From Mycobacterium sherrisii (lineage in GTDB: Bacteria; Actinomycetota; Actinomycetes; Mycobacteriales; Mycobacteriaceae): a stretch of DNA of 64,000 nt. The notes beneath the pieces are model-generated. The model worked only from the letters and a program-made list of their open reading frames with translations, searched no databases and was not told the DNA's origin. A program made the position numbers and the translations under genes. The DNA lies in the NCBI RefSeq assembly GCF_002102355.1, contig NZ_LQPT01000081.1:244086-308085 (forward strand), read 5' to 3'. This document shows, piece after piece, positions 1-64,000 of the stretch. How positions within the stretch are numbered: the stretch's first letter is position 1; each line of letters opens with the position of its first letter.

Positions 1-159
1 TCCGGGGACGCGCACCGGCATGCCTCGACGCAGTATCGGCGGGTGTGTCGTTGTGCCCGGCTTTGAGCGACTTTCGCCGTGGTTGCACACTGGTGAAATT
101 TCTCGTGTCACTTTCGTTTCTGCAGTCACAACGCGCGGTTTTGTGTCGGTGACCCGGCC

Positions 160-165
160 TAGCTT
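160..165 (+). promoter_or_regulatory. Candidate -10 element of a leaderless promoter for the HNH gene
   Basis: TAGCTT fits the mycobacterial TANNNT -10 pattern. It ends 6 bases before the ATG at 172, so transcription would start at or next to the start codon. No Shine-Dalgarno sequence precedes the ATG, which fits a leaderless mRNA. No convincing -35 is seen. Confidence 0.35.
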
Positions 166-171
166 CGGGGT

Positions 172-1602
172 ATGAGTACAGCCCTGGTCGATGGTGCTGG
201 CGCTGGCGGAGTTGACGCCGGCGTCGATGATGAGGCGGACGCCGGCGTCGATGATGAGGCGGATGCGTTCGATGCGTTGGAGGCTGCCCTGCACGGGGTG
301 CTCGGCTTGGACACGACCCGGCTGAACACCCGGCAGCGGCTGCAGCGGTTGGGGCGCTACGAACGGATCCGCCGCATGTTGCCCGCCGGGGAGCATGCGC
401 TGATCAACCAGCTGGCCCGCGAGGCCACCCCGGCGGAGTTGGGCTGCCCTTTATCGCAGGCGGTCGCCGACTGGACCCAGATCAGCCGCGCCGAAGCTGG
501 CCGCCGCGTGCGCGAGGCCGCCGACCTGGGCCCGCGGTGCGCGTTGACCGGCGCGCCGTTGGCCCCGGTGCTGCCCGCCACCGCCAGGGCCCAAGCCGAG
601 GGACGGTTGGGGCCTGAGCATGTGGCGGTGATCCGCCGCTTTTATCACCGCCTGCCCGGCTGGATCGACGACGACACCCGCAGCCACGCCGAAACTCACC
701 TCGCCACCCTGGGCACTCAGTACCGCCCCGATCAACTGGCCCGGCTCGCCGACAAGCTCGCTGACTGTCTCAACCCCGACGGCAGCCACAGCGACGACGA
801 CCGCGCCCACCGCCGCGCCCTGACCCTGGGTAAACAGCAACCCGACGGGATGTCGGCGGTCAGCGGCTGGTTGACCCCGGAGCTACGCGCCACCCTGGAA
901 GCCGTCCTGGCGAAGTTGGCCGCCCCCGGCATGTGCAACCCCACCGACGAGCAACCCACGGTGGACGGATCGCCGGGTCAGGATGCCATCGACGGCGACG
1001 TCCGCAGCGCGGCGCAACGCCACCACGACGGTCTCAACGCCGCCCTGCGCGCGGTCCTGGCCAGCGGGGAGCTCGGCCAGCACAACGGGCTGCCGGCCAC
1101 CATCATCGTGTCGACCACCCTGACCGAATTACAGGCCGTGCAGGGCCACGGCAGCACCGGTGCGGGGACCCGGCTGCCGATCAGCGACGTGATCCGGCTG
1201 GCCCGCCATGCGTACCACTACCTGGCCGTCTTCGACGGCGCCAAGCCCGTGGCGCTGTATCACACCAAACGCTTGGCCTCACCCGGCCAACGCATCGTGC
1301 TCTACGCCAAAGACCGCGGCTGCTCGGCGCCCGGCTGCGACGTCGGCGGCTACTACTGCGAGGTGCACCATGTCACCGACTACGCCACCTGCCGAGAAAC
1401 CGACATCGACAACCTCACCCTGGCCTGCGGACCACACCACCGCCTCCTGCAACCCCAAGGCTGGACCACCCGCCGAAACACCAACGGCCACACCGAATGG
1501 ATCCCACCACCCCACCAGGACCGCGGCCAACCCCGCACCAACACCTATCACCACCCCGAACGACAGCTCACCGACGACACCGACACCGGCGGCGTCACCT
1601 AA
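172..1602 (+). CDS. DUF222 / HNH endonuclease domain protein (13E12 repeat family)
   Basis: 476 aa. The first 35 residues are acidic and contain a duplicated GVDDEADA unit. DUF222 helical sequence follows (about 45-330), then a C-terminal HNH nuclease signature in the last 110 residues, with Cys pairs (CSAPGCD), a His-His (EVHHVTDY), a central Asn (DIDNLTL) and a final His pair (GPHHRLL), as in HNH zinc/metal folds. This is the protein type encoded by mycobacterial REP13E12 repeats, one of which serves as the phiRv1 prophage integration site in M. tuberculosis (known). The biological role of the family is not established. It stands where Rv1277 would be expected, so it probably marks an insertion or rearrangement boundary. 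The ATG start lacks a ribosome-binding site but has a -10-like element close upstream. The next gene begins 5 bases after the stop. Confidence 0.85.
214..261 (+). repeat. 24-bp perfect tandem duplication inside the HNH gene
   Basis: Two identical 24-base units (214-237 and 238-261) encode the repeated acidic block DAGVDDEA. The unit is a multiple of three, so copy number changes keep the frame. It lies N-terminal to the DUF222 domain, where length variation should be tolerated. Confidence 0.9.
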
Positions 1603-1606
1603 CGTG

Positions 1607-2119
1607 ATGCGGGTGAGCGAATCTCGGCGGACCCTGTTGTTGATGCGGCACGCGAAATCCGGCTACCCGCCCGGAGTCGCGGACCACGACCGGCCATTGG
1701 CGCCGCGCGGGATACGGGAAGCGGGGCTGGGCGGTGACTGGCTGCGGGTCAACCAGCCGAGGATCGATCTCGTGTTGTGCTCCACGGCGACCCGCGCCCG
1801 GCAGACGCTGTCCCACACGGGCGTTGACGCCCCGGTGCAGTACCGCGACCGCCTCTACGACACCACACCGGGGACGGTGATCGACGAGATCAACGCGGTC
1901 GCCGACACGGTCGGTACCCTGCTCGTCGTCGGGCACGAACCGACCATGTCCGCGCTGGCACTGGGGCTGACAACCGATGACGACGCGAACAACGCCGCGA
2001 GGCAACGCATTTCAGAAAAGTACCCGACGTCGGGCATCGCGGTACTTGGGCTGATCGGCGAGTGGGGCGACTTACAACCGGGCCGGGCCGCTTTGAACTG
2101 CTTCTACGTTCCGCGCTGA
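1607..2119 (+). CDS. SixA-like phosphohistidine phosphatase (Rv1276c orthologue)
   Basis: 170 aa histidine-phosphatase-superfamily protein of the small SixA type. The catalytic RHA motif (LLMRHAKS, R14-H15) is followed by the second active-site His in LLVVGHEPT (H110). SixA enzymes remove phosphate from phosphohistidine; the substrate of the mycobacterial protein is unknown. ATG 1607 was chosen because the similarity to Rv1276c (about 158 aa) begins here. GTG codons at 1604 and 1613 are in frame alternatives, and the long upstream reading frame back to 1208 is only a shadow of the HNH gene. It begins 5 bases after the HNH stop, so co-transcription is likely here even though the HNH gene is an unusual neighbour. 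It converges on lprC, whose stop lies 5 bases away. Confidence 0.85.
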   Translation: MRVSESRRTLLLMRHAKSGYPPGVADHDRPLAPRGIREAGLGGDWLRVNQPRIDLVLCSTATRARQTLSHTGVDAPVQYRDRLYDTTPGTVIDEINAVADTVGTLLVVGHEPTMSALALGLTTDDDANNAARQRISEKYPTSGIAVLGLIGEWGDLQPGRAALNCFYVPR

Positions 2120-2124
2120 AGCCG

Positions 2125-2673
2125 CTACGAGTTCGTCGACAACGTCAGCTCCATCAGCTTGATGGCCTGACCGCACGCATCGATACCGGGCGCCTGCGGG
2201 TTGACCCACCAGCCGACCACTCCGGCGGCGTCGCTGGCCACTCCACACGCGCCGTTCGGATCGTCCGGACGCATCACGATCGAATTCACGCCCGCGATCG
2301 CCCGGCTTTCCACCTTGTACTTGAGGAACTCGGCCACCTTGCGCTCTTCGCTCAGGCTGCCCTGCTCGAACCAAAACCGGGTGATGTCGATCAGGCCGGC
2401 GGGATTGGCCGCCTGCCAGCGGCAGATCGCGCCGACGAACGTGCTCTGGATGTCCAGCGGGTCCGCACCCACGGTCTTGGCCAGGATGTCACTGGTCAAC
2501 ACCTCGCACTCCTTGAGCAGGTTGGGATATTGCTGCTGCGAGTTGTTGTTGCGGGGCACACTGCCCGAACCCGCCTTGACGGCGTTACCGCCGATCGACC
2601 TCGAGCAACCGGTCAACACAATCAGCGCGCTGAGCACAACGACGGCCGCCGTTCGGATGCGTCTTGTCATCAT
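2125..2673 (-). CDS. lprC: Lipoprotein LprC (DUF3558 family)
   Basis: 182 aa. A short basic N-terminus, a hydrophobic stretch and the lipobox LTGC (acylated Cys23) mark a secreted lipoprotein anchored on the outer face of the membrane. The mature part belongs to the DUF3558 family of mycobacterial lipoproteins, with paired cysteines (KECEVL, AICRWQ, GACGVA, DACGQA) that probably form disulfides. Function is unknown. Its ATG overlaps the stop of lprB by 4 bases (ATGA), so the two are translationally coupled and may act together, as Rv1274-Rv1275 do in arrangement. Length matches LprC of M. tuberculosis closely. Confidence 0.88.
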   Translation of the reverse strand: MMTRRIRTAAVVVLSALIVLTGCSRSIGGNAVKAGSGSVPRNNNSQQQYPNLLKECEVLTSDILAKTVGADPLDIQSTFVGAICRWQAANPAGLIDITRFWFEQGSLSEERKVAEFLKYKVESRAIAGVNSIVMRPDDPNGACGVASDAAGVVGWWVNPQAPGIDACGQAIKLMELTLSTNS

Positions 2674-3260
2674 TTCGCGTTCGCAATCGATTGGCGAGTC
2701 AGTTCGCGGGCAATGTCACACGGCGGCGGGAAGGGCTTTTGGCTGAAGCTGATTGACCACTCGATGAAGTCGTCCTGGAACTGGATCCCGACCTCGCACA
2801 GCGAATCGCCCAGGTTCGGCTCGTTGCCGACCGCGATGAAGCCGCTGTGCCCGTTGATGGTGATGTCGTCGACGGTGGCACGCGACAACTCCTCGGTCTT
2901 GCGTTCCCGCCCGATCGGGCTGCCGCGATACCAGGAGAACGAGAAATGCGGCCCGAGAATGCCGCCCCCGGCCAGCCACTGGCAGCCCACCGAATTGCGC
3001 GCGGTGTTGATCAGGCCGCTCACCTTGGTCAGTTCCGCCACCGTCTGATCGCTGACGCCGCCGCACTGCGGAAACATCGGCCCGTGATGCCCCTCGGCGT
3101 CGCCCGGCGCCGACGACGACGTGCCTGGCGGTTTGTTGTCGCCGGAACCGGAGCAGCCCGCCAGCGACGGGACCAGGATCGTCACGGCCGTCATGGCCAG
3201 CGCCGCGAGGTTACGACGCACCGCTACCCTGCTTCCGCTCAGCTTGCTGCTGGTCCACAC
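2670..3260 (-). CDS. lprB: Lipoprotein LprB (DUF3558 family)
   Basis: 196 aa as drawn. A signal peptide ends in the lipobox SLAGC (Cys36 in this form), and the mature domain resembles that of LprC, with conserved segments FPQCGGVSDQTV and GCQWLAGGGILGPHFSFS. A GTG at 3221 would give a 183 aa protein with a more typical signal peptide (acylated Cys at about 23), closer to the 185 aa of M. tuberculosis LprB, so the true start is uncertain. It is first in the lprB-lprC operon, overlapping lprC by 4 bases. It diverges from the ABC exporter pair across about 147 bases that must hold both promoters. Function unknown. Confidence 0.87.
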   Translation of the reverse strand: MWTSSKLSGSRVAVRRNLAALAMTAVTILVPSLAGCSGSGDNKPPGTSSSAPGDAEGHHGPMFPQCGGVSDQTVAELTKVSGLINTARNSVGCQWLAGGGILGPHFSFSWYRGSPIGRERKTEELSRATVDDITINGHSGFIAVGNEPNLGDSLCEVGIQFQDDFIEWSISFSQKPFPPPCDIARELTRQSIANAK

Positions 3261-3407
3261 GATGCACTGTAGCGGCAGCCCAGCGGGTCAACCACCGACA
3301 CGCCACCTGATCAGGCATTTTCGGTGCGCTCGGCGGATGGCGCACCCGCACGCAACCGTCCGGCGGTGCGCACCACCGCGCCGCGCGCCATATGCGACAG
3401 TTACCAA

Positions 3408-5174
3408 ATGCTTCTGGCACTGCTGCGCCAGTACATCCGGCCGTACCGCCGGCTGGTGGCGGCGCTGCTGGTGCTCCAAACGATCAGCACCCTGGCAACG
3501 CTGTACCTGCCGACACTCAACGCCGCGATCATCGATGACGGCGTCGCCAAGAGTGACACCGCGACGATCGTCAGGCTCGGCATCCTGATGCTGGCAGTCA
3601 CCGGGCTGCAGGTGCTGTGTTCGGTCGGCGCCACCTACTTCGGGTCGCGGACCGGAATGGGGTTCGGCCGCGACCTGCGCATGGCCATGTTCGAACACGT
3701 CACCACGTTCTCCGAACACGAGACCGCCCGATTCGGCGCCCCGACGCTACTCACCCGCAGCACCAACGACGTCCGGCAGATCCAGTACCTGGTGCAGATG
3801 GCCGGCACGGTGCTGGTGACGGCGCCGATCATGTGCATCGGCGGAATCTTCATGGCCATCCACCAGGAGGCCACGCTGACGTGGCTGCTGCTGGTCAGCG
3901 TCCCGATTTTGGGCGTGGCCAACTACTGGATCATGTCGCACATGCTGCCGCTGTTCCGCAGCATGCAGGCCCTGATCGACGGCATCAACCGGGTGGTGCG
4001 CGACCAGCTGTCCGGGGTGCGGGTGGTTCGGGCGTTCACCCGTGAAGACTTTGAGCGCGACCGGTTTTCGCGCGCCAACGCCGCCCTGTCCAACGCGGCC
4101 CTGACGGCGGGCAACTGGCAAGCGTTGATGCTGCCGGTGACGACGCTGACCATCAACCTGTCCAGCGTCGCGCTGATCTGGTTCGGCGGACTGCGCATCG
4201 ATCGCGGTCAGATGCAGGTCGGTTCGCTGACCGCGTTCCTGGCCTACTTCACCCAGATCCTGATGGCGGTGCTGGTCGCGACGATGACACTGGTGGTGTT
4301 GCCGCGAGCGTCGGTGTGCGCCGAGCGAATCACCGAAGTGATGTCGACCCGCGCCGCGGTCGCCAGCCCGCAGCACCCGAAGCTTCCGGCGCACCCACTC
4401 ACCGGCGTGGTGCGTCTGGACGCAGCGACATTCACCTACCCGGGGGCCGAGCGGCCGGTGCTGCACGATATTTCGCTGACCGCCCGGCCCGGCACCACCA
4501 CCGCGATCGTCGGCAGCACCGGCTCGGGCAAATCGACATTGGTGTCGCTGATCTGCCGGCTTTACGACGTGACCGCCGGCGCGGTGCTGCTCGATGACCT
4601 CGACGTCCGCGACTACGACACCGAACGGCTTTGGGCAGCAATCGGATTGGTGCCACAGCGCGGCTACCTCTTCTCCGGCACACTGGCAGAGAATCTGCGA
4701 ATGGGCGCGGTGCCGGGTAGGGCCGTGACCGACGACGACATGTGGGAAGCGTTGCGCGTGGCGGCGGCCGACGATTTCGTCCGTGCACATCCCGACGGGC
4801 TGCACCTGCGCGTCGCCCAGGCCGGCATGAACTTCTCCGGCGGACAACGGCAGCGGCTGGCGATCGCCCGGGCCGTGATCCGCCGCCCGGCAATCTATCT
4901 TTTCGACGACGCGTTCTCCGCGCTGGATGTGCATACCGAGGCGCGGGTCCGCGCCGCGTTGCGCGAGGTTTCCGGTGACGCCACCACCATCGTTGTCACG
5001 CAGCGGATTTCGACCGCCTCGCGGGCCGACCACATCGTCGTCATCGACGATGGGGAGCTGGTGGGCTCGGGCACTCACGAGTCGTTGCTCGACTCCTGCC
5101 CGACCTACGCGGAATTCGCGGACTCCCAGTCGGTGGACGCGGTGCGATCCGACCACGTCGGGGGCACCCCGTGA
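3408..5174 (+). CDS. ABC exporter half-transporter with degenerate ATP site (Rv1273c orthologue)
   Basis: 588 aa from ATG 3408, chosen because Rv1273c-like sequence begins here; the frame stays open back to 3324. An N-terminal six-helix exporter membrane domain (about 15-310) is fused to a nucleotide-binding domain: Walker A GSTGSGKS (369-376), canonical signature SGGQ (477-480), and Walker B LFDD in which Asp501 replaces the catalytic Glu. The switch-loop His is Gln532 (VTQRIST). These two changes are the hallmark of the degenerate subunit of a heterodimeric exporter. The stop overlaps the GTG of the partner gene (GTGA), so the two chains are coupled. Published work has linked the Rv1272c product to lipid import; I do not infer the substrate from sequence. 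Confidence 0.9.
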
Positions 5175-7069
5175 CCACGGCGACCACTCCACGCACGCCG
5201 GCGACCCGTTCGCGCGACTTTTGGGGTACCGCCGCGCGACTGGTGCAACGCCTTGCGCCACAACGGAACCTGAGCATCGCCGTGATTGCCCTGGGCCTGG
5301 CCGGCACCGCCATCGGGGTCGTCGTGCCGCGGATCCTCGGCCACGCCACGGATCTACTCTTCAACGGCGTAATCGGCCGCGGCCTGCCGGCGGGACTCAC
5401 CAAGTACCAGGCCGTTGCCCAGGCCCGCGGCCGCGGTGAAAGCACCTTCGCCGACCTGTTGTCCGGGATGAACGTGGTCCCCGGCCGCGGGGTGGAATTC
5501 GGAGCCGTCGCACGAACATTGGCCATCGCGTTGGCCCTGTACCTCATTGCCGCACTGCTGATTTGGGCCCAATCGCGGCTGCTCAACCTGACCCTGCAAC
5601 GCACCATGGTCGCGCTGCGCAACGACGTCGAAGACAAAGTTCACCGGCTGCCACTGTCCTACTTCGACGGGCGGCTGCGCGGCGAACTGCTGAGCCGGAT
5701 GACCAACGACATCGACAACGTCCAATCGTCGCTGTCGATGACGATCAACCAACTGCTCACGGCGATCCTGACCGTCGTGGCGGTGCTGGCGATGATGCTG
5801 TCGATCTCCCCGCTGCTGACCCTGATCGTGCTGCTGGCCGTGCCGCTCTCGCTGCTGGCGACCCGGGCGATCACCCGCCGCTCGCACCGGCTCTTCGCGG
5901 CCCAGTGGACCAGCATCGGCCGCCTCAATGCCCACATCGAGGAGACCTACAGCGGGTTCACCGTCGTCAAGACGTTCGGTCACCGGGCCGCGGCGCGCGA
6001 ACAATTCCGCGCCCTCAACGACGACGTCTACGACGCAAGCTTCGGATCCCAGTTCTTCTCCGGACTGGTGGCGCCCGCCACGACATTCATCGGCAACCTG
6101 GGATACGTCGCGGTCGCGGTGCTCGGCGGGCTGCAGGTGGCGACCGGACAGCTCACCCTCGGCAGCATCCAGGCGTTCATTCAGTACGTCCGCCAGTTCA
6201 ACACGCCGTTGAGTCAGGTGGCCGGAATGTACAACACCCTGCAATCCGGGGTGGCCAGCGCGGAGCGGGTGTTCGCCCTGCTCGACGAGCCCGAGGAAAC
6301 ACCCGACCCGCCGATCGCCGGTGAGCCGGAGCGACCCAACGGGCAGGCATTCGCCGGACGGGTGGAGTTTGCGCACGTCAGCTTCGCCTATCAACCCGGC
6401 ATCCCGGTCATCCACGACGTGTCGATGACGGTGGTGCCGGGCAGCACCGTCGCGATCGTCGGGCCGACCGGGGCCGGAAAAACCACACTGGTGAACCTGC
6501 TGATGCGGTTCTACGAACCCGATTCCGGACGGATCCTCGTCGACGGCATCGACATCGCCTCGATGAGCAGACAAGCCCTGCGCTCGCGCATCGGCATGGT
6601 GCTGCAGGACAGTTGGCTGTTCGACGGGACCATCGCCGAGAACATCGCCTACGGACGGCCCGACGCCACCCCCGACGAAGTGATCGAGGCGGCCACCGCG
6701 TCCTACGTGGACCGCTTCGTGCACACGCTGCCGAACGGCTACCAGACCCGGGTCAGCGGGGGCGGCGAGAACATCAGCGCCGGCGAAAAGCAGCTGATCA
6801 CGATCGCACGCGCGTTTCTCGCCCGCCCGCAACTGCTGATCCTCGACGAAGCCACCAGCTCGGTGGACACCCGCACCGAGGCGCTGATTCAGCGCGCCAT
6901 GCGCGAACTTCGCCGTGATCGCACCAGTTTCGTTATTGCACACCGACTTTCGACGATACGCGATGCAGATCTGATCGTGGTTCTCGAGGCCGGACGCATC
7001 GTCGAGCAGGGCAACCACGGCGACCTCATGGCGCGGCGAGGCGCCTACTATGCGATGAGCCGGGCGTAG
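5171..7069 (+). CDS. ABC exporter half-transporter, canonical partner (Rv1272c orthologue)
   Basis: 632 aa. After a cytoplasmic N-terminus comes a type-IV exporter membrane domain with a long insert between the first two helices, then an NBD: Walker A GPTGAGKT (431-438), catalytic Glu560 in LILDEATSS and switch His591 in IAHRLST. Its signature loop is altered to ISAGEKQ (536-541 region) instead of LSGGQ. Paired with the upstream subunit this gives one intact ATP site (Glu560/His591 here with SGGQ from the partner) and one defective site, as in TmrAB/BmrCD-type exporters. GTG start overlaps the upstream stop by 4 bases. Likely inner-membrane complex. Confidence 0.9.
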
Positions 7070-7187
7070 TTCGGCCTACCTGAGGCGTTACTGAAACGAC
7101 GCCAAGAAGTTATTGAGGATCCATTTAGGCGCGGTGCTGACCCTAGTCGCATCAGCACCCCAACCGAACCTGAAAAGGATCACCGCA

Positions 7188-7541
7188 ATGTTGACTCACC
7201 GCGTCGAGACCATCAAAACCGTCAAGACCATTGCTAGCACCATGATCGGCGCCGCCGCCGTCGGGCTTGTCGCACTAAGCACCGCCGGCACCGCCGCGGC
7301 CACCACCGCGGACGACGCGTTCATCTCCCAGATGGACGGCCTTGGCATCTCCTTCAGCTCCCCCGCCGAAGCGGTCCGGGAAGGCCACCCGGTGTGCCGG
7401 GAACTGGCTTCCGGCAAGACCGGGACCGACGTCGCCACCGAGGTCCTCAAGCAGACGAACCTGACCAGTCACCAGGCGGCCTACTTCGTGGTCGACGCGA
7501 CCAAGGCCTACTGCCCGCAGTACGCCTGGCAACTCACCTAA
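7188..7541 (+). CDS. Small secreted DUF732 protein (Rv1271c orthologue)
   Basis: 117 aa. A signal peptide of about 38 residues with Ala-rich end (TAAATTADD) precedes a DUF732 domain: DDAFISQMDGLGISF, a single CR (PVCREL) and C-terminal YCPQYAWQL, the two cysteines probably forming the family's disulfide. DUF732 proteins are small exported mycobacterial proteins of unknown function. ATG 7188 is preceded by AAAAGGA about 8 bases upstream, which decides the start over the longer frame at 7113. A strong hairpin follows the stop. Confidence 0.85.
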   Translation: MLTHRVETIKTVKTIASTMIGAAAVGLVALSTAGTAAATTADDAFISQMDGLGISFSSPAEAVREGHPVCRELASGKTGTDVATEVLKQTNLTSHQAAYFVVDATKAYCPQYAWQLT

Positions 7542-7555
7542 GCGCCCACCAACCC

Positions 7556-7592
7556 GAATGGGGGGATCTCGGTAACCGGGATCCCCCCATTC
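7556..7592 (+). terminator. Strong 13-bp hairpin after the DUF732 gene
   Basis: GAATGGGGGGATC at 7556-7568 pairs perfectly with GATCCCCCCATTC at 7580-7592 around an 11-base loop that can itself fold. It sits 15 bases after the stop codon. No T-run follows, but stem-only terminators are common in mycobacteria. It probably insulates lprA from the exporter/DUF732 unit. Confidence 0.7.
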
Positions 7593-7780
7593 ACCCCCCG
7601 GTCACGGTTGCCGGTGACCCGGGGCAAGCCGGTCGCGGCGCAAATTTTTGAAAACGCGCGGCTGAAATTCCGCCTCAACCAGAGGAATTCGCTGCCACGA
7701 TCCTTAGCCCGCGCTGTTGCTTTGCTGCACCGCGATTTGCTATTCAAGAAGCAGCCGTGGCCGATCCCAAGGAGATGTCG

Positions 7781-8515
7781 ATGAAGCTCTCGCCTCGCAC
7801 CGTCACCGCCACCGCGGCCACCGCGCTCGCCCTCGTCCTGGTTATCGGTGGCTGTTCGGGCAATTCCAACGGCGGTAAGCCGCCCGCGACGACGGCCACC
7901 ACGTCCAGCCGCGAAGCGGCCACGTTGCTCAAGCAGGCCGCCGACGCCATGGCCAAGGTCACCGGGATGCACGTGACCGTGACCGTGCAAGGCGACGTGC
8001 CAAACCTGCGGGTGACCAAGCTCGAGGGCGACATCTCCAGCACCCCGCAGACCGTGGCCACCGGCAACGCATCGCTGATCGTCGGCAAGACAGCCCAACA
8101 GGCAAAGTTCGTCTACGTCGACGGGCACTTGTATTCCGACCTGGGACAACCCGGCACCTACACCGACTTCGGCAACGGTGCCTCGATCTACAACGTGTCG
8201 GTGCTGCTCGACCCCAACAAGGGTCTGGCCAACGTGTTGGCCAAGCTGCAGGGCGGCTCGGTGGCGGGCACCGAACAGGTCAGTGGCGTGGCGACCACCA
8301 AGATCAGCGGCAACTCCTCCGCCGACGACATCGCCACGCTGGCCGGATCCAAGCTGACCGCCGAAAGCGTCACGACGGTGCCGACCACGGTCTGGATCGC
8401 CGCGGACGGCTCCGCGCATCTGGTGCAGCTGCAGATCCGCCCGACGAATGACACCTCGGTGACGCTGACCATGTCCGATTGGGGCAAGACCGTCACCGCA
8501 ACCAAGCCCAGCTGA
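7781..8515 (+). CDS. lprA: Lipoprotein LprA (LppX/LprAFG family)
   Basis: 244 aa, the same length as M. tuberculosis LprA. The signal peptide ends in the lipobox VIGGC (Cys25), then a Thr/Ser-rich linker and the LprF/LprG/LppX-type lipid-binding fold (about 45-240). Known: LprA is a cell-wall lipoprotein recognised by TLR2, and its relatives carry hydrophobic lipid ligands. ATG 7781 is chosen because AAGGAG ends 6 bases upstream; the in-frame GTG at 7757 and ATG at 7775 are badly placed relative to it. It has its own upstream region of about 190 bases after the hairpin at 7556-7592. Confidence 0.92.
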   Translation: MKLSPRTVTATAATALALVLVIGGCSGNSNGGKPPATTATTSSREAATLLKQAADAMAKVTGMHVTVTVQGDVPNLRVTKLEGDISSTPQTVATGNASLIVGKTAQQAKFVYVDGHLYSDLGQPGTYTDFGNGASIYNVSVLLDPNKGLANVLAKLQGGSVAGTEQVSGVATTKISGNSSADDIATLAGSKLTAESVTTVPTTVWIAADGSAHLVQLQIRPTNDTSVTLTMSDWGKTVTATKPS

Positions 8516-8593
8516 CACACCGCCCCGGTGCGACACCGTGAATCGCAATCCGCTGCAACCGCCGGACCGCCGGCCTTCGGAAAGGAATCACCA

Positions 8594-8961
8594 ATGGGGA
8601 TGATTACTCGTCGACGGCGGTTCACGTTGGCCGCTGCTGGTTTCGTCGCCGCCGCCGCGGTCGGCGTCGGGTTGGCGCCCGCGGCCGGTGCAGCCGACGA
8701 ACATGGCGCAATCGCCTACTCCAGCAACGGTTCCTGGGGCCGCGCCTGGGACTACCCGACCCGAGCGGCCGCCGAGGCCACCGCGGTCAAGAACTGCGCC
8801 TACCGGGATTGCAAAGTGCTCACCAGCTTCACCGAGTGCGGCGCCGTCGCGACCAACGGCAGAGCCTTCAGGGCGGTGTCGGACCCACCCTGGCCTCGGC
8901 GATGCGCGACGCGCTGACTAAACTCGGTGGGGGCGTTATCGACACGTGGGCCTGCAACTAG
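8594..8961 (+). pseudogene. DUF4189 secreted protein (Rv1269c orthologue), frameshifted
   Basis: A signal peptide (RRRRFTLAAAGF to GAA|DEHG) and a DUF4189 domain (AIAYSSNGSWGRAWDYPT) read normally to about residue 92. The frame then shifts: after GRAF (codon ending 8869) the predicted frame reads RAVSDPPW and stops at 8917, whereas the next frame continues GGVGPTLASAMRDAL, then VIDTWACN, and stops at 8961, as expected for the family. One missing C near 8869/8870 explains it; restoring it gives 122 aa, against 124 for Rv1269c. Either the gene is broken or the base is a sequencing error. The truncated product is 107 aa and loses the C-terminal Cys of the fold. ATG 8594 follows AAAGGAA. Confidence 0.8.
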
Positions 8962-9227
8962 CCGATCACCGACCGGCACCGACCTCCGATACGCCGAGAA
9001 CCCAAACTCTTGCCGTTGTCCCGACGCTGCTGAAGCTGACGGGAGATCCACGCCGAGCTGGCTGCACCTCAACGACGGCGGCACCCGCAGGCCGCGACGA
9101 GCACGCCATACCCGCGGATACGTTGGGTTCTGCTGGCGGAAAAGACATTTCAGTGCCGGATCCGGCCGCACGGTTGTCGTGGCGCGGCACACCGAGCATT
9201 CGGTTTTGACCGAATCGACGGAATTGT
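8962..9227. other. Non-coding stretch where Rv1268c and the 5' end of embR are missing
   Basis: In M. tuberculosis the Rv1268c gene and the first ~90 codons of embR lie here. Neither is recognisable in any frame; the remaining 266 bases show no supported gene. The only clear structure is a perfect 7-bp inverted repeat, ATTCGGT-TTTG-ACCGAAT, at 9198-9215, just before embR homology begins at 9228. It looks like a deletion scar. Confidence 0.5.
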
Positions 9228-10136
9228 GGCGCCGGCATCGATCCCCGGGTGGCCCTGGCCGCGGCGCCCCCGGGTTATCGGCTCAGCGTCGCCGAAAACA
9301 ATTGCGACATAGGGCGGTTCATCACCGAGAAGACCGCGGGCGTGCATGCCGCCGCCTCCGGCCGGTTCGAGCAAGCCAGTCAGCACCTGTCGGTGGCGCT
9401 GGCACAATGGCGGGGACCGGTACTCGAGGATCTGCGCGATTTCCAGTTCGTCGACAGCTTCGCCACCTCCTTGGTGGAGGAGAAAATCTTGGTCCACACC
9501 GCCAAGGCCGAGGCCGAAATCGCTTGCGGACGTGCCGCCACCGTGATCACCGAACTGGAAGCGCTGACCGCGGAGCACCCCTACCGGGAGCCGCTGTGGG
9601 CCCAGTTGATCACGGCCTACTACTTGACCGACCGCCAGTCCGACGCGCTGGCCGCCTACCGCCGGGTGAAAACGACCCTCGCCGAGGAACTGGGCATCGA
9701 TCCCGGCCCCACACTTCGCGACCTCAACGAACGGATCCTGCGTCAAGAGCCGCTGGACGCCAAGAAATCCGCGCGAACGACGGCCGTCGGAACCGTCACC
9801 CTGCTGGACCAACGCACCAAAGTGCCCATCGGAAAACCGCTCGCCTATCTGCGCGAACCGTCCGGCCGCAGCTACCCGCTGCGCGCGGCCGAGACCAGGA
9901 TCGGACGCCTCAGCGACAACGACATCATCCTGGCCAGCGCCAACGTGAGCCGCCATCACGCCGTCATCGTCGACACCGGCACCAGCTTCGTCATCAACGA
10001 CCTACGGTCCTCCAACGGAGTGCATGTGCAACACCAGCGGATCCGGTCTGCCGCCACCGTCAAAGACGGCGATCACATCCGGATCTGCGACCACGAATTC
10101 ATCTTCGAGATCCCCCACGACACTGACTCCAAATAG
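9228..10136 (+). pseudogene. embR: 5'-truncated embR: activation (BTAD) and FHA domains without DNA-binding domain
   Basis: Similarity to EmbR begins abruptly at GAGIDPRV (9228) and runs to the stop. It includes the bacterial transcriptional activation (BTAD) repeats (about 25-165 of the remaining ORF) and a C-terminal FHA domain with the phosphothreonine-binding residues in RIGRLSDND, NVSRHHAV and LRSSNGVHV. The ~90-residue OmpR-type winged helix that starts EmbR (388 aa) is absent; a TGA lies in frame at 9207-9209. The first usable start is GTG 9249, giving 295 aa. Known: M. tuberculosis EmbR is phosphorylated by PknH and activates embCAB. Without the DNA-binding domain this product could at most bind phosphorylated PknH. 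It may be a pseudogene or a decoy; codon usage still looks normal and there are no internal stops. Confidence 0.78.
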
Positions 10137-10327
10137 CCTAAACCAACTGTCGCACAAGTAATTTCACCGATTTGACGGCCGCACACACCAGACCTACTGG
10201 GCGCCAACGGCATGAGGTGCCCGCCCGTCACATTTCGCTCTCGCAATTTCGCTGCCCGCAAGTCGCTTACGGCTTACCGTGATGGTTGCTGGTCGCGGTG
10301 GTTACGGGACGGGGATCCGGCGAAAAT
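10137..10327. other. Intergenic region before the first kinase gene
   Basis: About 190 bases with no supported gene. The start codon of the kinase is preceded by a conserved 38-base block described separately. Confidence 0.5.
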
Positions 10328-10372
10328 TGTTGATATGGTCGGCGGGTCCGCGGTTGGTTTGGAGGATCAACG
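10328..10372 (+). repeat. Leader copy 1: near-identical upstream block of the two kinase genes
   Basis: Bases 10328-10365 are identical to 14908-14945, then one mismatch (A versus G at 10366), then identity through the ATG into codon 3. The block contains TATGGT (10334-10339), a possible -10, and GGAGG about 7 bases before the ATG, so it can carry promoter and ribosome-binding site for both genes. Confidence 0.8.
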
Positions 10373-12178
10373 ATGAGCGACGCGCAGGACTCACGGGTGG
10401 GGGCGATGTTCGGCCCCTACCACCTGAAACGGCTGCTCGGACGCGGTGGCATGGGCGAGGTCTACGAGGCCGAACACACCGTCAAGGAGTGGACGGTCGC
10501 GGTCAAGGTGATGGCCACAGAATTCAGCAAGGACCCCGTCTTTCGGGAGCGGATGCGCCGTGAAGCGCGCACCGCCGGCCGTTTGCAGGAACCGCACGTC
10601 GTTCCCATCCACGACTACGGCGAAATCGACGGGCAGATGTTCATGGAGATGCACCTGATCGAGGGCATCGATCTGGACGACATGCTCAAAAGGTTCGGGC
10701 CGCTGGCGCCGCCCCGGGCGGTGGCCATCATCACCCAGATCGCCTCGGCCCTCGACGCCGCCCACGCCGCCGGCGTCATGCACCGTGACATCAAGCCACC
10801 CAACATCCTGATCACCCGCGACGACTTCGCCTACCTGGTCGATTTCGGCATCGCCAGCGCGACCACCGACGAGAAACTCACCCAGCTCGGCACCGCGGTG
10901 GGCACCTGGAAATACATGGCGCCCGAACGGTTTTCCAACGGCGAGGTGACCTACCGGGCCGACATCTACGCGCTGGCGTGCGTGCTGTACGAATGCCTGA
11001 CGGGCACGCCACCGTATCGCGCGAGCACCGCCGGTGAGTTGGTCAGGGCGCATACCAGCGACGCCATCCCGCGGGCCAGCGACGAGCGTTCGGGAATTCC
11101 CAAGGCCTTCGACGCGGTGATCGCGCGCGGCATGGCCAAGAAACCCGAGGACCGCTACGCCAGCGCCGGCGACCTCGCCCTGGCCGCGCACGAGGCCCTC
11201 AGCACGCCGGACCAAGACCACGCCGACAACATCTTGCGCCGCAGCCGCGAGGCCACCCTGGCCGCCGGCACCGCACTGGACCCGCCACCCACCGCGCCGG
11301 CCACGGCCCAGCCGCCGATCAATACGCCCCAGCCGCCGCGTCCGAGGCTAGGTCCGGTGGCACCGCACCACGCCCCCAGCCCGTGGCCGGGTGCCGGCTC
11401 GGGGGCGCCCGACAACGGCCCCGTCCCCGCCCCGGCCCAGCACGTCTCCCGCCCGCAGTACTACCAAGGCGGCGGCGGCAACTGGACCCCCACACCGCCG
11501 GGCGGTCCCGCGCACTGGGGCCCGACCCAGCAGCCCCGCACACCCAAACGCAATCCCTGGCCGATCGTGGTCGGGGTGTGCGCGCTGGTCATGGTCCTCG
11601 TGCTGGCCGTCGTCGGCATCTACATCGCGACGCAGCACGAGGACAACCCGGCACCGCAACCCACCGCCGCGCCGACAACCACGGTGACGCCCAAGACGTC
11701 CAGCGCGCCCAGCACTTCCAGCACGATTTCCACCCCGCCCGGGGACGTGGAAAGCCAGCTGCTGTCGATCGTGCCGCCGGGCTACCCGAGCGGCGTGTGC
11801 ACCCCGGCCACGCCCAAACCGAACAGCGTCTGGTCGGAGGCGTTGGCGATCGTGGACTGCGATCAGAACACCAACCCCGGCGGGCCGTCCAAGGCTCGCT
11901 ACGCCCTGTTCCCCAATCCGGCCGTTCTCAAAGACGCTTTCGATGCCGATGTCAAATTGCTGCAGATGGTGACGTGTCCCGGCGGAACCACGAATCCCGA
12001 ACCGTGGCAACATCCCAGCGCCCCCAAGGTGGACGTCGGGATGATTGCGTGCGGCACCTATGAAAACCACCCGAACATGGTCTGGAGCAATCAGCAACGG
12101 CTGCTGCTGTGCGACGTCTTCGGCGACCCCCCGACCATCGAGGAACTGCACACCTGGTGGACGAAGTACGGTGGTTGA
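10373..12178 (+). CDS. PknH-like Ser/Thr receptor kinase with a divergent extracellular domain
   Basis: 601 aa. The Hanks-type kinase domain (about 14-275) has GRGGMG (23-28), Lys45, HRD (137-139), DFG (157-159) and activation-loop Thr174/Thr178 in the GTAVGTWKYMAPE pattern of PknH. A Pro-rich juxtamembrane linker (about 300-390) follows, one membrane helix (about 394-421), and an extracellular domain of about 155 residues with five cysteines that does not resemble the PknH sensor of the sister kinase. The kinase halves of the two proteins are nearly identical, including 101 identical bases at 10820-10920 versus 15400-15500. The adjacent FHA-ABC gene is a plausible substrate, by analogy with PknF and Rv1747. 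Start ATG has GGAGG 7 bases upstream. Confidence 0.9.
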   Translation: MSDAQDSRVGAMFGPYHLKRLLGRGGMGEVYEAEHTVKEWTVAVKVMATEFSKDPVFRERMRREARTAGRLQEPHVVPIHDYGEIDGQMFMEMHLIEGIDLDDMLKRFGPLAPPRAVAIITQIASALDAAHAAGVMHRDIKPPNILITRDDFAYLVDFGIASATTDEKLTQLGTAVGTWKYMAPERFSNGEVTYRADIYALACVLYECLTGTPPYRASTAGELVRAHTSDAIPRASDERSGIPKAFDAVIARGMAKKPEDRYASAGDLALAAHEALSTPDQDHADNILRRSREATLAAGTALDPPPTAPATAQPPINTPQPPRPRLGPVAPHHAPSPWPGAGSGAPDNGPVPAPAQHVSRPQYYQGGGGNWTPTPPGGPAHWGPTQQPRTPKRNPWPIVVGVCALVMVLVLAVVGIYIATQHEDNPAPQPTAAPTTTVTPKTSSAPSTSSTISTPPGDVESQLLSIVPPGYPSGVCTPATPKPNSVWSEALAIVDCDQNTNPGGPSKARYALFPNPAVLKDAFDADVKLLQMVTCPGGTTNPEPWQHPSAPKVDVGMIACGTYENHPNMVWSNQQRLLLCDVFGDPPTIEELHTWWTKYGG

Positions 12179-12253
12179 CCTGAACCGCATCGCATGACGC
12201 TAAAGATCAACGAGCCCAACAACATTGGCTAGCTAACGCAGCGGAGGCTACCC

Positions 12254-14623
12254 GTGGACGACAGGACCGAATTGGTCACCACCATTCCCCGGCTGGAACT
12301 GCGGTCCGGTGCCCGCGCCTGGCAGGCCACCGGTAACAGGTCCTGGAACATCGGCCGCGCCTACGAGTCCGACATCCAACTGGAAAACCCCCGGGTGTCG
12401 CGCCACCACGCGGTGCTGCAACCGACGCCCGCGGGCTGGGTGCTGGTCAATCGCAGCCGCAACGGGATGTTCGTGAACGGCCGACGTGTCGAGAGCCTGA
12501 CGATCGACCGGCCCGTCACCGTGCGGCTCGGGTCGGCGTCGTCCGGGGCGGCGCTCGAGGTCTACCCGATCGCCCAACCGCCCGCCCCCGCGCGCACGCA
12601 AACCGTTGCGCCGCCGACCCAACCGGTCGGTGAGACGACGGTCGCCCGGCCACCGACCGCGGTGTACAACATGGGCCAGGTCGACATCCGGATCGGCCGC
12701 GCCACCGACAACCAAGTCGTCCTCGACGACCTCCTGGTCTCTCGGCAGCACGCGGTGTTGCGGCGCACCGGCCACCAATGGGAACTCGTCGACAACAACA
12801 GCGCCAACGGCACCTACGTCAACGGCAACCGGATCGTCCGAGCGCTCATCGGACCCAACGACATCGTCGGCATCGGCCACCAACTGCTGCACCTTTCCGG
12901 TGACCAGCTTGTCGAATACGTTGACACCGGCGACATCTCCTACGCGGCGTCCAACCTGCGGGTCGTCACCAACAAGGGCAAGACGTTACTCAGCGACGTC
13001 AGCTTCGCCCTGCCGCAGCGCTGCTTCATGGCGGTGGTGGGGCCGAGCGGCGCCGGGAAATCCACACTGCTGGGCGCGTTGACCGGCTTCAGCCCGGCCA
13101 GCAGCGGCGAGGTGCGCTACGACAATCGTGACCTCTACCAGAACTACGCCGAGCTCCGCCATCGCATCGGGTTCGTACCGCAGGACGACATCCTGCATAC
13201 GCCGCTGACCGTGCACAGGGCACTGAATTATGCTGCGCGGCTGCGGTTTCCACAGGAAGTCTCCGCCGCCGAGCGAAAGCAGCGCATCGACGAGGTGCTG
13301 ACCGAACTGGGGCTGGCGGCCCATGCCAATCAGCGAATCGACAGCCTGTCCGGCGGACAACGCAAACGGACCAGCGTGGCCCTGGAACTGTTGACCAAGC
13401 CCTCGCTGCTGTTCCTCGACGAACCCACCTCCGGCCTCGATCCCGGTTACGAGAAATCCGTCATGCAGACGCTGCGGGCGCTGGCCGACGACGGCCGCTC
13501 GGTCGTGGTGGTCACCCACAACACCGCGCAGCTGAACCTGTGCGACCGGCTGCTCATCCTGGCGCCGGGCGGGCGGCTGGCCTACTTCGGTCCGCCGCAG
13601 CAGGCCCTGGGCTACTTCAACTGCCGCGACTTTGCCGACCTGTTCAACCTGCTCGAGCACGACACCACCACCGACTGGACCGGCCGATACGTCGCCTCGC
13701 CGATCCACACCGCCCTCACCGGGCCTCACCCCGCGCTCAAAGCGCCGCGACCGGCGCCGCCGGCCAGCCGGCCGGTCGCCCAGCAGAGCGCGTTCGCCCA
13801 ATTCACCACGCTGTGCCGGCGGTACCTGGCGGTGATCGCCGCCGATCGTCAGTACTCGGTGACGCTGTTGGTGCTGCCGCTGCTGCTGAGCCTGTTCGCG
13901 CATGCCGTCCCGGGTCGCGCCGGGCTGTCACTGACCAAGGCCATCGAGACGAAGTCCACCCAGCCGTCGCAACTGCTGGTGCTGCTGATCATCGGCGGCG
14001 CACTGATGGGCTGCGCCGCCTCGATCCGCGAGATCGTCAAAGAACGGGCCATCTATCAACGCGAACACGGGATAGGGCGGTCCCGCGGCGCCTACCTGGC
14101 CTCCAAATTGGCGGTCCTCACCGCATTGACGACGCTGCAGGGCCTGATTCTCGGATTTCTTGGGGCGGTGGGTCTGCCCCCGCCGGATCAAGCCGTCGTG
14201 CTGCCCTGGCCCCGGGTCGAGGTGGCCGTCGCGGTCGTCGCCGTCACCGTGGTCTCGATGATGATCGGTCTGCTGATCTCGGCGGCGATCGGCAATGCCG
14301 ATCGCGGCATGCCGATGCTCGTGCTGGTGGTCATGGCCGAATTGGTGCTGTGCGGCGGCATGTTCGGGGTCAAGGGGCGCATCCCGCTGGAGCAGTTGGC
14401 GTGGTTGTCACCGTCGCGCTGGGCCTACGCGATGGCCGCCTCGACCATCGACCTCAACGATCTGCGCCGGACCGCGGGCGGCGACGAGGACCCGATCTGG
14501 GACTACGCACCGAGCAGCTGGTGGATGGCCGCGGGCGCATGCGGCGCCCAGGCGGTCGTGTTGGCGATCCTGATCGCGGCTCAACTCAAACAGCTTGACC
14601 CACAACGCAAATCGGGCAGGTGA
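12254..14623 (+). CDS. Two-FHA-domain ABC transporter (Rv1747-like)
   Basis: 789 aa. Two FHA domains (about 15-100 and 150-215), each with the Arg/Ser/Asn phosphothreonine-binding set (NIGRAYESD, RVSRHHAV, RSRNGMFVNG; RIGRATDNQ, LVSRQHAV, NSANGTYVNG), are separated by a Pro/Thr-rich linker. An ABCG-type NBD follows (about 230-460: Walker A GPSGAGKS, LSGGQRKR, Walker B LLFLDEPTSGLD, VVTHN), then an ABC2 membrane domain (about 530-785). Rv1747 (865 aa) has the same architecture, is phosphorylated in the linker by PknF and has been linked to export of cell-envelope glycolipid (known). Lying 75 bases after one PknH-like kinase and about 330 before another, it is probably phospho-regulated by them (inference). 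GTG start with GCGGAGG 6 bases upstream. Confidence 0.92.
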   Translation: MDDRTELVTTIPRLELRSGARAWQATGNRSWNIGRAYESDIQLENPRVSRHHAVLQPTPAGWVLVNRSRNGMFVNGRRVESLTIDRPVTVRLGSASSGAALEVYPIAQPPAPARTQTVAPPTQPVGETTVARPPTAVYNMGQVDIRIGRATDNQVVLDDLLVSRQHAVLRRTGHQWELVDNNSANGTYVNGNRIVRALIGPNDIVGIGHQLLHLSGDQLVEYVDTGDISYAASNLRVVTNKGKTLLSDVSFALPQRCFMAVVGPSGAGKSTLLGALTGFSPASSGEVRYDNRDLYQNYAELRHRIGFVPQDDILHTPLTVHRALNYAARLRFPQEVSAAERKQRIDEVLTELGLAAHANQRIDSLSGGQRKRTSVALELLTKPSLLFLDEPTSGLDPGYEKSVMQTLRALADDGRSVVVVTHNTAQLNLCDRLLILAPGGRLAYFGPPQQALGYFNCRDFADLFNLLEHDTTTDWTGRYVASPIHTALTGPHPALKAPRPAPPASRPVAQQSAFAQFTTLCRRYLAVIAADRQYSVTLLVLPLLLSLFAHAVPGRAGLSLTKAIETKSTQPSQLLVLLIIGGALMGCAASIREIVKERAIYQREHGIGRSRGAYLASKLAVLTALTTLQGLILGFLGAVGLPPPDQAVVLPWPRVEVAVAVVAVTVVSMMIGLLISAAIGNADRGMPMLVLVVMAELVLCGGMFGVKGRIPLEQLAWLSPSRWAYAMAASTIDLNDLRRTAGGDEDPIWDYAPSSWWMAAGACGAQAVVLAILIAAQLKQLDPQRKSGR

Positions 14624-14907
14624 GGGGCGCTGTGGGTGTTTGGCGACCAACGGCAGCACGCTGACCGCCCACCGCCCGAACGTCACCTGAACCGACAGCA
14701 TTCGGTAGCCGACGTAATAGACCCCGTACGAGCACATCCGCGCGGTCCCGGCAGTGGTGGGCATTGAGAGTCCCTGCGCTGGCATGGCTTGCCCTATCCT
14801 TGATGAATCCTTGGACGCAACCGACATTCGGGGCCGCCGATGTTTGCCGTGATCGAATGAATGGGCGGGCGCGCAGCCATGGCCGTCGGGGGGTTTCGCC
14901 GGCGGGA
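14624..14907. other. Gene-free stretch before the second kinase
   Basis: About 280 bases after the transporter stop with no supported gene; open frames on the minus strand here simply run on from the antisense of the transporter. A TATCCT at 14795-14800 could be a -10 but has no clear -35. Together with the leader copy at 14908 this makes a gap of about 330 bases. Confidence 0.45.
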
Positions 14908-14952
14908 TGTTGATATGGTCGGCGGGTCCGCGGTTGGTTTGGAGGGTCAACG
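14908..14952 (+). repeat. Leader copy 2: near-identical upstream block of the two kinase genes
   Basis: Identical to 10328-10372 except for one base (G at 14946). It carries the same TATGGT at 14914-14919 and GGAGG ribosome-binding site, at the same distance from the ATG at 14953. Confidence 0.8.
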
Positions 14953-16830
14953 ATGAGCGACGAGCAGGCCTCACGGGCGGGGTCGACATTCGGGCCCTAC
15001 CACCTAAAACGGCTGCTCGGGCGTGGCGGAATGGGCGAGGTTTACGAGGCCGAACACACCGTCAAGGAGTGGACGGTCGCGGTCAAGCTGATGTCGGACC
15101 AGTCCAGCGCGGACCCGGTGTTCCGGGAGCGGATGAAGCGCGAAGCGCGCACCGCGGGCCGTTTGCAGGAACCGCACGTCGTTCCGATCCACGACTACGG
15201 CGAGATCGACGGAAAAATGTTCATGGAGATGCGCCTCGTCGAGGGCACCGACCTGGACAGCCTGCTGAAACGGTATGGCCCGCTGACGCCGCCGCGCGCG
15301 GTGGCCATCATCACCCAGATCGCCTCGGCCCTCGACGCCGCCCACGCCGCCGGCGTCATGCATCGTGATGTCAAGCCGCCCAACATCTTGGTCACCCGTG
15401 ACGACTTCGCCTACCTGGTCGATTTCGGCATCGCCAGCGCGACCACCGACGAGAAACTCACCCAGCTCGGCACCGCGGTGGGCACCTGGAAATACATGGC
15501 CCCGGAGCGGTTCACCAACGCCGAGGTGACCTACCGGGCCGACATCTACGCGCTGGCGTGCGTATTGCACGAATGCCTGACCGGTGCGGCCCCGTATCGC
15601 GCGGACAGCGCCGGCGTGCTGGTCCGGGCCCACATGAACGACCCGATTCCGCAGCCCAGCGCGGTACGGACCGGCATTCCTAAGACGTTCGACGCGGTGA
15701 TCGCGCGCGGCATGGCCAAAAAACCCGCGGAGCGCTACGCCAGCGCCGGCGACCTGGCGCTGGCCGCACACGAGGCGCTGAGCACCCCGGATCAAGACCA
15801 CGCCTCCGACATCCTGCGCCGCAGCCAGGAAGCCACCCTGCCCGGCGATCCGAAACTCGTCCAACCGCCGACGGTCGCGGGCACCCAGGCGGCTCCGCCG
15901 CCGCCGCGGGTGAACACGCCGCCGACCCCCTATCCGCGCCCAGGACCGAGTGCCGCGCCGGCCGCAGCACACCATCCACCGAGCCCCCGGCCCTGGGCGC
16001 CCGAGAGCGGGCCCGTGCCGACCCCGGCCCCGGCGTATTTCCAAGGCGGCGGCGGTAATTGGGGTGGCCCGCCCCCGGGCACTCTGCCGCCGGTCCAGCC
16101 GGTCGGACACCCACCGTGGGGAGTGGGACAGCCGCCCAAACCCAAGCGCAATCCCTGGCCGATCATCGCCGCGGTCGCGGTGGTGGTGGTCGTCGTCGTC
16201 AGCGCCGTAGCGATTTGGCTGATCATCCCCGACCCCAAGCCGCCACCCGACCCGGTCGCGGCCACCCAGCTGAACTCCTTGCTGCTGAGCCCCTCGGAGA
16301 TCAACGCGATCATGGGCGCGACGAACATCCAGCCCGGCAAGCCGATCACGTCGATGGGTACCGCGTCGATGACGGTGTCGATCCCGGACTGTCAGGGCGC
16401 GCTGTACACGACCCAGGACCGGGTGTATGCCGGGAGCGGCTACACCGGGATCAACGGGTTGGTGTCGTCGGAACCGGGTGACAACAACGACCACTGGGTC
16501 AACCAGGCGGTGGTGGCCTATCCGACCGCCGACAAGGCCGAGGCGTTTCTACAAAGCGAAGCCGGCAAATGGAAAAGCTGTGCCGGACAGACGGTGACGG
16601 TGACGAACTCGAGCAACAAGACCTATCGGTGGACTTTCGCCCAAATTCAGGGCAGCCCACCGAAGATCTCGGTGCTGCAGACGCAGGAAGGCGCCGACGG
16701 GTGGGAGTGCGAGCACGCGATGGGCGTGGCGAACAACGTGGTGGTCGACATCAACGCGTGCGGGTACCACATCAGCGACCAAGCCGGCCAGATCGCCGAC
16801 AAGATCGTCGAGAAGATCAACGACATCTAG
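14953..16830 (+). CDS. pknH: Ser/Thr protein kinase PknH
   Basis: 625 aa, matching PknH of M. tuberculosis in size and architecture. Kinase domain (about 14-275) with Lys45, HRD 137-139, DFG 157-159 and activation-loop Thr174/Thr178; Pro-rich linker (about 300-395); membrane helix (about 400-427); then a PknH-type sensor domain with four conserved cysteines (PDCQGA, KSCAGQ, WECEHA, NACGYH), which form two disulfides in the known PknH sensor structure. The fold is thought to bind a small extracellular ligand. In M. tuberculosis PknH phosphorylates EmbR and DosR; here embR, which adjoins pknH there, is truncated and separated from it by another kinase and a transporter. No overlap with neighbours; abmR lies convergently downstream. 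Confidence 0.93.
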   Translation: MSDEQASRAGSTFGPYHLKRLLGRGGMGEVYEAEHTVKEWTVAVKLMSDQSSADPVFRERMKREARTAGRLQEPHVVPIHDYGEIDGKMFMEMRLVEGTDLDSLLKRYGPLTPPRAVAIITQIASALDAAHAAGVMHRDVKPPNILVTRDDFAYLVDFGIASATTDEKLTQLGTAVGTWKYMAPERFTNAEVTYRADIYALACVLHECLTGAAPYRADSAGVLVRAHMNDPIPQPSAVRTGIPKTFDAVIARGMAKKPAERYASAGDLALAAHEALSTPDQDHASDILRRSQEATLPGDPKLVQPPTVAGTQAAPPPPRVNTPPTPYPRPGPSAAPAAAHHPPSPRPWAPESGPVPTPAPAYFQGGGGNWGGPPPGTLPPVQPVGHPPWGVGQPPKPKRNPWPIIAAVAVVVVVVVSAVAIWLIIPDPKPPPDPVAATQLNSLLLSPSEINAIMGATNIQPGKPITSMGTASMTVSIPDCQGALYTTQDRVYAGSGYTGINGLVSSEPGDNNDHWVNQAVVAYPTADKAEAFLQSEAGKWKSCAGQTVTVTNSSNKTYRWTFAQIQGSPPKISVLQTQEGADGWECEHAMGVANNVVVDINACGYHISDQAGQIADKIVEKINDI

Positions 16831-16875
16831 CGACGTCCGCCCGCCCCGAAAGGGTTGCGGCGGTGGCCAATCCGT

Positions 16876-17454
16876 TTACTGCTGCGGATCGGGCCCCTGC
16901 GCGCGCAGCTCGTCGACCGCCGACATGGCGTCGCGCAGCTTGGCCAACCACTCTTCGGTGTGCTCACCGACGAGTCTGACCGACCACGCGAGTGCGTCGG
17001 AGCGTGACCGGGCGACACCGGCGTCGACCAACGTGTCGAGCACCTGACGTTCCGGTTGCTTCAATCGAGTCATCACCGGAACGGCAATGTGGGTGAACAG
17101 AATTCGCTCCGTGCCGTCTTCGGAAGCAACGTCCACACCCCAGGAAACCTTGCGCCCGTAGCGATCCTGAGCCTCATCGGCGATACACATGCGTTCGGAA
17201 CGCGTCTCTTCGCGGAAGCGCGACGCCCGCCCCTCGGCGCGCGGCCCGCTTTCTTGCTTGCCGGCTTGCCCCGCCAGCTTGCCGATGACGGTGATCTCCT
17301 CGCGATCGACTATGACGATCGGGTCGCCGTCGAACCAGTCCTGGGGCACGCGGCCGGCGAACCATTCCGCCGCTCCGCTGGCGTCGGGTTGCTGTGCTTG
17401 CTGCCAGCCGCCGGGGCGACCGTAACGCCGCCCATGCGTGTGCTGTGATTTCAT
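16876..17454 (-). CDS. abmR: cAMP/ATP-responsive transcription factor AbmR (Rv1265 orthologue)
   Basis: 192 aa from ATG 17454. The frame stays open to a GTG at 17541 (221 aa; Rv1265 is annotated as 226 aa), but that extension would run under the small-RNA region, so I prefer the shorter start. The C-terminal part (about 130-190: RQVLDTLVDAGVARSRSDALAWS) looks like a small helical regulator/DNA-binding module. Known: Rv1265 was found as a cAMP-induced gene, and its product AbmR binds DNA and controls the adjacent small RNA Mcr11. Its conserved place beside the adenylate cyclase supports that identity. The start codon sits in an AT-rich patch with repeats (TGTAATGA, TGTAATCA), a likely promoter or operator. 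Confidence 0.85.
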   Translation of the reverse strand: MKSQHTHGRRYGRPGGWQQAQQPDASGAAEWFAGRVPQDWFDGDPIVIVDREEITVIGKLAGQAGKQESGPRAEGRASRFREETRSERMCIADEAQDRYGRKVSWGVDVASEDGTERILFTHIAVPVMTRLKQPERQVLDTLVDAGVARSRSDALAWSVRLVGEHTEEWLAKLRDAMSAVDELRAQGPDPQQ

Positions 17455-17473
17455 GATTACATCATTACACCGT
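17453..17473. promoter_or_regulatory. AT-rich repeat patch between abmR and the small RNA
   Basis: The inverted repeat ATGAT-TAC-ATCAT spans 17453-17465 and overlaps the abmR ATG; on the minus strand it also reads as TGTAATGA followed by TGTAATCA. In a 67% GC genome this is a conspicuous island placed where divergent promoters of abmR and mcr11 should be. It is a candidate AbmR binding site (inference). Confidence 0.4.
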
Positions 17474-17581
17474 TGCCACAGGGCGTACCACCGATTCGCC
17501 CACGGCGAACACCCTTCGCGATCCGCGCTGTATGCGGGCACCGGAAAACCGTTGATATGGCCCGCTCAACGGCGTATTTTT
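17465..17581 (+). ncRNA. mcr11: Probable small RNA Mcr11
   Basis: In M. tuberculosis the abundant cAMP-linked small RNA Mcr11 (about 120 nt) lies between Rv1264 and Rv1265, transcribed away from Rv1265 (known). The corresponding interval here has no supported gene and ends in a textbook intrinsic terminator (17549-17581), a rarity in mycobacteria. The 3' end is therefore well placed; the 5' end is only a guess, set just after the AT-rich patch at 17453-17473. Assignment rests on position and the terminator, not on sequence comparison. Confidence 0.6.
17549..17581 (+). terminator. Intrinsic (Rho-independent) terminator of the small RNA
   Basis: CCGTTGA (17549-17555) pairs with TCAACGG (17566-17572) around a 10-base loop, followed by CGTA and five T residues (17577-17581). 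It reads on the plus strand, toward the 3' end of the cyclase gene. Confidence 0.75.
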
Positions 17582-17704
17582 GACAACGAAGCAGGCCCGG
17601 AAGCGGCCGTTCAAAGTGTCGGCAGCGGGGAAGGAGCCGGCCGCGTCGGACCGTGTCAGACGCCCCCAGCGCCGCCCGGGCCTGCCCACATGTCCGGCCC
17701 CGGG

Positions 17705-18835
17705 TCAGTCGGAGCCGCGCGAGCCACCGCGGCGAATGCGGAACAATTTGACCTCATTCTTCACGCCCTTGAGCCGGCGCGCGCCCGCGAACGACGCTGC
17801 GTAGTCCCCGGCGTCGGCGACCGCCTGCCACACCGTTTCCGACGCCAGGACGGTACCCGGCCGCGCCACGGCGGTGACCCGGCTGGCCACGTTGACCGGG
17901 CTGCCGAACCAGTCGCCGGCGCGGCTCACCGCCATCCCGGCCGAGACGCCGGCCCGCAGCCGCGGAAAGTCGTTGTCGGTGTCCACGGCCTCGACGAGCT
18001 TCAGCACGACATCGAGCAGCGGCTCGGGCTCCGGGCAGACGAACATCACCGCGTCGCCGATCGTCTTGATGAACCGCACCGGCGGCACCGTCACGTCGCG
18101 GGCCAGGCTCGCCAACCTGCCGGCGAGCTGACCGAGCTCCTCGGCCGACAGCTCCTCGCCCAGCCGGGTGAAGCCGACCAGGTCGGCGAAGCCGACGGTG
18201 ACCTGACGCGCGCCGGGCAACGGCTTGCCCGCGGCCCGCTCGGCCGCGTCGATCGCCTCGGTCTCCATCATGTGGCGCAGCTGCATGAACAGCATCCGCT
18301 CGAGCATCGGACCGAGCTGCGGAACGATCTGGCTGACCAGCTCCTTGGACGCCTTGGCGATCTCCAACTCGGTCGCTCCTGGGCGCAGGATGGCCGCCAA
18401 TGCCGCGTACCGCATGACCTCGGCGGCACTCGACAAGCCCTCGGCGAGCACCCGCACGACCAGCACCACTTGGTCGGGGTTGAGTCCCAGTTCCACGAAA
18501 CGTTGGGCGAAGGCGGCCGCCTCGCCGTCGGCGCGCATGTGAATCGCCGCGTCCGGGTCGTCGACCCTGGCCAGGCCGATCGCGCGCTGCACCCGTTGCA
18601 GCAGCACCAGGTCTATGTTGTGCTTTTCGCTGATTTCGCGCGCCGACACGTAGCTGCCGTCGTCGCCGATCAGGTGGCGGCTGGCCAGCAGCAGCGGAGG
18701 GTTCGCGCTCCGGATCTCTTCGGCGGTGATGCCCTGGTCCAACAGCCAACCCACCAGCTCGGCACGTTCGCGGCGCGCGGCGCCCTCGAGTCCGTCGAGC
18801 AGATCGTCGATGTTCTGCGAGACCGCGTCGTCCAC
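17705..18835 (-). CDS. pH-sensing class III adenylate cyclase (Rv1264 orthologue)
   Basis: 376 aa from GTG 18835. An N-terminal regulatory domain (about 1-190; [47 protein letters not shown]) precedes a class IIIc cyclase domain. Catalytic residues are all present: first metal Asp in FADLVGFT, Lys and second Asp in [11 protein letters not shown], and Asp, Asn and Arg in [13 protein letters not shown] at the spacing seen in Rv1264 (Asp312/Asn319/Arg323). Known: Rv1264 is autoinhibited by its N-terminal domain and activated at acidic pH, making cAMP from ATP. Longer in-frame starts exist (TTG 18850, and the open frame to 19015) but family similarity starts near NIDDLL. It is shorter at the C-terminus than Rv1264 (397 aa). 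Divergent from the glycosylase gene, 39 bases apart. Confidence 0.92.
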
Positions 18836-18874
18836 GTGGCCAACGTACAACGCTGACGCGCGATGATGTGAGGG

Positions 18875-19381
18875 ATGACCGCTACTCCCCTGCTGCACGG
18901 CTTGCCGCCCGTCGTCGACGACCGAGCCCGGGTGCTGATTCTGGGCTCCTTCCCCAGCGCCCAGTCGCTGGTGGCCGGCCAGTACTATGCCAACCCGCGA
19001 AATGCGTTCTGGCACATCGCCGGCGAGCTATTGGGCTTCGACCCGGCCGCGCCATACGACCACCGCCTGACCGCGCTGCAAGCGCGCGGCATCGCGTTGT
19101 GGGACGTCCTGCGCAGCTGCCGCCGAGTCGGTAGCGCAGATTCCGCAATCGACCCGAAATCCTTGGCGGTCAACGACTTTGCCGACTTCTACGCGGGCCA
19201 CCCCGGCATCGTGCGGGTCTACTTCAACGGCGCCAAAGCAGAAGTGGTGTATCGCCGGCGGGCGCACGCGCCGCCGCGACTCGGCTACCAGCGGCTGCCG
19301 TCGACCAGTCCCGCACACGCCACCAGACCGGGTGTCAAGCTGGCGGCGTGGCGCGCCATACTCGAGGACAACCCATCATGA
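18875..19381 (+). CDS. Family-6-type hypoxanthine/uracil DNA glycosylase
   Basis: 168 aa, UDG superfamily. The GSFPS motif (24-28) followed by [11 protein letters not shown] (36-46) and C-terminal LPSTSPAHA are typical of DNA-deoxyinosine glycosylases (HDG, family 6), which excise hypoxanthine, and in some members other deaminated bases, from DNA in base-excision repair. I recall no such gene between Rv1263 and Rv1264 of M. tuberculosis, so it appears to be an insertion between the cyclase and amiB2. Its last 6 bases overlap the convergent amiB2 gene. Together with UdgB in this window it gives a second, distinct way to remove deaminated purines. Confidence 0.8.
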
Positions 19382-20764
19382 CACCGGCGGCCGGCGGTGC
19401 GCCCATGGTCGGGCCGCCTCGATCTGCGCCGACAACGACAACAGCGTCGCTTCGTCGTAGGGCCGGCCGACGAGTTGCACCGACAACGGTAGGCCGGCGC
19501 CGTCGAAATCCCACGGCACCACCGCGGCGGGCTGACCGGTGAAATTCCAGACCGGAAAGTACGGAACCTGTTGGGCCACAGCCAACAGCGTCGACACCCA
19601 ACCCCGGTGGCGGTAGGCGCCGATGCGCGACGGGCCGGCCGCGGTGCCCGGCGTGAGCACGACGTCGACATCGTCGAAGATCGACTGGATCCTGGCGGCC
19701 ACCCGCTCTTCGGCGCCGCGCAGGGCAGCGATGCGTCGATCGGAAACGAACGACCCCGCGCGCGCCATGTTGCGGGTGCGCGCCTCGAGCCGCTCCGGGT
19801 ACGCCTGCGCGTCGGCGTCGTCGCTGATGCCCCGCAGATACCGGGGCAGGAAGTTCCCGTAGATCTGGGCCAGCGGATAGTCAGGGTCTGCGGTGACGAC
19901 CTCGTGACCCAGCTCGCGCAGTAACGCACCGGCCTTCTCGACGGCCGCCAACTGTTGCCGCCCCACTCGCACCGGAAACGTTGGAACCTTGGTACTCAAC
20001 GCAATTCGCAACTTGCCCGGCTCTCGGGTCGCCGCGGCAACGAATTCTCCGTCGGAGCCTGGCGCCGACGCGGTGACGTCGAGAAATATTGCCGCGTCCA
20101 ACACCGACCGGGCGATCGGACCGTTGACGCTCAGGCCATGCCAGGCGTTGTCGTGCGGCTCCAACGAGACCCGGTCACGTTGCGGCTTGACCCCGAACAG
20201 GCCACACCAGGACGACGGGATGCGAATCGAACCGCCACCGTCGGAACCCAGCGCCAGCGGCGCCAGCCCGGCGGCGACCGCGGCGGCGCTCCCCCCGCTG
20301 CTGCCGCCGGGGGTGCGGCCGAGATGCCACGGGTTGCGGGTGGCGCCGAACGTCAGCGACTCGGTGAACGGGAAGATCATCAGCTCGGGCACCTGGGTCT
20401 TGCCGAGGATCACCGCACCCGCGGCCCGCAGCCGCCGCACCACCTCGGCGTCGGAGGACACCGCGGGGCCGTGCCCACCGCTACCGCACGCCGTCACCTC
20501 GCCGGCGACGTCGACATCGTCCTTGATCGCAATCGGCACGCCGAGCAGCGGCAGTCGCTCGCCCGCCTCGAGAAGCTCCTGGGCCGCCGCGGCATCCTCG
20601 CGGGCACTGTCCGCCAGCACCACGCGATAGCAACGCAGTTTGCTGTCCAGCCGCGCGATCCGGTCCAGGTACACCTCGAGCAGGTCCGGAGCTCTGACCT
20701 CGCCGGTGGCGAGCATTCGTGCCAACGCCCCCGCGCCGGTGAAGGCAAGTTCGCGAGCATCCAC
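19376..20764 (-). CDS. amiB2: Amidase AmiB2 (amidase signature family)
   Basis: 462 aa from GTG 20764, exactly the length of M. tuberculosis AmiB2. The amidase-signature core is complete: catalytic Lys in PIAIKDDVDVAG, the Gly/Ser-rich stretch RTPGGSSGGSAAAVAAGLAPLALGSD with the cis-Ser and nucleophile Ser, and GSIRIPSSWCGLFGVKP. It hydrolyses amides to acid and ammonia; the physiological substrate is unknown. The open frame extends far upstream to 21394 but that part is the shadow of the HIT gene. Divergent from the HIT gene with 45 bases between starts; convergent overlap of 6 bases with the glycosylase gene. Confidence 0.9.
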   Translation of the reverse strand: MDARELAFTGAGALARMLATGEVRAPDLLEVYLDRIARLDSKLRCYRVVLADSAREDAAAAQELLEAGERLPLLGVPIAIKDDVDVAGEVTACGSGGHGPAVSSDAEVVRRLRAAGAVILGKTQVPELMIFPFTESLTFGATRNPWHLGRTPGGSSGGSAAAVAAGLAPLALGSDGGGSIRIPSSWCGLFGVKPQRDRVSLEPHDNAWHGLSVNGPIARSVLDAAIFLDVTASAPGSDGEFVAAATREPGKLRIALSTKVPTFPVRVGRQQLAAVEKAGALLRELGHEVVTADPDYPLAQIYGNFLPRYLRGISDDADAQAYPERLEARTRNMARAGSFVSDRRIAALRGAEERVAARIQSIFDDVDVVLTPGTAAGPSRIGAYRHRGWVSTLLAVAQQVPYFPVWNFTGQPAAVVPWDFDGAGLPLSVQLVGRPYDEATLLSLSAQIEAARPWAHRRPPVS

Positions 20765-20809
20765 TGCGGCAGCGTAACTCCGACTGGCACCAACCAGTAC
20801 CGTGTCGAC

Positions 20810-21238
20810 ATGTCCTGCGTGTTCTGTGCGGTCATCGCCGGCCAGGCCCCGGCAATCCGGATCTGTGAAGACGACGAGTACCTGGCGATCCTCGACATTC
20901 GCCCGTTCACCCGAGGACACACGCTGGTGATCCCGAAGCGGCACAGCGTCGATTTGACCGACACCCCGCCGGAGACGCTGGCCGGGATGATCGCGGTGGG
21001 CCAGCGGATCGCCCGGGCCGCCCGGGCCACGGAACTGGCCGACGCGACCAACATCGGCATCAACGACGGCGGCGCCGCGTTCCAGACGGTTTTCCACATC
21101 CATCTGCACGTGCTGCCGCGCCGCAACGGCGACAAGCTGTCGGTGGCCAAGGGGATGTTGCTGCGCCGCGACCCGGACCGCGAGGCCACCGGGCAGATTC
21201 TGCGTGACGCGCTGGCACGCATCGACGCCAGTCAGTAG
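20810..21238 (+). CDS. HIT-family nucleotide hydrolase/transferase (Rv1262c orthologue)
   Basis: 142 aa. The C-terminal histidine triad HIHLHVLPR carries the nucleophilic His; the N-terminus has the CVFCAVIAG zinc-like pair and DDEYLAILDIRPFTRGHTLVIPKRH typical of Hint/HinT-type proteins. Such proteins hydrolyse purine nucleoside phosphoramidates or dinucleotides in the cytoplasm; the exact substrate is not predictable. ATG 20810 is the only start consistent with the family N-terminus. The next gene begins 10 bases after the stop, so the two are probably co-transcribed. Confidence 0.9.
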   Translation: MSCVFCAVIAGQAPAIRICEDDEYLAILDIRPFTRGHTLVIPKRHSVDLTDTPPETLAGMIAVGQRIARAARATELADATNIGINDGGAAFQTVFHIHLHVLPRRNGDKLSVAKGMLLRRDPDREATGQILRDALARIDASQ

Positions 21239-21248
21239 AACTGAGGTC

Positions 21249-21698
21249 ATGAGCAACCTCACCACGCTGGAGCGGCTCATTCTGGCTCCGCTGCTGCGTC
21301 TGCACGACTCGCTGTACCGCAAGACCGACGGCCGGATCGGCCACCACGTCCCTGGCATGCCGGGCAGTCTGCTGTTGCACACCATCGGCGCCAAGACCGG
21401 TCAGCAGCGCTCGTCCACCCTGACCTACGCCAAGGACGGCGACTCGTATCTGATCGTGGCGTCCTACGGCGGCAGCGACAGCGCGCCCGGCTGGTACCAC
21501 AACCTGCGAAAACGCCCCGAGTGCGAGATCAACGTGGGCCCGCGGCGATTTCCGGTCACCGCCCGCATCATCACCCCGGATGACGCCGACTACTCACGGG
21601 TGTGGGACATCGTGAACAAGAACAACTCCAACCGGTACAACGGCTATCAGATCCGCACGTCGCGCCCGATCCCGGTCGTCGCGCTGACCCCCACCTGA
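21249..21698 (+). CDS. Deazaflavin (F420)-dependent nitroreductase-family protein (Rv1261c orthologue)
   Basis: 149 aa, the same length as Rv1261c. The Ddn/FDOR split-barrel signature is clear: LLLHTIGAKTGQQRSSTLTY, YLIVASYGGSD, PGWYHNLRKRPECEINVG. Relatives use reduced cofactor F420 to reduce quinones, nitroimidazole drugs and other substrates; the natural substrate here is unknown. The membrane-association helix of Ddn is replaced by a short N-terminal amphipathic stretch (ERLILAPLLRLHDSLYRK). Follows the HIT gene by 10 bases. Confidence 0.88.
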   Translation: MSNLTTLERLILAPLLRLHDSLYRKTDGRIGHHVPGMPGSLLLHTIGAKTGQQRSSTLTYAKDGDSYLIVASYGGSDSAPGWYHNLRKRPECEINVGPRRFPVTARIITPDDADYSRVWDIVNKNNSNRYNGYQIRTSRPIPVVALTPT

Positions 21699-21744
21699 TC
21701 GCACCAACCTGCACAAAAGCACGAGCTAAGCAGGCGGGGCCGTT

Positions 21745-21750
21745 TATTCT
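21745..21750 (+). promoter_or_regulatory. Candidate -10 element for the GGDEF/EAL gene
   Basis: TATTCT matches TANNNT and would start transcription near 21757, leaving a leader of about 54 bases before the preferred ATG at 21811. No clear -35. Confidence 0.3.
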
Positions 21751-21810
21751 GCCCTAGCAGTGGTGGCGCCTCCATTCGTTCACCTGGGGAGCAGATCGGC
21801 CGGAGCAGCA

Positions 21811-24800
21811 ATGAAGCGCTGGACGGGTAATCCGTGGCGGCGCTTCGGGCTGTCCGCGCACGCCGGTTGGCTCGTCGTTGCCGGCTACCTGTTCGCCGGG
21901 CTGCTGATCGTCATCGCCTCGGTTCGAGATCTCGAAGGCGTGTACGCGACCCGGCCCGTCGACGAGGTCGCGTTGGCCGGCAGCCTGTTGTTCGGTGCGG
22001 TCTGCGGGCTGCGCGCCGCCCGTCACGCGCGCGGACGTCGCAGATACGGCTGGTTGGCGATGGTCACGGCCCAGCTGGGGTGGGCGGTCGGCGAGATCAT
22101 CTGGGCGTTTTACGACGTGCGTTCCCAGCTCGATCACGCCACCCATCCGGCGGCGGCCGAGATCGTGCTGTTGTTGTGGCCGTTGGGCGCCATGACGTCA
22201 TTGGTGCTGTTGTCCAACCTGTCCCGGCACAGTTCTCGGCGACTGGTGCTGGACGGGCTCATCCTGGTCAGCTCGTTGCTGGTGATCTCCTGGGTGTTCG
22301 TGCTGGACAAGCAGCTGCATCACGACAACGGCTCCCGAATCGCGACGGTTGCCCAGGTGGTCAACGACGGCATCCTGATGACGACGGCGATCCTGATGCT
22401 GTCGCGGGGCCGACCCGGGGAGCGGCCGAGCCGGGCCCTGGTGGCCGGGGGCATCGCGACGATCAGCATCGCCGACATCACGATGGTGTTCGACACCGGG
22501 ATAGGCAGTTACCACGTCAGCGATCTGGGCGACCTGGGCCGGGTGGCCGGGTTGGCGATGATCGCGCTGGCCGCCCTGGCCAGCGTCCGTGAACCGCCCG
22601 CCAGCGACACGGCGTCGCGAAGCGAGGCACTGTCGCGTGCGCTGCTGTGGTTGCCCTACCTTCCGCTCTCGCTGGCCGCGATCGTCGGTTGGGGCACGGT
22701 CGCCCGGGCCGAGCACGGCGTGCTGACGGCGCTGCTGGGCATCCTCGTCGCCTCGGTACTGGCCCGGCAGTTCATCGCGCTCGCCGAGAACCAGGACCTG
22801 TTGGCGGTGGTCGCGCGCGAAGCATTCCGGGACAGCCTCACCGGCCTGGCCAACCGCGCGCACTTCCTGCATCGATTGGAAGATGCCGTCGCGGCCCGGC
22901 AAGAAGACAGCCACCCGATCGCGGTGCTGTGCCTCGACCTGGACAACTTCAAAGCGGTCAACGACGGGCTGGGTCACCCGGCCGGCGACGAACTTCTCAT
23001 CCGGGTCGCCGGGCGGCTCACCGCGGCCTTGCACGACCGGGGCCTGATCGCGCGTCTCGGCGGCGACGAATTCGCGGTACTGCTCGAGGCTTCGGTCGAG
23101 GAGTCCCGCGCGGCCGCGCACGACGTGCTCGAGGCGTTTCGTGCCCCGATCGTGATCGACGGCGTCCCCATTGCTGTCCGGCCGAGCATCGGTTTCACCG
23201 TCGCCACGGCCGGCTCGGCCTGCACCGTCGACCAGCTGCTGCGGCATGCAGACTTGGCCATGTACACCGCCAAACGCGAAGGCGGCCAATGCGTTCGCAG
23301 CTTCGTGCCCGACCTTCCGCTCTCGTACAGCTTCGCCCGCTCGACCGAAACATTGGCAGCCGCGGCACCGCCGGACCGGTCCGACTGGTTGCCGATCTCC
23401 GCCGCAGCCTCGGGCTATTCACCGTCGGTGCGGGCGGTTACCCCGGCCCGGACCGCTCGCACCGAAACGCCGCCGAGGGCGGTACCGCCCGGCCAGCCGC
23501 GGGACGGGACCGACGACACCCATTGGCCGCCGATGCCAGTCCGCATTGCCCTGGTGTTGCTGACGGTCAGCGTGCTGGCCTTCACCGCCACCGCGTTGGC
23601 CGGGATCAACGCCACCGACGACACGTCCTTCACCACGTGGTTCTATGCCGCGCTGACCCTGGTGGCCGCCGGGTTGATCGCGGTACGCGCGCACCGGATC
23701 ACGACCGATCGGTGGGCCTGGGCGCTGATCGCGGGCGGCATGACCTGTTCTGGCATCGGCGACGTCGTCTACGCGCTGCGGCTACCCGTCGGGCAGACAC
23801 CGTCCGTCGCCGACGCGGAATACCTTGCGTTCTATCCGCTCATCTACGGCGGCGTGCTGTTGCTCCTGCGTTCACGCTTGGCGGCGGTGCCGATCCCGAT
23901 CCGGCTCGATCCGTTGCTCTGCGGCATGGCCATGGCGGCGGTGGGTGTCGCGCTCGAGGCGGGCCCGTTGCACTCGGCAACCGCGCGCGAGACCGTCCCG
24001 GTTGGTTCCCTGTATCCGTGGGGCGATCTGATCCTGCTGGCGCTGGCCGCCGGCATACTGCCAGTAGTGGGTTGGCGCAACGAGTTTCGCTTGCTCATGG
24101 TGGTTGCCGGGTTGCTCGGATTCGCCGTCGCCGACACCGCCGAGTTGGTCGAGACCGCGGCGGGTGGCAACCGAGTCGGCGCCACGCTGGCCGCCGCGTG
24201 GCCCGCCGCGGCGCTTTTGCTGGCAATGGCCAGCTGGGTGCCCGTATCGGTGCCGGCACGGGCGTTGCAACGTGGGTTCGGCTCCTACGCAGTACCGGTG
24301 GCGTGTACCGTCGTCGCTCTAAGCGTTGCGGTGATCGACGAAAACTCGTATTTGGCAACGACATTCGCCGCACTGAGTTTGCTGGCCGCAACGGTGCGGT
24401 TCTCGCTGACGCTGCGCGATGCCAGCATGATCGCCGAAAACTACAAGCACGCCATGACCGACGAGCTGACGACGTTGCCCAACCGTCGCTCGTTGGCGAC
24501 GGCGCTTTCCGCGCTGTCCGAATCGGCGTCACCGGCGGATCCCGATTCGGCGCGCAAGACGTCGTCACGCAAGGCACTGCTGTTGGTGAAGCTCTACGAG
24601 ATTCACCAGATCAGCGACTCAATCGGTCGCCGTTTCGGCGATGAGTTGTTGCGCCACATCGCCGAACGCCTTGCCGCCAGTGTGCGTCAGGACGATCTGC
24701 TCGCCCGGGTGGGCGACGACGAATTCGCCATCCTGCTGACCGAGGGATCCGACCTCATCGGCGCGCGCGCTCAGGCGGGCCGGCTGCTGGAAGCCCTGGG

Positions 24801-25782
24801 CGAACCGTTCGCGATGGATCCGCTCACCCTGCGCGTCGACGCGCGTATCGCCATTGCGCTATGCCCCGACCATTGCGAGCATCCGCACGAGCTGCTCAGC
24901 CGCGCCGAGGCGGCGATGCCGCACGCCAAATCCGCGATGAGCAAGATCGCGGTGTACGACTCGACGTTCGAGGTGTACCGCGAAACCGACCCCAACGTCA
25001 TCGAGGAACTGCGCGCCGCACTGTTCGAAGGCGATCAGCCGACGCTGTACTACCAGCCCAAAATCAACGCCGTCGACGGCAGCGTGCACAGCGTCGAGGC
25101 GCTGCTGCGCTGGAACCATCCCACCCGCGGTGTGCTGCTGCCGGAAGACTTCCTGCCCGCCGCCGAACGCACCGGGCTGATGCGCAAGATCGCCGACCGC
25201 ACCCTCAAACTCGCGCTCGCACAGATCCAGTACTGGCGCGAAAGGGGCATCGCCTCGTCGGTCGCGGTGAACCTCGCCACCACGAACCTGCTGGACCTCG
25301 AGCTGGTCGGCACGATCGAACGACTGCTGTGGGCCCGCGGTCTACCCGCCAACGCGCTGATCGTGGAGATCACCGAGAGCGCCCTGGTCGACTCGGCGCG
25401 GTCCCGCAACACGGTGGCCGAACTGCAGCAACTCGGGGTCCGCGTCTCCCTTGACGACTACGGAACCGGATGGTCGTCGCTGGCACGCCTGCAAGACGTC
25501 TCGGTCGACGAGCTGAAACTCGACCGGATCTTCGTGGCACGGCTGGCCCAGGACGCCCGGTCGGTCGCGATTGTGCGCTCGACGGTGGCGCTGGCCGACA
25601 GCCTGGGCGCGGATCTGGTCGCCGAGGGCGTCGAGGACGACGTCACCCTGGCCGCGCTGCACCGCTTCGGCTGCACCATCACCCAAGGGTTCGTGCACAG
25701 CCGGCCGCTGCCGCCCAGCGAACTCGAGGAGTGGATCGCCAGCCGCGCGAACCAAACCGAGCAGGCAGGCGTCGCCGATTGA
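21811..25782 (+). CDS. Membrane c-di-GMP enzyme with duplicated sensor, GGDEF-GGDEF-EAL
   Basis: 1323 aa from ATG 21811 (GGAG 5 bases upstream; GTG 21760 would add 17 residues). Order: multi-helix membrane block 1 (about 15-325); GGDEF domain 1 with intact GGDEF (417-421) and DLDNFKAVNDGLGH, so probably an active diguanylate cyclase, lacking the RxxD inhibitory site; a polar linker (about 500-590); membrane block 2 (about 590-870); GGDEF domain 2 with degenerate GDDEF (968-972) but an RQDD inhibitory-type motif; and an EAL domain (about 1070-1315) with EALLRW (1096-1098), VNLATTN, VEITES, SLDDYGTGWSS, ELKLDR, VAEGVED and TQGFVHSRPLP, all catalytic positions present. It could both make and degrade c-di-GMP. 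I recall no orthologue at this locus in M. tuberculosis. Confidence 0.9.
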   Translation: MKRWTGNPWRRFGLSAHAGWLVVAGYLFAGLLIVIASVRDLEGVYATRPVDEVALAGSLLFGAVCGLRAARHARGRRRYGWLAMVTAQLGWAVGEIIWAFYDVRSQLDHATHPAAAEIVLLLWPLGAMTSLVLLSNLSRHSSRRLVLDGLILVSSLLVISWVFVLDKQLHHDNGSRIATVAQVVNDGILMTTAILMLSRGRPGERPSRALVAGGIATISIADITMVFDTGIGSYHVSDLGDLGRVAGLAMIALAALASVREPPASDTASRSEALSRALLWLPYLPLSLAAIVGWGTVARAEHGVLTALLGILVASVLARQFIALAENQDLLAVVAREAFRDSLTGLANRAHFLHRLEDAVAARQEDSHPIAVLCLDLDNFKAVNDGLGHPAGDELLIRVAGRLTAALHDRGLIARLGGDEFAVLLEASVEESRAAAHDVLEAFRAPIVIDGVPIAVRPSIGFTVATAGSACTVDQLLRHADLAMYTAKREGGQCVRSFVPDLPLSYSFARSTETLAAAAPPDRSDWLPISAAASGYSPSVRAVTPARTARTETPPRAVPPGQPRDGTDDTHWPPMPVRIALVLLTVSVLAFTATALAGINATDDTSFTTWFYAALTLVAAGLIAVRAHRITTDRWAWALIAGGMTCSGIGDVVYALRLPVGQTPSVADAEYLAFYPLIYGGVLLLLRSRLAAVPIPIRLDPLLCGMAMAAVGVALEAGPLHSATARETVPVGSLYPWGDLILLALAAGILPVVGWRNEFRLLMVVAGLLGFAVADTAELVETAAGGNRVGATLAAAWPAAALLLAMASWVPVSVPARALQRGFGSYAVPVACTVVALSVAVIDENSYLATTFAALSLLAATVRFSLTLRDASMIAENYKHAMTDELTTLPNRRSLATALSALSESASPADPDSARKTSSRKALLLVKLYEIHQISDSIGRRFGDELLRHIAERLAASVRQDDLLARVGDDEFAILLTEGSDLIGARAQAGRLLEALGEPFAMDPLTLRVDARIAIALCPDHCEHPHELLSRAEAAMPHAKSAMSKIAVYDSTFEVYRETDPNVIEELRAALFEGDQPTLYYQPKINAVDGSVHSVEALLRWNHPTRGVLLPEDFLPAAERTGLMRKIADRTLKLALAQIQYWRERGIASSVAVNLATTNLLDLELVGTIERLLWARGLPANALIVEITESALVDSARSRNTVAELQQLGVRVSLDDYGTGWSSLARLQDVSVDELKLDRIFVARLAQDARSVAIVRSTVALADSLGADLVAEGVEDDVTLAALHRFGCTITQGFVHSRPLPPSELEEWIASRANQTEQAGVAD

Positions 25783-25785
25783 GCG

Positions 25786-26829
25786 CTAGAACAGTTCCTT
25801 GGCCAGCAGCTCCAGCGTCGTGACCCGTCCCGGCGCGGTCGCCGGGTCGGTGCCTTTGCGGGCGGACGCGACCGGGTTCACCATCACCTCGTCGACGCCG
25901 AACCGCTCGGCGAGACCGCGCACCTGCTCGGCCGCCTCGGCGGGGCTGCCGAGCACCGCACGTCGCAGCCCGCTCTCCACCATGTGTTCCTGCTGCGGGG
26001 TCAGCTCAGCCACCTGGGCTTCCTCCACCAACGGGACCGGCCCCAGCGATGCACCGGTCCGCAGCCGCGCCATCATCTGCAGGTTCGGCAGCATCAAAGC
26101 CGTTGCCTCGTCGCGTGTTTCGGCTACCGAGGCATTGACCGTCAAGAATGTGACGGGCTCGGGGGTCAGTGCGCTGGGCACGAATCGGGAGCGGTAGACC
26201 TCGAGCGCCTCTTCGGTTCCGTTGCCCGAGAAGTGATGTGCGAAGACATACGGCAACCCCTTGGCCGCCGCCAGATGTGCCGAATACATCGATGAGCCCA
26301 GCAGCCACAGCCGCGGTTCGCTGGCCGCGGCCGGGGTGGCCTTGAGCCGGTAGTCGCCGGAACGCAGCGGGAGCAGCACGCCACGCGCGCTCATCAACGC
26401 GGCCACGTCGTCGAGGTACTCGGGGAAGTTCTCGATGTCGCGATCCTGTTCGGCGGCCGAGCGGGCATCGCGCAGCGCGTACGACGTGACCGGGTCGGAT
26501 CCGGGAGCGCGGCCGATACCGAGGTCGATGCGCCCGGGGGCGGCGGCCTCCAGCAACGCGAACTGCTCGGCGACCGCCAGCGGGGCGTGGTTGGGCAGCA
26601 TCACGCCACCGGATCCCAGCCGCACCCGCGACGTCTGCGCGGCCAGGTAAGCCAGCAGCACCGGCGGGCTGGTCGCCCCCACCGACGGCATGTTGTGGTG
26701 TTCGGCAACCCAGTAACGCGTAAAGCCCAGCCGGTCGGCGGCCTGCGCCAGCTGCACGGTGGCCGCCAGCGCATCCGCGGTCGACTGGTCGGTGCGCACC
26801 GGGACGAGGTCAAGGACGGAAAGACGCAC
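25786..26829 (-). CDS. LLM-class flavin-dependent oxidoreductase (luciferase-like)
   Basis: 347 aa from GTG 26829, the only start near the family N-terminus (RLSVLDLVPVRTDQS). Luciferase-like TIM-barrel motifs: RYWVAEHHNMPSVGATSPPVL, TSRVRLGSGGVMLPNHAPLAVAEQFALLE, PGRIDLGIGRAPG. These match the MsnO8/YhbW-type alkanal monooxygenase-like group using FMN; substrate unknown. Last gene of a probable udgB-FAD monooxygenase-LLM unit, 38 bases after the previous stop, with a perfect palindrome in the gap. It ends 3 bases from the convergent GGDEF/EAL gene. I recall no equivalent at this position in M. tuberculosis. Confidence 0.87.
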   Translation of the reverse strand: MRLSVLDLVPVRTDQSTADALAATVQLAQAADRLGFTRYWVAEHHNMPSVGATSPPVLLAYLAAQTSRVRLGSGGVMLPNHAPLAVAEQFALLEAAAPGRIDLGIGRAPGSDPVTSYALRDARSAAEQDRDIENFPEYLDDVAALMSARGVLLPLRSGDYRLKATPAAASEPRLWLLGSSMYSAHLAAAKGLPYVFAHHFSGNGTEEALEVYRSRFVPSALTPEPVTFLTVNASVAETRDEATALMLPNLQMMARLRTGASLGPVPLVEEAQVAELTPQQEHMVESGLRRAVLGSPAEAAEQVRGLAERFGVDEVMVNPVASARKGTDPATAPGRVTTLELLAKELF

Positions 26830-26853
26830 GACCGAGACAACGCTGCCGCGTGG

Positions 26854-26865
26854 GGGAACGTTCCC
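26854..26865. promoter_or_regulatory. Perfect 12-bp palindrome GGGAACGTTCCC
   Basis: A gapless palindrome in the 38-base space between the FAD monooxygenase stop and the LLM start, 25 bases before the GTG. With no loop it is a poor terminator and a better candidate operator, but no regulator gene lies alongside. Confidence 0.35.
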
Positions 26866-26867
26866 GA

Positions 26868-27998
26868 TCAGTAGTTGCTGAGCGCCAGCGAGTTCACGAT
26901 GGCCTCGAACTGTTCCTGCGAGATCGGCGCACCGCCGGGGATGTTGTCGGTGGCCAGAAACTGGGTGCGTTCGGTGTAGCCGTGGAAGCGCTTGAAATAG
27001 TTCGTGAACGCCACGCCGTGGTCGACCCAGTCGCCCTGAGTCGCGCGTTTGAGTTCGCCGGCCAGGATGTAGGCGCCCAGCAACGCGACGCTGGTGCCCT
27101 GGCCCGACAGCGGCGAGCAGCAGTACGCGGCGTCGCCCACCAGCGCCACCCGTCCGATCGACCAGTGGTCCATCACGATCTGCGCCATCTCGTCGAAGTA
27201 GAAGTCCGGCGCGCCGCGCATGAAGGTCAGCAGCTGCGGCCGCACCCAGCCGTCGTCGGCCATCCGCCGTTCGATCTCGGCGTACTGAGCTTCGATGTCG
27301 CGGTAGTCGATCCGCAGTTCGGGGTCCATGAAGCCCAGCATGGCGCGCGCCTCGGTGTTGTGCCGGGCGCTGTACACCCCGGCCATCGTGGTGTCGCCGT
27401 AATGCCATTTCTGCCAGAAGTCGAGGTCCAGGAAGTTGGGCACCGTGAAGATCGCGGCGTGCGTGCCCAACCGCTTGATGAACCGCTCCTCCGGACCGAA
27501 AACCAGCCGGCGCACGTTGGAGTGCAGGCCGTCGGCGCCGATCACCAGATCGAAGCTGCGGGCCGGCGCGCGTTCGAAGGTCACCTCGACGCCGGACCCG
27601 CGGTTGTCCAGCGTGGCGATGGTGTCGTCGAAAAGGTATTCGGTGTCGGGTTGTGTTGCACCGTACAGCAATTCGACCAGGTCGTCGCGCAGCAGCTCGA
27701 TGTCGGGGCTGTCGATGGGGCCGCCGGTGGGTGTCGACTCGGTGTCCCGGGACAGCTCATTACCGTCGCGGTCGACGACGGAAGACCCCCGGATGCCCGT
27801 CTTGCGGTCCGCGGCCGCGCTCAGCAGCCCCATGCGGTCCAGCACCGTCAGCGCCGGGCCGCGCACGTCGATGGCCTGCCCGCCCGGACGCAGCCCCGGG
27901 TGCCGCTCCACCACGGTGACCGAAAAGCCGTGCCGGGCAAGCCAATATCCCAATGTTGTACCGGCGACGCTGGCCCCGGAAATCAATACTTCGGTCAC
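26868..27998 (-). CDS. FAD-dependent monooxygenase/oxidoreductase (Rv1260 orthologue)
   Basis: 376 aa, close to the 372 aa of Rv1260. Group A aromatic-hydroxylase fold: N-terminal ADP-binding GxSxxG ([21 protein letters not shown]), the FAD/NAD DG-type motif ([14 protein letters not shown]) and the ribityl-binding GD motif ([18 protein letters not shown]). Probably hydroxylates or oxidises a small aromatic or ring compound in the cytoplasm; substrate unknown. Its ATG overlaps the udgB stop by 4 bases, so expression is coupled to the DNA glycosylase. Confidence 0.88.
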
Positions 27999-28825
27999 CG
28001 GATCCCTGCCAGCTCCTTCGCTTTGATGAAGATGTCGTCGAGCATTGCGGGCGTAAGCCTACCGGTGAACATGTTTTGCTGGCTCGGGTGGTAGCAACCC
28101 AGCAGCCGGGCACCGGACGCCAGCGTGGCAACGACGCCGTGGCCGAACCGCGGCTTGGGCGTCCCCCGAATCGCTTGCACTTCCGGGGCGCCGGGCAGTC
28201 GCAGCGCGATCTGCCAGCCGAACCCGCCCAGCGCCACCACGACGCGGACATGCTCGCTGACCAGCCGCCATTCAGATTCCAGCCACGGCCAGCAGGTGTC
28301 GCGCTCCACCGGGGTGGGCACGTTGGCCGGTGGCGCGCACTTGACCGGCGCGGAGATTCGAACCTGCTCGGTTCGCAGGCCGTCCGCGGCGTCGACGCTG
28401 ATCGGTTGGTTCACCAGACCGGCCCGGTACAAAGCGGCGTAAAGCTGGTCGCCGGAGCGGTCACCGGTGAACATGCGGCCGGTTCGGTTGGCACCGTGGG
28501 CCGCCGGTGCCAACCCCACGATGAAGATCCGCGGGCGCTGCGATCCCCACCCCGGGACCGGTCGGCCCCAATACGGTTGGTCGGCAAACGCGCGACGCTT
28601 GGTCACAGCAACATCCTCACGCCAGGTGACCAGGCGGGGGCAGGCCCGACAGACGCTGACCCGGGCGTCCAGTTCCGGGACCGAGCCGGCCGACCCAGCC
28701 AGCGCCCGAACCTGTGCCGCATCGGTGGCCGTGGCGGTCAGTGGCGTGGCCGGATCGCCGGGCCACCCGCTGCCCGGTGGCACCGGCGACTCGAACGCCA
28801 CCCCGGTGTTCGGATGAACAAGCAC
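27995..28825 (-). CDS. udgB: Uracil-DNA glycosylase UdgB (family 5)
   Basis: 276 aa. The family-5 active-site motif [23 protein letters not shown] (from about 104; note the Ala in place of the usual polar residue, typical of UDGb) and the C-terminal HPSQQN are present. Four cysteines (C59, C62, C163, C178) are placed to bind the [4Fe-4S] cluster. Known: UdgB removes uracil, hypoxanthine and ethenocytosine from double-stranded DNA. Start is GTG 28825; the protein is somewhat shorter at the N-terminus than Rv1259 (299 aa). First gene of the unit that continues with the FAD monooxygenase; diverges from tap. Confidence 0.92.
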
Positions 28826-28910
28826 CTAAACATCCTGCATTCCGCCCTGGCGACCACGAAATCGGTGGCTGCAGCCGCCGGTTTGCGGTTAAATCTCCCC
28901 GGCGATAGTC

Positions 28911-30158
28911 ATGACACCTTCCAGCCGCTTTCCGGCACTGCTGATCCTGTTGGCCACGCTGGCGGCGACGGCGGGTACCGGCATTTCGTTGGTCGCCTTC
29001 CCCTGGCTGGCGCTGCAGCACCACCACAGCGCGCGCGACGCGTCGCTGGTGGCCGCCGCGGTGACGCTGCCGCTGGTGGGGTCCACCCTGGTCGCGGGCA
29101 CCGCCGTCGACTATTTCGGGCGGCGCAGGGTTTCGCTGGTCTGCGACGCGCTGTCCGGCATGGCCGTGGCCGCCGTCCCCGTCCTCGCCTGGTGCATCGG
29201 CGCGGACGCGGTCAACGTCCCCGCGCTCGCCGCGCTGGCCTGCTGCTCGGCAGCGTTCGACCCGGCCGGGACCACCGCCCGCCAGTCGATGTTGCCCGAG
29301 GCGGCGGCCCGGGCCGGCTGGTCGTTGGATCGCACCAACGGCGTCTACGAAGCCATCCTGAATCTGGCCTACATCGTGGGGCCGGGGATCGGCGGCCTGA
29401 TGATCGCCGCGGTTGGTGGCGTCAACACGATGTGGCTGACGGCCGGCTGCTTCGGGGTGTCGTTCCTCGCCATCGGCGCACTGCGGCTTGCGGGTACCGG
29501 CGTGCCGCACCACACCGCCCGTCCCGGGGGGCTGGTGTCCGGCGTCGCCGAAGGGCTGCGTTTCGTCTGGAACGTACGGGTGCTGCGGACGCTCGGACTG
29601 ATCGACCTGGTGGTGACGGCGCTATACCTACCGATGGAAAGCGTCCTGTTTCCCAAGTACTTCAGCGACCACCGGCAGCCCGCCCAGTTGGGTTGGGCGC
29701 TGATGGCGCTGGGGGTCGGCGGTGTGGTTGGTGCGCTGGGCTATGCGGCCCTGTCGAAGCACACCCGCAGGCGCACCGCGGTGCTGACCGCGACCCTGAT
29801 CTTCGGCGCCGCCTCGGTCGGCATCGCCTTCCTGCCGCCGCTGCCGGTGATCCTGGTGTTGTGCGCGGTGACCGGTCTGGTCTACGGACCGATCCAGCCC
29901 ATCTACAACTACGTGATGCAGACGCGGACGCCGCAGCAGCTGCGCGGCCGGGTGGTCGGGGTGATGACCGGCCTCACCTTCGCCGCCGGCCCGTTGGGTC
30001 TTCTGGTGGCCGGACCGCTCGCCGACGCCGCCGGGCTGCGGGTGACATTTCTGGCGCTGGCGGTGCCGATCCTGCTGGTCGGTCTGCTCGCGTGCGGCCT
30101 GCCGTCGCTGCGCGACCTCGACCGCGAAGCCGAGTTTGCTGAGGGTTGCGCAACGTAA
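28911..30158 (+). CDS. tap: MFS drug efflux pump Tap
   Basis: 415 aa (Rv1258c is 419), a 12-helix major facilitator superfamily exporter. The inter-helix motif A is recognisable (VDYFGRRRVSLVCD), as is the second-half repeat (LSKHTRRRTAVL). Known: Tap exports tetracycline, aminoglycosides, spectinomycin and contributes to rifampicin tolerance using the proton gradient, and belongs to the WhiB7 regulon in other mycobacteria. I do not see a convincing WhiB7-type promoter in the 85 bases upstream. Divergent from udgB. Confidence 0.9.
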   Translation: MTPSSRFPALLILLATLAATAGTGISLVAFPWLALQHHHSARDASLVAAAVTLPLVGSTLVAGTAVDYFGRRRVSLVCDALSGMAVAAVPVLAWCIGADAVNVPALAALACCSAAFDPAGTTARQSMLPEAAARAGWSLDRTNGVYEAILNLAYIVGPGIGGLMIAAVGGVNTMWLTAGCFGVSFLAIGALRLAGTGVPHHTARPGGLVSGVAEGLRFVWNVRVLRTLGLIDLVVTALYLPMESVLFPKYFSDHRQPAQLGWALMALGVGGVVGALGYAALSKHTRRRTAVLTATLIFGAASVGIAFLPPLPVILVLCAVTGLVYGPIQPIYNYVMQTRTPQQLRGRVVGVMTGLTFAAGPLGLLVAGPLADAAGLRVTFLALAVPILLVGLLACGLPSLRDLDREAEFAEGCAT

Positions 30159-30167
30159 AATCGCTGC

Positions 30168-31547
30168 GTGAGTATCACAGTCAACGCAGACATCATGGCC
30201 GACCTGATCGCCAGCCTGCCCGAGGGGACGGTGGTCACCGATCCGGCGATCACCGACGGCTACCGACACGATCGCGCCTTCGACCCCTCCGCGGGCACCC
30301 CCCTGGCCGTGGTCCGGCCGCGCCGCACCGAAGAAGTGCAGACGGTGATGCGCTGGGCCACCGCACACCAGGTGCCCGTGGTGGCCCGCGGAGCCGGCAC
30401 GGGCCTGTCCGGCGGAGCCACGGCGCTGGCGAACGGGATCGTGTTGTCGACGGAGAAGATGCGCGACATCACCGTCGACCCCGTCACCCGCACCGCGGTA
30501 TGCCAGCCCGGCCTGCTCAACGCCGAGGTGAAAAAGGCGGTCGCGCAATACGGGCTGTGGTATCCGCCCGACCCGTCGTCGTACGAGATCTGCAGCATCG
30601 GCGGCAACATCGCGACCAACGCGGGTGGTATCTGCTGCGTAAAGTACGGCGTCACAACCGATTACGTGCTGGGCATGCAGGTTGTGCTGGCCGACGGCAC
30701 CGCCATCCGGCTGGGCGGTGCGCGGCTGAAGGATGTCGCGGGCCTGAGCCTGACCAAGCTGTTCGTCGGTAGTGAAGGCACGCTGGGCATCGTCACCGAG
30801 GTGACGCTGCGGCTGCTGCCCGCCCAGAACACGTCGAGCGTCGTAGTGGCCACATTCGCGTCGCTGGAATCAGCGGTGGACGCGGTGCTCGGGGTCACCG
30901 CCCGGCTGCGGCCCTCGATGCTGGAATTCATGGACAAGGTGTCGATCAACGCCGTCGAGGACACCCTGCGCATGGATCTCGACCGCGGGGCCGCCGCGAT
31001 GCTGGTGGCCGGCTCCGACGAGCGGGGCCGGACGGGCAACGAGGACGCCGAGCTGATCGCGGCGGTGTTCGCTGAAAACAAGGCAACGGACGTTTTCAGC
31101 ACCAGCGACCCGGACGAGGGTGAGGCGTTCGTCGTCGCGCGGCGGTTCTGCATCCCCGCGGTCGAGGCCAAGGGTTCCCTGCTGCTCGAAGACGTCGGGG
31201 TGCCGCTACCCGCGCTGGGCAGCCTGGTCACCGGGGTGGCAGACATCGCCGAGCGCCACGACCTGATGATCTCGGTGATCGCGCACGCGGGCGACGGCAA
31301 TACCCACCCGTTGATCGTCTATGACGCAGCCGACGCCGAGATGACCGAGCGGGCCAACCGCGCGTTCGGCGAGATCATGGATCTGGCCATCGGGCTGGGC
31401 GGCACGATCACCGGTGAACACGGGGTGGGCCGGCTGAAGCGGCCGTGGCTGGACGGTTATCTGGGGCCCGACGTGATGATGCTCAATCAGCGCATCAAGC
31501 ACGCGCTCGACCCGCTCGGCATCCTCAACCCCGGGTCGGCGATCTAG
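30168..31547 (+). CDS. FAD-linked oxidase, GlcD/D-lactate dehydrogenase type (Rv1257c orthologue)
   Basis: 459 aa from GTG 30168. PCMH-type FAD-binding domain in the first half (VPVVARGAGTGLSGGA, YPPDPSSYEICSIGGNIATNAGG, KLFVGSEGTLGIVTE) and the FAD-oxidase C-terminal domain in the second (VIAHAGDGNTHPL, GEHGVGRLKRPWL). Such enzymes oxidise 2-hydroxy acids such as glycolate or D-lactate and pass electrons to the membrane; the exact substrate is not set by sequence. It starts 9 bases after tap and is probably in the same transcript, as in M. tuberculosis. Confidence 0.88.
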   Translation: MSITVNADIMADLIASLPEGTVVTDPAITDGYRHDRAFDPSAGTPLAVVRPRRTEEVQTVMRWATAHQVPVVARGAGTGLSGGATALANGIVLSTEKMRDITVDPVTRTAVCQPGLLNAEVKKAVAQYGLWYPPDPSSYEICSIGGNIATNAGGICCVKYGVTTDYVLGMQVVLADGTAIRLGGARLKDVAGLSLTKLFVGSEGTLGIVTEVTLRLLPAQNTSSVVVATFASLESAVDAVLGVTARLRPSMLEFMDKVSINAVEDTLRMDLDRGAAAMLVAGSDERGRTGNEDAELIAAVFAENKATDVFSTSDPDEGEAFVVARRFCIPAVEAKGSLLLEDVGVPLPALGSLVTGVADIAERHDLMISVIAHAGDGNTHPLIVYDAADAEMTERANRAFGEIMDLAIGLGGTITGEHGVGRLKRPWLDGYLGPDVMMLNQRIKHALDPLGILNPGSAI

Positions 31548-31588
31548 TTCCTCCGGTGCTCGGCGGGTGGCCCGCCCGCGATCGGCAG

Positions 31589-31617
31589 TTGACAATATAC
31601 GACTAGTGTCGTACCAA
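31589..31617 (+). promoter_or_regulatory. Leaderless promoter of cyp130
   Basis: TTGACA (31589-31594), a 17-base spacer, and TACCAA (31612-31617), close to TANNNT, put the transcription start at or next to the ATG at 31624. There is no Shine-Dalgarno sequence, so cyp130 is probably a leaderless message. Confidence 0.55.
31598..31613. promoter_or_regulatory. Palindromic operator candidate for the TetR regulator
   Basis: TACGAC-TAGT-GTCGTA is a perfect 6-4-6 inverted repeat filling the spacer and touching the -10 of the cyp130 promoter. A TetR-family gene is the second gene of the operon, so autorepression of cyp130-tetR is the simplest reading. Confidence 0.6.
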
Positions 31618-31623
31618 TGAGAC

Positions 31624-32868
31624 ATGACACCGGTTATGTCTCATACCCCGCCGGTCACGTTCCAGCTGGCCACCGCCGACACCTGGGCCACGCCGTGGTC
31701 GATGTATCGCGCGTTGCGCGACCACGACCCGGTGCACCACGTGGTGCCCCCGAAGCATCCCGATCACGATTACTACGTGCTGTCCCGGCACGCCGATGTC
31801 TGGTCGGCGGCCCGGGACCACGGCACGTTCTCCTCCGCGCAGGGACTCACGGTCAATTACGGCGACCTGGAGATGATTGGGCTGCAAGACAATCCTCCAT
31901 TCGTCATGCAGGACCCCCCGTCACACACCGAGTTCCGCAAGCTGGTCTCGCGCGGGTTCACGCCCCGCCAGGTCGAGGCGATCGAGCCCAAGGTCCGCGA
32001 GTTCGTCGCGCAGCGCATCGAGAAGCTGCGCGCCGACGGTGGCGGCGATATCGTGGCCGAGCTCTTCAAGCCGCTGCCCTCGATGGTGGTCGCCCATTAT
32101 CTTGGTGTGCCCGAGGAGGATTGGGATCAATTCGACGGGTGGACCCAGGCCATCGTGGCGGCCAACACCGCCGACGGGGGCGTCGCGGGTGCGCTGGACA
32201 CGGTCGGTGACGCGGTCGGGACGATGATGGCCTACTTCACCAGGCTGATCGAGCGCCGGCGGACCGACCCCGCCGACGACACCATTTCACACCTGGTCGC
32301 CGCCGGGGTGGGCGGCACCGACGGCGACGTCTCGGGCACGCTGTCGATTCTGGCGTTCACCTTCACAATGGTCACCGGTGGCAATGACACCGTGACGGGC
32401 ATGCTCGGCGGTTCGATGCCGCTGCTGCACGAGCGGCCAGACCAGCGAAAGTTGTTGGCGGACAATCCCGCACTGATCGGCGACGCGGTCGAGGAGCTGT
32501 TGCGGCTGACCTCGCCGGTGCAAGGACTGGCCCGCACCGTCACCCGAGACGTGACGATCGGCGACACCGCCATCCCGGTCGGTCGCCGGGTGCTGCTGTT
32601 GTACGGGTCGGCCAACCGCGACGAACGCCAGTACGGCCCGGATGCCGACGAACTGGACATCACCCGGTGCCCACGCAACATCCTGACCTTCAGCCACGGC
32701 GCCCACCACTGCCTCGGCGCCGCCGCGGCCCGGATGCAGTCCCGTGTCGCGCTGTCCGAATTGCTGTCCCGTTGCCCGGATTTCGACGTCGACGCGAAGG
32801 CGATCGGGTGGGCGGGCGGCAACTACGTGCGCCGCCCGTTGTCGGTACCGATCACCATGCACCGCTGA
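31624..32868 (+). CDS. cyp130: Cytochrome P450 CYP130
   Basis: 414 aa (M. tuberculosis CYP130 is 405). P450 landmarks: I-helix oxygen-activation motif TGGNDTVTG, ExxR in EELLRL, and the heme-binding FSHGAHHCLG with the proximal Cys. The N-terminus MTPVMSH matches that of CYP130, supporting ATG 31624 over the internal ATG at 31636. Known: CYP130 structures bind azoles and arylamines and N-demethylation activity has been reported; the physiological substrate is unknown. The stop shares a base with the ATG of the tetR gene (TGATG). Confidence 0.92.
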   Translation: MTPVMSHTPPVTFQLATADTWATPWSMYRALRDHDPVHHVVPPKHPDHDYYVLSRHADVWSAARDHGTFSSAQGLTVNYGDLEMIGLQDNPPFVMQDPPSHTEFRKLVSRGFTPRQVEAIEPKVREFVAQRIEKLRADGGGDIVAELFKPLPSMVVAHYLGVPEEDWDQFDGWTQAIVAANTADGGVAGALDTVGDAVGTMMAYFTRLIERRRTDPADDTISHLVAAGVGGTDGDVSGTLSILAFTFTMVTGGNDTVTGMLGGSMPLLHERPDQRKLLADNPALIGDAVEELLRLTSPVQGLARTVTRDVTIGDTAIPVGRRVLLLYGSANRDERQYGPDADELDITRCPRNILTFSHGAHHCLGAAAARMQSRVALSELLSRCPDFDVDAKAIGWAGGNYVRRPLSVPITMHR

Positions 32869-33449
32869 TGCCGAGCAACGACTGGCTTGGCAGCGGCCGC
32901 AGCGAGGCCGCCGTCGACCGAATTCTCGACGCGGCCGAGCGGTTGTACACCGAGCGTGACTCGGATTCCATCGGAATGAATGAAATCGCAAGGGCCGCAG
33001 GTTGTTCCCGTGCGACGCTGTACCGGTATTTCGACAATCGTGAGGCGCTGCGCACCGCATACATCCACCGGGAGACACATCGGCTGGGCCGGCAGATCGC
33101 CGCCCGGACCGCGGCCGTCGAGGATCCGCGGGAACGACTGATCGCGAGCATCCTCGTCACGTTGGCGATGGTGCGGGAGAGCCCCGCACTGTCATCCTGG
33201 TTCGCCAGCACCCGCCCGCCGGTGGCTGGTGAGCTGGCGGAAGAATCGGACGTGATCGCCGCCCTGGCAACGGCATTCCTGCACTCGCTGGGCCCTGACG
33301 ATCCCGCCGTGTTGCAGCGCCGGGCCCGCTGGACGGTCCGGGTGATCATCTCACTGCTGATGTTTCCGGGCCGCAACGCGGACGAGGAGCGGGCGATGAT
33401 CGAGGAATTTCTCGTCCCGATCATCGCCCCGGCAAGCGCCCGCCGTTAG
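32868..33449 (+). CDS. TetR-family regulator of the cyp130 operon (Rv1255c orthologue)
   Basis: 193 aa. N-terminal TetR helix-turn-helix (about 17-62: ILDAAERLYTERDSDSIGMNEIARAAGCSRATLYRYF) and an all-helical ligand-binding domain. Overlaps the cyp130 stop (TGATG), so it is translated together with it. Very likely represses its own operon through the palindrome at 31598-31613, with a CYP130 substrate or related molecule as inducer (inference). Confidence 0.88.
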   Translation: MPSNDWLGSGRSEAAVDRILDAAERLYTERDSDSIGMNEIARAAGCSRATLYRYFDNREALRTAYIHRETHRLGRQIAARTAAVEDPRERLIASILVTLAMVRESPALSSWFASTRPPVAGELAEESDVIAALATAFLHSLGPDDPAVLQRRARWTVRVIISLLMFPGRNADEERAMIEEFLVPIIAPASARR

Positions 33450-33474
33450 CTGGCAGCCATCCCCCTCTGCGGGT

Positions 33475-34191
33475 TCAGGCCACCCAGTAGGCCTGCGCCT
33501 TAATGGCTTTGCGCGGGATACCGAAGTCCTCCCGTAGTGCCCTGGCAACCGAGCGGGTGGTGCGACTGTCGCAGGCCACCCAGCCGAAGTGGTCACCGGC
33601 GTCGAAGGCCGCGGATCGGACGGCCTCCAGCAACCCCTGTCCGTTGTTCGTGCGCGGCACCCAGGTGATGTCGGGTCCCGGCGTCACCGGCAGGTCGCGG
33701 TCCTCCTCGCGGGCGGCCTCGATGAACACGTACGCCGGAGCGTCCTCGATCGCGGCCAGCAGCGAGTTGATCGCCGGCAACGACGCGCAATCCCCGACGA
33801 TGACGTAGCCGGCGGGAGCCGGATCCGGTATTGCGAACCTGCTGCCCAGCACCGTCGCCTCGATCGTGTCCCCGGGCCGGGCGGCGGCCGCCCATCGCGA
33901 GGCGATGCCGTCGTGTAGGGCGAACTCGACGCTGACGGTGTCGGCGACCGGGTCGGGGTCGACCAAGGTGTAGCCACGCTGGTGCAGCTTGTCGCCGTCG
34001 GCGAACCACATCCGGATCCACATGGTCGGGTGCACATCGTGGGGTGCGAGCAGCCCGCCGGCATCGAAATCGAGCCGCAGATAATGCGGGCCGATCTCGC
34101 GGCGGCCGGTGACGGTGAGCCGGTAGTCCCCGGCGCCCATCAACCTCAACACCGCACCCGCCCAGCCCCGTGATGCCCGCTGTTCGCCCAT
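33475..34191 (-). CDS. Siderophore-interacting protein (FAD-dependent ferric-siderophore reductase)
   Basis: 238 aa. SIP/ViuB family: N-terminal FAD-binding beta-barrel (YRLTVTGRREIGPHYLRLDF, RGYTLVDPDP with the flavin-binding RxYT pattern, WAAAARPGDTI) and C-terminal SIP domain (GYVIVGDCASLPAINSLLAAI, FGWVACDSRTTRSVARALREDFG). Such enzymes reduce Fe(III)-siderophore with NAD(P)H in the cytoplasm, freeing iron. The gene lies between orthologues of Rv1254 and Rv1255c, which adjoin in M. tuberculosis, so it is an accessory insertion. ATG 34191 has GGGAGG upstream. It is preceded by a strong promoter covered by an IdeR box, so iron repression is predicted. Confidence 0.88.
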   Translation of the reverse strand: MGEQRASRGWAGAVLRLMGAGDYRLTVTGRREIGPHYLRLDFDAGGLLAPHDVHPTMWIRMWFADGDKLHQRGYTLVDPDPVADTVSVEFALHDGIASRWAAAARPGDTIEATVLGSRFAIPDPAPAGYVIVGDCASLPAINSLLAAIEDAPAYVFIEAAREEDRDLPVTPGPDITWVPRTNNGQGLLEAVRSAAFDAGDHFGWVACDSRTTRSVARALREDFGIPRKAIKAQAYWVA

Positions 34192-34222
34192 CGCCGTGCG
34201 CCTCCCTACCCGTCAACGACAG

Positions 34223-34241
34223 TGAGGTTAGGGTAACCTAA
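34223..34241 (-). promoter_or_regulatory. IdeR iron box
   Basis: Matches the mycobacterial consensus TTAGGTTAGSCTAACCTAA at 17 of 19 positions. It covers the -10 and most of the spacer of the SIP promoter, as in genes repressed by iron-loaded IdeR. Confidence 0.82.
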
Positions 34242-34253
34242 CCCAGCTGTCAA
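34225..34253 (-). promoter_or_regulatory. Promoter of the SIP gene
   Basis: On the minus strand: TTGACA (34253-34248), an exact 17-base spacer, then TAACCT (34230-34225), fitting TANNNT. Transcription would start near 34218, about 27 bases before the ATG. The -35 abuts the stop of the upstream acyltransferase gene. Confidence 0.75.
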
Positions 34254-35393
34254 TCAGCCGGGCACGCGTGTGCAGCGGTGCAACAACCACGCCGGCGGGA
34301 TCGTCACCGCCAGCGTCGCGACGAACAGATGCAGCATGGGACCCGTATAGACGTGCGCCCGAACGATGTAGACCATGGCGAACTCCATGGTCACCAGATG
34401 GATCAGGAAGATTTCGTAGGAGATTTCGCCCAGCCACACCATCGGACGGCTGGCCAGTAGCTGGGCGTACCAACCGCGGTTGCCCAGTGCCAGCGGCGCC
34501 ACCGCCAGCGTGGCGATCACGGCGTAGAAGACGGTCTTGACGACGGCCTCCATCATCGAGGCCGGCGACGTGGTCGGGGCGCCGCCGATCGGGGTGGCGA
34601 CGATGAAATAGCAGACGATCGCCAGCGGTATCGCCGCGAACGCGTAGCAGCGAACGCCCATCGCCTCCAACACCGCCAGCAGCATGCCTCCGCAGAACCA
34701 GGCCAGGTAGGTCGGCAACCACAGCCGCGCGCCGTCGGGAAACCAGTGATCGGTGTGCACCAGAACCAGCCAGGCCGGGCTGATCAGGGCGAGCGCCACC
34801 AGGGTAACTAGCACCCGTCGCGGCTGCCATGAACGCCGGCTGATCACCACCAGCAGCAGGTAGGCCAGGAATGGCAGGACGAGGTAGAACGACGCCTCCA
34901 CCGCCAGGCTCCACATCTGGGTCAGGCCCTGGTGCAGATACTTGCCCAGGTAACCGTCGGTATAGATCTGCGTCAGCGTGAGATTGCGAATCAGGCCAAG
35001 CCAGGAGTGTCCCGGATTGGGTCCGGCCTCGCGAAAGTGGTAGAGCACATAGGCGAACAACACCGTGATGACGTAGGCGGGCATGATGCGCCGAACCCGA
35101 TGCCGCGCATAGCGACTCACCGACGGGGCGGGACCGCCCCGGACGGCCGCCGTCACCCAGGGGCGAAACAACAGGAAGCCGGACAGCACGAAGAAGATCG
35201 GCACGCCGATCTCCATCCGGGCGCCGACCAGGCCCCAGTAGCCGTGCGTGTATTTGCCGGTGGTGTAGGCCGCGTGCGTGCCGACCACGAGGATGGCGGC
35301 GACCGCGCGGATGCCGGTCAGGGAGGCCACCCTGTCGACATGCGAGACCTGCTCGAGTCCGCCCTGGGCGTCCCGCTCGTCGGAAAGGGTCAT
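34254..35393 (-). CDS. Membrane acyltransferase, OafA/acyltransferase-3 family (Rv1254 orthologue)
   Basis: 379 aa (Rv1254 is 383). About ten membrane helices with the family's catalytic Arg/His pair (TGIRAVAAILVVGTHAAY), EIGVPIFFVLSGFLLF and SYEIFLIHL. These proteins transfer acyl groups onto envelope glycans or lipids from the cytoplasmic side; the acceptor here is unknown. Its ATG overlaps the deaD stop by 4 bases (ATGA), so the two are co-expressed, as in M. tuberculosis. Confidence 0.88.
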   Translation of the reverse strand: MTLSDERDAQGGLEQVSHVDRVASLTGIRAVAAILVVGTHAAYTTGKYTHGYWGLVGARMEIGVPIFFVLSGFLLFRPWVTAAVRGGPAPSVSRYARHRVRRIMPAYVITVLFAYVLYHFREAGPNPGHSWLGLIRNLTLTQIYTDGYLGKYLHQGLTQMWSLAVEASFYLVLPFLAYLLLVVISRRSWQPRRVLVTLVALALISPAWLVLVHTDHWFPDGARLWLPTYLAWFCGGMLLAVLEAMGVRCYAFAAIPLAIVCYFIVATPIGGAPTTSPASMMEAVVKTVFYAVIATLAVAPLALGNRGWYAQLLASRPMVWLGEISYEIFLIHLVTMEFAMVYIVRAHVYTGPMLHLFVATLAVTIPPAWLLHRCTRVPG

Positions 35394-37108
35394 TCGCCGT
35401 CTCTTCGGCGTGGTTTCGCACCGCCGCGCCGGGGCTTGTCCGACGACTTGCCGGACCCACGGTCTGGCCGAAGGTCGATCAGCACACCCGAGATGCGGGT
35501 GCGTTCAAGCTTTTTCAGTGTCGCACGAGGCAACTTCGCGGGCAGTTCTACCAGCGAGAAATCCGGACCGATGGCGATGTGGCCGAAATCGCTGCGATGC
35601 AGTCCGCCCTCGTTGGCGATGGCGCCGACGATCGCCCCCGGTCCGATTTTGTGACGCTTGCCAACGGCGATGCGGTAGGTCTGGAATGGCCTTGTTTCCC
35701 TTGACGTTTCGGACCTCTCCCGGCGCTCCCCGTCGCGGTCGGGCCGCTCTCGGCGCCGGGCCGGCGGTTCGGGCGCCATCAGGAACTCTTCGCCGTCGCG
35801 CGACTGCACCGCCAGCGCGGCGGCAATGTCGGCCATCGGGACGTTGTGTTCGCGTTCGTAGTCCTGCACCAGCTTGCGGAACAGGTCGAGCCCCGGGCTG
35901 CCCAGCGCGCCGGTGATGGAGTCGGCGAATTTCGCCATCCGTTGCGCGTTGACGTCTTCGACGGTGGGCAGTTCGGCTTCGGTCAGCGTCTGCCGCGTCG
36001 CCTTTTCGATCGCCTTGAGCAGATGGCGTTCCCGCGGCGACACGAACAACACCGCGGTACCTGAACGACCGGCCCGGCCGGTGCGTCCGATGCGGTGGAC
36101 GTAGGACTCGGTGTCATGCGGAATGTCGTAGTTCAGCACGTGCGATATGCGTTCCACATCGAGGCCCCGCGCCGCGACATCGGTGGCGACCAAGATGTCG
36201 ATGCTGCCGTCGCGCAGTGCGGCGATGGTGCGCTCGCGCTGGGCCTGCGCGATGTCCCCGTTGATGGCCGCAGCGGAAAAGCCACGCGCTCTAAGCTTTT
36301 CGGCGACCTCCTCGGTCGCCTGCTTGGTGCGAACGAAGATGATCATCGCCTCGAACCGCTCGACTTCCAGAATGCGGGTCAGCGCGTCCATCTTGCGTGG
36401 CCCGGCCACCTGTATGTAACGCTGCGAAATATTCTCGGCGGTAGCGGTTTTCGCCTTGGAGGTGACCTCGAACGGATCGTGCAGGTACTTCGCGCTCAGC
36501 TTGCGAATCGCCGACGGCATGGTCGCCGAGAACAGGGCCACCTGTTTGTATTCCGGCGTTTCGGACAGAATGCGCTCGACGTCCTCGGCGAAACCCATCG
36601 CGAGCATCTCGTCGGCCTCGTCGAGCACCAGATAGTCCACCCGCGACAGATCGAGGGTGCCGCGTTCGAGATGGTCGATCACGCGGCCGGGCGTGCCGAC
36701 CACCACCTGGGCGCCGCGCTTGAGACCGGCCAGTTGCACGGTGTAGGACGAGCCGCCGTAGATGGGCAGCACGTTGATCTGCGGCAGGTGAGCGCCGTAG
36801 CGCCCGAACGCCTCGGCGACCTGCAGGGCCAGTTCGCGGGTGGGCGCCAGCACCAGGGCCTGGGTCGCCTTGCTGGTCACATCGATCTTGGACAGGATCG
36901 GGATCGCGAAGGCGGCGGTCTTGCCGGTTCCGGTCTGCGCCAGCCCGACGACGTCGGAGCCGGCCATCAGCGCCGGGATCGTCGCCCCCTGGATCCCCGT
37001 CGGCGATTCGTATCCGACGTCGGCGATGGCCCGCAAGACGGAGGGGTGGATCTGCAGGTCGGCAAACGACGTAGCGGCCGCATCGGGCGAACCGTCGGGG
37101 ACTGTCAT
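35390..37108 (-). CDS. deaD: ATP-dependent DEAD-box RNA helicase DeaD (CsdA)
   Basis: 572 aa. Complete helicase core: Q motif (YESPTGIQ), AQTGTGKT, PTRELA, TPGR, the DEAD box in LDEADEM, SATMP, and HRIGRTGRAGR. The C-terminus holds a DbpA/CsdA-type RNA-binding fold (about 475-545) and a basic Arg/Lys tail rich in RRGG. Acts in ribosome assembly and RNA turnover, particularly under cold or stress. First gene of the operon with the acyltransferase. Confidence 0.92.
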   Translation of the reverse strand: MTVPDGSPDAAATSFADLQIHPSVLRAIADVGYESPTGIQGATIPALMAGSDVVGLAQTGTGKTAAFAIPILSKIDVTSKATQALVLAPTRELALQVAEAFGRYGAHLPQINVLPIYGGSSYTVQLAGLKRGAQVVVGTPGRVIDHLERGTLDLSRVDYLVLDEADEMLAMGFAEDVERILSETPEYKQVALFSATMPSAIRKLSAKYLHDPFEVTSKAKTATAENISQRYIQVAGPRKMDALTRILEVERFEAMIIFVRTKQATEEVAEKLRARGFSAAAINGDIAQAQRERTIAALRDGSIDILVATDVAARGLDVERISHVLNYDIPHDTESYVHRIGRTGRAGRSGTAVLFVSPRERHLLKAIEKATRQTLTEAELPTVEDVNAQRMAKFADSITGALGSPGLDLFRKLVQDYEREHNVPMADIAAALAVQSRDGEEFLMAPEPPARRRERPDRDGERRERSETSRETRPFQTYRIAVGKRHKIGPGAIVGAIANEGGLHRSDFGHIAIGPDFSLVELPAKLPRATLKKLERTRISGVLIDLRPDRGSGKSSDKPRRGGAKPRRRDGE

Positions 37109-37125
37109 CGTGCATGCAGTTTAGT

Positions 37126-37210
37126 GGTGACCGCGAGCGCAGCGCAGCTGGGCGCAGCGCGTCACCACCCACAGCCCCGCGGTGACCGCGAGCGCAGCAC
37201 AGCTGGGCGC
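37126..37210. repeat. Pair of 30-bp direct repeats upstream of lprE
   Basis: The 30-base units at 37126-37155 and 37181-37210 differ at one position (G versus A) and recur with a 55-base period. The first copy also forms GGTGAC...GTCACC ends (37126-37131 with 37161-37166). They fill the space between the divergent deaD and lprE genes. Confidence 0.7.
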
Positions 37211-37292
37211 CGTGGGCGATCGCGCGAATTGCGGCGCGGCACGCGGAGTGCCTGTCCCACCCGTGCGCGCGATCCCGGTACGGTGGCGCGAT

Positions 37293-37865
37293 GTGTGGTG
37301 CCTACCCTGTCGTGCCGAGCCGCTGACCGCTGGCGTTCTGGTAGCCATGACGTTGTCCGGCTGCGGTTCGGGGGACTCGACGGTCGCGAAGACACCCCAA
37401 GCCACGACCACGGCCACCCCGTCGATCACCGCTCCCCCCACTCCCATCCCGGCCGCGTCGCCCGCCACCAGCGCACCGGCCGACCCATGCGCGGTCAACC
37501 TGGCCTCGCCCACCATCGCCAAGGTGGTGTCCGATCTGCCGCGCGACCCGCGCAGTCAACAGGCCTGGAACCCCGAGCCGCTGGCGGGCAATTACAACCA
37601 ATGCGCCCAGCTCTCCGCAGTGATCATCAAGGCCAACACCAACGAAGCCAACCCGACCACCCGGGCGGTGCTGTTTCATCTCGGCCAGTTCATCCCGCAG
37701 GGGGTGCCGGATACCTACGGATTCAACGGCATCGACGCGTCGCAGACCACCGGCGACACCGTGGCGTTGACCTACCCCAGCGGGATCGCCGGGTTGAACA
37801 CCAACGTCCGATTCCATTGGAACGGCAACTCCGTAGAGCTGATCGGCAACACCACGGGTCGCTGA
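37293..37865 (+). CDS. lprE: Lipoprotein LprE
   Basis: 190 aa from GTG 37293. A short signal peptide ends in the lipobox LSGC (Cys24), then a Thr/Pro/Ala-rich spacer of about 45 residues and a conserved domain with segments DPCAVNLASPTIAKVVS and GNYNQCAQLSAVIIKANTN. The frame is open to 37182, but the longer version loses a sensible signal peptide. Known: LprE of M. tuberculosis is a surface lipoprotein reported to dampen macrophage antimicrobial responses; its biochemical role is unknown. Confidence 0.88.
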   Translation: MWCLPCRAEPLTAGVLVAMTLSGCGSGDSTVAKTPQATTTATPSITAPPTPIPAASPATSAPADPCAVNLASPTIAKVVSDLPRDPRSQQAWNPEPLAGNYNQCAQLSAVIIKANTNEANPTTRAVLFHLGQFIPQGVPDTYGFNGIDASQTTGDTVALTYPSGIAGLNTNVRFHWNGNSVELIGNTTGR

Positions 37866-37922
37866 ACGGGCGCACCGCCGCAACCGGCCGCCGTGTCGGT
37901 GCTCTCCCCTACAGTGGCTGCT

Positions 37923-40900
37923 GTGTTCGTCACCGGCGACAGCGTCGTCTACAGCGCGTCGGACCTGGCCGCCGCCGCCCGATGCGAATACGCCTTGCTC
38001 CGGGACTTCGATGCCAAGCTCGGCCGGGGCCCCGCGGTCACCGTCGAGGACGAACTGCTGGCACGCACCGCCGCCCTTGGTGACGAGCACGAGCACCGCG
38101 AGCTGGACCGGCTGCGCCAAGAGTTCCCCGACGGCGTCGCGGTCATCGGTCGCCCGGCCTATACCTTGGCCGGGCTGACCGCCGCCGCGCAGGCAACGCG
38201 GCGCGCCATCGCCGAGCGCGCACCGGTGGTGTACCAGGCGGCGATGTTCGACGGCCGGTTCGTCGGGTTCGCCGACTTTTTGGTCCGCGACGGCGATCAG
38301 TACCGACTGGTCGACACCAAGCTCGCCCGCACCCCCAAAGTCACCGCGCTGCTGCAGTTGGCGGCCTACGCCGACACGCTGACCGGCCTGGGGGTCTCGG
38401 TCGCCGACGAGGCCGAATTGCGGCTCGGCGACGGCTCGGTAATGCGGTATCGCGTCGGCGATCTGATCCCCGTCTTCCGGTCGCAGCGCGCGCTTCTGCA
38501 GCGGCTGCTCGACGGGCATTACGCGGGCGGCACGGCGGTCAGTTGGGACGACATGGCAGTACGGGCGTGTTTTCGCTGCCCGCTGTGCACGGAGCAAGTA
38601 CGAGCCAGCGACGACCTCCTGCTGGTCGCCGGCATGCGAATCAGCCAGCGCAACAAGATCATCGACGCCGGAATCAGCACGGTAGCCGACCTCGCCGAGC
38701 ACCGTGGGCCGGTACCCGACCTGGCGGCCAGTGCGCTGGAGAAGCTGATCGCCCAGGCGAAAATTCAAGTCCTGCAACGTGATACCGCCACTGCTCAGTT
38801 CGAGGTCGTCGATCCCCGGCCGCTGGCCCTGCTGCCGGAGCCCGACCCGGGTGACCTGTTCTTCGACTTCGAGGGCGATCCGCTGTGGACCGCCGACGGT
38901 CAGGACTGGGGCCTGGAGTACCTGTTCGGCGTCTTGCACGCCGGCGGCAAGTTCCAGCCGCTGTGGGCACACGACCGCGCCGACGAACGCAGGGCGCTGA
39001 TCGACTTTTTGGCGCTGGTGGCCAAGCGCCGCAAACGTCACCCCAACATGCACATCTACCACTACGCACCGTATGAGAAGACCGCCCTGCTGCGGCTGGC
39101 CGGCCGGTACGGCGTCGGCGAGGATCAGGTTGACGAGCTGCTGCGGTGCGGGGTGCTTGTGGACTTGTATCCGTTGGTGCGCAAGAGCATTCGGGTGGGC
39201 GCGGAGTCGTTCAGCCTCAAGGCGCTCGAACCGCTGTACATGGGGGCGCAGCTGCGCGAGGGAGACGTCACCACCGCCGCAGACTCGATCACGTCCTATG
39301 CCCGGTATTGCGAACTGCGCGACGCGGGCCGCATCGACGAGGCCCAAACCGTGCTTAAGGATATCGAGGACTACAACCACTACGACTGTCGGTCGACGCA
39401 GGAACTGCGTAACTGGCTACTGGTGCGCGCCTGGGAATCCGGCGTCACACCCATTGGGGCCCAACCGGTTTCCGACGGCAACACCGTCGACGACCAGGAC
39501 CAGCTGGCGGCGCGGCTGGCCGCGTTCGCCGGTGATCCCGCCGTGAACCCACGCACACCGGCGCAGGTCGCGGTCGCGCTGGTGAGCGCAGCGCGCGGCT
39601 ACCATCGCCGCGAGGACAAGCCCTTCTGGTGGGCCCATTTCGACCGGCTGAACTTTCCGGTCGACGAATGGGCGGACAACACCGACGTCTTCGTCGCCGA
39701 AACGGCGTCGGTGAGCGTCGACTGGCACATACCCCCGCGTGCCCGCAAGCGACAGCGCCGCGTCACGATGCGCGGCGAACTGGCCCGCGGCGACCTGATG
39801 ACCGAGGTGTTCGCGCTCTATGACCCGCCGGCCCCGGCGAGCATGAGCGACAACCCCGATCGGCGGGCGGCCGGCCGGGCCAGGGTGGTCGAGGTTGACG
39901 ACCCGGCGGTGCCCAGCGAGGTCGTCATCGCCGAGCGAGTGGGCAACGACGGCAACACTTTCGACCAGCTTCCGTTCGCGCTGACCCCGGGGCCACCCAT
40001 CGCCACGACCGCGATGCGCGAATCGATCGAATCGACCGCGGCCGCAGTGGCGGCCGGGCTGCCGCAACTGCCCCGCACCGCGATCATCGACGTCCTGCTG
40101 CGCCGCGCGCCCCGCACCCGCGGGGGTGGACCGCTGCCGCGTGGCTCCGACGCCATCGCCGACATCACCGAGGCCACGCTGGCTCTCGACTCGTCCTACC
40201 TGGCGGTGCACGGACCGCCCGGAACCGGGAAGACCTACACCGCCGCGCAGGTGATCACCCGGCTGGTCACCGAGCGCAACTGGCGCGTCGGCGTGGTGGC
40301 GCAGTCGCACGCGACGGTGGAAAACCTGCTGACCGCGGTGATCGACGCCGGCCTGGAATCCGGCCGGGTCGCCAAGAAGAAGTACGACAACCGCGCGGCA
40401 CGGTGGCAGCAGATCGACAGCAGCGAGTACGCCGCCTTCATCTCAACCACCGTTGGTTGCGTAATCGGCGGCACCGCTTGGGATTTCGCCAATGCCAATC
40501 GGGTAACGCCGGGCAGCCTGGACCTGCTGGTGATCGACGAAGCGGGCCAGTTTTGTTTGGCCAACACGATTGCGGTGGCACCGGCGGCGGCCAACCTGCT
40601 GCTGCTCGGCGACCCGCAGCAGCTTCCGCAGGTCAGCCAGGGCACCCATCCCGAGCCGGTCGACACGTCCGCGCTCGAGTGGCTGGTCGACGGCCAGCGC
40701 ACGCTGCCCGACGAGCGCGGTTACTTTCTGGACCGCTCCTACCGGATGCATCCGGCGGTGTGCGCGGCGGTGTCCGAGCTGGCCTATGAAGGCCGGCTGC
40801 ACTCCCACGACGAACGCACCGCCGCACGCCGGCTCGACGGTTGCCGGCCGGGCGTGCGGACGCTGTCGGTTGTCCACCGGAGCAATTCGATCGAAAGCCC

Positions 40901-41327
40901 CGAGGAGGCCGACGCGATCGTCGACCAGATCCGGCAATTGCTCGGATCCTGCTGGACCGACGAGCACGGCACCAGGCCGCTGGCCGCCTCGGACGTGCTG
41001 GTGCTGGCGCCCTACAACGCCCAGGTGTCGCTGATACGCCGACGGTTGGCGGCGGCGGGTCTGGACGCGGTCCGAGTTGGAACCGTGGACAAATTCCAGG
41101 GCGGGCAAGCGGCGGTGGTCTTCATCTCCATGACGGCCTCCTCGATCGAGGAAGTGCCGCGCGGAATTTCTTTCCTGCTCAACAGAAACCGGCTCAACGT
41201 GGCGGTCAGCCGGGCGCAATACGCCGCGATCATCGTACGCTCGGAGCTGCTCACCGAGTACCTGCCCACCACCCCCGCCGGTCTGCTGGAGCTAGGCGCG
41301 TTTCTCGCGTTGACCGCCGGCGACTGA
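37923..41327 (+). CDS. TM0106-family RecB-like nuclease fused to SF1 helicase (Rv1251c orthologue)
   Basis: 1134 aa from GTG 37923 (1139 in Rv1251c). Order: a PD-(D/E)XK nuclease of the RecB/Cas4 kind (GFADFLVRDG, then Asp131/Lys133 in VDTKLA) with a likely iron-sulfur set, C21 and C216-x2-C219-x2-C222; a middle RNase H-like exonuclease domain (about 300-530: DLFFDFEGDP, YHYAPYEKTAL, YNHYDCRSTQEL); and an Upf1/Dna2-like superfamily 1 helicase (GPPGTGKT at 764-771, VIDEAGQ, GDPQQLPQV, RSYRMHP, TVDKFQGGQ, NRLNVAVSRAQ). The make-up suggests processing of DNA or RNA-DNA ends; no function is established. It starts 57 bases after lprE. Confidence 0.9.
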   Translation: MFVTGDSVVYSASDLAAAARCEYALLRDFDAKLGRGPAVTVEDELLARTAALGDEHEHRELDRLRQEFPDGVAVIGRPAYTLAGLTAAAQATRRAIAERAPVVYQAAMFDGRFVGFADFLVRDGDQYRLVDTKLARTPKVTALLQLAAYADTLTGLGVSVADEAELRLGDGSVMRYRVGDLIPVFRSQRALLQRLLDGHYAGGTAVSWDDMAVRACFRCPLCTEQVRASDDLLLVAGMRISQRNKIIDAGISTVADLAEHRGPVPDLAASALEKLIAQAKIQVLQRDTATAQFEVVDPRPLALLPEPDPGDLFFDFEGDPLWTADGQDWGLEYLFGVLHAGGKFQPLWAHDRADERRALIDFLALVAKRRKRHPNMHIYHYAPYEKTALLRLAGRYGVGEDQVDELLRCGVLVDLYPLVRKSIRVGAESFSLKALEPLYMGAQLREGDVTTAADSITSYARYCELRDAGRIDEAQTVLKDIEDYNHYDCRSTQELRNWLLVRAWESGVTPIGAQPVSDGNTVDDQDQLAARLAAFAGDPAVNPRTPAQVAVALVSAARGYHRREDKPFWWAHFDRLNFPVDEWADNTDVFVAETASVSVDWHIPPRARKRQRRVTMRGELARGDLMTEVFALYDPPAPASMSDNPDRRAAGRARVVEVDDPAVPSEVVIAERVGNDGNTFDQLPFALTPGPPIATTAMRESIESTAAAVAAGLPQLPRTAIIDVLLRRAPRTRGGGPLPRGSDAIADITEATLALDSSYLAVHGPPGTGKTYTAAQVITRLVTERNWRVGVVAQSHATVENLLTAVIDAGLESGRVAKKKYDNRAARWQQIDSSEYAAFISTTVGCVIGGTAWDFANANRVTPGSLDLLVIDEAGQFCLANTIAVAPAAANLLLLGDPQQLPQVSQGTHPEPVDTSALEWLVDGQRTLPDERGYFLDRSYRMHPAVCAAVSELAYEGRLHSHDERTAARRLDGCRPGVRTLSVVHRSNSIESPEEADAIVDQIRQLLGSCWTDEHGTRPLAASDVLVLAPYNAQVSLIRRRLAAAGLDAVRVGTVDKFQGGQAAVVFISMTASSIEEVPRGISFLLNRNRLNVAVSRAQYAAIIVRSELLTEYLPTTPAGLLELGAFLALTAGD

Positions 41328-41344
41328 GGCGGCGCGGATCCCGG

Positions 41345-43342
41345 CTACCTGCTGGCATGCCGGCCGTAGCTGGCTGAGTCGTCGCCCGGGCCCCACGCCT
41401 GATGCTGGCCGTATCCGCCGTCGGGGCCCAATCGACGAAACCCCGTCGCGCCGTTGACCCGTCGTTCGGTGGCGATGATCACCGGCCGGCGACCGGGTTG
41501 GACGGCGGGACCGGACAGGTGCGGCGGAAGCTCGACGACAGGACGCGTATGCGGACCCCCGTCGGCGCGGGAACCGTTGTGGGCGAACGCTGTCGGAGCC
41601 GACGGCGACATGCCCTCGCCGGCGCGCCGGGGCGCGATCGGCTCGCGCTGTGCAGCGGGCCGGATGTCCGGCTCACGGCGCAGAATGAGTTCGACGTAGG
41701 TGTCGTCGTCTTCGTAGCCTTCGTAGCCTTCGCAGCCTTCGTAGCTGCCGTAGCGGCCGTAGTCGTCGTCGCTTTCCGCCCGCGCCCCGCCAGATCGCGC
41801 CCGGCTCGCCAGCGCAGGGACGAACCCGAGCAAAAACAGTGCGGCGGCGATCCCGAACAGTGCGATGAACGCGGGCAAGAGCATCGATTCAGACATCGCG
41901 GCCGCGAACGGCGCGCGCACGAACTCGGGCAGCTGCAGCAGCGTCGCGCCGGTGTCCGCGTCCTGCGCCGTCTGGTACCGCGGCATCTCGGCACCGATCC
42001 GCCAGGTCATGAACGCAGCCATGGCCGCGCTGCCCAGCACCGCGCCGACTTGGCGGACGGCGTTATAGACCGCGGAGCCGGTACCGGCCAGCTCCGGTGG
42101 CAGGTTGCGGGTCGCGGTGGCCGTCAGCGGCGACCACACGAACGCCATCCCGACACCCACCGCGCCGAAGATCACTACCAACCGCCAGATTGGCGTGGCC
42201 GGCGACATGTCGAAGGAAAGCCAGGTCAGCGCGATCGCCAGCATCGAGAAGCCGAACCCGATCACCGGCCGCGGGTGGTAACGGTCGACAATGCGGCCGA
42301 CGAACGGCGCAAGCACACCGTTCGCGATCGCCATCGGGGCGATCAGCAGCGCCGAACGCGTCGGCGACAGCCCGTACACCGACTGCGTGTAAAAGGTCAG
42401 CGGCAGCATCATCGCCGTGGCCACGAACGAGGTGATGGCGACCCCGACATTGCACAGACTGAAATCGCGGTCGGCGAATACGTTCAGCGGGATCAGCGGC
42501 TCCCGCGTGTTCATCGACTGCCAGTAGACGAAGACCGAGAAGAATCCGGCGCCGGCGACGATGGTCGCCCAAATCCACGGCTGCCAATGAGCGGCCTGCC
42601 CCTGCTGCAGACCGAACACGATCAAGAACATGCCGACCCCGGACAAAACGACGCCGACCAGATCGAACCGGTGCCCCTGCGTGGGTAGCACCGGGACCAG
42701 CCGCGCCGCCAACGCCAACCCGACGACGCCGATTGGGACATTGACGAAAAAGATCCATTCCCAACCCAGTCCGTCGACCAGCACACCGCCGGCCAGCGGA
42801 CCTACCAGGCTGGCGACCCCGGCGGTGGCGCCCCACAGGCTGACCGCCACCCCGCGTCGCTCCGGCGGGAAGATGCGGGTGATGGTCGACAAGGTCTGCG
42901 GGGTGAGCACCCCGGCGCCGATCCCCTGAACCACCCGGGCGGCGATCAGCATGCCGGCGCTGCCGGACAATCCGCACCACAGCGAGGCGGCGGTGAACAC
43001 CACCAGACCGATCAAATAGAGGTTCTTCGTGCCAAACCGGTCGCCTAGCCGGCCCGCCACCAGCAGCACCACGGCGTAGCCCAGCAGGTAGGCGCTGGTG
43101 ACCCACACCACCGCGTCGTACCCGATGTGCAGGTCGGCCATGATGGTCGGGTTGGCGATCGCGACGATGGTCGCATCGACCATGATCATGAAGAAGCCGA
43201 CCATCATCGCCCACAGCGCGTGCCAAGGGTTCCGGCCGCGCGACAGGCTTGACGGGAAGAAGCGCCTAACCCCGGCCGGTGCGGCACGACTGGGCCCCGC
43301 GCGCCGGGCGTGCCCGGACAACCCGCGCCTGGCCGTGGTCAT
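41345..43342 (-). CDS. MFS drug exporter, EmrB/QacA (DHA2) family (Rv1250 orthologue)
   Basis: 665 aa from ATG 43342, with AGGTGA about 13 bases upstream. A 14-helix DHA2 exporter (about 40-535), with [14 protein letters not shown], motif [15 protein letters not shown] and the motif C region [23 protein letters not shown]. It carries a long cytoplasmic tail of about 130 residues that is disordered-looking and includes a Tyr/Glu/Gly run ([14 protein letters not shown]). The tail explains the excess over Rv1250 (579 aa). Probably exports lipophilic or cationic drugs by proton antiport; substrate unknown. Convergent with the helicase gene, divergent from the next. Confidence 0.87.
41711..41746 (-). 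repeat. 9-bp tandem repeats in the exporter tail
   Basis: About four copies of a 9-base unit related to TCGTAGCCT encode the YEG-type repeats of the C-terminal tail. The unit keeps frame when copies are gained or lost. Confidence 0.65.
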
Positions 43343-43617
43343 GCAGTCACCTCGCTTCAGCGCCCGATCGCCGGCCCCCGCCGTGAGCAGGTGAGCTAGC
43401 GCACGCGCACAATGTGTCCCCCGCCGCAACCGGCGACCGGCCCGTGTCGCCAGCGACCCGTGTTCAGCCCGCATTATTCCGGTGCGGCGACTCGTTGCCC
43501 ACCCCCGGGCCACCCGGGCGCGGGACAGAGCCGGGCGAGGCCGCGCCGATTACCGCCGCCTCGGGCACAGCAAACGGGCGTTAGCCTGACAGGAACGCCA
43601 TTTGCAAGAGAGGCACT
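43343..43617. other. Divergent promoter region between the exporter and the Rv1249c-like gene
   Basis: 275 bases without a supported gene. TAGCCT at 43582-43587 on the plus strand fits a -10 for the Rv1249c-like gene, with a leader of about 24 bases to its ATG. Confidence 0.4.
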
Positions 43618-44406
43618 ATGCGCGCGCGACGCAATCGATCGGTGATGAAGGCCCTGCGACGATCCGACCCGGCCCCGGACGCCGATCCGCTGGGCGACAC
43701 CGGTCGCCCCAGGGCTTCCACCCGGGCGTTGGCGCGGATCATCGAGCGCAGCGCGCGAGTCCAAGGCCCGGTCGCGGAGGCCTACGTGGCCCGGCTGCGG
43801 CGCGCCTACCCAGGCGCGAGCCCCGCCGAGATCGTCACCAAGCTGGAAAAGCGGTATCTGGCCGCGTTGACCGCCAGCGGTGCCGCGGTGGGTTCGGCGG
43901 CCACGTTCCCCGGGATCGGAACGGTGACGGCGATGTCGGCGGGCGCCGGCGAAACCGTGTTCTTCCTCGAGGCGACGGCGGTGTTCGTCCTGGCCAATGC
44001 CGTGGTTTACGGCGTTCCCGCCGATCACCGGGAACGCCGCCGTGCGCTGGTGCTGTCCGTTCTGGTCGGTGACGACAGCAGGCGCGCCCTGGGCGAGCTG
44101 ATCGGCCCGGGCCGCACCAATGGCGGTTGGCTGGCCGAGGGTATGGCGTCGCTGCCGCTGTCAACGCTGGGGCGGGTGAACACGCAGCTACTGAAGTACT
44201 TCGTCAAGCGCTACGCCGTGCGCCGGGGTGCGTTGATGTTCGGCAAGATGCTGCCCGTCGGCATCGGTGCCGCAATCGGCGGCGCCGGCAACCGCATCAT
44301 CGGCAAGAAGATCGTCCGCAACGCCCGCCACGCGTTCGGCGCCCCGCCATCCCGGTGGCCGAATACTTTGCTCGTATTGCCCTCGGTTCACGAGCCCGGC
44401 CGGTAG
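43618..44406 (+). CDS. Conserved membrane protein (Rv1249c orthologue)
   Basis: 262 aa, exactly the length of Rv1249c. A basic N-terminus, a soluble segment with [25 protein letters not shown], then Gly/Ala-rich hydrophobic segments (about 80-135: [37 protein letters not shown]) and another near 205-230 ([25 protein letters not shown]). The last resembles the Gly-rich, EcsC-like hydrophobic hairpins of membrane-remodelling proteins, but I do not assign a function. It precedes kgd by 184 bases on the same strand. Confidence 0.8.
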
Positions 44407-44453
44407 CCCTCCGCCGATTGCACCTTCTCGCTGGCGAAATACCGGCGAAGGGT

Positions 44454-44516
44454 TAGCCTTTATGGGGCGGTGGGGTTCATACCGCCACCGGTGTGGGGTA
44501 CCTCGCCGATCGAGGT
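44454..44516 (+). promoter_or_regulatory. Probable promoter and structured leader of kgd
   Basis: TAGCCT at 44454-44459 fits a -10. The following leader has two hairpins: GGCGGT/ACCGCC (44466-44471 with 44481-44486) and ACCTCG/CGAGGT (44500-44505 with 44511-44516). The leader would be about 125 bases long. Whether the structures regulate kgd is unknown. Confidence 0.35.
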
Positions 44517-44590
44517 GCGCGAGACTCGCAGGTGCTGGGCAACGACGCTTACCAGCCTGCAGGACACGAGAATTGAGGCGAACAGCGGCC

Positions 44591-48307
<3,717 letters not shown>

Positions 48308-48420
48308 CCCGGCGACGGCGAGCGCCCACCGGGGGCGAGCCGCTTCGCTAGTCCACCCGCCGGACCGCTGCCGTCACCGGCTAACCTCGACCCATGGGGC
48401 GGTCCTGAGAAAGGGTGTGC

Positions 48421-49287
48421 ATGGACAAGTTCGCCGGTAAGGTCGCCGTGGTCACCGGCGCCGGCTCGGGCATCGGCCAGGCGCTGGCCGTCGAACTGGG
48501 CCGCCGCGGTGCCAGCGTGGCGATCAGCGACGTCAACGCCGACGGCTTGGCCCAGACCGAGGACAAGCTGAAGGCTATCGGGGCACCCGTGAAGCCCGAT
48601 CGACTCGACGTGACCGAGCGCGAGGCCTTTCTGGCCTATGCCGACGCGGTCAACGAGCACTTCGGCAAGGTCAACCAGATCTACAACAACGCGGGCCTGA
48701 CGCACATCGGCACCATCGAGTACAGCCGCTTCAAGGACATCGAGCACGTGATGGACGTCGACTTCTGGGGCGTCGTCAACGGCACCAAAGCCTTTCTCCC
48801 CCACCTGATCGCCTCCGGCGACGGCCACGTCATCAACATCTCCAGCGTGCTCGGGCTGATGTCGCTGCCCGGTCAGCCGGGCTACGTCGCGGCGAAGTTC
48901 GCCGTCCGCGGCTTCACCGAGGCGCTGCGCCAGGAGATGCAGGTGGCGGGTTATCCGGTCGGCGTGACCGTGGTGCATCCCGGCGGCGTCAAGACCTCGT
49001 TCGGCAGCACCGCCGAGATCGCCGAGGGCATGGGGCTCACCCAGGAAGAGATACTGCAAAACTTCGACCAGCAGGTCGCCAAGACCACCGCGGAGCAGGC
49101 CGCCCGCACCATCTTGACCGCGGTGGGCAAGAACAAGCCGCGGGTGCTGATCGGCGCCGACGCGAAGTCCGCGGATTTGATGGTGCGGGTGTTTGGCGGG
49201 CGATACGGCGAACTGCTCTTCGGTGGGCCGTCGTTGCTGGGTCGGCTGGCGCTGCGCGTGCGTGTGCTGCTCGCCCGCAAGCGCTGA
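48421..49287 (+). CDS. Short-chain dehydrogenase/reductase, copy 1
   Basis: 288 aa from ATG 48421 (GAAAGGG about 7 bases upstream). Classical SDR: TGAGSGIG cofactor loop (12-19), NNAG (89-92), catalytic Ser141/142, Tyr155 and Lys159 (YVAAK). Asp37 after the second strand (ISDVN) favours NAD(H). Over 70% of the residues match the adjacent copy 2, and long runs of nucleotides are the same, so the two are a tandem duplication. It has an extra C-terminal basic, hydrophobic tail (GRLALRVRVLLARKR) that could associate with membrane. Substrate unknown. In M. tuberculosis this site holds the RelBE toxin-antitoxin pair Rv1246c-Rv1247c. Confidence 0.88.
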   Translation: MDKFAGKVAVVTGAGSGIGQALAVELGRRGASVAISDVNADGLAQTEDKLKAIGAPVKPDRLDVTEREAFLAYADAVNEHFGKVNQIYNNAGLTHIGTIEYSRFKDIEHVMDVDFWGVVNGTKAFLPHLIASGDGHVINISSVLGLMSLPGQPGYVAAKFAVRGFTEALRQEMQVAGYPVGVTVVHPGGVKTSFGSTAEIAEGMGLTQEEILQNFDQQVAKTTAEQAARTILTAVGKNKPRVLIGADAKSADLMVRVFGGRYGELLFGGPSLLGRLALRVRVLLARKR

Positions 49288-49365
49288 GCAAACCACCCGC
49301 CGATATCCGGAACCAGTGGTACCGGGTAATCTCGAGGTCATCGCGGAGATTAGGGGAGGGCGCAC

Positions 49366-50199
49366 ATGCAGGGATTCGCCGGCAAGGTGGCCGTGGTCAC
49401 CGGCGCGGGCTCGGGCATCGGCCAGGCGCTGGCCGTCGAGCTGGCCCGCTCGGGTGCCAGCGTGGCGATCAGCGACGTCAATGTCGAGGGGCTGACGCAG
49501 ACCGAGGAACGGCTGCAGGCCATCGGGGCAACGGTGCAGGCCGATCGGCTCGACGTGACCGAGCGCGAGGCCTTCCTGGCCTACGCCGAGGCGGTCAACG
49601 AGCGCTTCGGCAAGGTCAACCAGGTCTACAACAATGCGGGCGTCGCCTACACCGGTGACATCGAGGTCAGCCACTTCAAGGACATCGAGCGGGTGATGGA
49701 CGTCGACTTCTGGGGCGTCGTCAACGGCACCAAAGCCTTCCTCCCCCACCTGATCGCCTCCGGCGACGGCCATGTGATCAACATCTCCAGCGTGTTCGGG
49801 TTGTTTGCGGTGCCCAGCCAGGCCGCCTACAACGCGGCAAAGTTCGCCGTCCGCGGCTTCACCGAGGCGCTACGCCAGGAGATGCAGGTGGCCGGTCACC
49901 CCGTGAAGGTCACCACGGTGCACCCCGGCGGCATCAAGACCGGGATCGCGCGCAACGCCACCGCCGCGGAGGGACTCGACGCGGCCGAACTGGCCAAGAC
50001 GTTCGACAAGCGGATGGCCAGCACCACCCCCGAGCGGGCCGCCCAGGTCATCCTCGATGGGGTCCGCAAGAACAAGGCCCGGGTGCTCGTCGGCACCGAC
50101 GCCAAAGTGCTCGACGCGCTGGTGCGGCTGACCGGCCCGGGCTATCAGCGGCTGTTCAGCCCCGTCACCCGTCGGGTCGCCGTCACGAAGAAGCGCTAG
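49366..50199 (+). CDS. Short-chain dehydrogenase/reductase, copy 2 (Rv1245c orthologue)
   Basis: 277 aa, one longer than Rv1245c. Same SDR layout as the preceding gene: TGAGSGIG (12-19), NNAG (89-92), Ser141/142, Tyr155 and Lys159 (YNAAK), DVN after the second strand pointing to NAD(H). GGGGAGGG just upstream of ATG 49366 is a strong ribosome-binding site. It follows copy 1 by 78 bases and may be co-transcribed. It converges on lpqZ, 5 bases away. Substrate unknown. Confidence 0.9.
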   Translation: MQGFAGKVAVVTGAGSGIGQALAVELARSGASVAISDVNVEGLTQTEERLQAIGATVQADRLDVTEREAFLAYAEAVNERFGKVNQVYNNAGVAYTGDIEVSHFKDIERVMDVDFWGVVNGTKAFLPHLIASGDGHVINISSVFGLFAVPSQAAYNAAKFAVRGFTEALRQEMQVAGHPVKVTTVHPGGIKTGIARNATAAEGLDAAELAKTFDKRMASTTPERAAQVILDGVRKNKARVLVGTDAKVLDALVRLTGPGYQRLFSPVTRRVAVTKKR

Positions 50200-50204
50200 A
50201 CCCT

Positions 50205-51077
50205 TCACCGCCCCAGCGGATGTTCGGCAAGCCAACCGCTGGCAACCGCCTGCGGGTCGGCCCCACCGGCGACTTGCCGGCGCATCTCGGCCAGGGCCGC
50301 GGTGTCCAGCACGCCCGCCACCTCGTTGATCGCCAGCACCTGCCGATCGGTCAGCACGTTGCGCCGGTACAGCGGCACCACATTCTGCGCCTGGATCAGG
50401 GCGGGCTTGCCGTCGGCGAGCGGCACCAGATCGCCCGGCAGCGCCGGGTCGGCGGTGGTGGTCCATCCCGCGGCCACCTGTCCGGACCGCAACGCAGCGA
50501 ACATCGTTGCGCCGTCCGGGAATTCGCGCGGAACCGGCATTCGGCAGGTGCCGACCACCGACGGTGTCGGTCGGCCGGCGACGGCCCCGACGGTCAACCC
50601 GGCGCAGTGCTTGGCCAGCGTGCTCAGATCCGCGCTGCGGTCCTGGCCGCCCCACGCCTTGGCGGTCGGCTGCGCCACCAGCAATACCGGTTTGTCCTCG
50701 GCGGCCGTGGTGTAGTCCCCGGCGGCGATGCCCTCGGGCAGCGCCGCCACCATCGCGCGGTAGACCTCGGCGTCGGAGCGCGCCGTGGCCCCGGGCTGCA
50801 GGGCCTGCAGGGTTTGACCGGTCAACGCGGGAGCGACGCCGAACGCACCCGAGTCCAGCCGTGCCATCGGGTCGTCGGCGATTTCGGTTCGTGCCGGGAA
50901 GCCGTACGACCGCAGTGCCGCGGCGTAGACGCCGGCCAGCAACACCGACAAGTCGTCCTTTTTCGAGCCGACGACCACCTCGGGCGTTCCGTAATGGCCA
51001 GCGGATGTGCAACCGGCGCAGCACGCGGCGGCGAGCAGGGCTGCGGCCAGCAACGCCGCCAGCCTGCCGGTCTTCAC
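50205..51077 (-). CDS. lpqZ: Lipoprotein LpqZ (OpuAC-type substrate-binding protein)
   Basis: 290 aa (286 in M. tuberculosis). Signal peptide with lipobox AGC (Cys23), then a periplasmic-type binding fold of the glycine-betaine/osmoprotectant (OpuAC) family: EVVVGSKKDDLSVLLAGVYAAAL, SGQVAAGWTTTADPAL, PLYRRNVLTDRQVLAINEV. No permease or ATPase genes adjoin it, so if it binds a quaternary amine it must work with a transporter elsewhere or as an orphan. GTG start overlaps the malic enzyme stop by 4 bases (GTGA). Confidence 0.88.
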   Translation of the reverse strand: MKTGRLAALLAAALLAAACCAGCTSAGHYGTPEVVVGSKKDDLSVLLAGVYAAALRSYGFPARTEIADDPMARLDSGAFGVAPALTGQTLQALQPGATARSDAEVYRAMVAALPEGIAAGDYTTAAEDKPVLLVAQPTAKAWGGQDRSADLSTLAKHCAGLTVGAVAGRPTPSVVGTCRMPVPREFPDGATMFAALRSGQVAAGWTTTADPALPGDLVPLADGKPALIQAQNVVPLYRRNVLTDRQVLAINEVAGVLDTAALAEMRRQVAGGADPQAVASGWLAEHPLGR

Positions 51078-52246
51078 GCCGTGTTGTCTGCGGCCCGTGC
51101 CACGGCCTGAGCCACCGCCTTGCCGACCCGCATGTCCAGCGGACTCGGCACGATCCGGTCCGGGGCGAGCTCGTCGCTGACGACAGAGAAAATCGCCTCG
51201 GCCGCGGCCACCATCATGTTCTCGGTGATCCGCCGCGCCCCCGCATCCAGCGCGCCGCGGAACACCCCGGGGAACGCCAGCACGTTGTTGATCTGATTCG
51301 GGAAGTCGCTGCGGCCGGTGGCCACCACGGCGGCGTGGCGGGCCGCGACGTCGGGCTGAATTTCCGGGTCGGGGTTGGACAGCGCGAACACAATGCTTTC
51401 GGGCGCCATGGTGGCAATGAGTTCCTCCGGCACGACGCCGGCCGACACCCCGAGGAACACGTCGGCTTCCTTGAGCGCCTCCACCATGCCGCCGGTCAGT
51501 CCGCGCGGATTGCTGCTGCGCGCCAGGTCGGTCTTGACGACGTTCATATCGTCGCGGCCGGCGTGCAAGATGCCCTGCGAGTCAAGCACCGTGATATCCG
51601 AAACACCCATCGCCAGAAGCAGTTTCGAGCACGCCACGCCCGCGGCCCCGGCGCCGGACACGACCACGCGCATCGACCCCATGTCGCGGCCGAGCAACTT
51701 GGCAGCGCCCATCAGCGCGGCCAGCACCACGATCGCGGTGCCGTGCTGGTCGTCGTGCATGACCGGGCAATCCAGCGCGTCGATCACGCGTCGTTCGATC
51801 TCGAAGCAACGCGGCGCGGAGATGTCCTCGAGGTTCACCGCACCGAACGTCGGCCGCAATCGCACCAGTGTTTCCACGATCTCGTCGGGATCCTTGGTGT
51901 CCAGCACGATCGGGATCGCGTTGAGGTCGGCGAACTGCTTGAACAGCGCGCTCTTGCCCTCCATCACCGGCAGCGCCGCGGCGGGTCCGATGTCGCCGAG
52001 GCCCAAGACCGCGCTGCCGTCGCTGACCACGGCCACCAGCCGGTTCGCCCAGGTGTAGCGGTCGGCCAGGGTGTGGTCGGCGGCGATCGCCCGACTGACC
52101 TGCGCGACACCGGGCGTGTAGGCGATCGACAGCGCGCGCTGCGTGTCCAGCGCCGCCTTCATGTCGACCGAAAGCTTCCCACCCACGTGGGCCTCGAAGA
52201 TCTCGTCGTCTCCGATGACTAACGGCGGTGGCACGATTTCGGACAC
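51074..52246 (-). CDS. Malic enzyme, short bacterial (MaeB-N/NAD-dependent) type
   Basis: 390 aa from GTG 52246. N-terminal malic domain (LSIAYTPGVAQVSRAIA with the catalytic Tyr; Lys in MEGKSALFKQF; NLEDISAPRCFEIE metal-binding acids; MHDDQHGTAIV) and a C-terminal Rossmann domain (VSGAGAAGVACSKLLLAMG). It lacks the phosphotransacetylase-like extension of full MaeB. It decarboxylates malate to pyruvate with NAD(P)+. It differs from the longer M. tuberculosis Mez (Rv2332) and sits where VapBC33/PE_PGRS23 lie in M. tuberculosis. Next to mdh and coupled to lpqZ, it forms part of a malate-handling cluster. Confidence 0.9.
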   Translation of the reverse strand: MSEIVPPPLVIGDDEIFEAHVGGKLSVDMKAALDTQRALSIAYTPGVAQVSRAIAADHTLADRYTWANRLVAVVSDGSAVLGLGDIGPAAALPVMEGKSALFKQFADLNAIPIVLDTKDPDEIVETLVRLRPTFGAVNLEDISAPRCFEIERRVIDALDCPVMHDDQHGTAIVVLAALMGAAKLLGRDMGSMRVVVSGAGAAGVACSKLLLAMGVSDITVLDSQGILHAGRDDMNVVKTDLARSSNPRGLTGGMVEALKEADVFLGVSAGVVPEELIATMAPESIVFALSNPDPEIQPDVAARHAAVVATGRSDFPNQINNVLAFPGVFRGALDAGARRITENMMVAAAEAIFSVVSDELAPDRIVPSPLDMRVGKAVAQAVARAADNTA

Positions 52247-52283
52247 GCGCCCAGGGTACTGACTATCGATTAGCGGGCCTAAT

Positions 52284-53273
52284 TCAGATCAGCTTGAGCT
52301 CGGTGACCGCATTGCGCTCGTCGACCAGCTCGGCGGTGGTCTTGTCGATGCGGCCGCGGGAGAACTCGTCGATGTCCAGACCTTGCACGATCGACCAGTT
52401 GCCGTCGGAGGTGGTCACCGGGAACGACGACACGATGCCCTCCGGCACGCCGTAGGAGCCGTCGGAGAAGACCGCCATCGACACCCAGTCGCCGTCCGGG
52501 CTGCCCAGCAGCCAGTCGCGGGCGGCGTCGACGGTGGCCGACGCGGCCGAGGCGGCCGACGAGGCGCCGCGGGCATCGATGATCGCCGCACCCCGCTTGG
52601 CGACCGTCGGGATGAAATCGTTTTCGATCCAGTCCTGGTCGTTGACGACCTCGGCCGCGTTCTTGCCGCCGATCTCCGCGTGGAAGATGTCGGGATACTG
52701 CGTGGCCGAGTGGTTACCCCAGATGGTCACCTTGTTGATGTCGGTGACGGCGGCGCCGGTCTTCTTGGCCAGCTGCGAGATCGCCCGGTTGTGGTCCAGG
52801 CGGGTCAGCGCGGAGAACCGCTCCTTGGGGATGTCGGGGGCGTTGCTCAGCGCGATCAGCGCGTTGGTGTTGGCCGGGTTGCCGGTCACGCCGATGCGGA
52901 CGTCGTCGGCAGCGACCGCGTTGAGGGCCTTGCCCTGGGCGGTGAAGATCGCGCCGTTGGCCTCCAGCAGGTCGCTGCGCTCCATGCCCGGGCCGCGCGG
53001 GCGCGCGCCGACCAGCAGCGCCAGGTTCACCCCGTCGAAGATCTTGTTCGCGTCGGCGCCGATCTCGACGCCGGACAGTAGCGGGAAGGCGCAGTCGTCG
53101 AGTTCCATCACGACGCCCTCGAGCGCCTTGAGCGCCGGTTCGATCTCGAGCAGCCGCAACTCGATCGGGCGGTCGGGGCCCAGCAGCGAGCCGCTGGCAA
53201 GGCGGAACAACAGGCTGTAGCCGATCTGGCCGGCGGCGCCGGTGACGGCCACCTTGAGTGGACTTGCGCTCAC
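52284..53273 (-). CDS. mdh: Malate dehydrogenase
   Basis: 329 aa from GTG 53273, exactly the M. tuberculosis length. NAD-binding [17 protein letters not shown], substrate-loop arginines in [30 protein letters not shown] and the catalytic His in [11 protein letters not shown]. Cytoplasmic; interconverts malate and oxaloacetate with NAD. AAAAGGAG lies about 10 bases before the GTG. mdh was reported as cAMP-responsive in M. tuberculosis under low oxygen, which is notable beside the cAMP genes of this window. Divergent from corA; 37 bases separate its stop from the malic enzyme start. Confidence 0.95.
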
Positions 53274-53518
53274 GTCGGTGTGCTCCTTTTGGGAGAAGGG
53301 CTTCAAAATGCAGTAGCGGTTGCCCACGAAACTAGCGCACTCCCACCGACCCGAATCCTTCGGTCCTCGACCACTGCAGGGCCGCCGCGCATTCGTCTTT
53401 GCCGGCGCGGTGAGCGCAGCCGTTCCGCCACCGCGGCACACTATTTCAAGACCCGTTTTGCCAGCGCGCGTAGCATTGAGCACCGCGCTGCCACTCCCGG
53501 GTGCGACTGGAGGTTGAG

Positions 53519-54619
53519 GTGTTCGAGGGTTTCGATGCACTCCCCGAAGCGCTTCGAACGATTGCGCATGAGCCGACGTCCAAACCCGCGCCGGAATCGC
53601 CCCCGCCGCACGTGGCCCTGGTCGACTGCGCGGTCTACGTGGAGGGCCAGCGGCTGCCCGGCACGTTCACCTACGAGGCCGCCGACAGCAAGGTGCACCA
53701 GATCGAGACGCTGGGGCACGAGGCGTTCGTCTGGGTCGGCTTGCACGAGCCCGACGACGTCCAGATGAAAGAGGTTGCGGACGTTTTCGGCTTGCACCCG
53801 CTGGCCGTCGAGGACGCCGTGTGCGCTCACCAACGCCCCAAGCTGGAACGCTACGACGGCACGTTGGTGCTGGTGCTCAAGACGGTCAAATACGTGCCGC
53901 ACGAGTCCGTGGCGTTGGCCCGCGAAATCGTGCAAAGCGGCGAGGTGATGATCTTCGTCGGCCGCAACTTCGTGGTCACGGTGCGTCACGGTGACCACAG
54001 CGGACTGGCCGACGTGCGCAGGCGGATGGAAGCCGACGGTGCACAGCTGAGGCTGGGGCCGTTCGCGGTGATGCACGCGATCGCCGACTACGTGGTGGAC
54101 CACTACCTCGAGGTGACCCGGCTGATGGAAGCCGACATCGACAGCATCGAGGAGGTGGCGTTCGCGCCCGGCCGCAAGATCGACGTCGAACCGATCTATC
54201 TGCTCAAGCGGGAGGTCGTCGAGTTACGCCGGTGCGTCAATCCGTTGTCGGCGGCCTTCCATCGCATGCAGATGGAGAACAAGGATCTGATCTCCAAAGA
54301 GGTGCGGCGCTATCTGCGCGACGTCGGCGACCACCATTCCGAGGCCGCCGACCAGATCGCCAGTTACGACGACATGCTCAACTCGCTGGTTCAGGCGGCG
54401 CTGGCGCGAGTCGGCATGCAGCAGAACAACGATATGCGCAAGATGGCCGCCTGGGCCGGTATCTTGGCGGTGCCCACCATGGTCGCCGCCATCTACGGGA
54501 TGAACTTTCACTTCATGCCCGAACTGGACTGGACGTGGGGCTACCCGGGCGTGATGGGCCTGATGACCCTGGCCTGCCTGGTGCTGTACTTCCAATTCCG
54601 CAGGAACAACTGGCTTTAG
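53519..54619 (+). CDS. corA: Magnesium/cobalt transporter CorA
   Basis: 366 aa from GTG 53519, the length of Rv1239c. GGAGG is 5 bases upstream, which selects this start over GTG 53501. A large cytoplasmic alpha/beta domain, long stalk helices ([37 protein letters not shown]), then two C-terminal membrane helices with the selectivity motif YGMN (GMN at 327-329) and the following FMPE loop. Pentameric channel for Mg2+ influx in the inner membrane. Convergent with the SUFU gene with a single base between stop codons. Confidence 0.94.
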
Positions 54620-54620
54620 C

Positions 54621-55226
54621 TCAGTTAGGTTGAGCGGCATGGCGATTCGGGTCGAGCACGTCGACACCGTCGGTGCGCCAGGCCTCCCGCATCGCCTCGG
54701 CACCCTTGAGCCGCACCCACGCCGCCTCGGTCGCGGTGATCGGCGTCGCGGACAGAAACCGCACGGGCTCGCGCGGCGGCTGCAGCGGGCACTGGGCAAT
54801 GTCGCTGGGGCCCAACAGAACCGCCGTGAACGGCACCCGCCGCGACGGTGAAGACCACAGCGGCGAGCCGAGATCGATCAGGGCGTCCGGACCCAGCACC
54901 AATCCGTCGACGACCGGCGCGGCCGCCAGTATCGCCAGGCTGCGGGCGATCCCGGCGACCTCACCGGGATCACGCAGACACAGCGTCACCTCGGCGCGCG
55001 GGCCGCGGTGTGGGTCGGCGACGATCTCGGTGGGATCAACCATCGGCCGGCGCGAGCAGCCGAGCGAGACATAGTGCACCAGCGCCTCGGGGGCGTCCCG
55101 GCGGAAGCGCAGCACCTCGATCGGCTCGGTCCCCAGAAACGTCACGCTGGCCGCGTCGGGCTCGCCCCAGCCGTCGGCGAAGTGGTCGCGCAGGTGTGCC
55201 CGCACCGGGTCGAGGATCGGTGTCAC
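54621..55226 (-). CDS. Suppressor-of-fused (SUFU) domain protein
   Basis: 201 aa. SUFU-like fold: an N-terminal ILDPVRAHLRDHFADGW, the central LVHYVSLGCSRRPM, and a C-terminal FTAVLLGPSDIAQCPLQPPREPVRFLSATPITATEAAWVRLKGAEAMREAW. Bacterial SUFU proteins have no established role; in actinobacteria many resemble immunity-type or protein-binding modules. Its start overlaps the sugC stop by 4 bases, so it is the terminal gene of the lpqY-sugA-sugB-sugC operon. M. tuberculosis lacks a gene here between sugC and corA. Confidence 0.75.
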   Translation of the reverse strand: MTPILDPVRAHLRDHFADGWGEPDAASVTFLGTEPIEVLRFRRDAPEALVHYVSLGCSRRPMVDPTEIVADPHRGPRAEVTLCLRDPGEVAGIARSLAILAAAPVVDGLVLGPDALIDLGSPLWSSPSRRVPFTAVLLGPSDIAQCPLQPPREPVRFLSATPITATEAAWVRLKGAEAMREAWRTDGVDVLDPNRHAAQPN

Positions 55227-56404
55227 TGTTGGCCGGACGCCCGCGGCACGGTCAGGTTAGCACCGGTGTCGGCGTCGAACACGGCGAGTTTTGCGGTGTT
55301 GAAAGCCAATTCGATCCGCTGGCCGGCGGCGGCCTTGGATTCGGCGGGAACCCTTGCCACGAACTGGTTTTCGGCGACTTCCGACTCGGCGGCTACCTCG
55401 TCGAGGCGCGCCGAATGCACATCGGAGTTCGCGATGGTGAAGTACACATATTTATCGGCCCCCAGCGATTCGATCAGGTCGACGGTGACCTCGAAGGTCG
55501 TCGACGTGATGCGCTGGTATCCGTCCAACAGCGCGGCGTCCAGCAGATGCTCGGGCCGCATCCCGACGATGACGTTGTCCGGTCGGGGGTGCTGGGCGAC
55601 CACCTGCTGCGCGTCCGGGCTCAGCAACACCTCGCCGAACGGCAACGCCAGGCCGTTCGTCGTCAAGGTTGCGGGGAAGAAGTTCATCGGCGGCGACCCG
55701 ATGAACCCGGCGACAAACAGGTTCGCCGGCCGTTCGTAGAGCTCTTCGGGCGTGCCGATCTGCTGGGCCACCCCGGCGTGCATCACCACCACCCGGTCGC
55801 CCAGCGTCATCGCCTCGGTCTGGTCATGGGTGACGTAGACGGTGGTGGTGCCCAGCCGGCGCTGCAGCCGGGCGATCTCACCGCGCATCTGGACTCGCAG
55901 CTTGGCGTCCAGGTTGGAAAGCGGCTCGTCCATCAGAAACGCTTTGGGCTGGCGCACGATTGCGCGCCCCATCGCCACCCGCTGCCGTTGTCCGCCCGAC
56001 AGCTGGGACGGTTTGCGGTCCAGAAGTTCGGTCAGGTCAAGGATTTTCGCGGTTTCGGCAACCTTGCGCTCGATGTCGCTCTTTTTCAGCTTCGCCAGCG
56101 TCAGCGGGAAGGCGATGTTCTGCCGGACGGTCATGTGCGGATAGAGCGCGTACGACTGGAACACCATCGCGATATCGCGATCCTTGGGTGCCTTCTCGTT
56201 GACCCGCTGGCCGCCGATGCGCAATTCACCCGACGAGATATCCTCAAGCCCGGCAATCATATTCAGGGTTGTGGTCTTGCCGCAGCCGGATGGCCCGACC
56301 AGGATCAAGAACTCGCCGTCGGCGATGGTGAGGCTCAAGTCGCGCACCGCGGCGTGCCCGTCGGGGTAACTTTTGGTGACGTGCTGCAGCACAATCTCGG
56401 CCAT
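55223..56404 (-). CDS. sugC: Trehalose importer ATPase SugC
   Basis: 393 aa, the same as Rv1238. MalK/UgpC-type ATPase: GPSGCGKT, Q-loop VFQSYALYPHMTV, signature LSGGQRQRVAMGR, Walker B FLMDEPLSNLD, VTHDQTEAM, then a C-terminal TOBE/regulatory domain (about 240-390). Powers the LpqY-SugABC importer that recycles trehalose released by mycolyl transfer (known; needed for M. tuberculosis virulence). Starts 4 bases after sugB. Confidence 0.95.
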   Translation of the reverse strand: MAEIVLQHVTKSYPDGHAAVRDLSLTIADGEFLILVGPSGCGKTTTLNMIAGLEDISSGELRIGGQRVNEKAPKDRDIAMVFQSYALYPHMTVRQNIAFPLTLAKLKKSDIERKVAETAKILDLTELLDRKPSQLSGGQRQRVAMGRAIVRQPKAFLMDEPLSNLDAKLRVQMRGEIARLQRRLGTTTVYVTHDQTEAMTLGDRVVVMHAGVAQQIGTPEELYERPANLFVAGFIGSPPMNFFPATLTTNGLALPFGEVLLSPDAQQVVAQHPRPDNVIVGMRPEHLLDAALLDGYQRITSTTFEVTVDLIESLGADKYVYFTIANSDVHSARLDEVAAESEVAENQFVARVPAESKAAAGQRIELAFNTAKLAVFDADTGANLTVPRASGQQ

Positions 56405-56408
56405 CGCG

Positions 56409-57231
56409 CTATCCCTTCACGGCGCCTGAGGTCAACCCGGCGACAATCCGTCGTTGGAAGATTAGAACAAACACGATGATCGGGACCGTGATCACGATGG
56501 CGCCGGCCGCGATTGATCCCGTCGGCTCCTCGAATTGCGAACTGCCCGGGAAATTGGCAATCGCCACCGGCGCGGTGATCGCCGCCTTGGTGGCGGTCAG
56601 CGACAACGCCAGCAGCAGATCGTTCCAGGCGAAGATGAAGACCAAGATCGCCGCGGTCACCAGGCCGGGCGCGGCGAGCGGGACGATCACCTTGCGGAAC
56701 GCCTGCCCCGGGGTCGCGCCGTCCATTTTCGCCGCCCGTTCCAGGTCCCACGGGATCTCCCGAAAGAACGCCGACAGGGTATACATGGCCAGCGGCAGCG
56801 CGAAGGTGATGTACGGCAGAATCAAGCCCGGCCAAGTGTCGAAAAGTCCTAGCCAACGCTCGATTTCGAATAGCGGAGTGACCAGCGAGATGGCCGGGAA
56901 CATGGTGATCAGCAGCGCGGACCCGACCAACAGCCGCTTGCCGGGAAAGTTCAGCCGGGCGATGGCGTAGGCCGCCATCGCCCCGAGCAGCACGGCGACC
57001 GCGGTGGCGATCAGCGCGATCCCGACGGAGTTGAGCAACGCCGACGTGAAAAAGTCGCCGCGGAAGATGCCGCGGTAGTTTTCCAGGGTCACCGACGACG
57101 GAATCAGCTTGCCGTCCTTGACCATTGACGTCGGCTTGAGCGACAGACTAAGAATCCACAGCACCGGCAGCAGGGCATACAGCACGACCAGGGCATCGAT
57201 GACCGCCCAGCGGGCGGCGCGGCGGGTCGAC

Positions 57232-57242
<11 letters not shown>
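56409..57242 (-). CDS. sugB: Trehalose importer permease SugB
   Basis: 277 aa from ATG 57242; an in-frame GTG at 57248 would add two residues. MalG-type permease with six membrane helices and the EAA coupling loop [32 protein letters not shown], which contacts SugC. The 5' end overlaps sugA by 11 bases, consistent with coupled translation. Inner membrane, dimer with SugA. Confidence 0.94.
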
Positions 57243-60082
<2,840 letters not shown>

Positions 60083-60168
60083 CAGCGCTCATTCTCCTCC
60101 GACGTGGCCGTGTTTTCACCCCGGCCCTCCCACCCTATCGGGGTCCGCCGCAGGCTAGGTTGAACACC

Positions 60169-60738
60169 ATGACGGGTCCAGTGGGCGGTAGCGGCGACGA
60201 CGCCGCGGATGCACGCGCGGCCGGCGGTCAGCACCCCCAACAGCCAGGCTGGGCAGCGCCGTGGGATGCCCCGCCACCGGCGGGCCCGGCGCCCGGTTAC
60301 CCCGGCGGCGAACATCCCGGCTACCTGGGCGAATATCCGCCATTCACTCCGCCGTTCGGCTACCAGCAGCCGCCCGGTCCGGCGGAACCACCCCCGCAAT
60401 TAGGCGGCCCGCCAACCGGCTGGCAGCGGGTCGACGGTCCGCCGCCCTATCCCGGCGGGTATTACCCGGCTCCGGGCTATCCGGGCGATTACTGGCCGGC
60501 CGACGGCGCCGCGGTCGGCACCAACGGGCTGGCCATCGCGTCGCTGATCGCGTCGTTCACCGGTCTGTTGTGCGGCATCGGCGGAATCGTCGGCATCGTG
60601 CTGGGCACGATCGCACTCGATCAGATCAAGCGCACCCGCCAAGACGGGTACGGCATGGCCGTCGCGGGCATCGTGATCGGCGTCGCGACCCTGATCGTGG
60701 GCTTGATCGTGATGATTTTCGCGGTGCACTCCCATTAG
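60169..60738 (+). CDS. Pro-rich membrane protein with DUF4190 (Rv1233c orthologue)
   Basis: 189 aa from ATG 60169. About 115 residues of Pro/Gly/Tyr-rich cytoplasmic sequence (PPPYPGGYYPAPGYPGDYW) precede a DUF4190 module with two helices (GLAIASLIASFTGLLCGIGGIVGIVLGTIAL, GMAVAGIVIGVATLIVGLIVMIF) joined by a short DQIKRTRQDGYG loop. Function unknown; such Pro-rich proteins often act as scaffolds. Divergent from the Rv1234-like gene. Confidence 0.85.
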   Translation: MTGPVGGSGDDAADARAAGGQHPQQPGWAAPWDAPPPAGPAPGYPGGEHPGYLGEYPPFTPPFGYQQPPGPAEPPPQLGGPPTGWQRVDGPPPYPGGYYPAPGYPGDYWPADGAAVGTNGLAIASLIASFTGLLCGIGGIVGIVLGTIALDQIKRTRQDGYGMAVAGIVIGVATLIVGLIVMIFAVHSH

Positions 60739-60797
60739 AGCGGCTCGCCAGGGCCGGGACGCTGCCATTGGGCACCAGGCTGCCTAGGCTCAACGGC

Positions 60798-62108
60798 ATG
60801 GCATCGGTCAACAGGGTGTACATCGCGCGGCTGGCGCGCATGTTGGTGTTGGGACCCATGGGCGAAAACTTCGGCCGCATCCGCGATGTCGTGATCAGCA
60901 TCAGCATCGTCCGCCAGCAACCGCGCGTGTTGGGCCTGGTGGTGGACTTGGCCACCCGGCGCAGCATCTTCATCCCGATTCTGCGCGTGGCCGCGATCGA
61001 GCCCGACGCCGTGACACTGAACACCGGCAGCGTGTCGTTGCGCCACTTCGAGCAGCGACCGGGTGAGGTGCTGGCGATCGGCCAGATTCTCGACACCCAG
61101 GTCACGGTCAACGACCCCGAATTCCCCGACTTGGCCGGGCGCGAGGTCGTCATCACCGATCTGGGCATCGAACAGTCTCGAACCCGCGACTGGATGGTGA
61201 CCAGGATCGCCGTGCGCACCCACCGCCGGCTGGGCCGGCGCGGGCCGGTGCATGTCGTGGACTGGCAAAGCGTGCACGGATTGACGCCGTCCGCCTTGGC
61301 GATGCCGGGCCAGGCGGTGGCCCAACTGCTCAACCAGTTCGAGGGCCGGCGGGCCGTCGACGTGGCCGATGCCATCCGCGGGCTACCCGCCAAACGGCGT
61401 ACCGAGGTGTTCCAGGCCCTGACCGACGAGCGGCTGGCCGACATCCTGCAGGAGTTGCCCGAGTCCGAGCAGGCCGACGCCCTGTCGCAGCTGGGCACCG
61501 AGCGCGCCGCCGATGTGCTCGAGGAAATGGATCCCGACGATGCGGCCGACCTGCTGGGTGAGCTGAACCCGACGGATGCCGAACTGCTGTTGGCCCGGAT
61601 GGATCCCGGCGAATCCGCCCCGGTGCGAAGGCTTTTGAAACATTCTCCGGACACCGCGGGCGGGTTGATGACCTCCGACCCGGTGGTGTTGACCGCGGAC
61701 ACGACGGTGGCCGAGGCGCTGGCGATGGTCCGCAACCCGGACCTCACCCCGGCGCTGTCGTCGATGGTCTTCGTGACGCGCCCACCGACGGCCACCCCGA
61801 CCGGGCAGTACCTCGGCTGCGTCCCGTTGCAGCGGCTGCTGCGCGAACCGCCGAGTGAGTTGGTCGGCGGCATCGTCGACAGTGACCTGCTGACCTTGAC
61901 CCCGGAGACCAGCTTGGCCGCGGTGACGCGTTACTTCGCCGCCTACAACCTGGTGTGCGGGCCCGTCGTCGATGCCGCCCGGCACCTGCTGGGCGCGGTG
62001 ACCGTCGACGACCTGCTCGATCACCTGCTGCCGCACGACTGGCGCGCGGATGCCCACGAACTGAACACCGTGGTCGGCCGGGCCAATGCCACCGAGGGGG
62101 CTTCGTGA
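60798..62108 (+). CDS. MgtE N-domain/CBS protein without a transport domain (Rv1232c orthologue)
   Basis: 436 aa. An N-terminal PRC-barrel-like region (about 5-150), an MgtE intracellular N-domain made of short helical repeats (about 190-290: LPAKRRTEVFQALTDERLADILQELPE, MDPDDAADLLGELNPTDAELLLARM) and a CBS pair (about 300-415, LMTSDPVVLTADTTVAEAL). In MgtE these parts sense Mg2+ and gate the channel, but no membrane domain is present here. It may control the downstream membrane protein, whose GTG overlaps its stop (GTGA), or CorA nearby (inference). Confidence 0.88.
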   Translation: MASVNRVYIARLARMLVLGPMGENFGRIRDVVISISIVRQQPRVLGLVVDLATRRSIFIPILRVAAIEPDAVTLNTGSVSLRHFEQRPGEVLAIGQILDTQVTVNDPEFPDLAGREVVITDLGIEQSRTRDWMVTRIAVRTHRRLGRRGPVHVVDWQSVHGLTPSALAMPGQAVAQLLNQFEGRRAVDVADAIRGLPAKRRTEVFQALTDERLADILQELPESEQADALSQLGTERAADVLEEMDPDDAADLLGELNPTDAELLLARMDPGESAPVRRLLKHSPDTAGGLMTSDPVVLTADTTVAEALAMVRNPDLTPALSSMVFVTRPPTATPTGQYLGCVPLQRLLREPPSELVGGIVDSDLLTLTPETSLAAVTRYFAAYNLVCGPVVDAARHLLGAVTVDDLLDHLLPHDWRADAHELNTVVGRANATEGAS

Positions 62109-62614
62109 CCAGGCCAACGGCACCCCGGCGGCTGTACACCCCGCGCACGTCGCGTGGCATTTCGCTGCGCCTGGACCCGGAGACCGTGGGGCAGAGCACC
62201 GAGGCCATCGCGCGCTTCTTCGGCACCGGCCGCTATCTGCTGATCCAGACCGTCGTCGTGGTCGTATGGATCGCGATCAACCTGATCGCGGTCGAGTGGC
62301 GCTTCGACCCGTATCCGTTCATCCTGCTCAATTTGGCCTTCTCCACCCAGGCGGCGTATGCCGCGCCGCTGATTCTGTTGGCGCAGAACCGTCAGGAGAA
62401 CCGGGACCGCGTCGCGCTCGAGGAGGACCGCCGGCGCGCGGCCCAGACCAAGGCCGACACCGAGTATCTGTCCCGCGAGTTGGCCGCGCTGCGGTTGGCC
62501 GTCGGCGAGGTCGTCACCCGCGAATACCTGCGCGACGAGCTTGACGAACTGCGTACGTTGCTGGCCGACCGGGACCCGCAGACCCCGGCCGGGGAGCCTC
62601 CGACGCAGCGGTAA
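62105..62614 (+). CDS. DUF1003 membrane protein (Rv1231c orthologue)
   Basis: 169 aa from GTG 62105, overlapping the upstream stop by 4 bases. DUF1003: two membrane helices (about 42-62 and 75-95) around WRFDPYPFILLNLAFSTQAAYAAPLILLAQNRQENRDR, followed by a charged coiled-coil-like C-terminus (about 95-160). Function unknown; the constant pairing with the MgtE-N/CBS protein suggests the two form one complex, perhaps for divalent cations. Confidence 0.87.
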   Translation: MTRPTAPRRLYTPRTSRGISLRLDPETVGQSTEAIARFFGTGRYLLIQTVVVVVWIAINLIAVEWRFDPYPFILLNLAFSTQAAYAAPLILLAQNRQENRDRVALEEDRRRAAQTKADTEYLSRELAALRLAVGEVVTREYLRDELDELRTLLADRDPQTPAGEPPTQR

Positions 62615-62650
62615 CGCCGGCTAATCGGGCGCCTTGTACTGGCCTCGTTG

Positions 62651-62687
62651 GGGCGTTTTCGGGCGTTTTCGGGCGTTTTCGGGCGTT
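62651..62687. repeat. 10-bp tandem repeat GGGCGTTTTC x3.7
   Basis: Three perfect copies (62651-62660, 62661-62670, 62671-62680) and a partial fourth, GGGCGTT. It lies between the DUF1003 gene and the transglycosylase gene. A unit near the helical pitch would place repeated motifs on the same DNA face. Confidence 0.9.
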
Positions 62688-62717
62688 AAGGAATCCCCTT
62701 GAATCCCGAATCCACCA

Positions 62718-62747
62718 TTGCGCCACTCTGGTCACAAGAGTTATGTA
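62718..62747 (+). promoter_or_regulatory. Candidate promoter of the transglycosylase gene
   Basis: TTGCGC (62718-62723) and TATGTA (62742-62747) are 18 bases apart; an overlapping TATGGT (62746-62751) is an alternative -10. The leader would be about 75 bases. Confidence 0.4.
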
Positions 62748-62749
62748 TG

Positions 62750-62763
62750 GTGATCTAGTTCAC
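62750..62763. promoter_or_regulatory. CRP-like binding site
   Basis: GTGA-TCTAGT-TCAC has the two half-sites and the 6-base spacing of the CRP consensus (TGTGA-N6-TCACA), lacking only the outermost pair. It overlaps the predicted transcription start. I recall the Rv1230c promoter as a member of the M. tuberculosis CRP regulon, which fits. Confidence 0.6.
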
Positions 62764-62829
62764 GAGGCTAAGCAGTGGTTCCGGCGGCTCACAGGGGCTT
62801 CCGACGGCCCAAATACTTAGGACGGTGGA

Positions 62830-64000
62830 GTGCGCATACGGGGTCGCTTGGGTGCTCACCCGGCCGTCGCGGCGGTGCGGAAGCGGGTGCTTCCCACATC
62901 TCGGATACAGGCATTCAGCGTGGCGGTGATCAGTCCGCTGGTGTTCGCCGGCGCGGTCAGCGCGACGCCCGAACCCCTGCACGGCGTCAAGAGCCCGATC
63001 CCGTCGGTGCATGCGGTCATCACGCCGGTCGCCGCCGTCTCCCCGAGCAGCCCCGACCTGTCCGGCCCGGTCGTCATCGCGATCGACCGGGCGCCGACGG
63101 CGTTCCACGTCGCGGCTGGTGCCGTGTCGGCGCCGCCCCCGCCGATGGCGGTGAATACGCCTGGCGCGCTGGGCATCCCGATGATGGCGCTGACCGCCTA
63201 CCGCACCGCCGAGCAGAAGATGGCCGTCTCCGACCCGGCCTGCGGCATCAGCTGGAACCTGCTGGCCGGCATCGGCCGGATCGAGTCCGGGCATGCCGGC
63301 GGCGGCGCCGTCGACGCCCGCGGCACCGCCGTGACCCCGATCTACGGTCCCGCGCTGGATGGCACGTTGCCCGGCAACGAGGTCATCATCTCCAGCAACG
63401 TCGGCAACCGCGTCACCTACGCGCGCGCCATGGGCCCGATGCAGTTCCTCCCCGGTACCTGGGCTCGTTACGCCTCCGACGGCGACGGCGACGGCCTGGC
63501 CGACCCGCAGAACCTGTTCGACTCGACCCTGACGGCGGCCCGCTACTTGTGCAGCGGCGGGCTGAACCTGCGCGACCCCGCCCAGGTCATGGCCGCGATC
63601 CTGCGCTACAACAACTCCACTCCCTACGCGCAGAACGTGTTGGGCTGGGCGGCGGCGTACGCCACCGGCGTCGTCCCGGTCGACCTGCCGCCCATCACCG
63701 GACCGCCGCCACCGCTGGGCAACGCGCACGACGAACATCCCGAGGGGCTCGGCCCCGGCCTGCCGATCAACATGATCGGGCTGCCGCAGGACGACCCGAT
63801 GGCGCGGATGCCGCTGATCGACCTGACCGGCCAACCGCCGCCGGCCAGCCCGGCCCAGCCCATGTTCCCCTGGATGGCACCGCCACCGCCGGTCACCGGG
63901 CCGACGCACGGCCACATGCCGGGATGCACGGTGATCTGCATAACCTCGCAGAACACCCCGCCGGCCGGACCGCAGCCGTTCGCCCCGTTCGCCCCGCCGC
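62830..64000 (+). CDS. Secreted lytic transglycosylase-like protein (Rv1230c orthologue), 3' end beyond the window
   Basis: 390 residues visible, open to the window edge. GTG 62830 is the first start after an in-frame TAG at 62818. A signal peptide or anchor (about 22-50: [21 protein letters not shown]) is followed by a Pro/Ala-rich spacer and an SLT/transglycosylase domain (about 130-260): catalytic Glu152 in GIGRIESGHAG, AMGPMQFLPGTWARYASDGDGDG, then FDSTLTAARYLC and ILRYNNSTPYAQNVLGWAA. The C-terminal part seen is a Pro-rich tail. It should cleave peptidoglycan outside the membrane. The ribosome-binding site abuts the GTG, so the exact start is uncertain. Confidence 0.82.
   Translation, partial: MRIRGRLGAHPAVAAVRKRVLPTSRIQAFSVAVISPLVFAGAVSATPEPLHGVKSPIPSVHAVITPVAAVSPSSPDLSGPVVIAIDRAPTAFHVAAGAVSAPPPPMAVNTPGALGIPMMALTAYRTAEQKMAVSDPACGISWNLLAGIGRIESGHAGGGAVDARGTAVTPIYGPALDGTLPGNEVIISSNVGNRVTYARAMGPMQFLPGTWARYASDGDGDGLADPQNLFDSTLTAARYLCSGGLNLRDPAQVMAAILRYNNSTPYAQNVLGWAAAYATGVVPVDLPPITGPPPPLGNAHDEHPEGLGPGLPINMIGLPQDDPMARMPLIDLTGQPPPASPAQPMFPWMAPPPPVTGPTHGHMPGCTVICITSQNTPPAGPQPFAPFAPP

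What the first reader, a model, noticed from the sequence alone, without database searches (positions are those of the whole stretch)
10328..16830. Kinase - FHA/ABC transporter - kinase cassette with duplicated, near-identical kinase halves and leaders
Two PknH-like receptor kinases flank a transporter carrying two FHA domains. The kinase domains share 101 consecutive identical bases (10820-10920 versus 15400-15500) and another run of over 60, including silent positions, and a 45-base leader with a single mismatch (10328-10372 versus 14908-14952). Their extracellular domains, by contrast, are unrelated: one is a four-cysteine PknH sensor, the other a five-cysteine domain I do not recognise. 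This looks like duplication or ongoing gene conversion keeping the intracellular output identical while the inputs diverge, with the phospho-reading transporter as shared target. PknF-Rv1747 is the known two-gene analogue; a two-sensor, one-transporter arrangement is not something I know as described.
Basis: partly seen in the sequence, partly recalled or inferred. Interest (0 to 1): 0.72.

Follow-up and report, generated by a model that had tools for sequence, protein, structure and literature searches.

The report
Mycobacterial PknH kinase–transporter locus (RD900-type)
This is another mycobacterium's copy of an already described locus in which two sensor kinases with similar engines but different antennae flank one transporter; comparison across species adds evidence that the two kinase halves have repeatedly been copied over each other.

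Summary
In detail: two co-directional PknH-type receptor kinases flank an ABC transporter with two FHA domains, with 101- and 65-base identical runs and a 45-base leader with one mismatch. The arrangement is not new. It is the locus published as RD900 (pknH1, tbd2/maf1, pknH2, beside embR), with recombination between the kinases and a proposed PknH–transporter link already in print (PMC3289620, PMC5386241, PMC7785237). The gene-conversion reading holds across the genus; the words do not occur in the two RD900 papers I searched for them. Over 23 genomes, K1 and K2 of one genome agree at 78.5% of third positions against 69.8% between genomes (0 of 20,000 permutations as high), and the tree rejects K1 as one clade (AU p = 2.5e-05). 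In this window's clade the effect is weaker: the last whole-domain homogenisation is older than the clade, only short tracts look recent, and 16 amino-acid differences between K1 and K2 are fixed in 8 of 8 genomes. So outputs are related, not kept identical. That the transporter is the shared target is plausible and untested. The neighbouring embR lacks its DNA-binding end here.

The parts
9249..10136 (+). embR-like gene lacking its N-terminal DNA-binding part: BTAD and FHA remain
   Evidence: Residues 2-291 match PDB 2fez (embR, 388 residues) at 93-383, 2e-153; Pfam BTAD 2.2e-48 and FHA 3.9e-17; an in-frame stop lies about 14 codons upstream of the GTG; that 2fez's missing part is the DNA-binding domain is recalled.
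10328..10372 (+). leader of K1: TATGGT at 10334-10339 (fits a mycobacterial -10 TANNNT, recalled) and a GGAGG ribosome-binding stretch
   Evidence: 1 of 45 mismatches to the K2 leader; the core TTGxTAnnnY is found before 26 of 26 K1, 24 of 26 K2 and 4 of 11 K1b genes.
10373..12178 (+). K1, PknH-type receptor kinase beside embR (by position and sensor the published pknH2; inferred)
   Evidence: Pkinase 2.6e-46; 601 aa.
10373..11197 (+). K1 kinase domain, codons 1-275 (gap-free with K2)
   Evidence: catalytic K45, D139, D157 invariant in all 63 kinase domains compared (residue roles recalled).
10820..10920 (+). 101-base tract identical to 15400-15500 (activation segment)
   Evidence: includes one silent state seen in none of the other 14 kinase genes of the clade.
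11708..12178 (+). K1 sensor domain (S1), four invariant cysteines, no Pfam or PDB match
12254..14623 (+). FHA-FHA-ABC transporter (Tbd2/Maf1 type)
   Evidence: Pfam FHA in 2 stretches 4.6e-34, ABC_tran 5.8e-31, ABC2_membrane 8.3e-17; 32 of 248 genus genomes, this one included, list a match at 70% identity or more.
12635..12664 (+). Thr motif TTVARPPTAV in the FHA1-FHA2 linker (T128, T129, T135): candidate phospho-sites
   Evidence: Of 28 aligned transporters, 23 keep TT followed by V or I; the last Thr is Thr in 27 and Ser in 1 (read by eye); the rest of the linker is variable. Phosphorylation is inferred.
14908..14952 (+). leader of K2
14953..16830 (+). K2, PknH-type receptor kinase with PknH_C sensor (by sensor the published pknH1; inferred)
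   Evidence: Pkinase 7.6e-44, PknH_C 1.1e-61.
15400..15500 (+). partner of the 101-base identical tract
16255..16815 (+). PknH_C sensor of K2
   Evidence: Pfam, residues 435-621; PDB 4esq 6.4e-92, listed only as a Ser/Thr protein kinase (that it is the PknH sensor is recalled).

Best explanation
This is an orthologue of the RD900 locus, in the order embR, K1 (pknH2), tbd2, K2 (pknH1). Two membrane kinases with unrelated outside sensors and a related inside kinase would phosphorylate FHA partners encoded beside them: the transporter, whose linker threonines and two FHA domains would dock the active kinase, and EmbR. The two kinase halves and leaders are direct repeats 4,580 bases apart. Recombination between them has two outcomes: conversion, which homogenises the halves, and crossover, which deletes the transporter and leaves one chimeric pknH. 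Shown here: the shared gene order, sensors that stay with gene position while kinase halves do not, repeated homogenisation over the genus, and a chimera in a relative. Inferred: phosphorylation, docking, transport direction and cargo. In this clade the kinases have also come to differ in fixed residues, so their outputs probably overlap without being the same.
For: Gene order: in the 23 loci with both kinases, embR precedes K1, S1 follows K1 and transporter sequence lies between the kinases in 23 of 23 (interrupted in L077 and L084); S2 follows K2 in 22 (not found in L069). K1-K2 third-position identity: same genome 0.785, different genomes 0.698, 0 of 20,000 permutations as high; with the third kinase K1b the gap is much smaller, 0.681/0.664 (10 genomes) and 0.691/0.669 (9 genomes). 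Tree of 46 kinase domains: 8 label changes, 8 forced by starred branches; K1 as one clade rejected, AU p 2.5e-05. K1 and K2 of one genome are sisters in 5 of 23: L064, L074, L015, L076, L079; three of these genomes are on 1 contig (G029, G026, G105), which speaks against assembly artefact. Shared private states: window clade 11 in 8 same-genome pairs versus 19 in 56 cross pairs, 272 of 100,000 permutations as high; all 23 genomes 27 in 23 versus 28 in 506. Collapse: L087 has a K1-like leader (by eye) and a K1-type kinase (37 of 44 diagnostic sites, 7 K2-type) followed by the PknH_C sensor. Literature: RD900 structure and recombination (PMC3289620 section 15 read; PMC7785237 passages).
Against: In this clade K1 and K2 each form a clade (100/99), so there was no recent whole-domain conversion. 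Run test: 8 of 23 pairs have p under 0.05 and only 3 (L076, L079, L081) survive correction for 23; the window's 101-base run (p 0.0175) does not. A genome's own K2 is the best match of its K1 in only 11 of 23. The K1b controls also show a small same-genome excess that permutation calls significant (41 and 29 of 20,000), so part of the K1-K2 gap may be genome-wide. The window's 4 shared private states fall to 2 when all 23 genomes are counted. Residue 206 stays Tyr in 20 of 23 K1 and His in 19 of 23 K2, so homogenisation is not complete. Direction K1 to K2 rests on one diagnostic site in the tract. The transporter is absent in many genomes that keep a kinase, so it is not the kinases' only target. 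No tool here tests phosphorylation, and the M. africanum sequence was not compared.
Confidence: 0.85

Rival explanations
1. Plain old duplication plus strong constraint: the kinase halves look alike because the activation segment and codon usage are conserved, without conversion.
For: The 101-base tract is the activation segment; cross-genome K1-K2 third-position identity is also high there (0.764 over codons 136-175 against 0.698 overall). K1 and K2 group separately in this clade. K1b controls show a small same-genome excess too.
Against: Constraint predicts no difference between same-genome and cross-genome K1-K2 pairs; the gap is 8.7 points, against 1.7 for K1-K1b and 2.2 for K1b-K2. It does not explain K1/K2 sisters in 5 genomes or the AU test.
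Confidence: 0.07
2. The kinase pair arose anew by duplication in several lineages, or sensors were swapped between kinases, rather than halves being converted.
For: K1/K2 sister pairs in 5 genomes; a second transporter copy, or pieces of one, in 5 loci (L070, L080, L081, L082, L084), so the region does expand.
Against: The order embR-K1(S1)-ABC-K2(S2) recurs in the 23 loci, S2 being unfound only in L069. Repeated new duplication would have to recreate the same order and sensors. A swap of 3' halves is formally the same event as conversion of 5' halves.
Confidence: 0.06
3. The kinases serve EmbR and other partners; the transporter is a bystander held there by history.
For: Of 20 embR regions from genomes without a transporter match at 70%, 18 show a kinase after embR. 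PknH-EmbR is the documented pair (PMC7785237 passages).
Against: Of 27 fetched transporter loci, 21 have these kinases on both sides, 5 are cut by contig ends and 1 (L072) has other kinases at 53%. The linker keeps a Thr motif.
Confidence: 0.25

Closest known systems
RD900 locus (pknH1, tbd2/maf1, pknH2) of M. africanum, M. canettii and other mycobacteria
   Same: Two co-directional PknH kinases with like kinase halves and different sensors flanking an FHA-ABC transporter, beside embR; recombination between the kinases leaves one pknH.
   Different: Another species; here the kinase halves are 85% alike in amino acids, embR is truncated, and conversion is measured over 23 genomes. 'Gene conversion' does not occur in the main text of the two RD900 papers searched.
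PknF-Rv1747 of M. tuberculosis
   Same: Receptor kinase beside a two-FHA ABC transporter; the FHA regions match Rv1747 structures 6cah (8.2e-14) and 6ccd (3.2e-06).
   Different: The window's genome has a further transporter of this kind at 42% identity on another contig, so this one is probably a paralogue. Two kinases flank it; the best PDB match of K2's kinase part is PknE (2h34).
PknH-EmbR
   Same: K2 sensor matches PDB 4esq and the gene upstream matches embR structure 2fez.
   Different: Two kinases instead of one, and EmbR without its N-terminal part.

Membership tests
RD900-type locus | two co-directional kinases with homologous kinase halves and different sensors flank an FHA-ABC gene | tested here: met
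RD900-type locus | embR next to the upstream kinase | tested here: met
   2fez match at 9249-10136; truncated
RD900-type locus | one kinase carries the PknH_C sensor | tested here: met
   K2, 1.1e-61
RD900-type locus | relatives hold a single chimeric pknH made by recombination | tested here: met
   L087: K1-like leader, K1-type kinase (37 of 44 sites), PknH_C sensor; one locus tested, and its frame is interrupted
RD900-type locus | direct sequence orthology with M. africanum MAF12850-MAF12880 | not tested
   that record was not looked up; no named collection searched here listed it
PknF-Rv1747 pair | transporter is the Rv1747 orthologue | tested here: inconclusive
   two-FHA ABC architecture met, but a separate 42% paralogue exists in the genome; no tree with Rv1747 itself
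PknF-Rv1747 pair | kinase phosphorylates the transporter through FHA domains | not testable with these tools
   needs protein assays

The most novel reading that the evidence does not exclude
The direct-repeat kinase halves act as a recombination-kept common output module: conversion keeps two inputs on one output and crossover deletes the transporter plus one input, so that lineages repeatedly switch between two-input and one-input wiring, as an evolved trait and not just as drift.
Probability: 0.15. Interest if true: 0.6.

Novelty: new member of a known kind. Interest (0 to 1): 0.38.

Why it matters
RD900 loss varies between tuberculosis-complex lineages, and pknH is linked to virulence in print (PMC7785237 abstract). 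Showing that the kinase halves have been homogenised repeatedly over the genus gives a measured recombination background against which any selective reading of RD900 loss must be judged. The window's clade, where silent sites are partly homogenised while 16 residues stay different, offers candidate specificity residues that can be tested directly.

Tried and rejected
Whole-domain recent conversion in this window: rejected by the separate K1 and K2 clades. Long-run test on the window pair alone: too weak after correction. A relation between the two sensors: none by profile comparison. Known fold for the K1 sensor by sequence: no PDB match with one sequence or with the profile. A known family for the K1 sensor: no Pfam match listed at max E 5; relatives occur as two stand-alone proteins in the same genome. 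The leader as a genome-wide element: only two copies. Published gene conversion in pknH: the search on pknH + 'gene conversion' + mycobacteri listed 3 papers, and none of the passages read ties the two. Further paper searches: pknH2, RD900/tbd2, Rv1747/PknF, pknH1, kinase evolution. Rows left out of the 23-genome K1/K2 counts: L010-L013 (the same loci as L063, L062, L059, L075), L014, L016, L017, L067, L071, L073, L078, L083, L085 (a kinase missing or contig cut), L072 (kinases at 53%) and L018-L020 (not this locus); six of these (L017, L067, L071, L073, L078, L085) are in the set of 63 domains. L079's middle kinase was left out of the K1b set. The transporter tree has 22 of the 23 (L084 left out). 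Transporter loci not fetched: G007, G015, G057, G091.
Full report
Observation. K1 is 10373-12178, the transporter 12254-14623 and K2 14953-16830, all on +. Identical runs of 30 or more at offset 4580 are 38, 45, 65, 101, 42 and 32 bases, and the leader differs at 1 of 45 positions while the 45 bases before it differ at 32. Over 275 codons the kinase domains agree at 86.8% of bases, 78.5% of third positions and 85.1% of amino acids. K2 has the PknH_C sensor (PDB 4esq 6.4e-92). The K1 sensor has no Pfam or PDB match and four cysteines invariant in 12 aligned sequences. The two sensor profiles are unrelated.

What it is. The gene upstream is embR-like (PDB 2fez, 2e-153). The order embR, kinase, FHA/ABC, kinase with PknH_C is the RD900 locus. 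PMC3289620 (section 15 read) describes two like, co-directional kinases flanking the transporter maf1, the high identity of their first two thirds, divergence after that, repeated deletion by recombination, and the locus in M. canettii, M. marinum (with an extra pknH3) and M. kansasii. PMC7785237 (abstract and passages) states that the kinase domains are alike and the sensor domains different, follows the locus in 60 isolates, and suggests that Tbd2 could be phosphorylated by PknH. PMC5386241 (passages) proposed the same in 2017 and compares it with PknF-Rv1747. So the two-sensor, one-transporter arrangement and the target hypothesis are in print. That K1 is pknH2 and K2 is pknH1 is my inference from position and sensor.

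Survey. I fetched 27 of the other 31 loci with flanks and had named loci, among them M. montefiorense, M. ahvazicum and M. triplex (86-87%) and Mycobacterium sp. 1100029.7 (89%). Of the 27, 21 have these kinases on both sides of the transporter, 5 are cut by contig ends and 1 (L072) has other kinases. Many have a third kinase, K1b, between K1 and the transporter, mostly with an S1-like sensor at 35-40%, and five loci have a second transporter copy or pieces of one (L070, L080, L081, L082, L084). Of 20 embR regions from genomes without such a transporter match, 7 have a kinase with the PknH_C sensor, 4 one with S1, 2 have a K1b-like kinase plus K2, 1 has transporter fragments, 1 has no kinase hit in the stretch and 5 are cut by contig ends (4 of these 5 still show a kinase). 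L087 combines a K1-like leader and a K1-type kinase (37 of 44 diagnostic sites; the 7 others K2-type, three of them in a row) with the PknH_C sensor, as expected from crossover between the repeats; its frame is interrupted.

Gene conversion. 23 genomes have both K1 and K2. Third-position identity is 0.785 within genomes and 0.698 between them; 0 of 20,000 permutations reach the first value. Each of 16 windows of 40 codons shows the gap (0 of 5,000 each). With K1b the gap is 0.681/0.664 (10 genomes) and 0.691/0.669 (9 genomes); these small gaps are themselves beyond most permutations (41 and 29 of 20,000), so a part of the K1-K2 gap may be genome-wide or K1b may convert a little. A genome's own K2 is the best match of its K1 in 11 of 23, and the fraction of matching polymorphic third positions runs from 0.63 (L065) to 0.95 (L064): far from uniform. 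In the run test 8 of 23 pairs have p under 0.05 and 3 (L076, L079, L081) survive correction. In the IQ-TREE of 46 domains the K1/K2 label changes 8 times, 8 being forced by starred branches; K1 as one clade is rejected (log-likelihood 338 lower, AU p 2.5e-05). K1 and K2 of one genome are sisters in L064, L074, L015, L076 and L079. Together with the window's clade of 8 and the clade L080-L082, I read this as about seven homogenisations. Shared private states over all 23 genomes: 27 in 23 same-genome pairs, 28 in 506 cross pairs. The transporter tree (22 rows) recovers the window's clade of 8 (100/98).

The window itself. Within its clade K1 and K2 each form a clade (100/99), so the last whole-domain event is older. 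After it, same-genome pairs share 11 private states in 8 pairs, against 19 in 56 cross pairs (272 of 100,000 permutations as high). The window has 4 of them, all at third positions (bases 231, 351, 489 and 585 of the gene), one inside the 101-base tract; 2 remain private when all 23 genomes are counted. The tract alone gives p 0.0175 for its pair, not significant over 23 pairs. K1-to-K2 direction is suggested by one diagnostic site (base 504). Against 'identical output', 16 residues are fixed differently between K1 and K2 in 8 of 8 genomes; none of these separates K1 from K2 at the 80% level in the other 15, where residues 3 and 270 do, and residue 206 (Tyr in 20 of 23 K1, His in 19 of 23 K2) does so over all. 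Silent sites are partly shared while such residues stay apart; short tracts with selection on residues would do this (inference).

Mechanism. K45, D139, D157 and T170 are invariant in all 63 kinase domains compared, so both kinases look active. The transporter keeps both FHA domains (loop residues, their role recalled) and a linker motif in front of FHA2: TT with V or I in 23 of 28 rows, and the last Thr is Thr in 27 of 28 and Ser in one (L075) (read by eye). In PknF-Rv1747, phosphorylation lowers the concentration at which the FHA-linker part condenses, and PstP reverses it (a review, PMC9312465, passages). The same logic is likely here: sensor binding, dimerisation, autophosphorylation, docking on FHA, linker phosphorylation, transporter activation. 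Every step of that is inferred. [quoted passage not shown] cargo here is unknown. The leaders carry a TANNNT box that ends 33 bases before the ATG of K1 and a GGAGG stretch; the core pattern is found before 26 of 26 K1, 24 of 26 K2 and 4 of 11 K1b genes, so each main kinase probably has its own promoter (inference).

Verdict. Confirmed observation, known arrangement, partly supported interpretation. The added result is repeated homogenisation of the kinase halves over the genus.

Noticed in passing
window 9228-10136: embR here lacks what corresponds to residues 1-81 of the nearest relative's EmbR (L059); no match to that part was found in the first 20 kb of the window. In L077 the open frame before the same point is also short (39 codons), against 90 to 333 in the six others looked at.
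   Followed up: partly
L086 1556-2290 and 2308-2952 (G000:C72): Two adjacent stand-alone proteins of the window's genome, without a kinase, carry an S1-like sensor domain (27-31% identity).
   Followed up: partly
L066, L068, L069, L075, L080, L081, L073, L015, L017 (and L065, without an S1 hit): A third kinase, mostly with an S1-like sensor, sits between K1 and the transporter and groups apart from K1/K2; its same-genome excess is small but not nil.
   Followed up: partly
L070, L080, L081, L082, L084: The FHA-ABC transporter is present in two tandem copies, or as several fragments in L084.
   Followed up: no
L088, L089, L090, L093: Genomes without the transporter match that show embR and only the S1-type kinase in the stretch (L093 is cut by its contig), the opposite outcome to the RD900 collapse.
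   Followed up: no
window K1 and K2, residue 206: Tyr in 20 of 23 K1 and His in 19 of 23 K2: a paralogue-specific residue that persists in spite of conversion.
   Followed up: no
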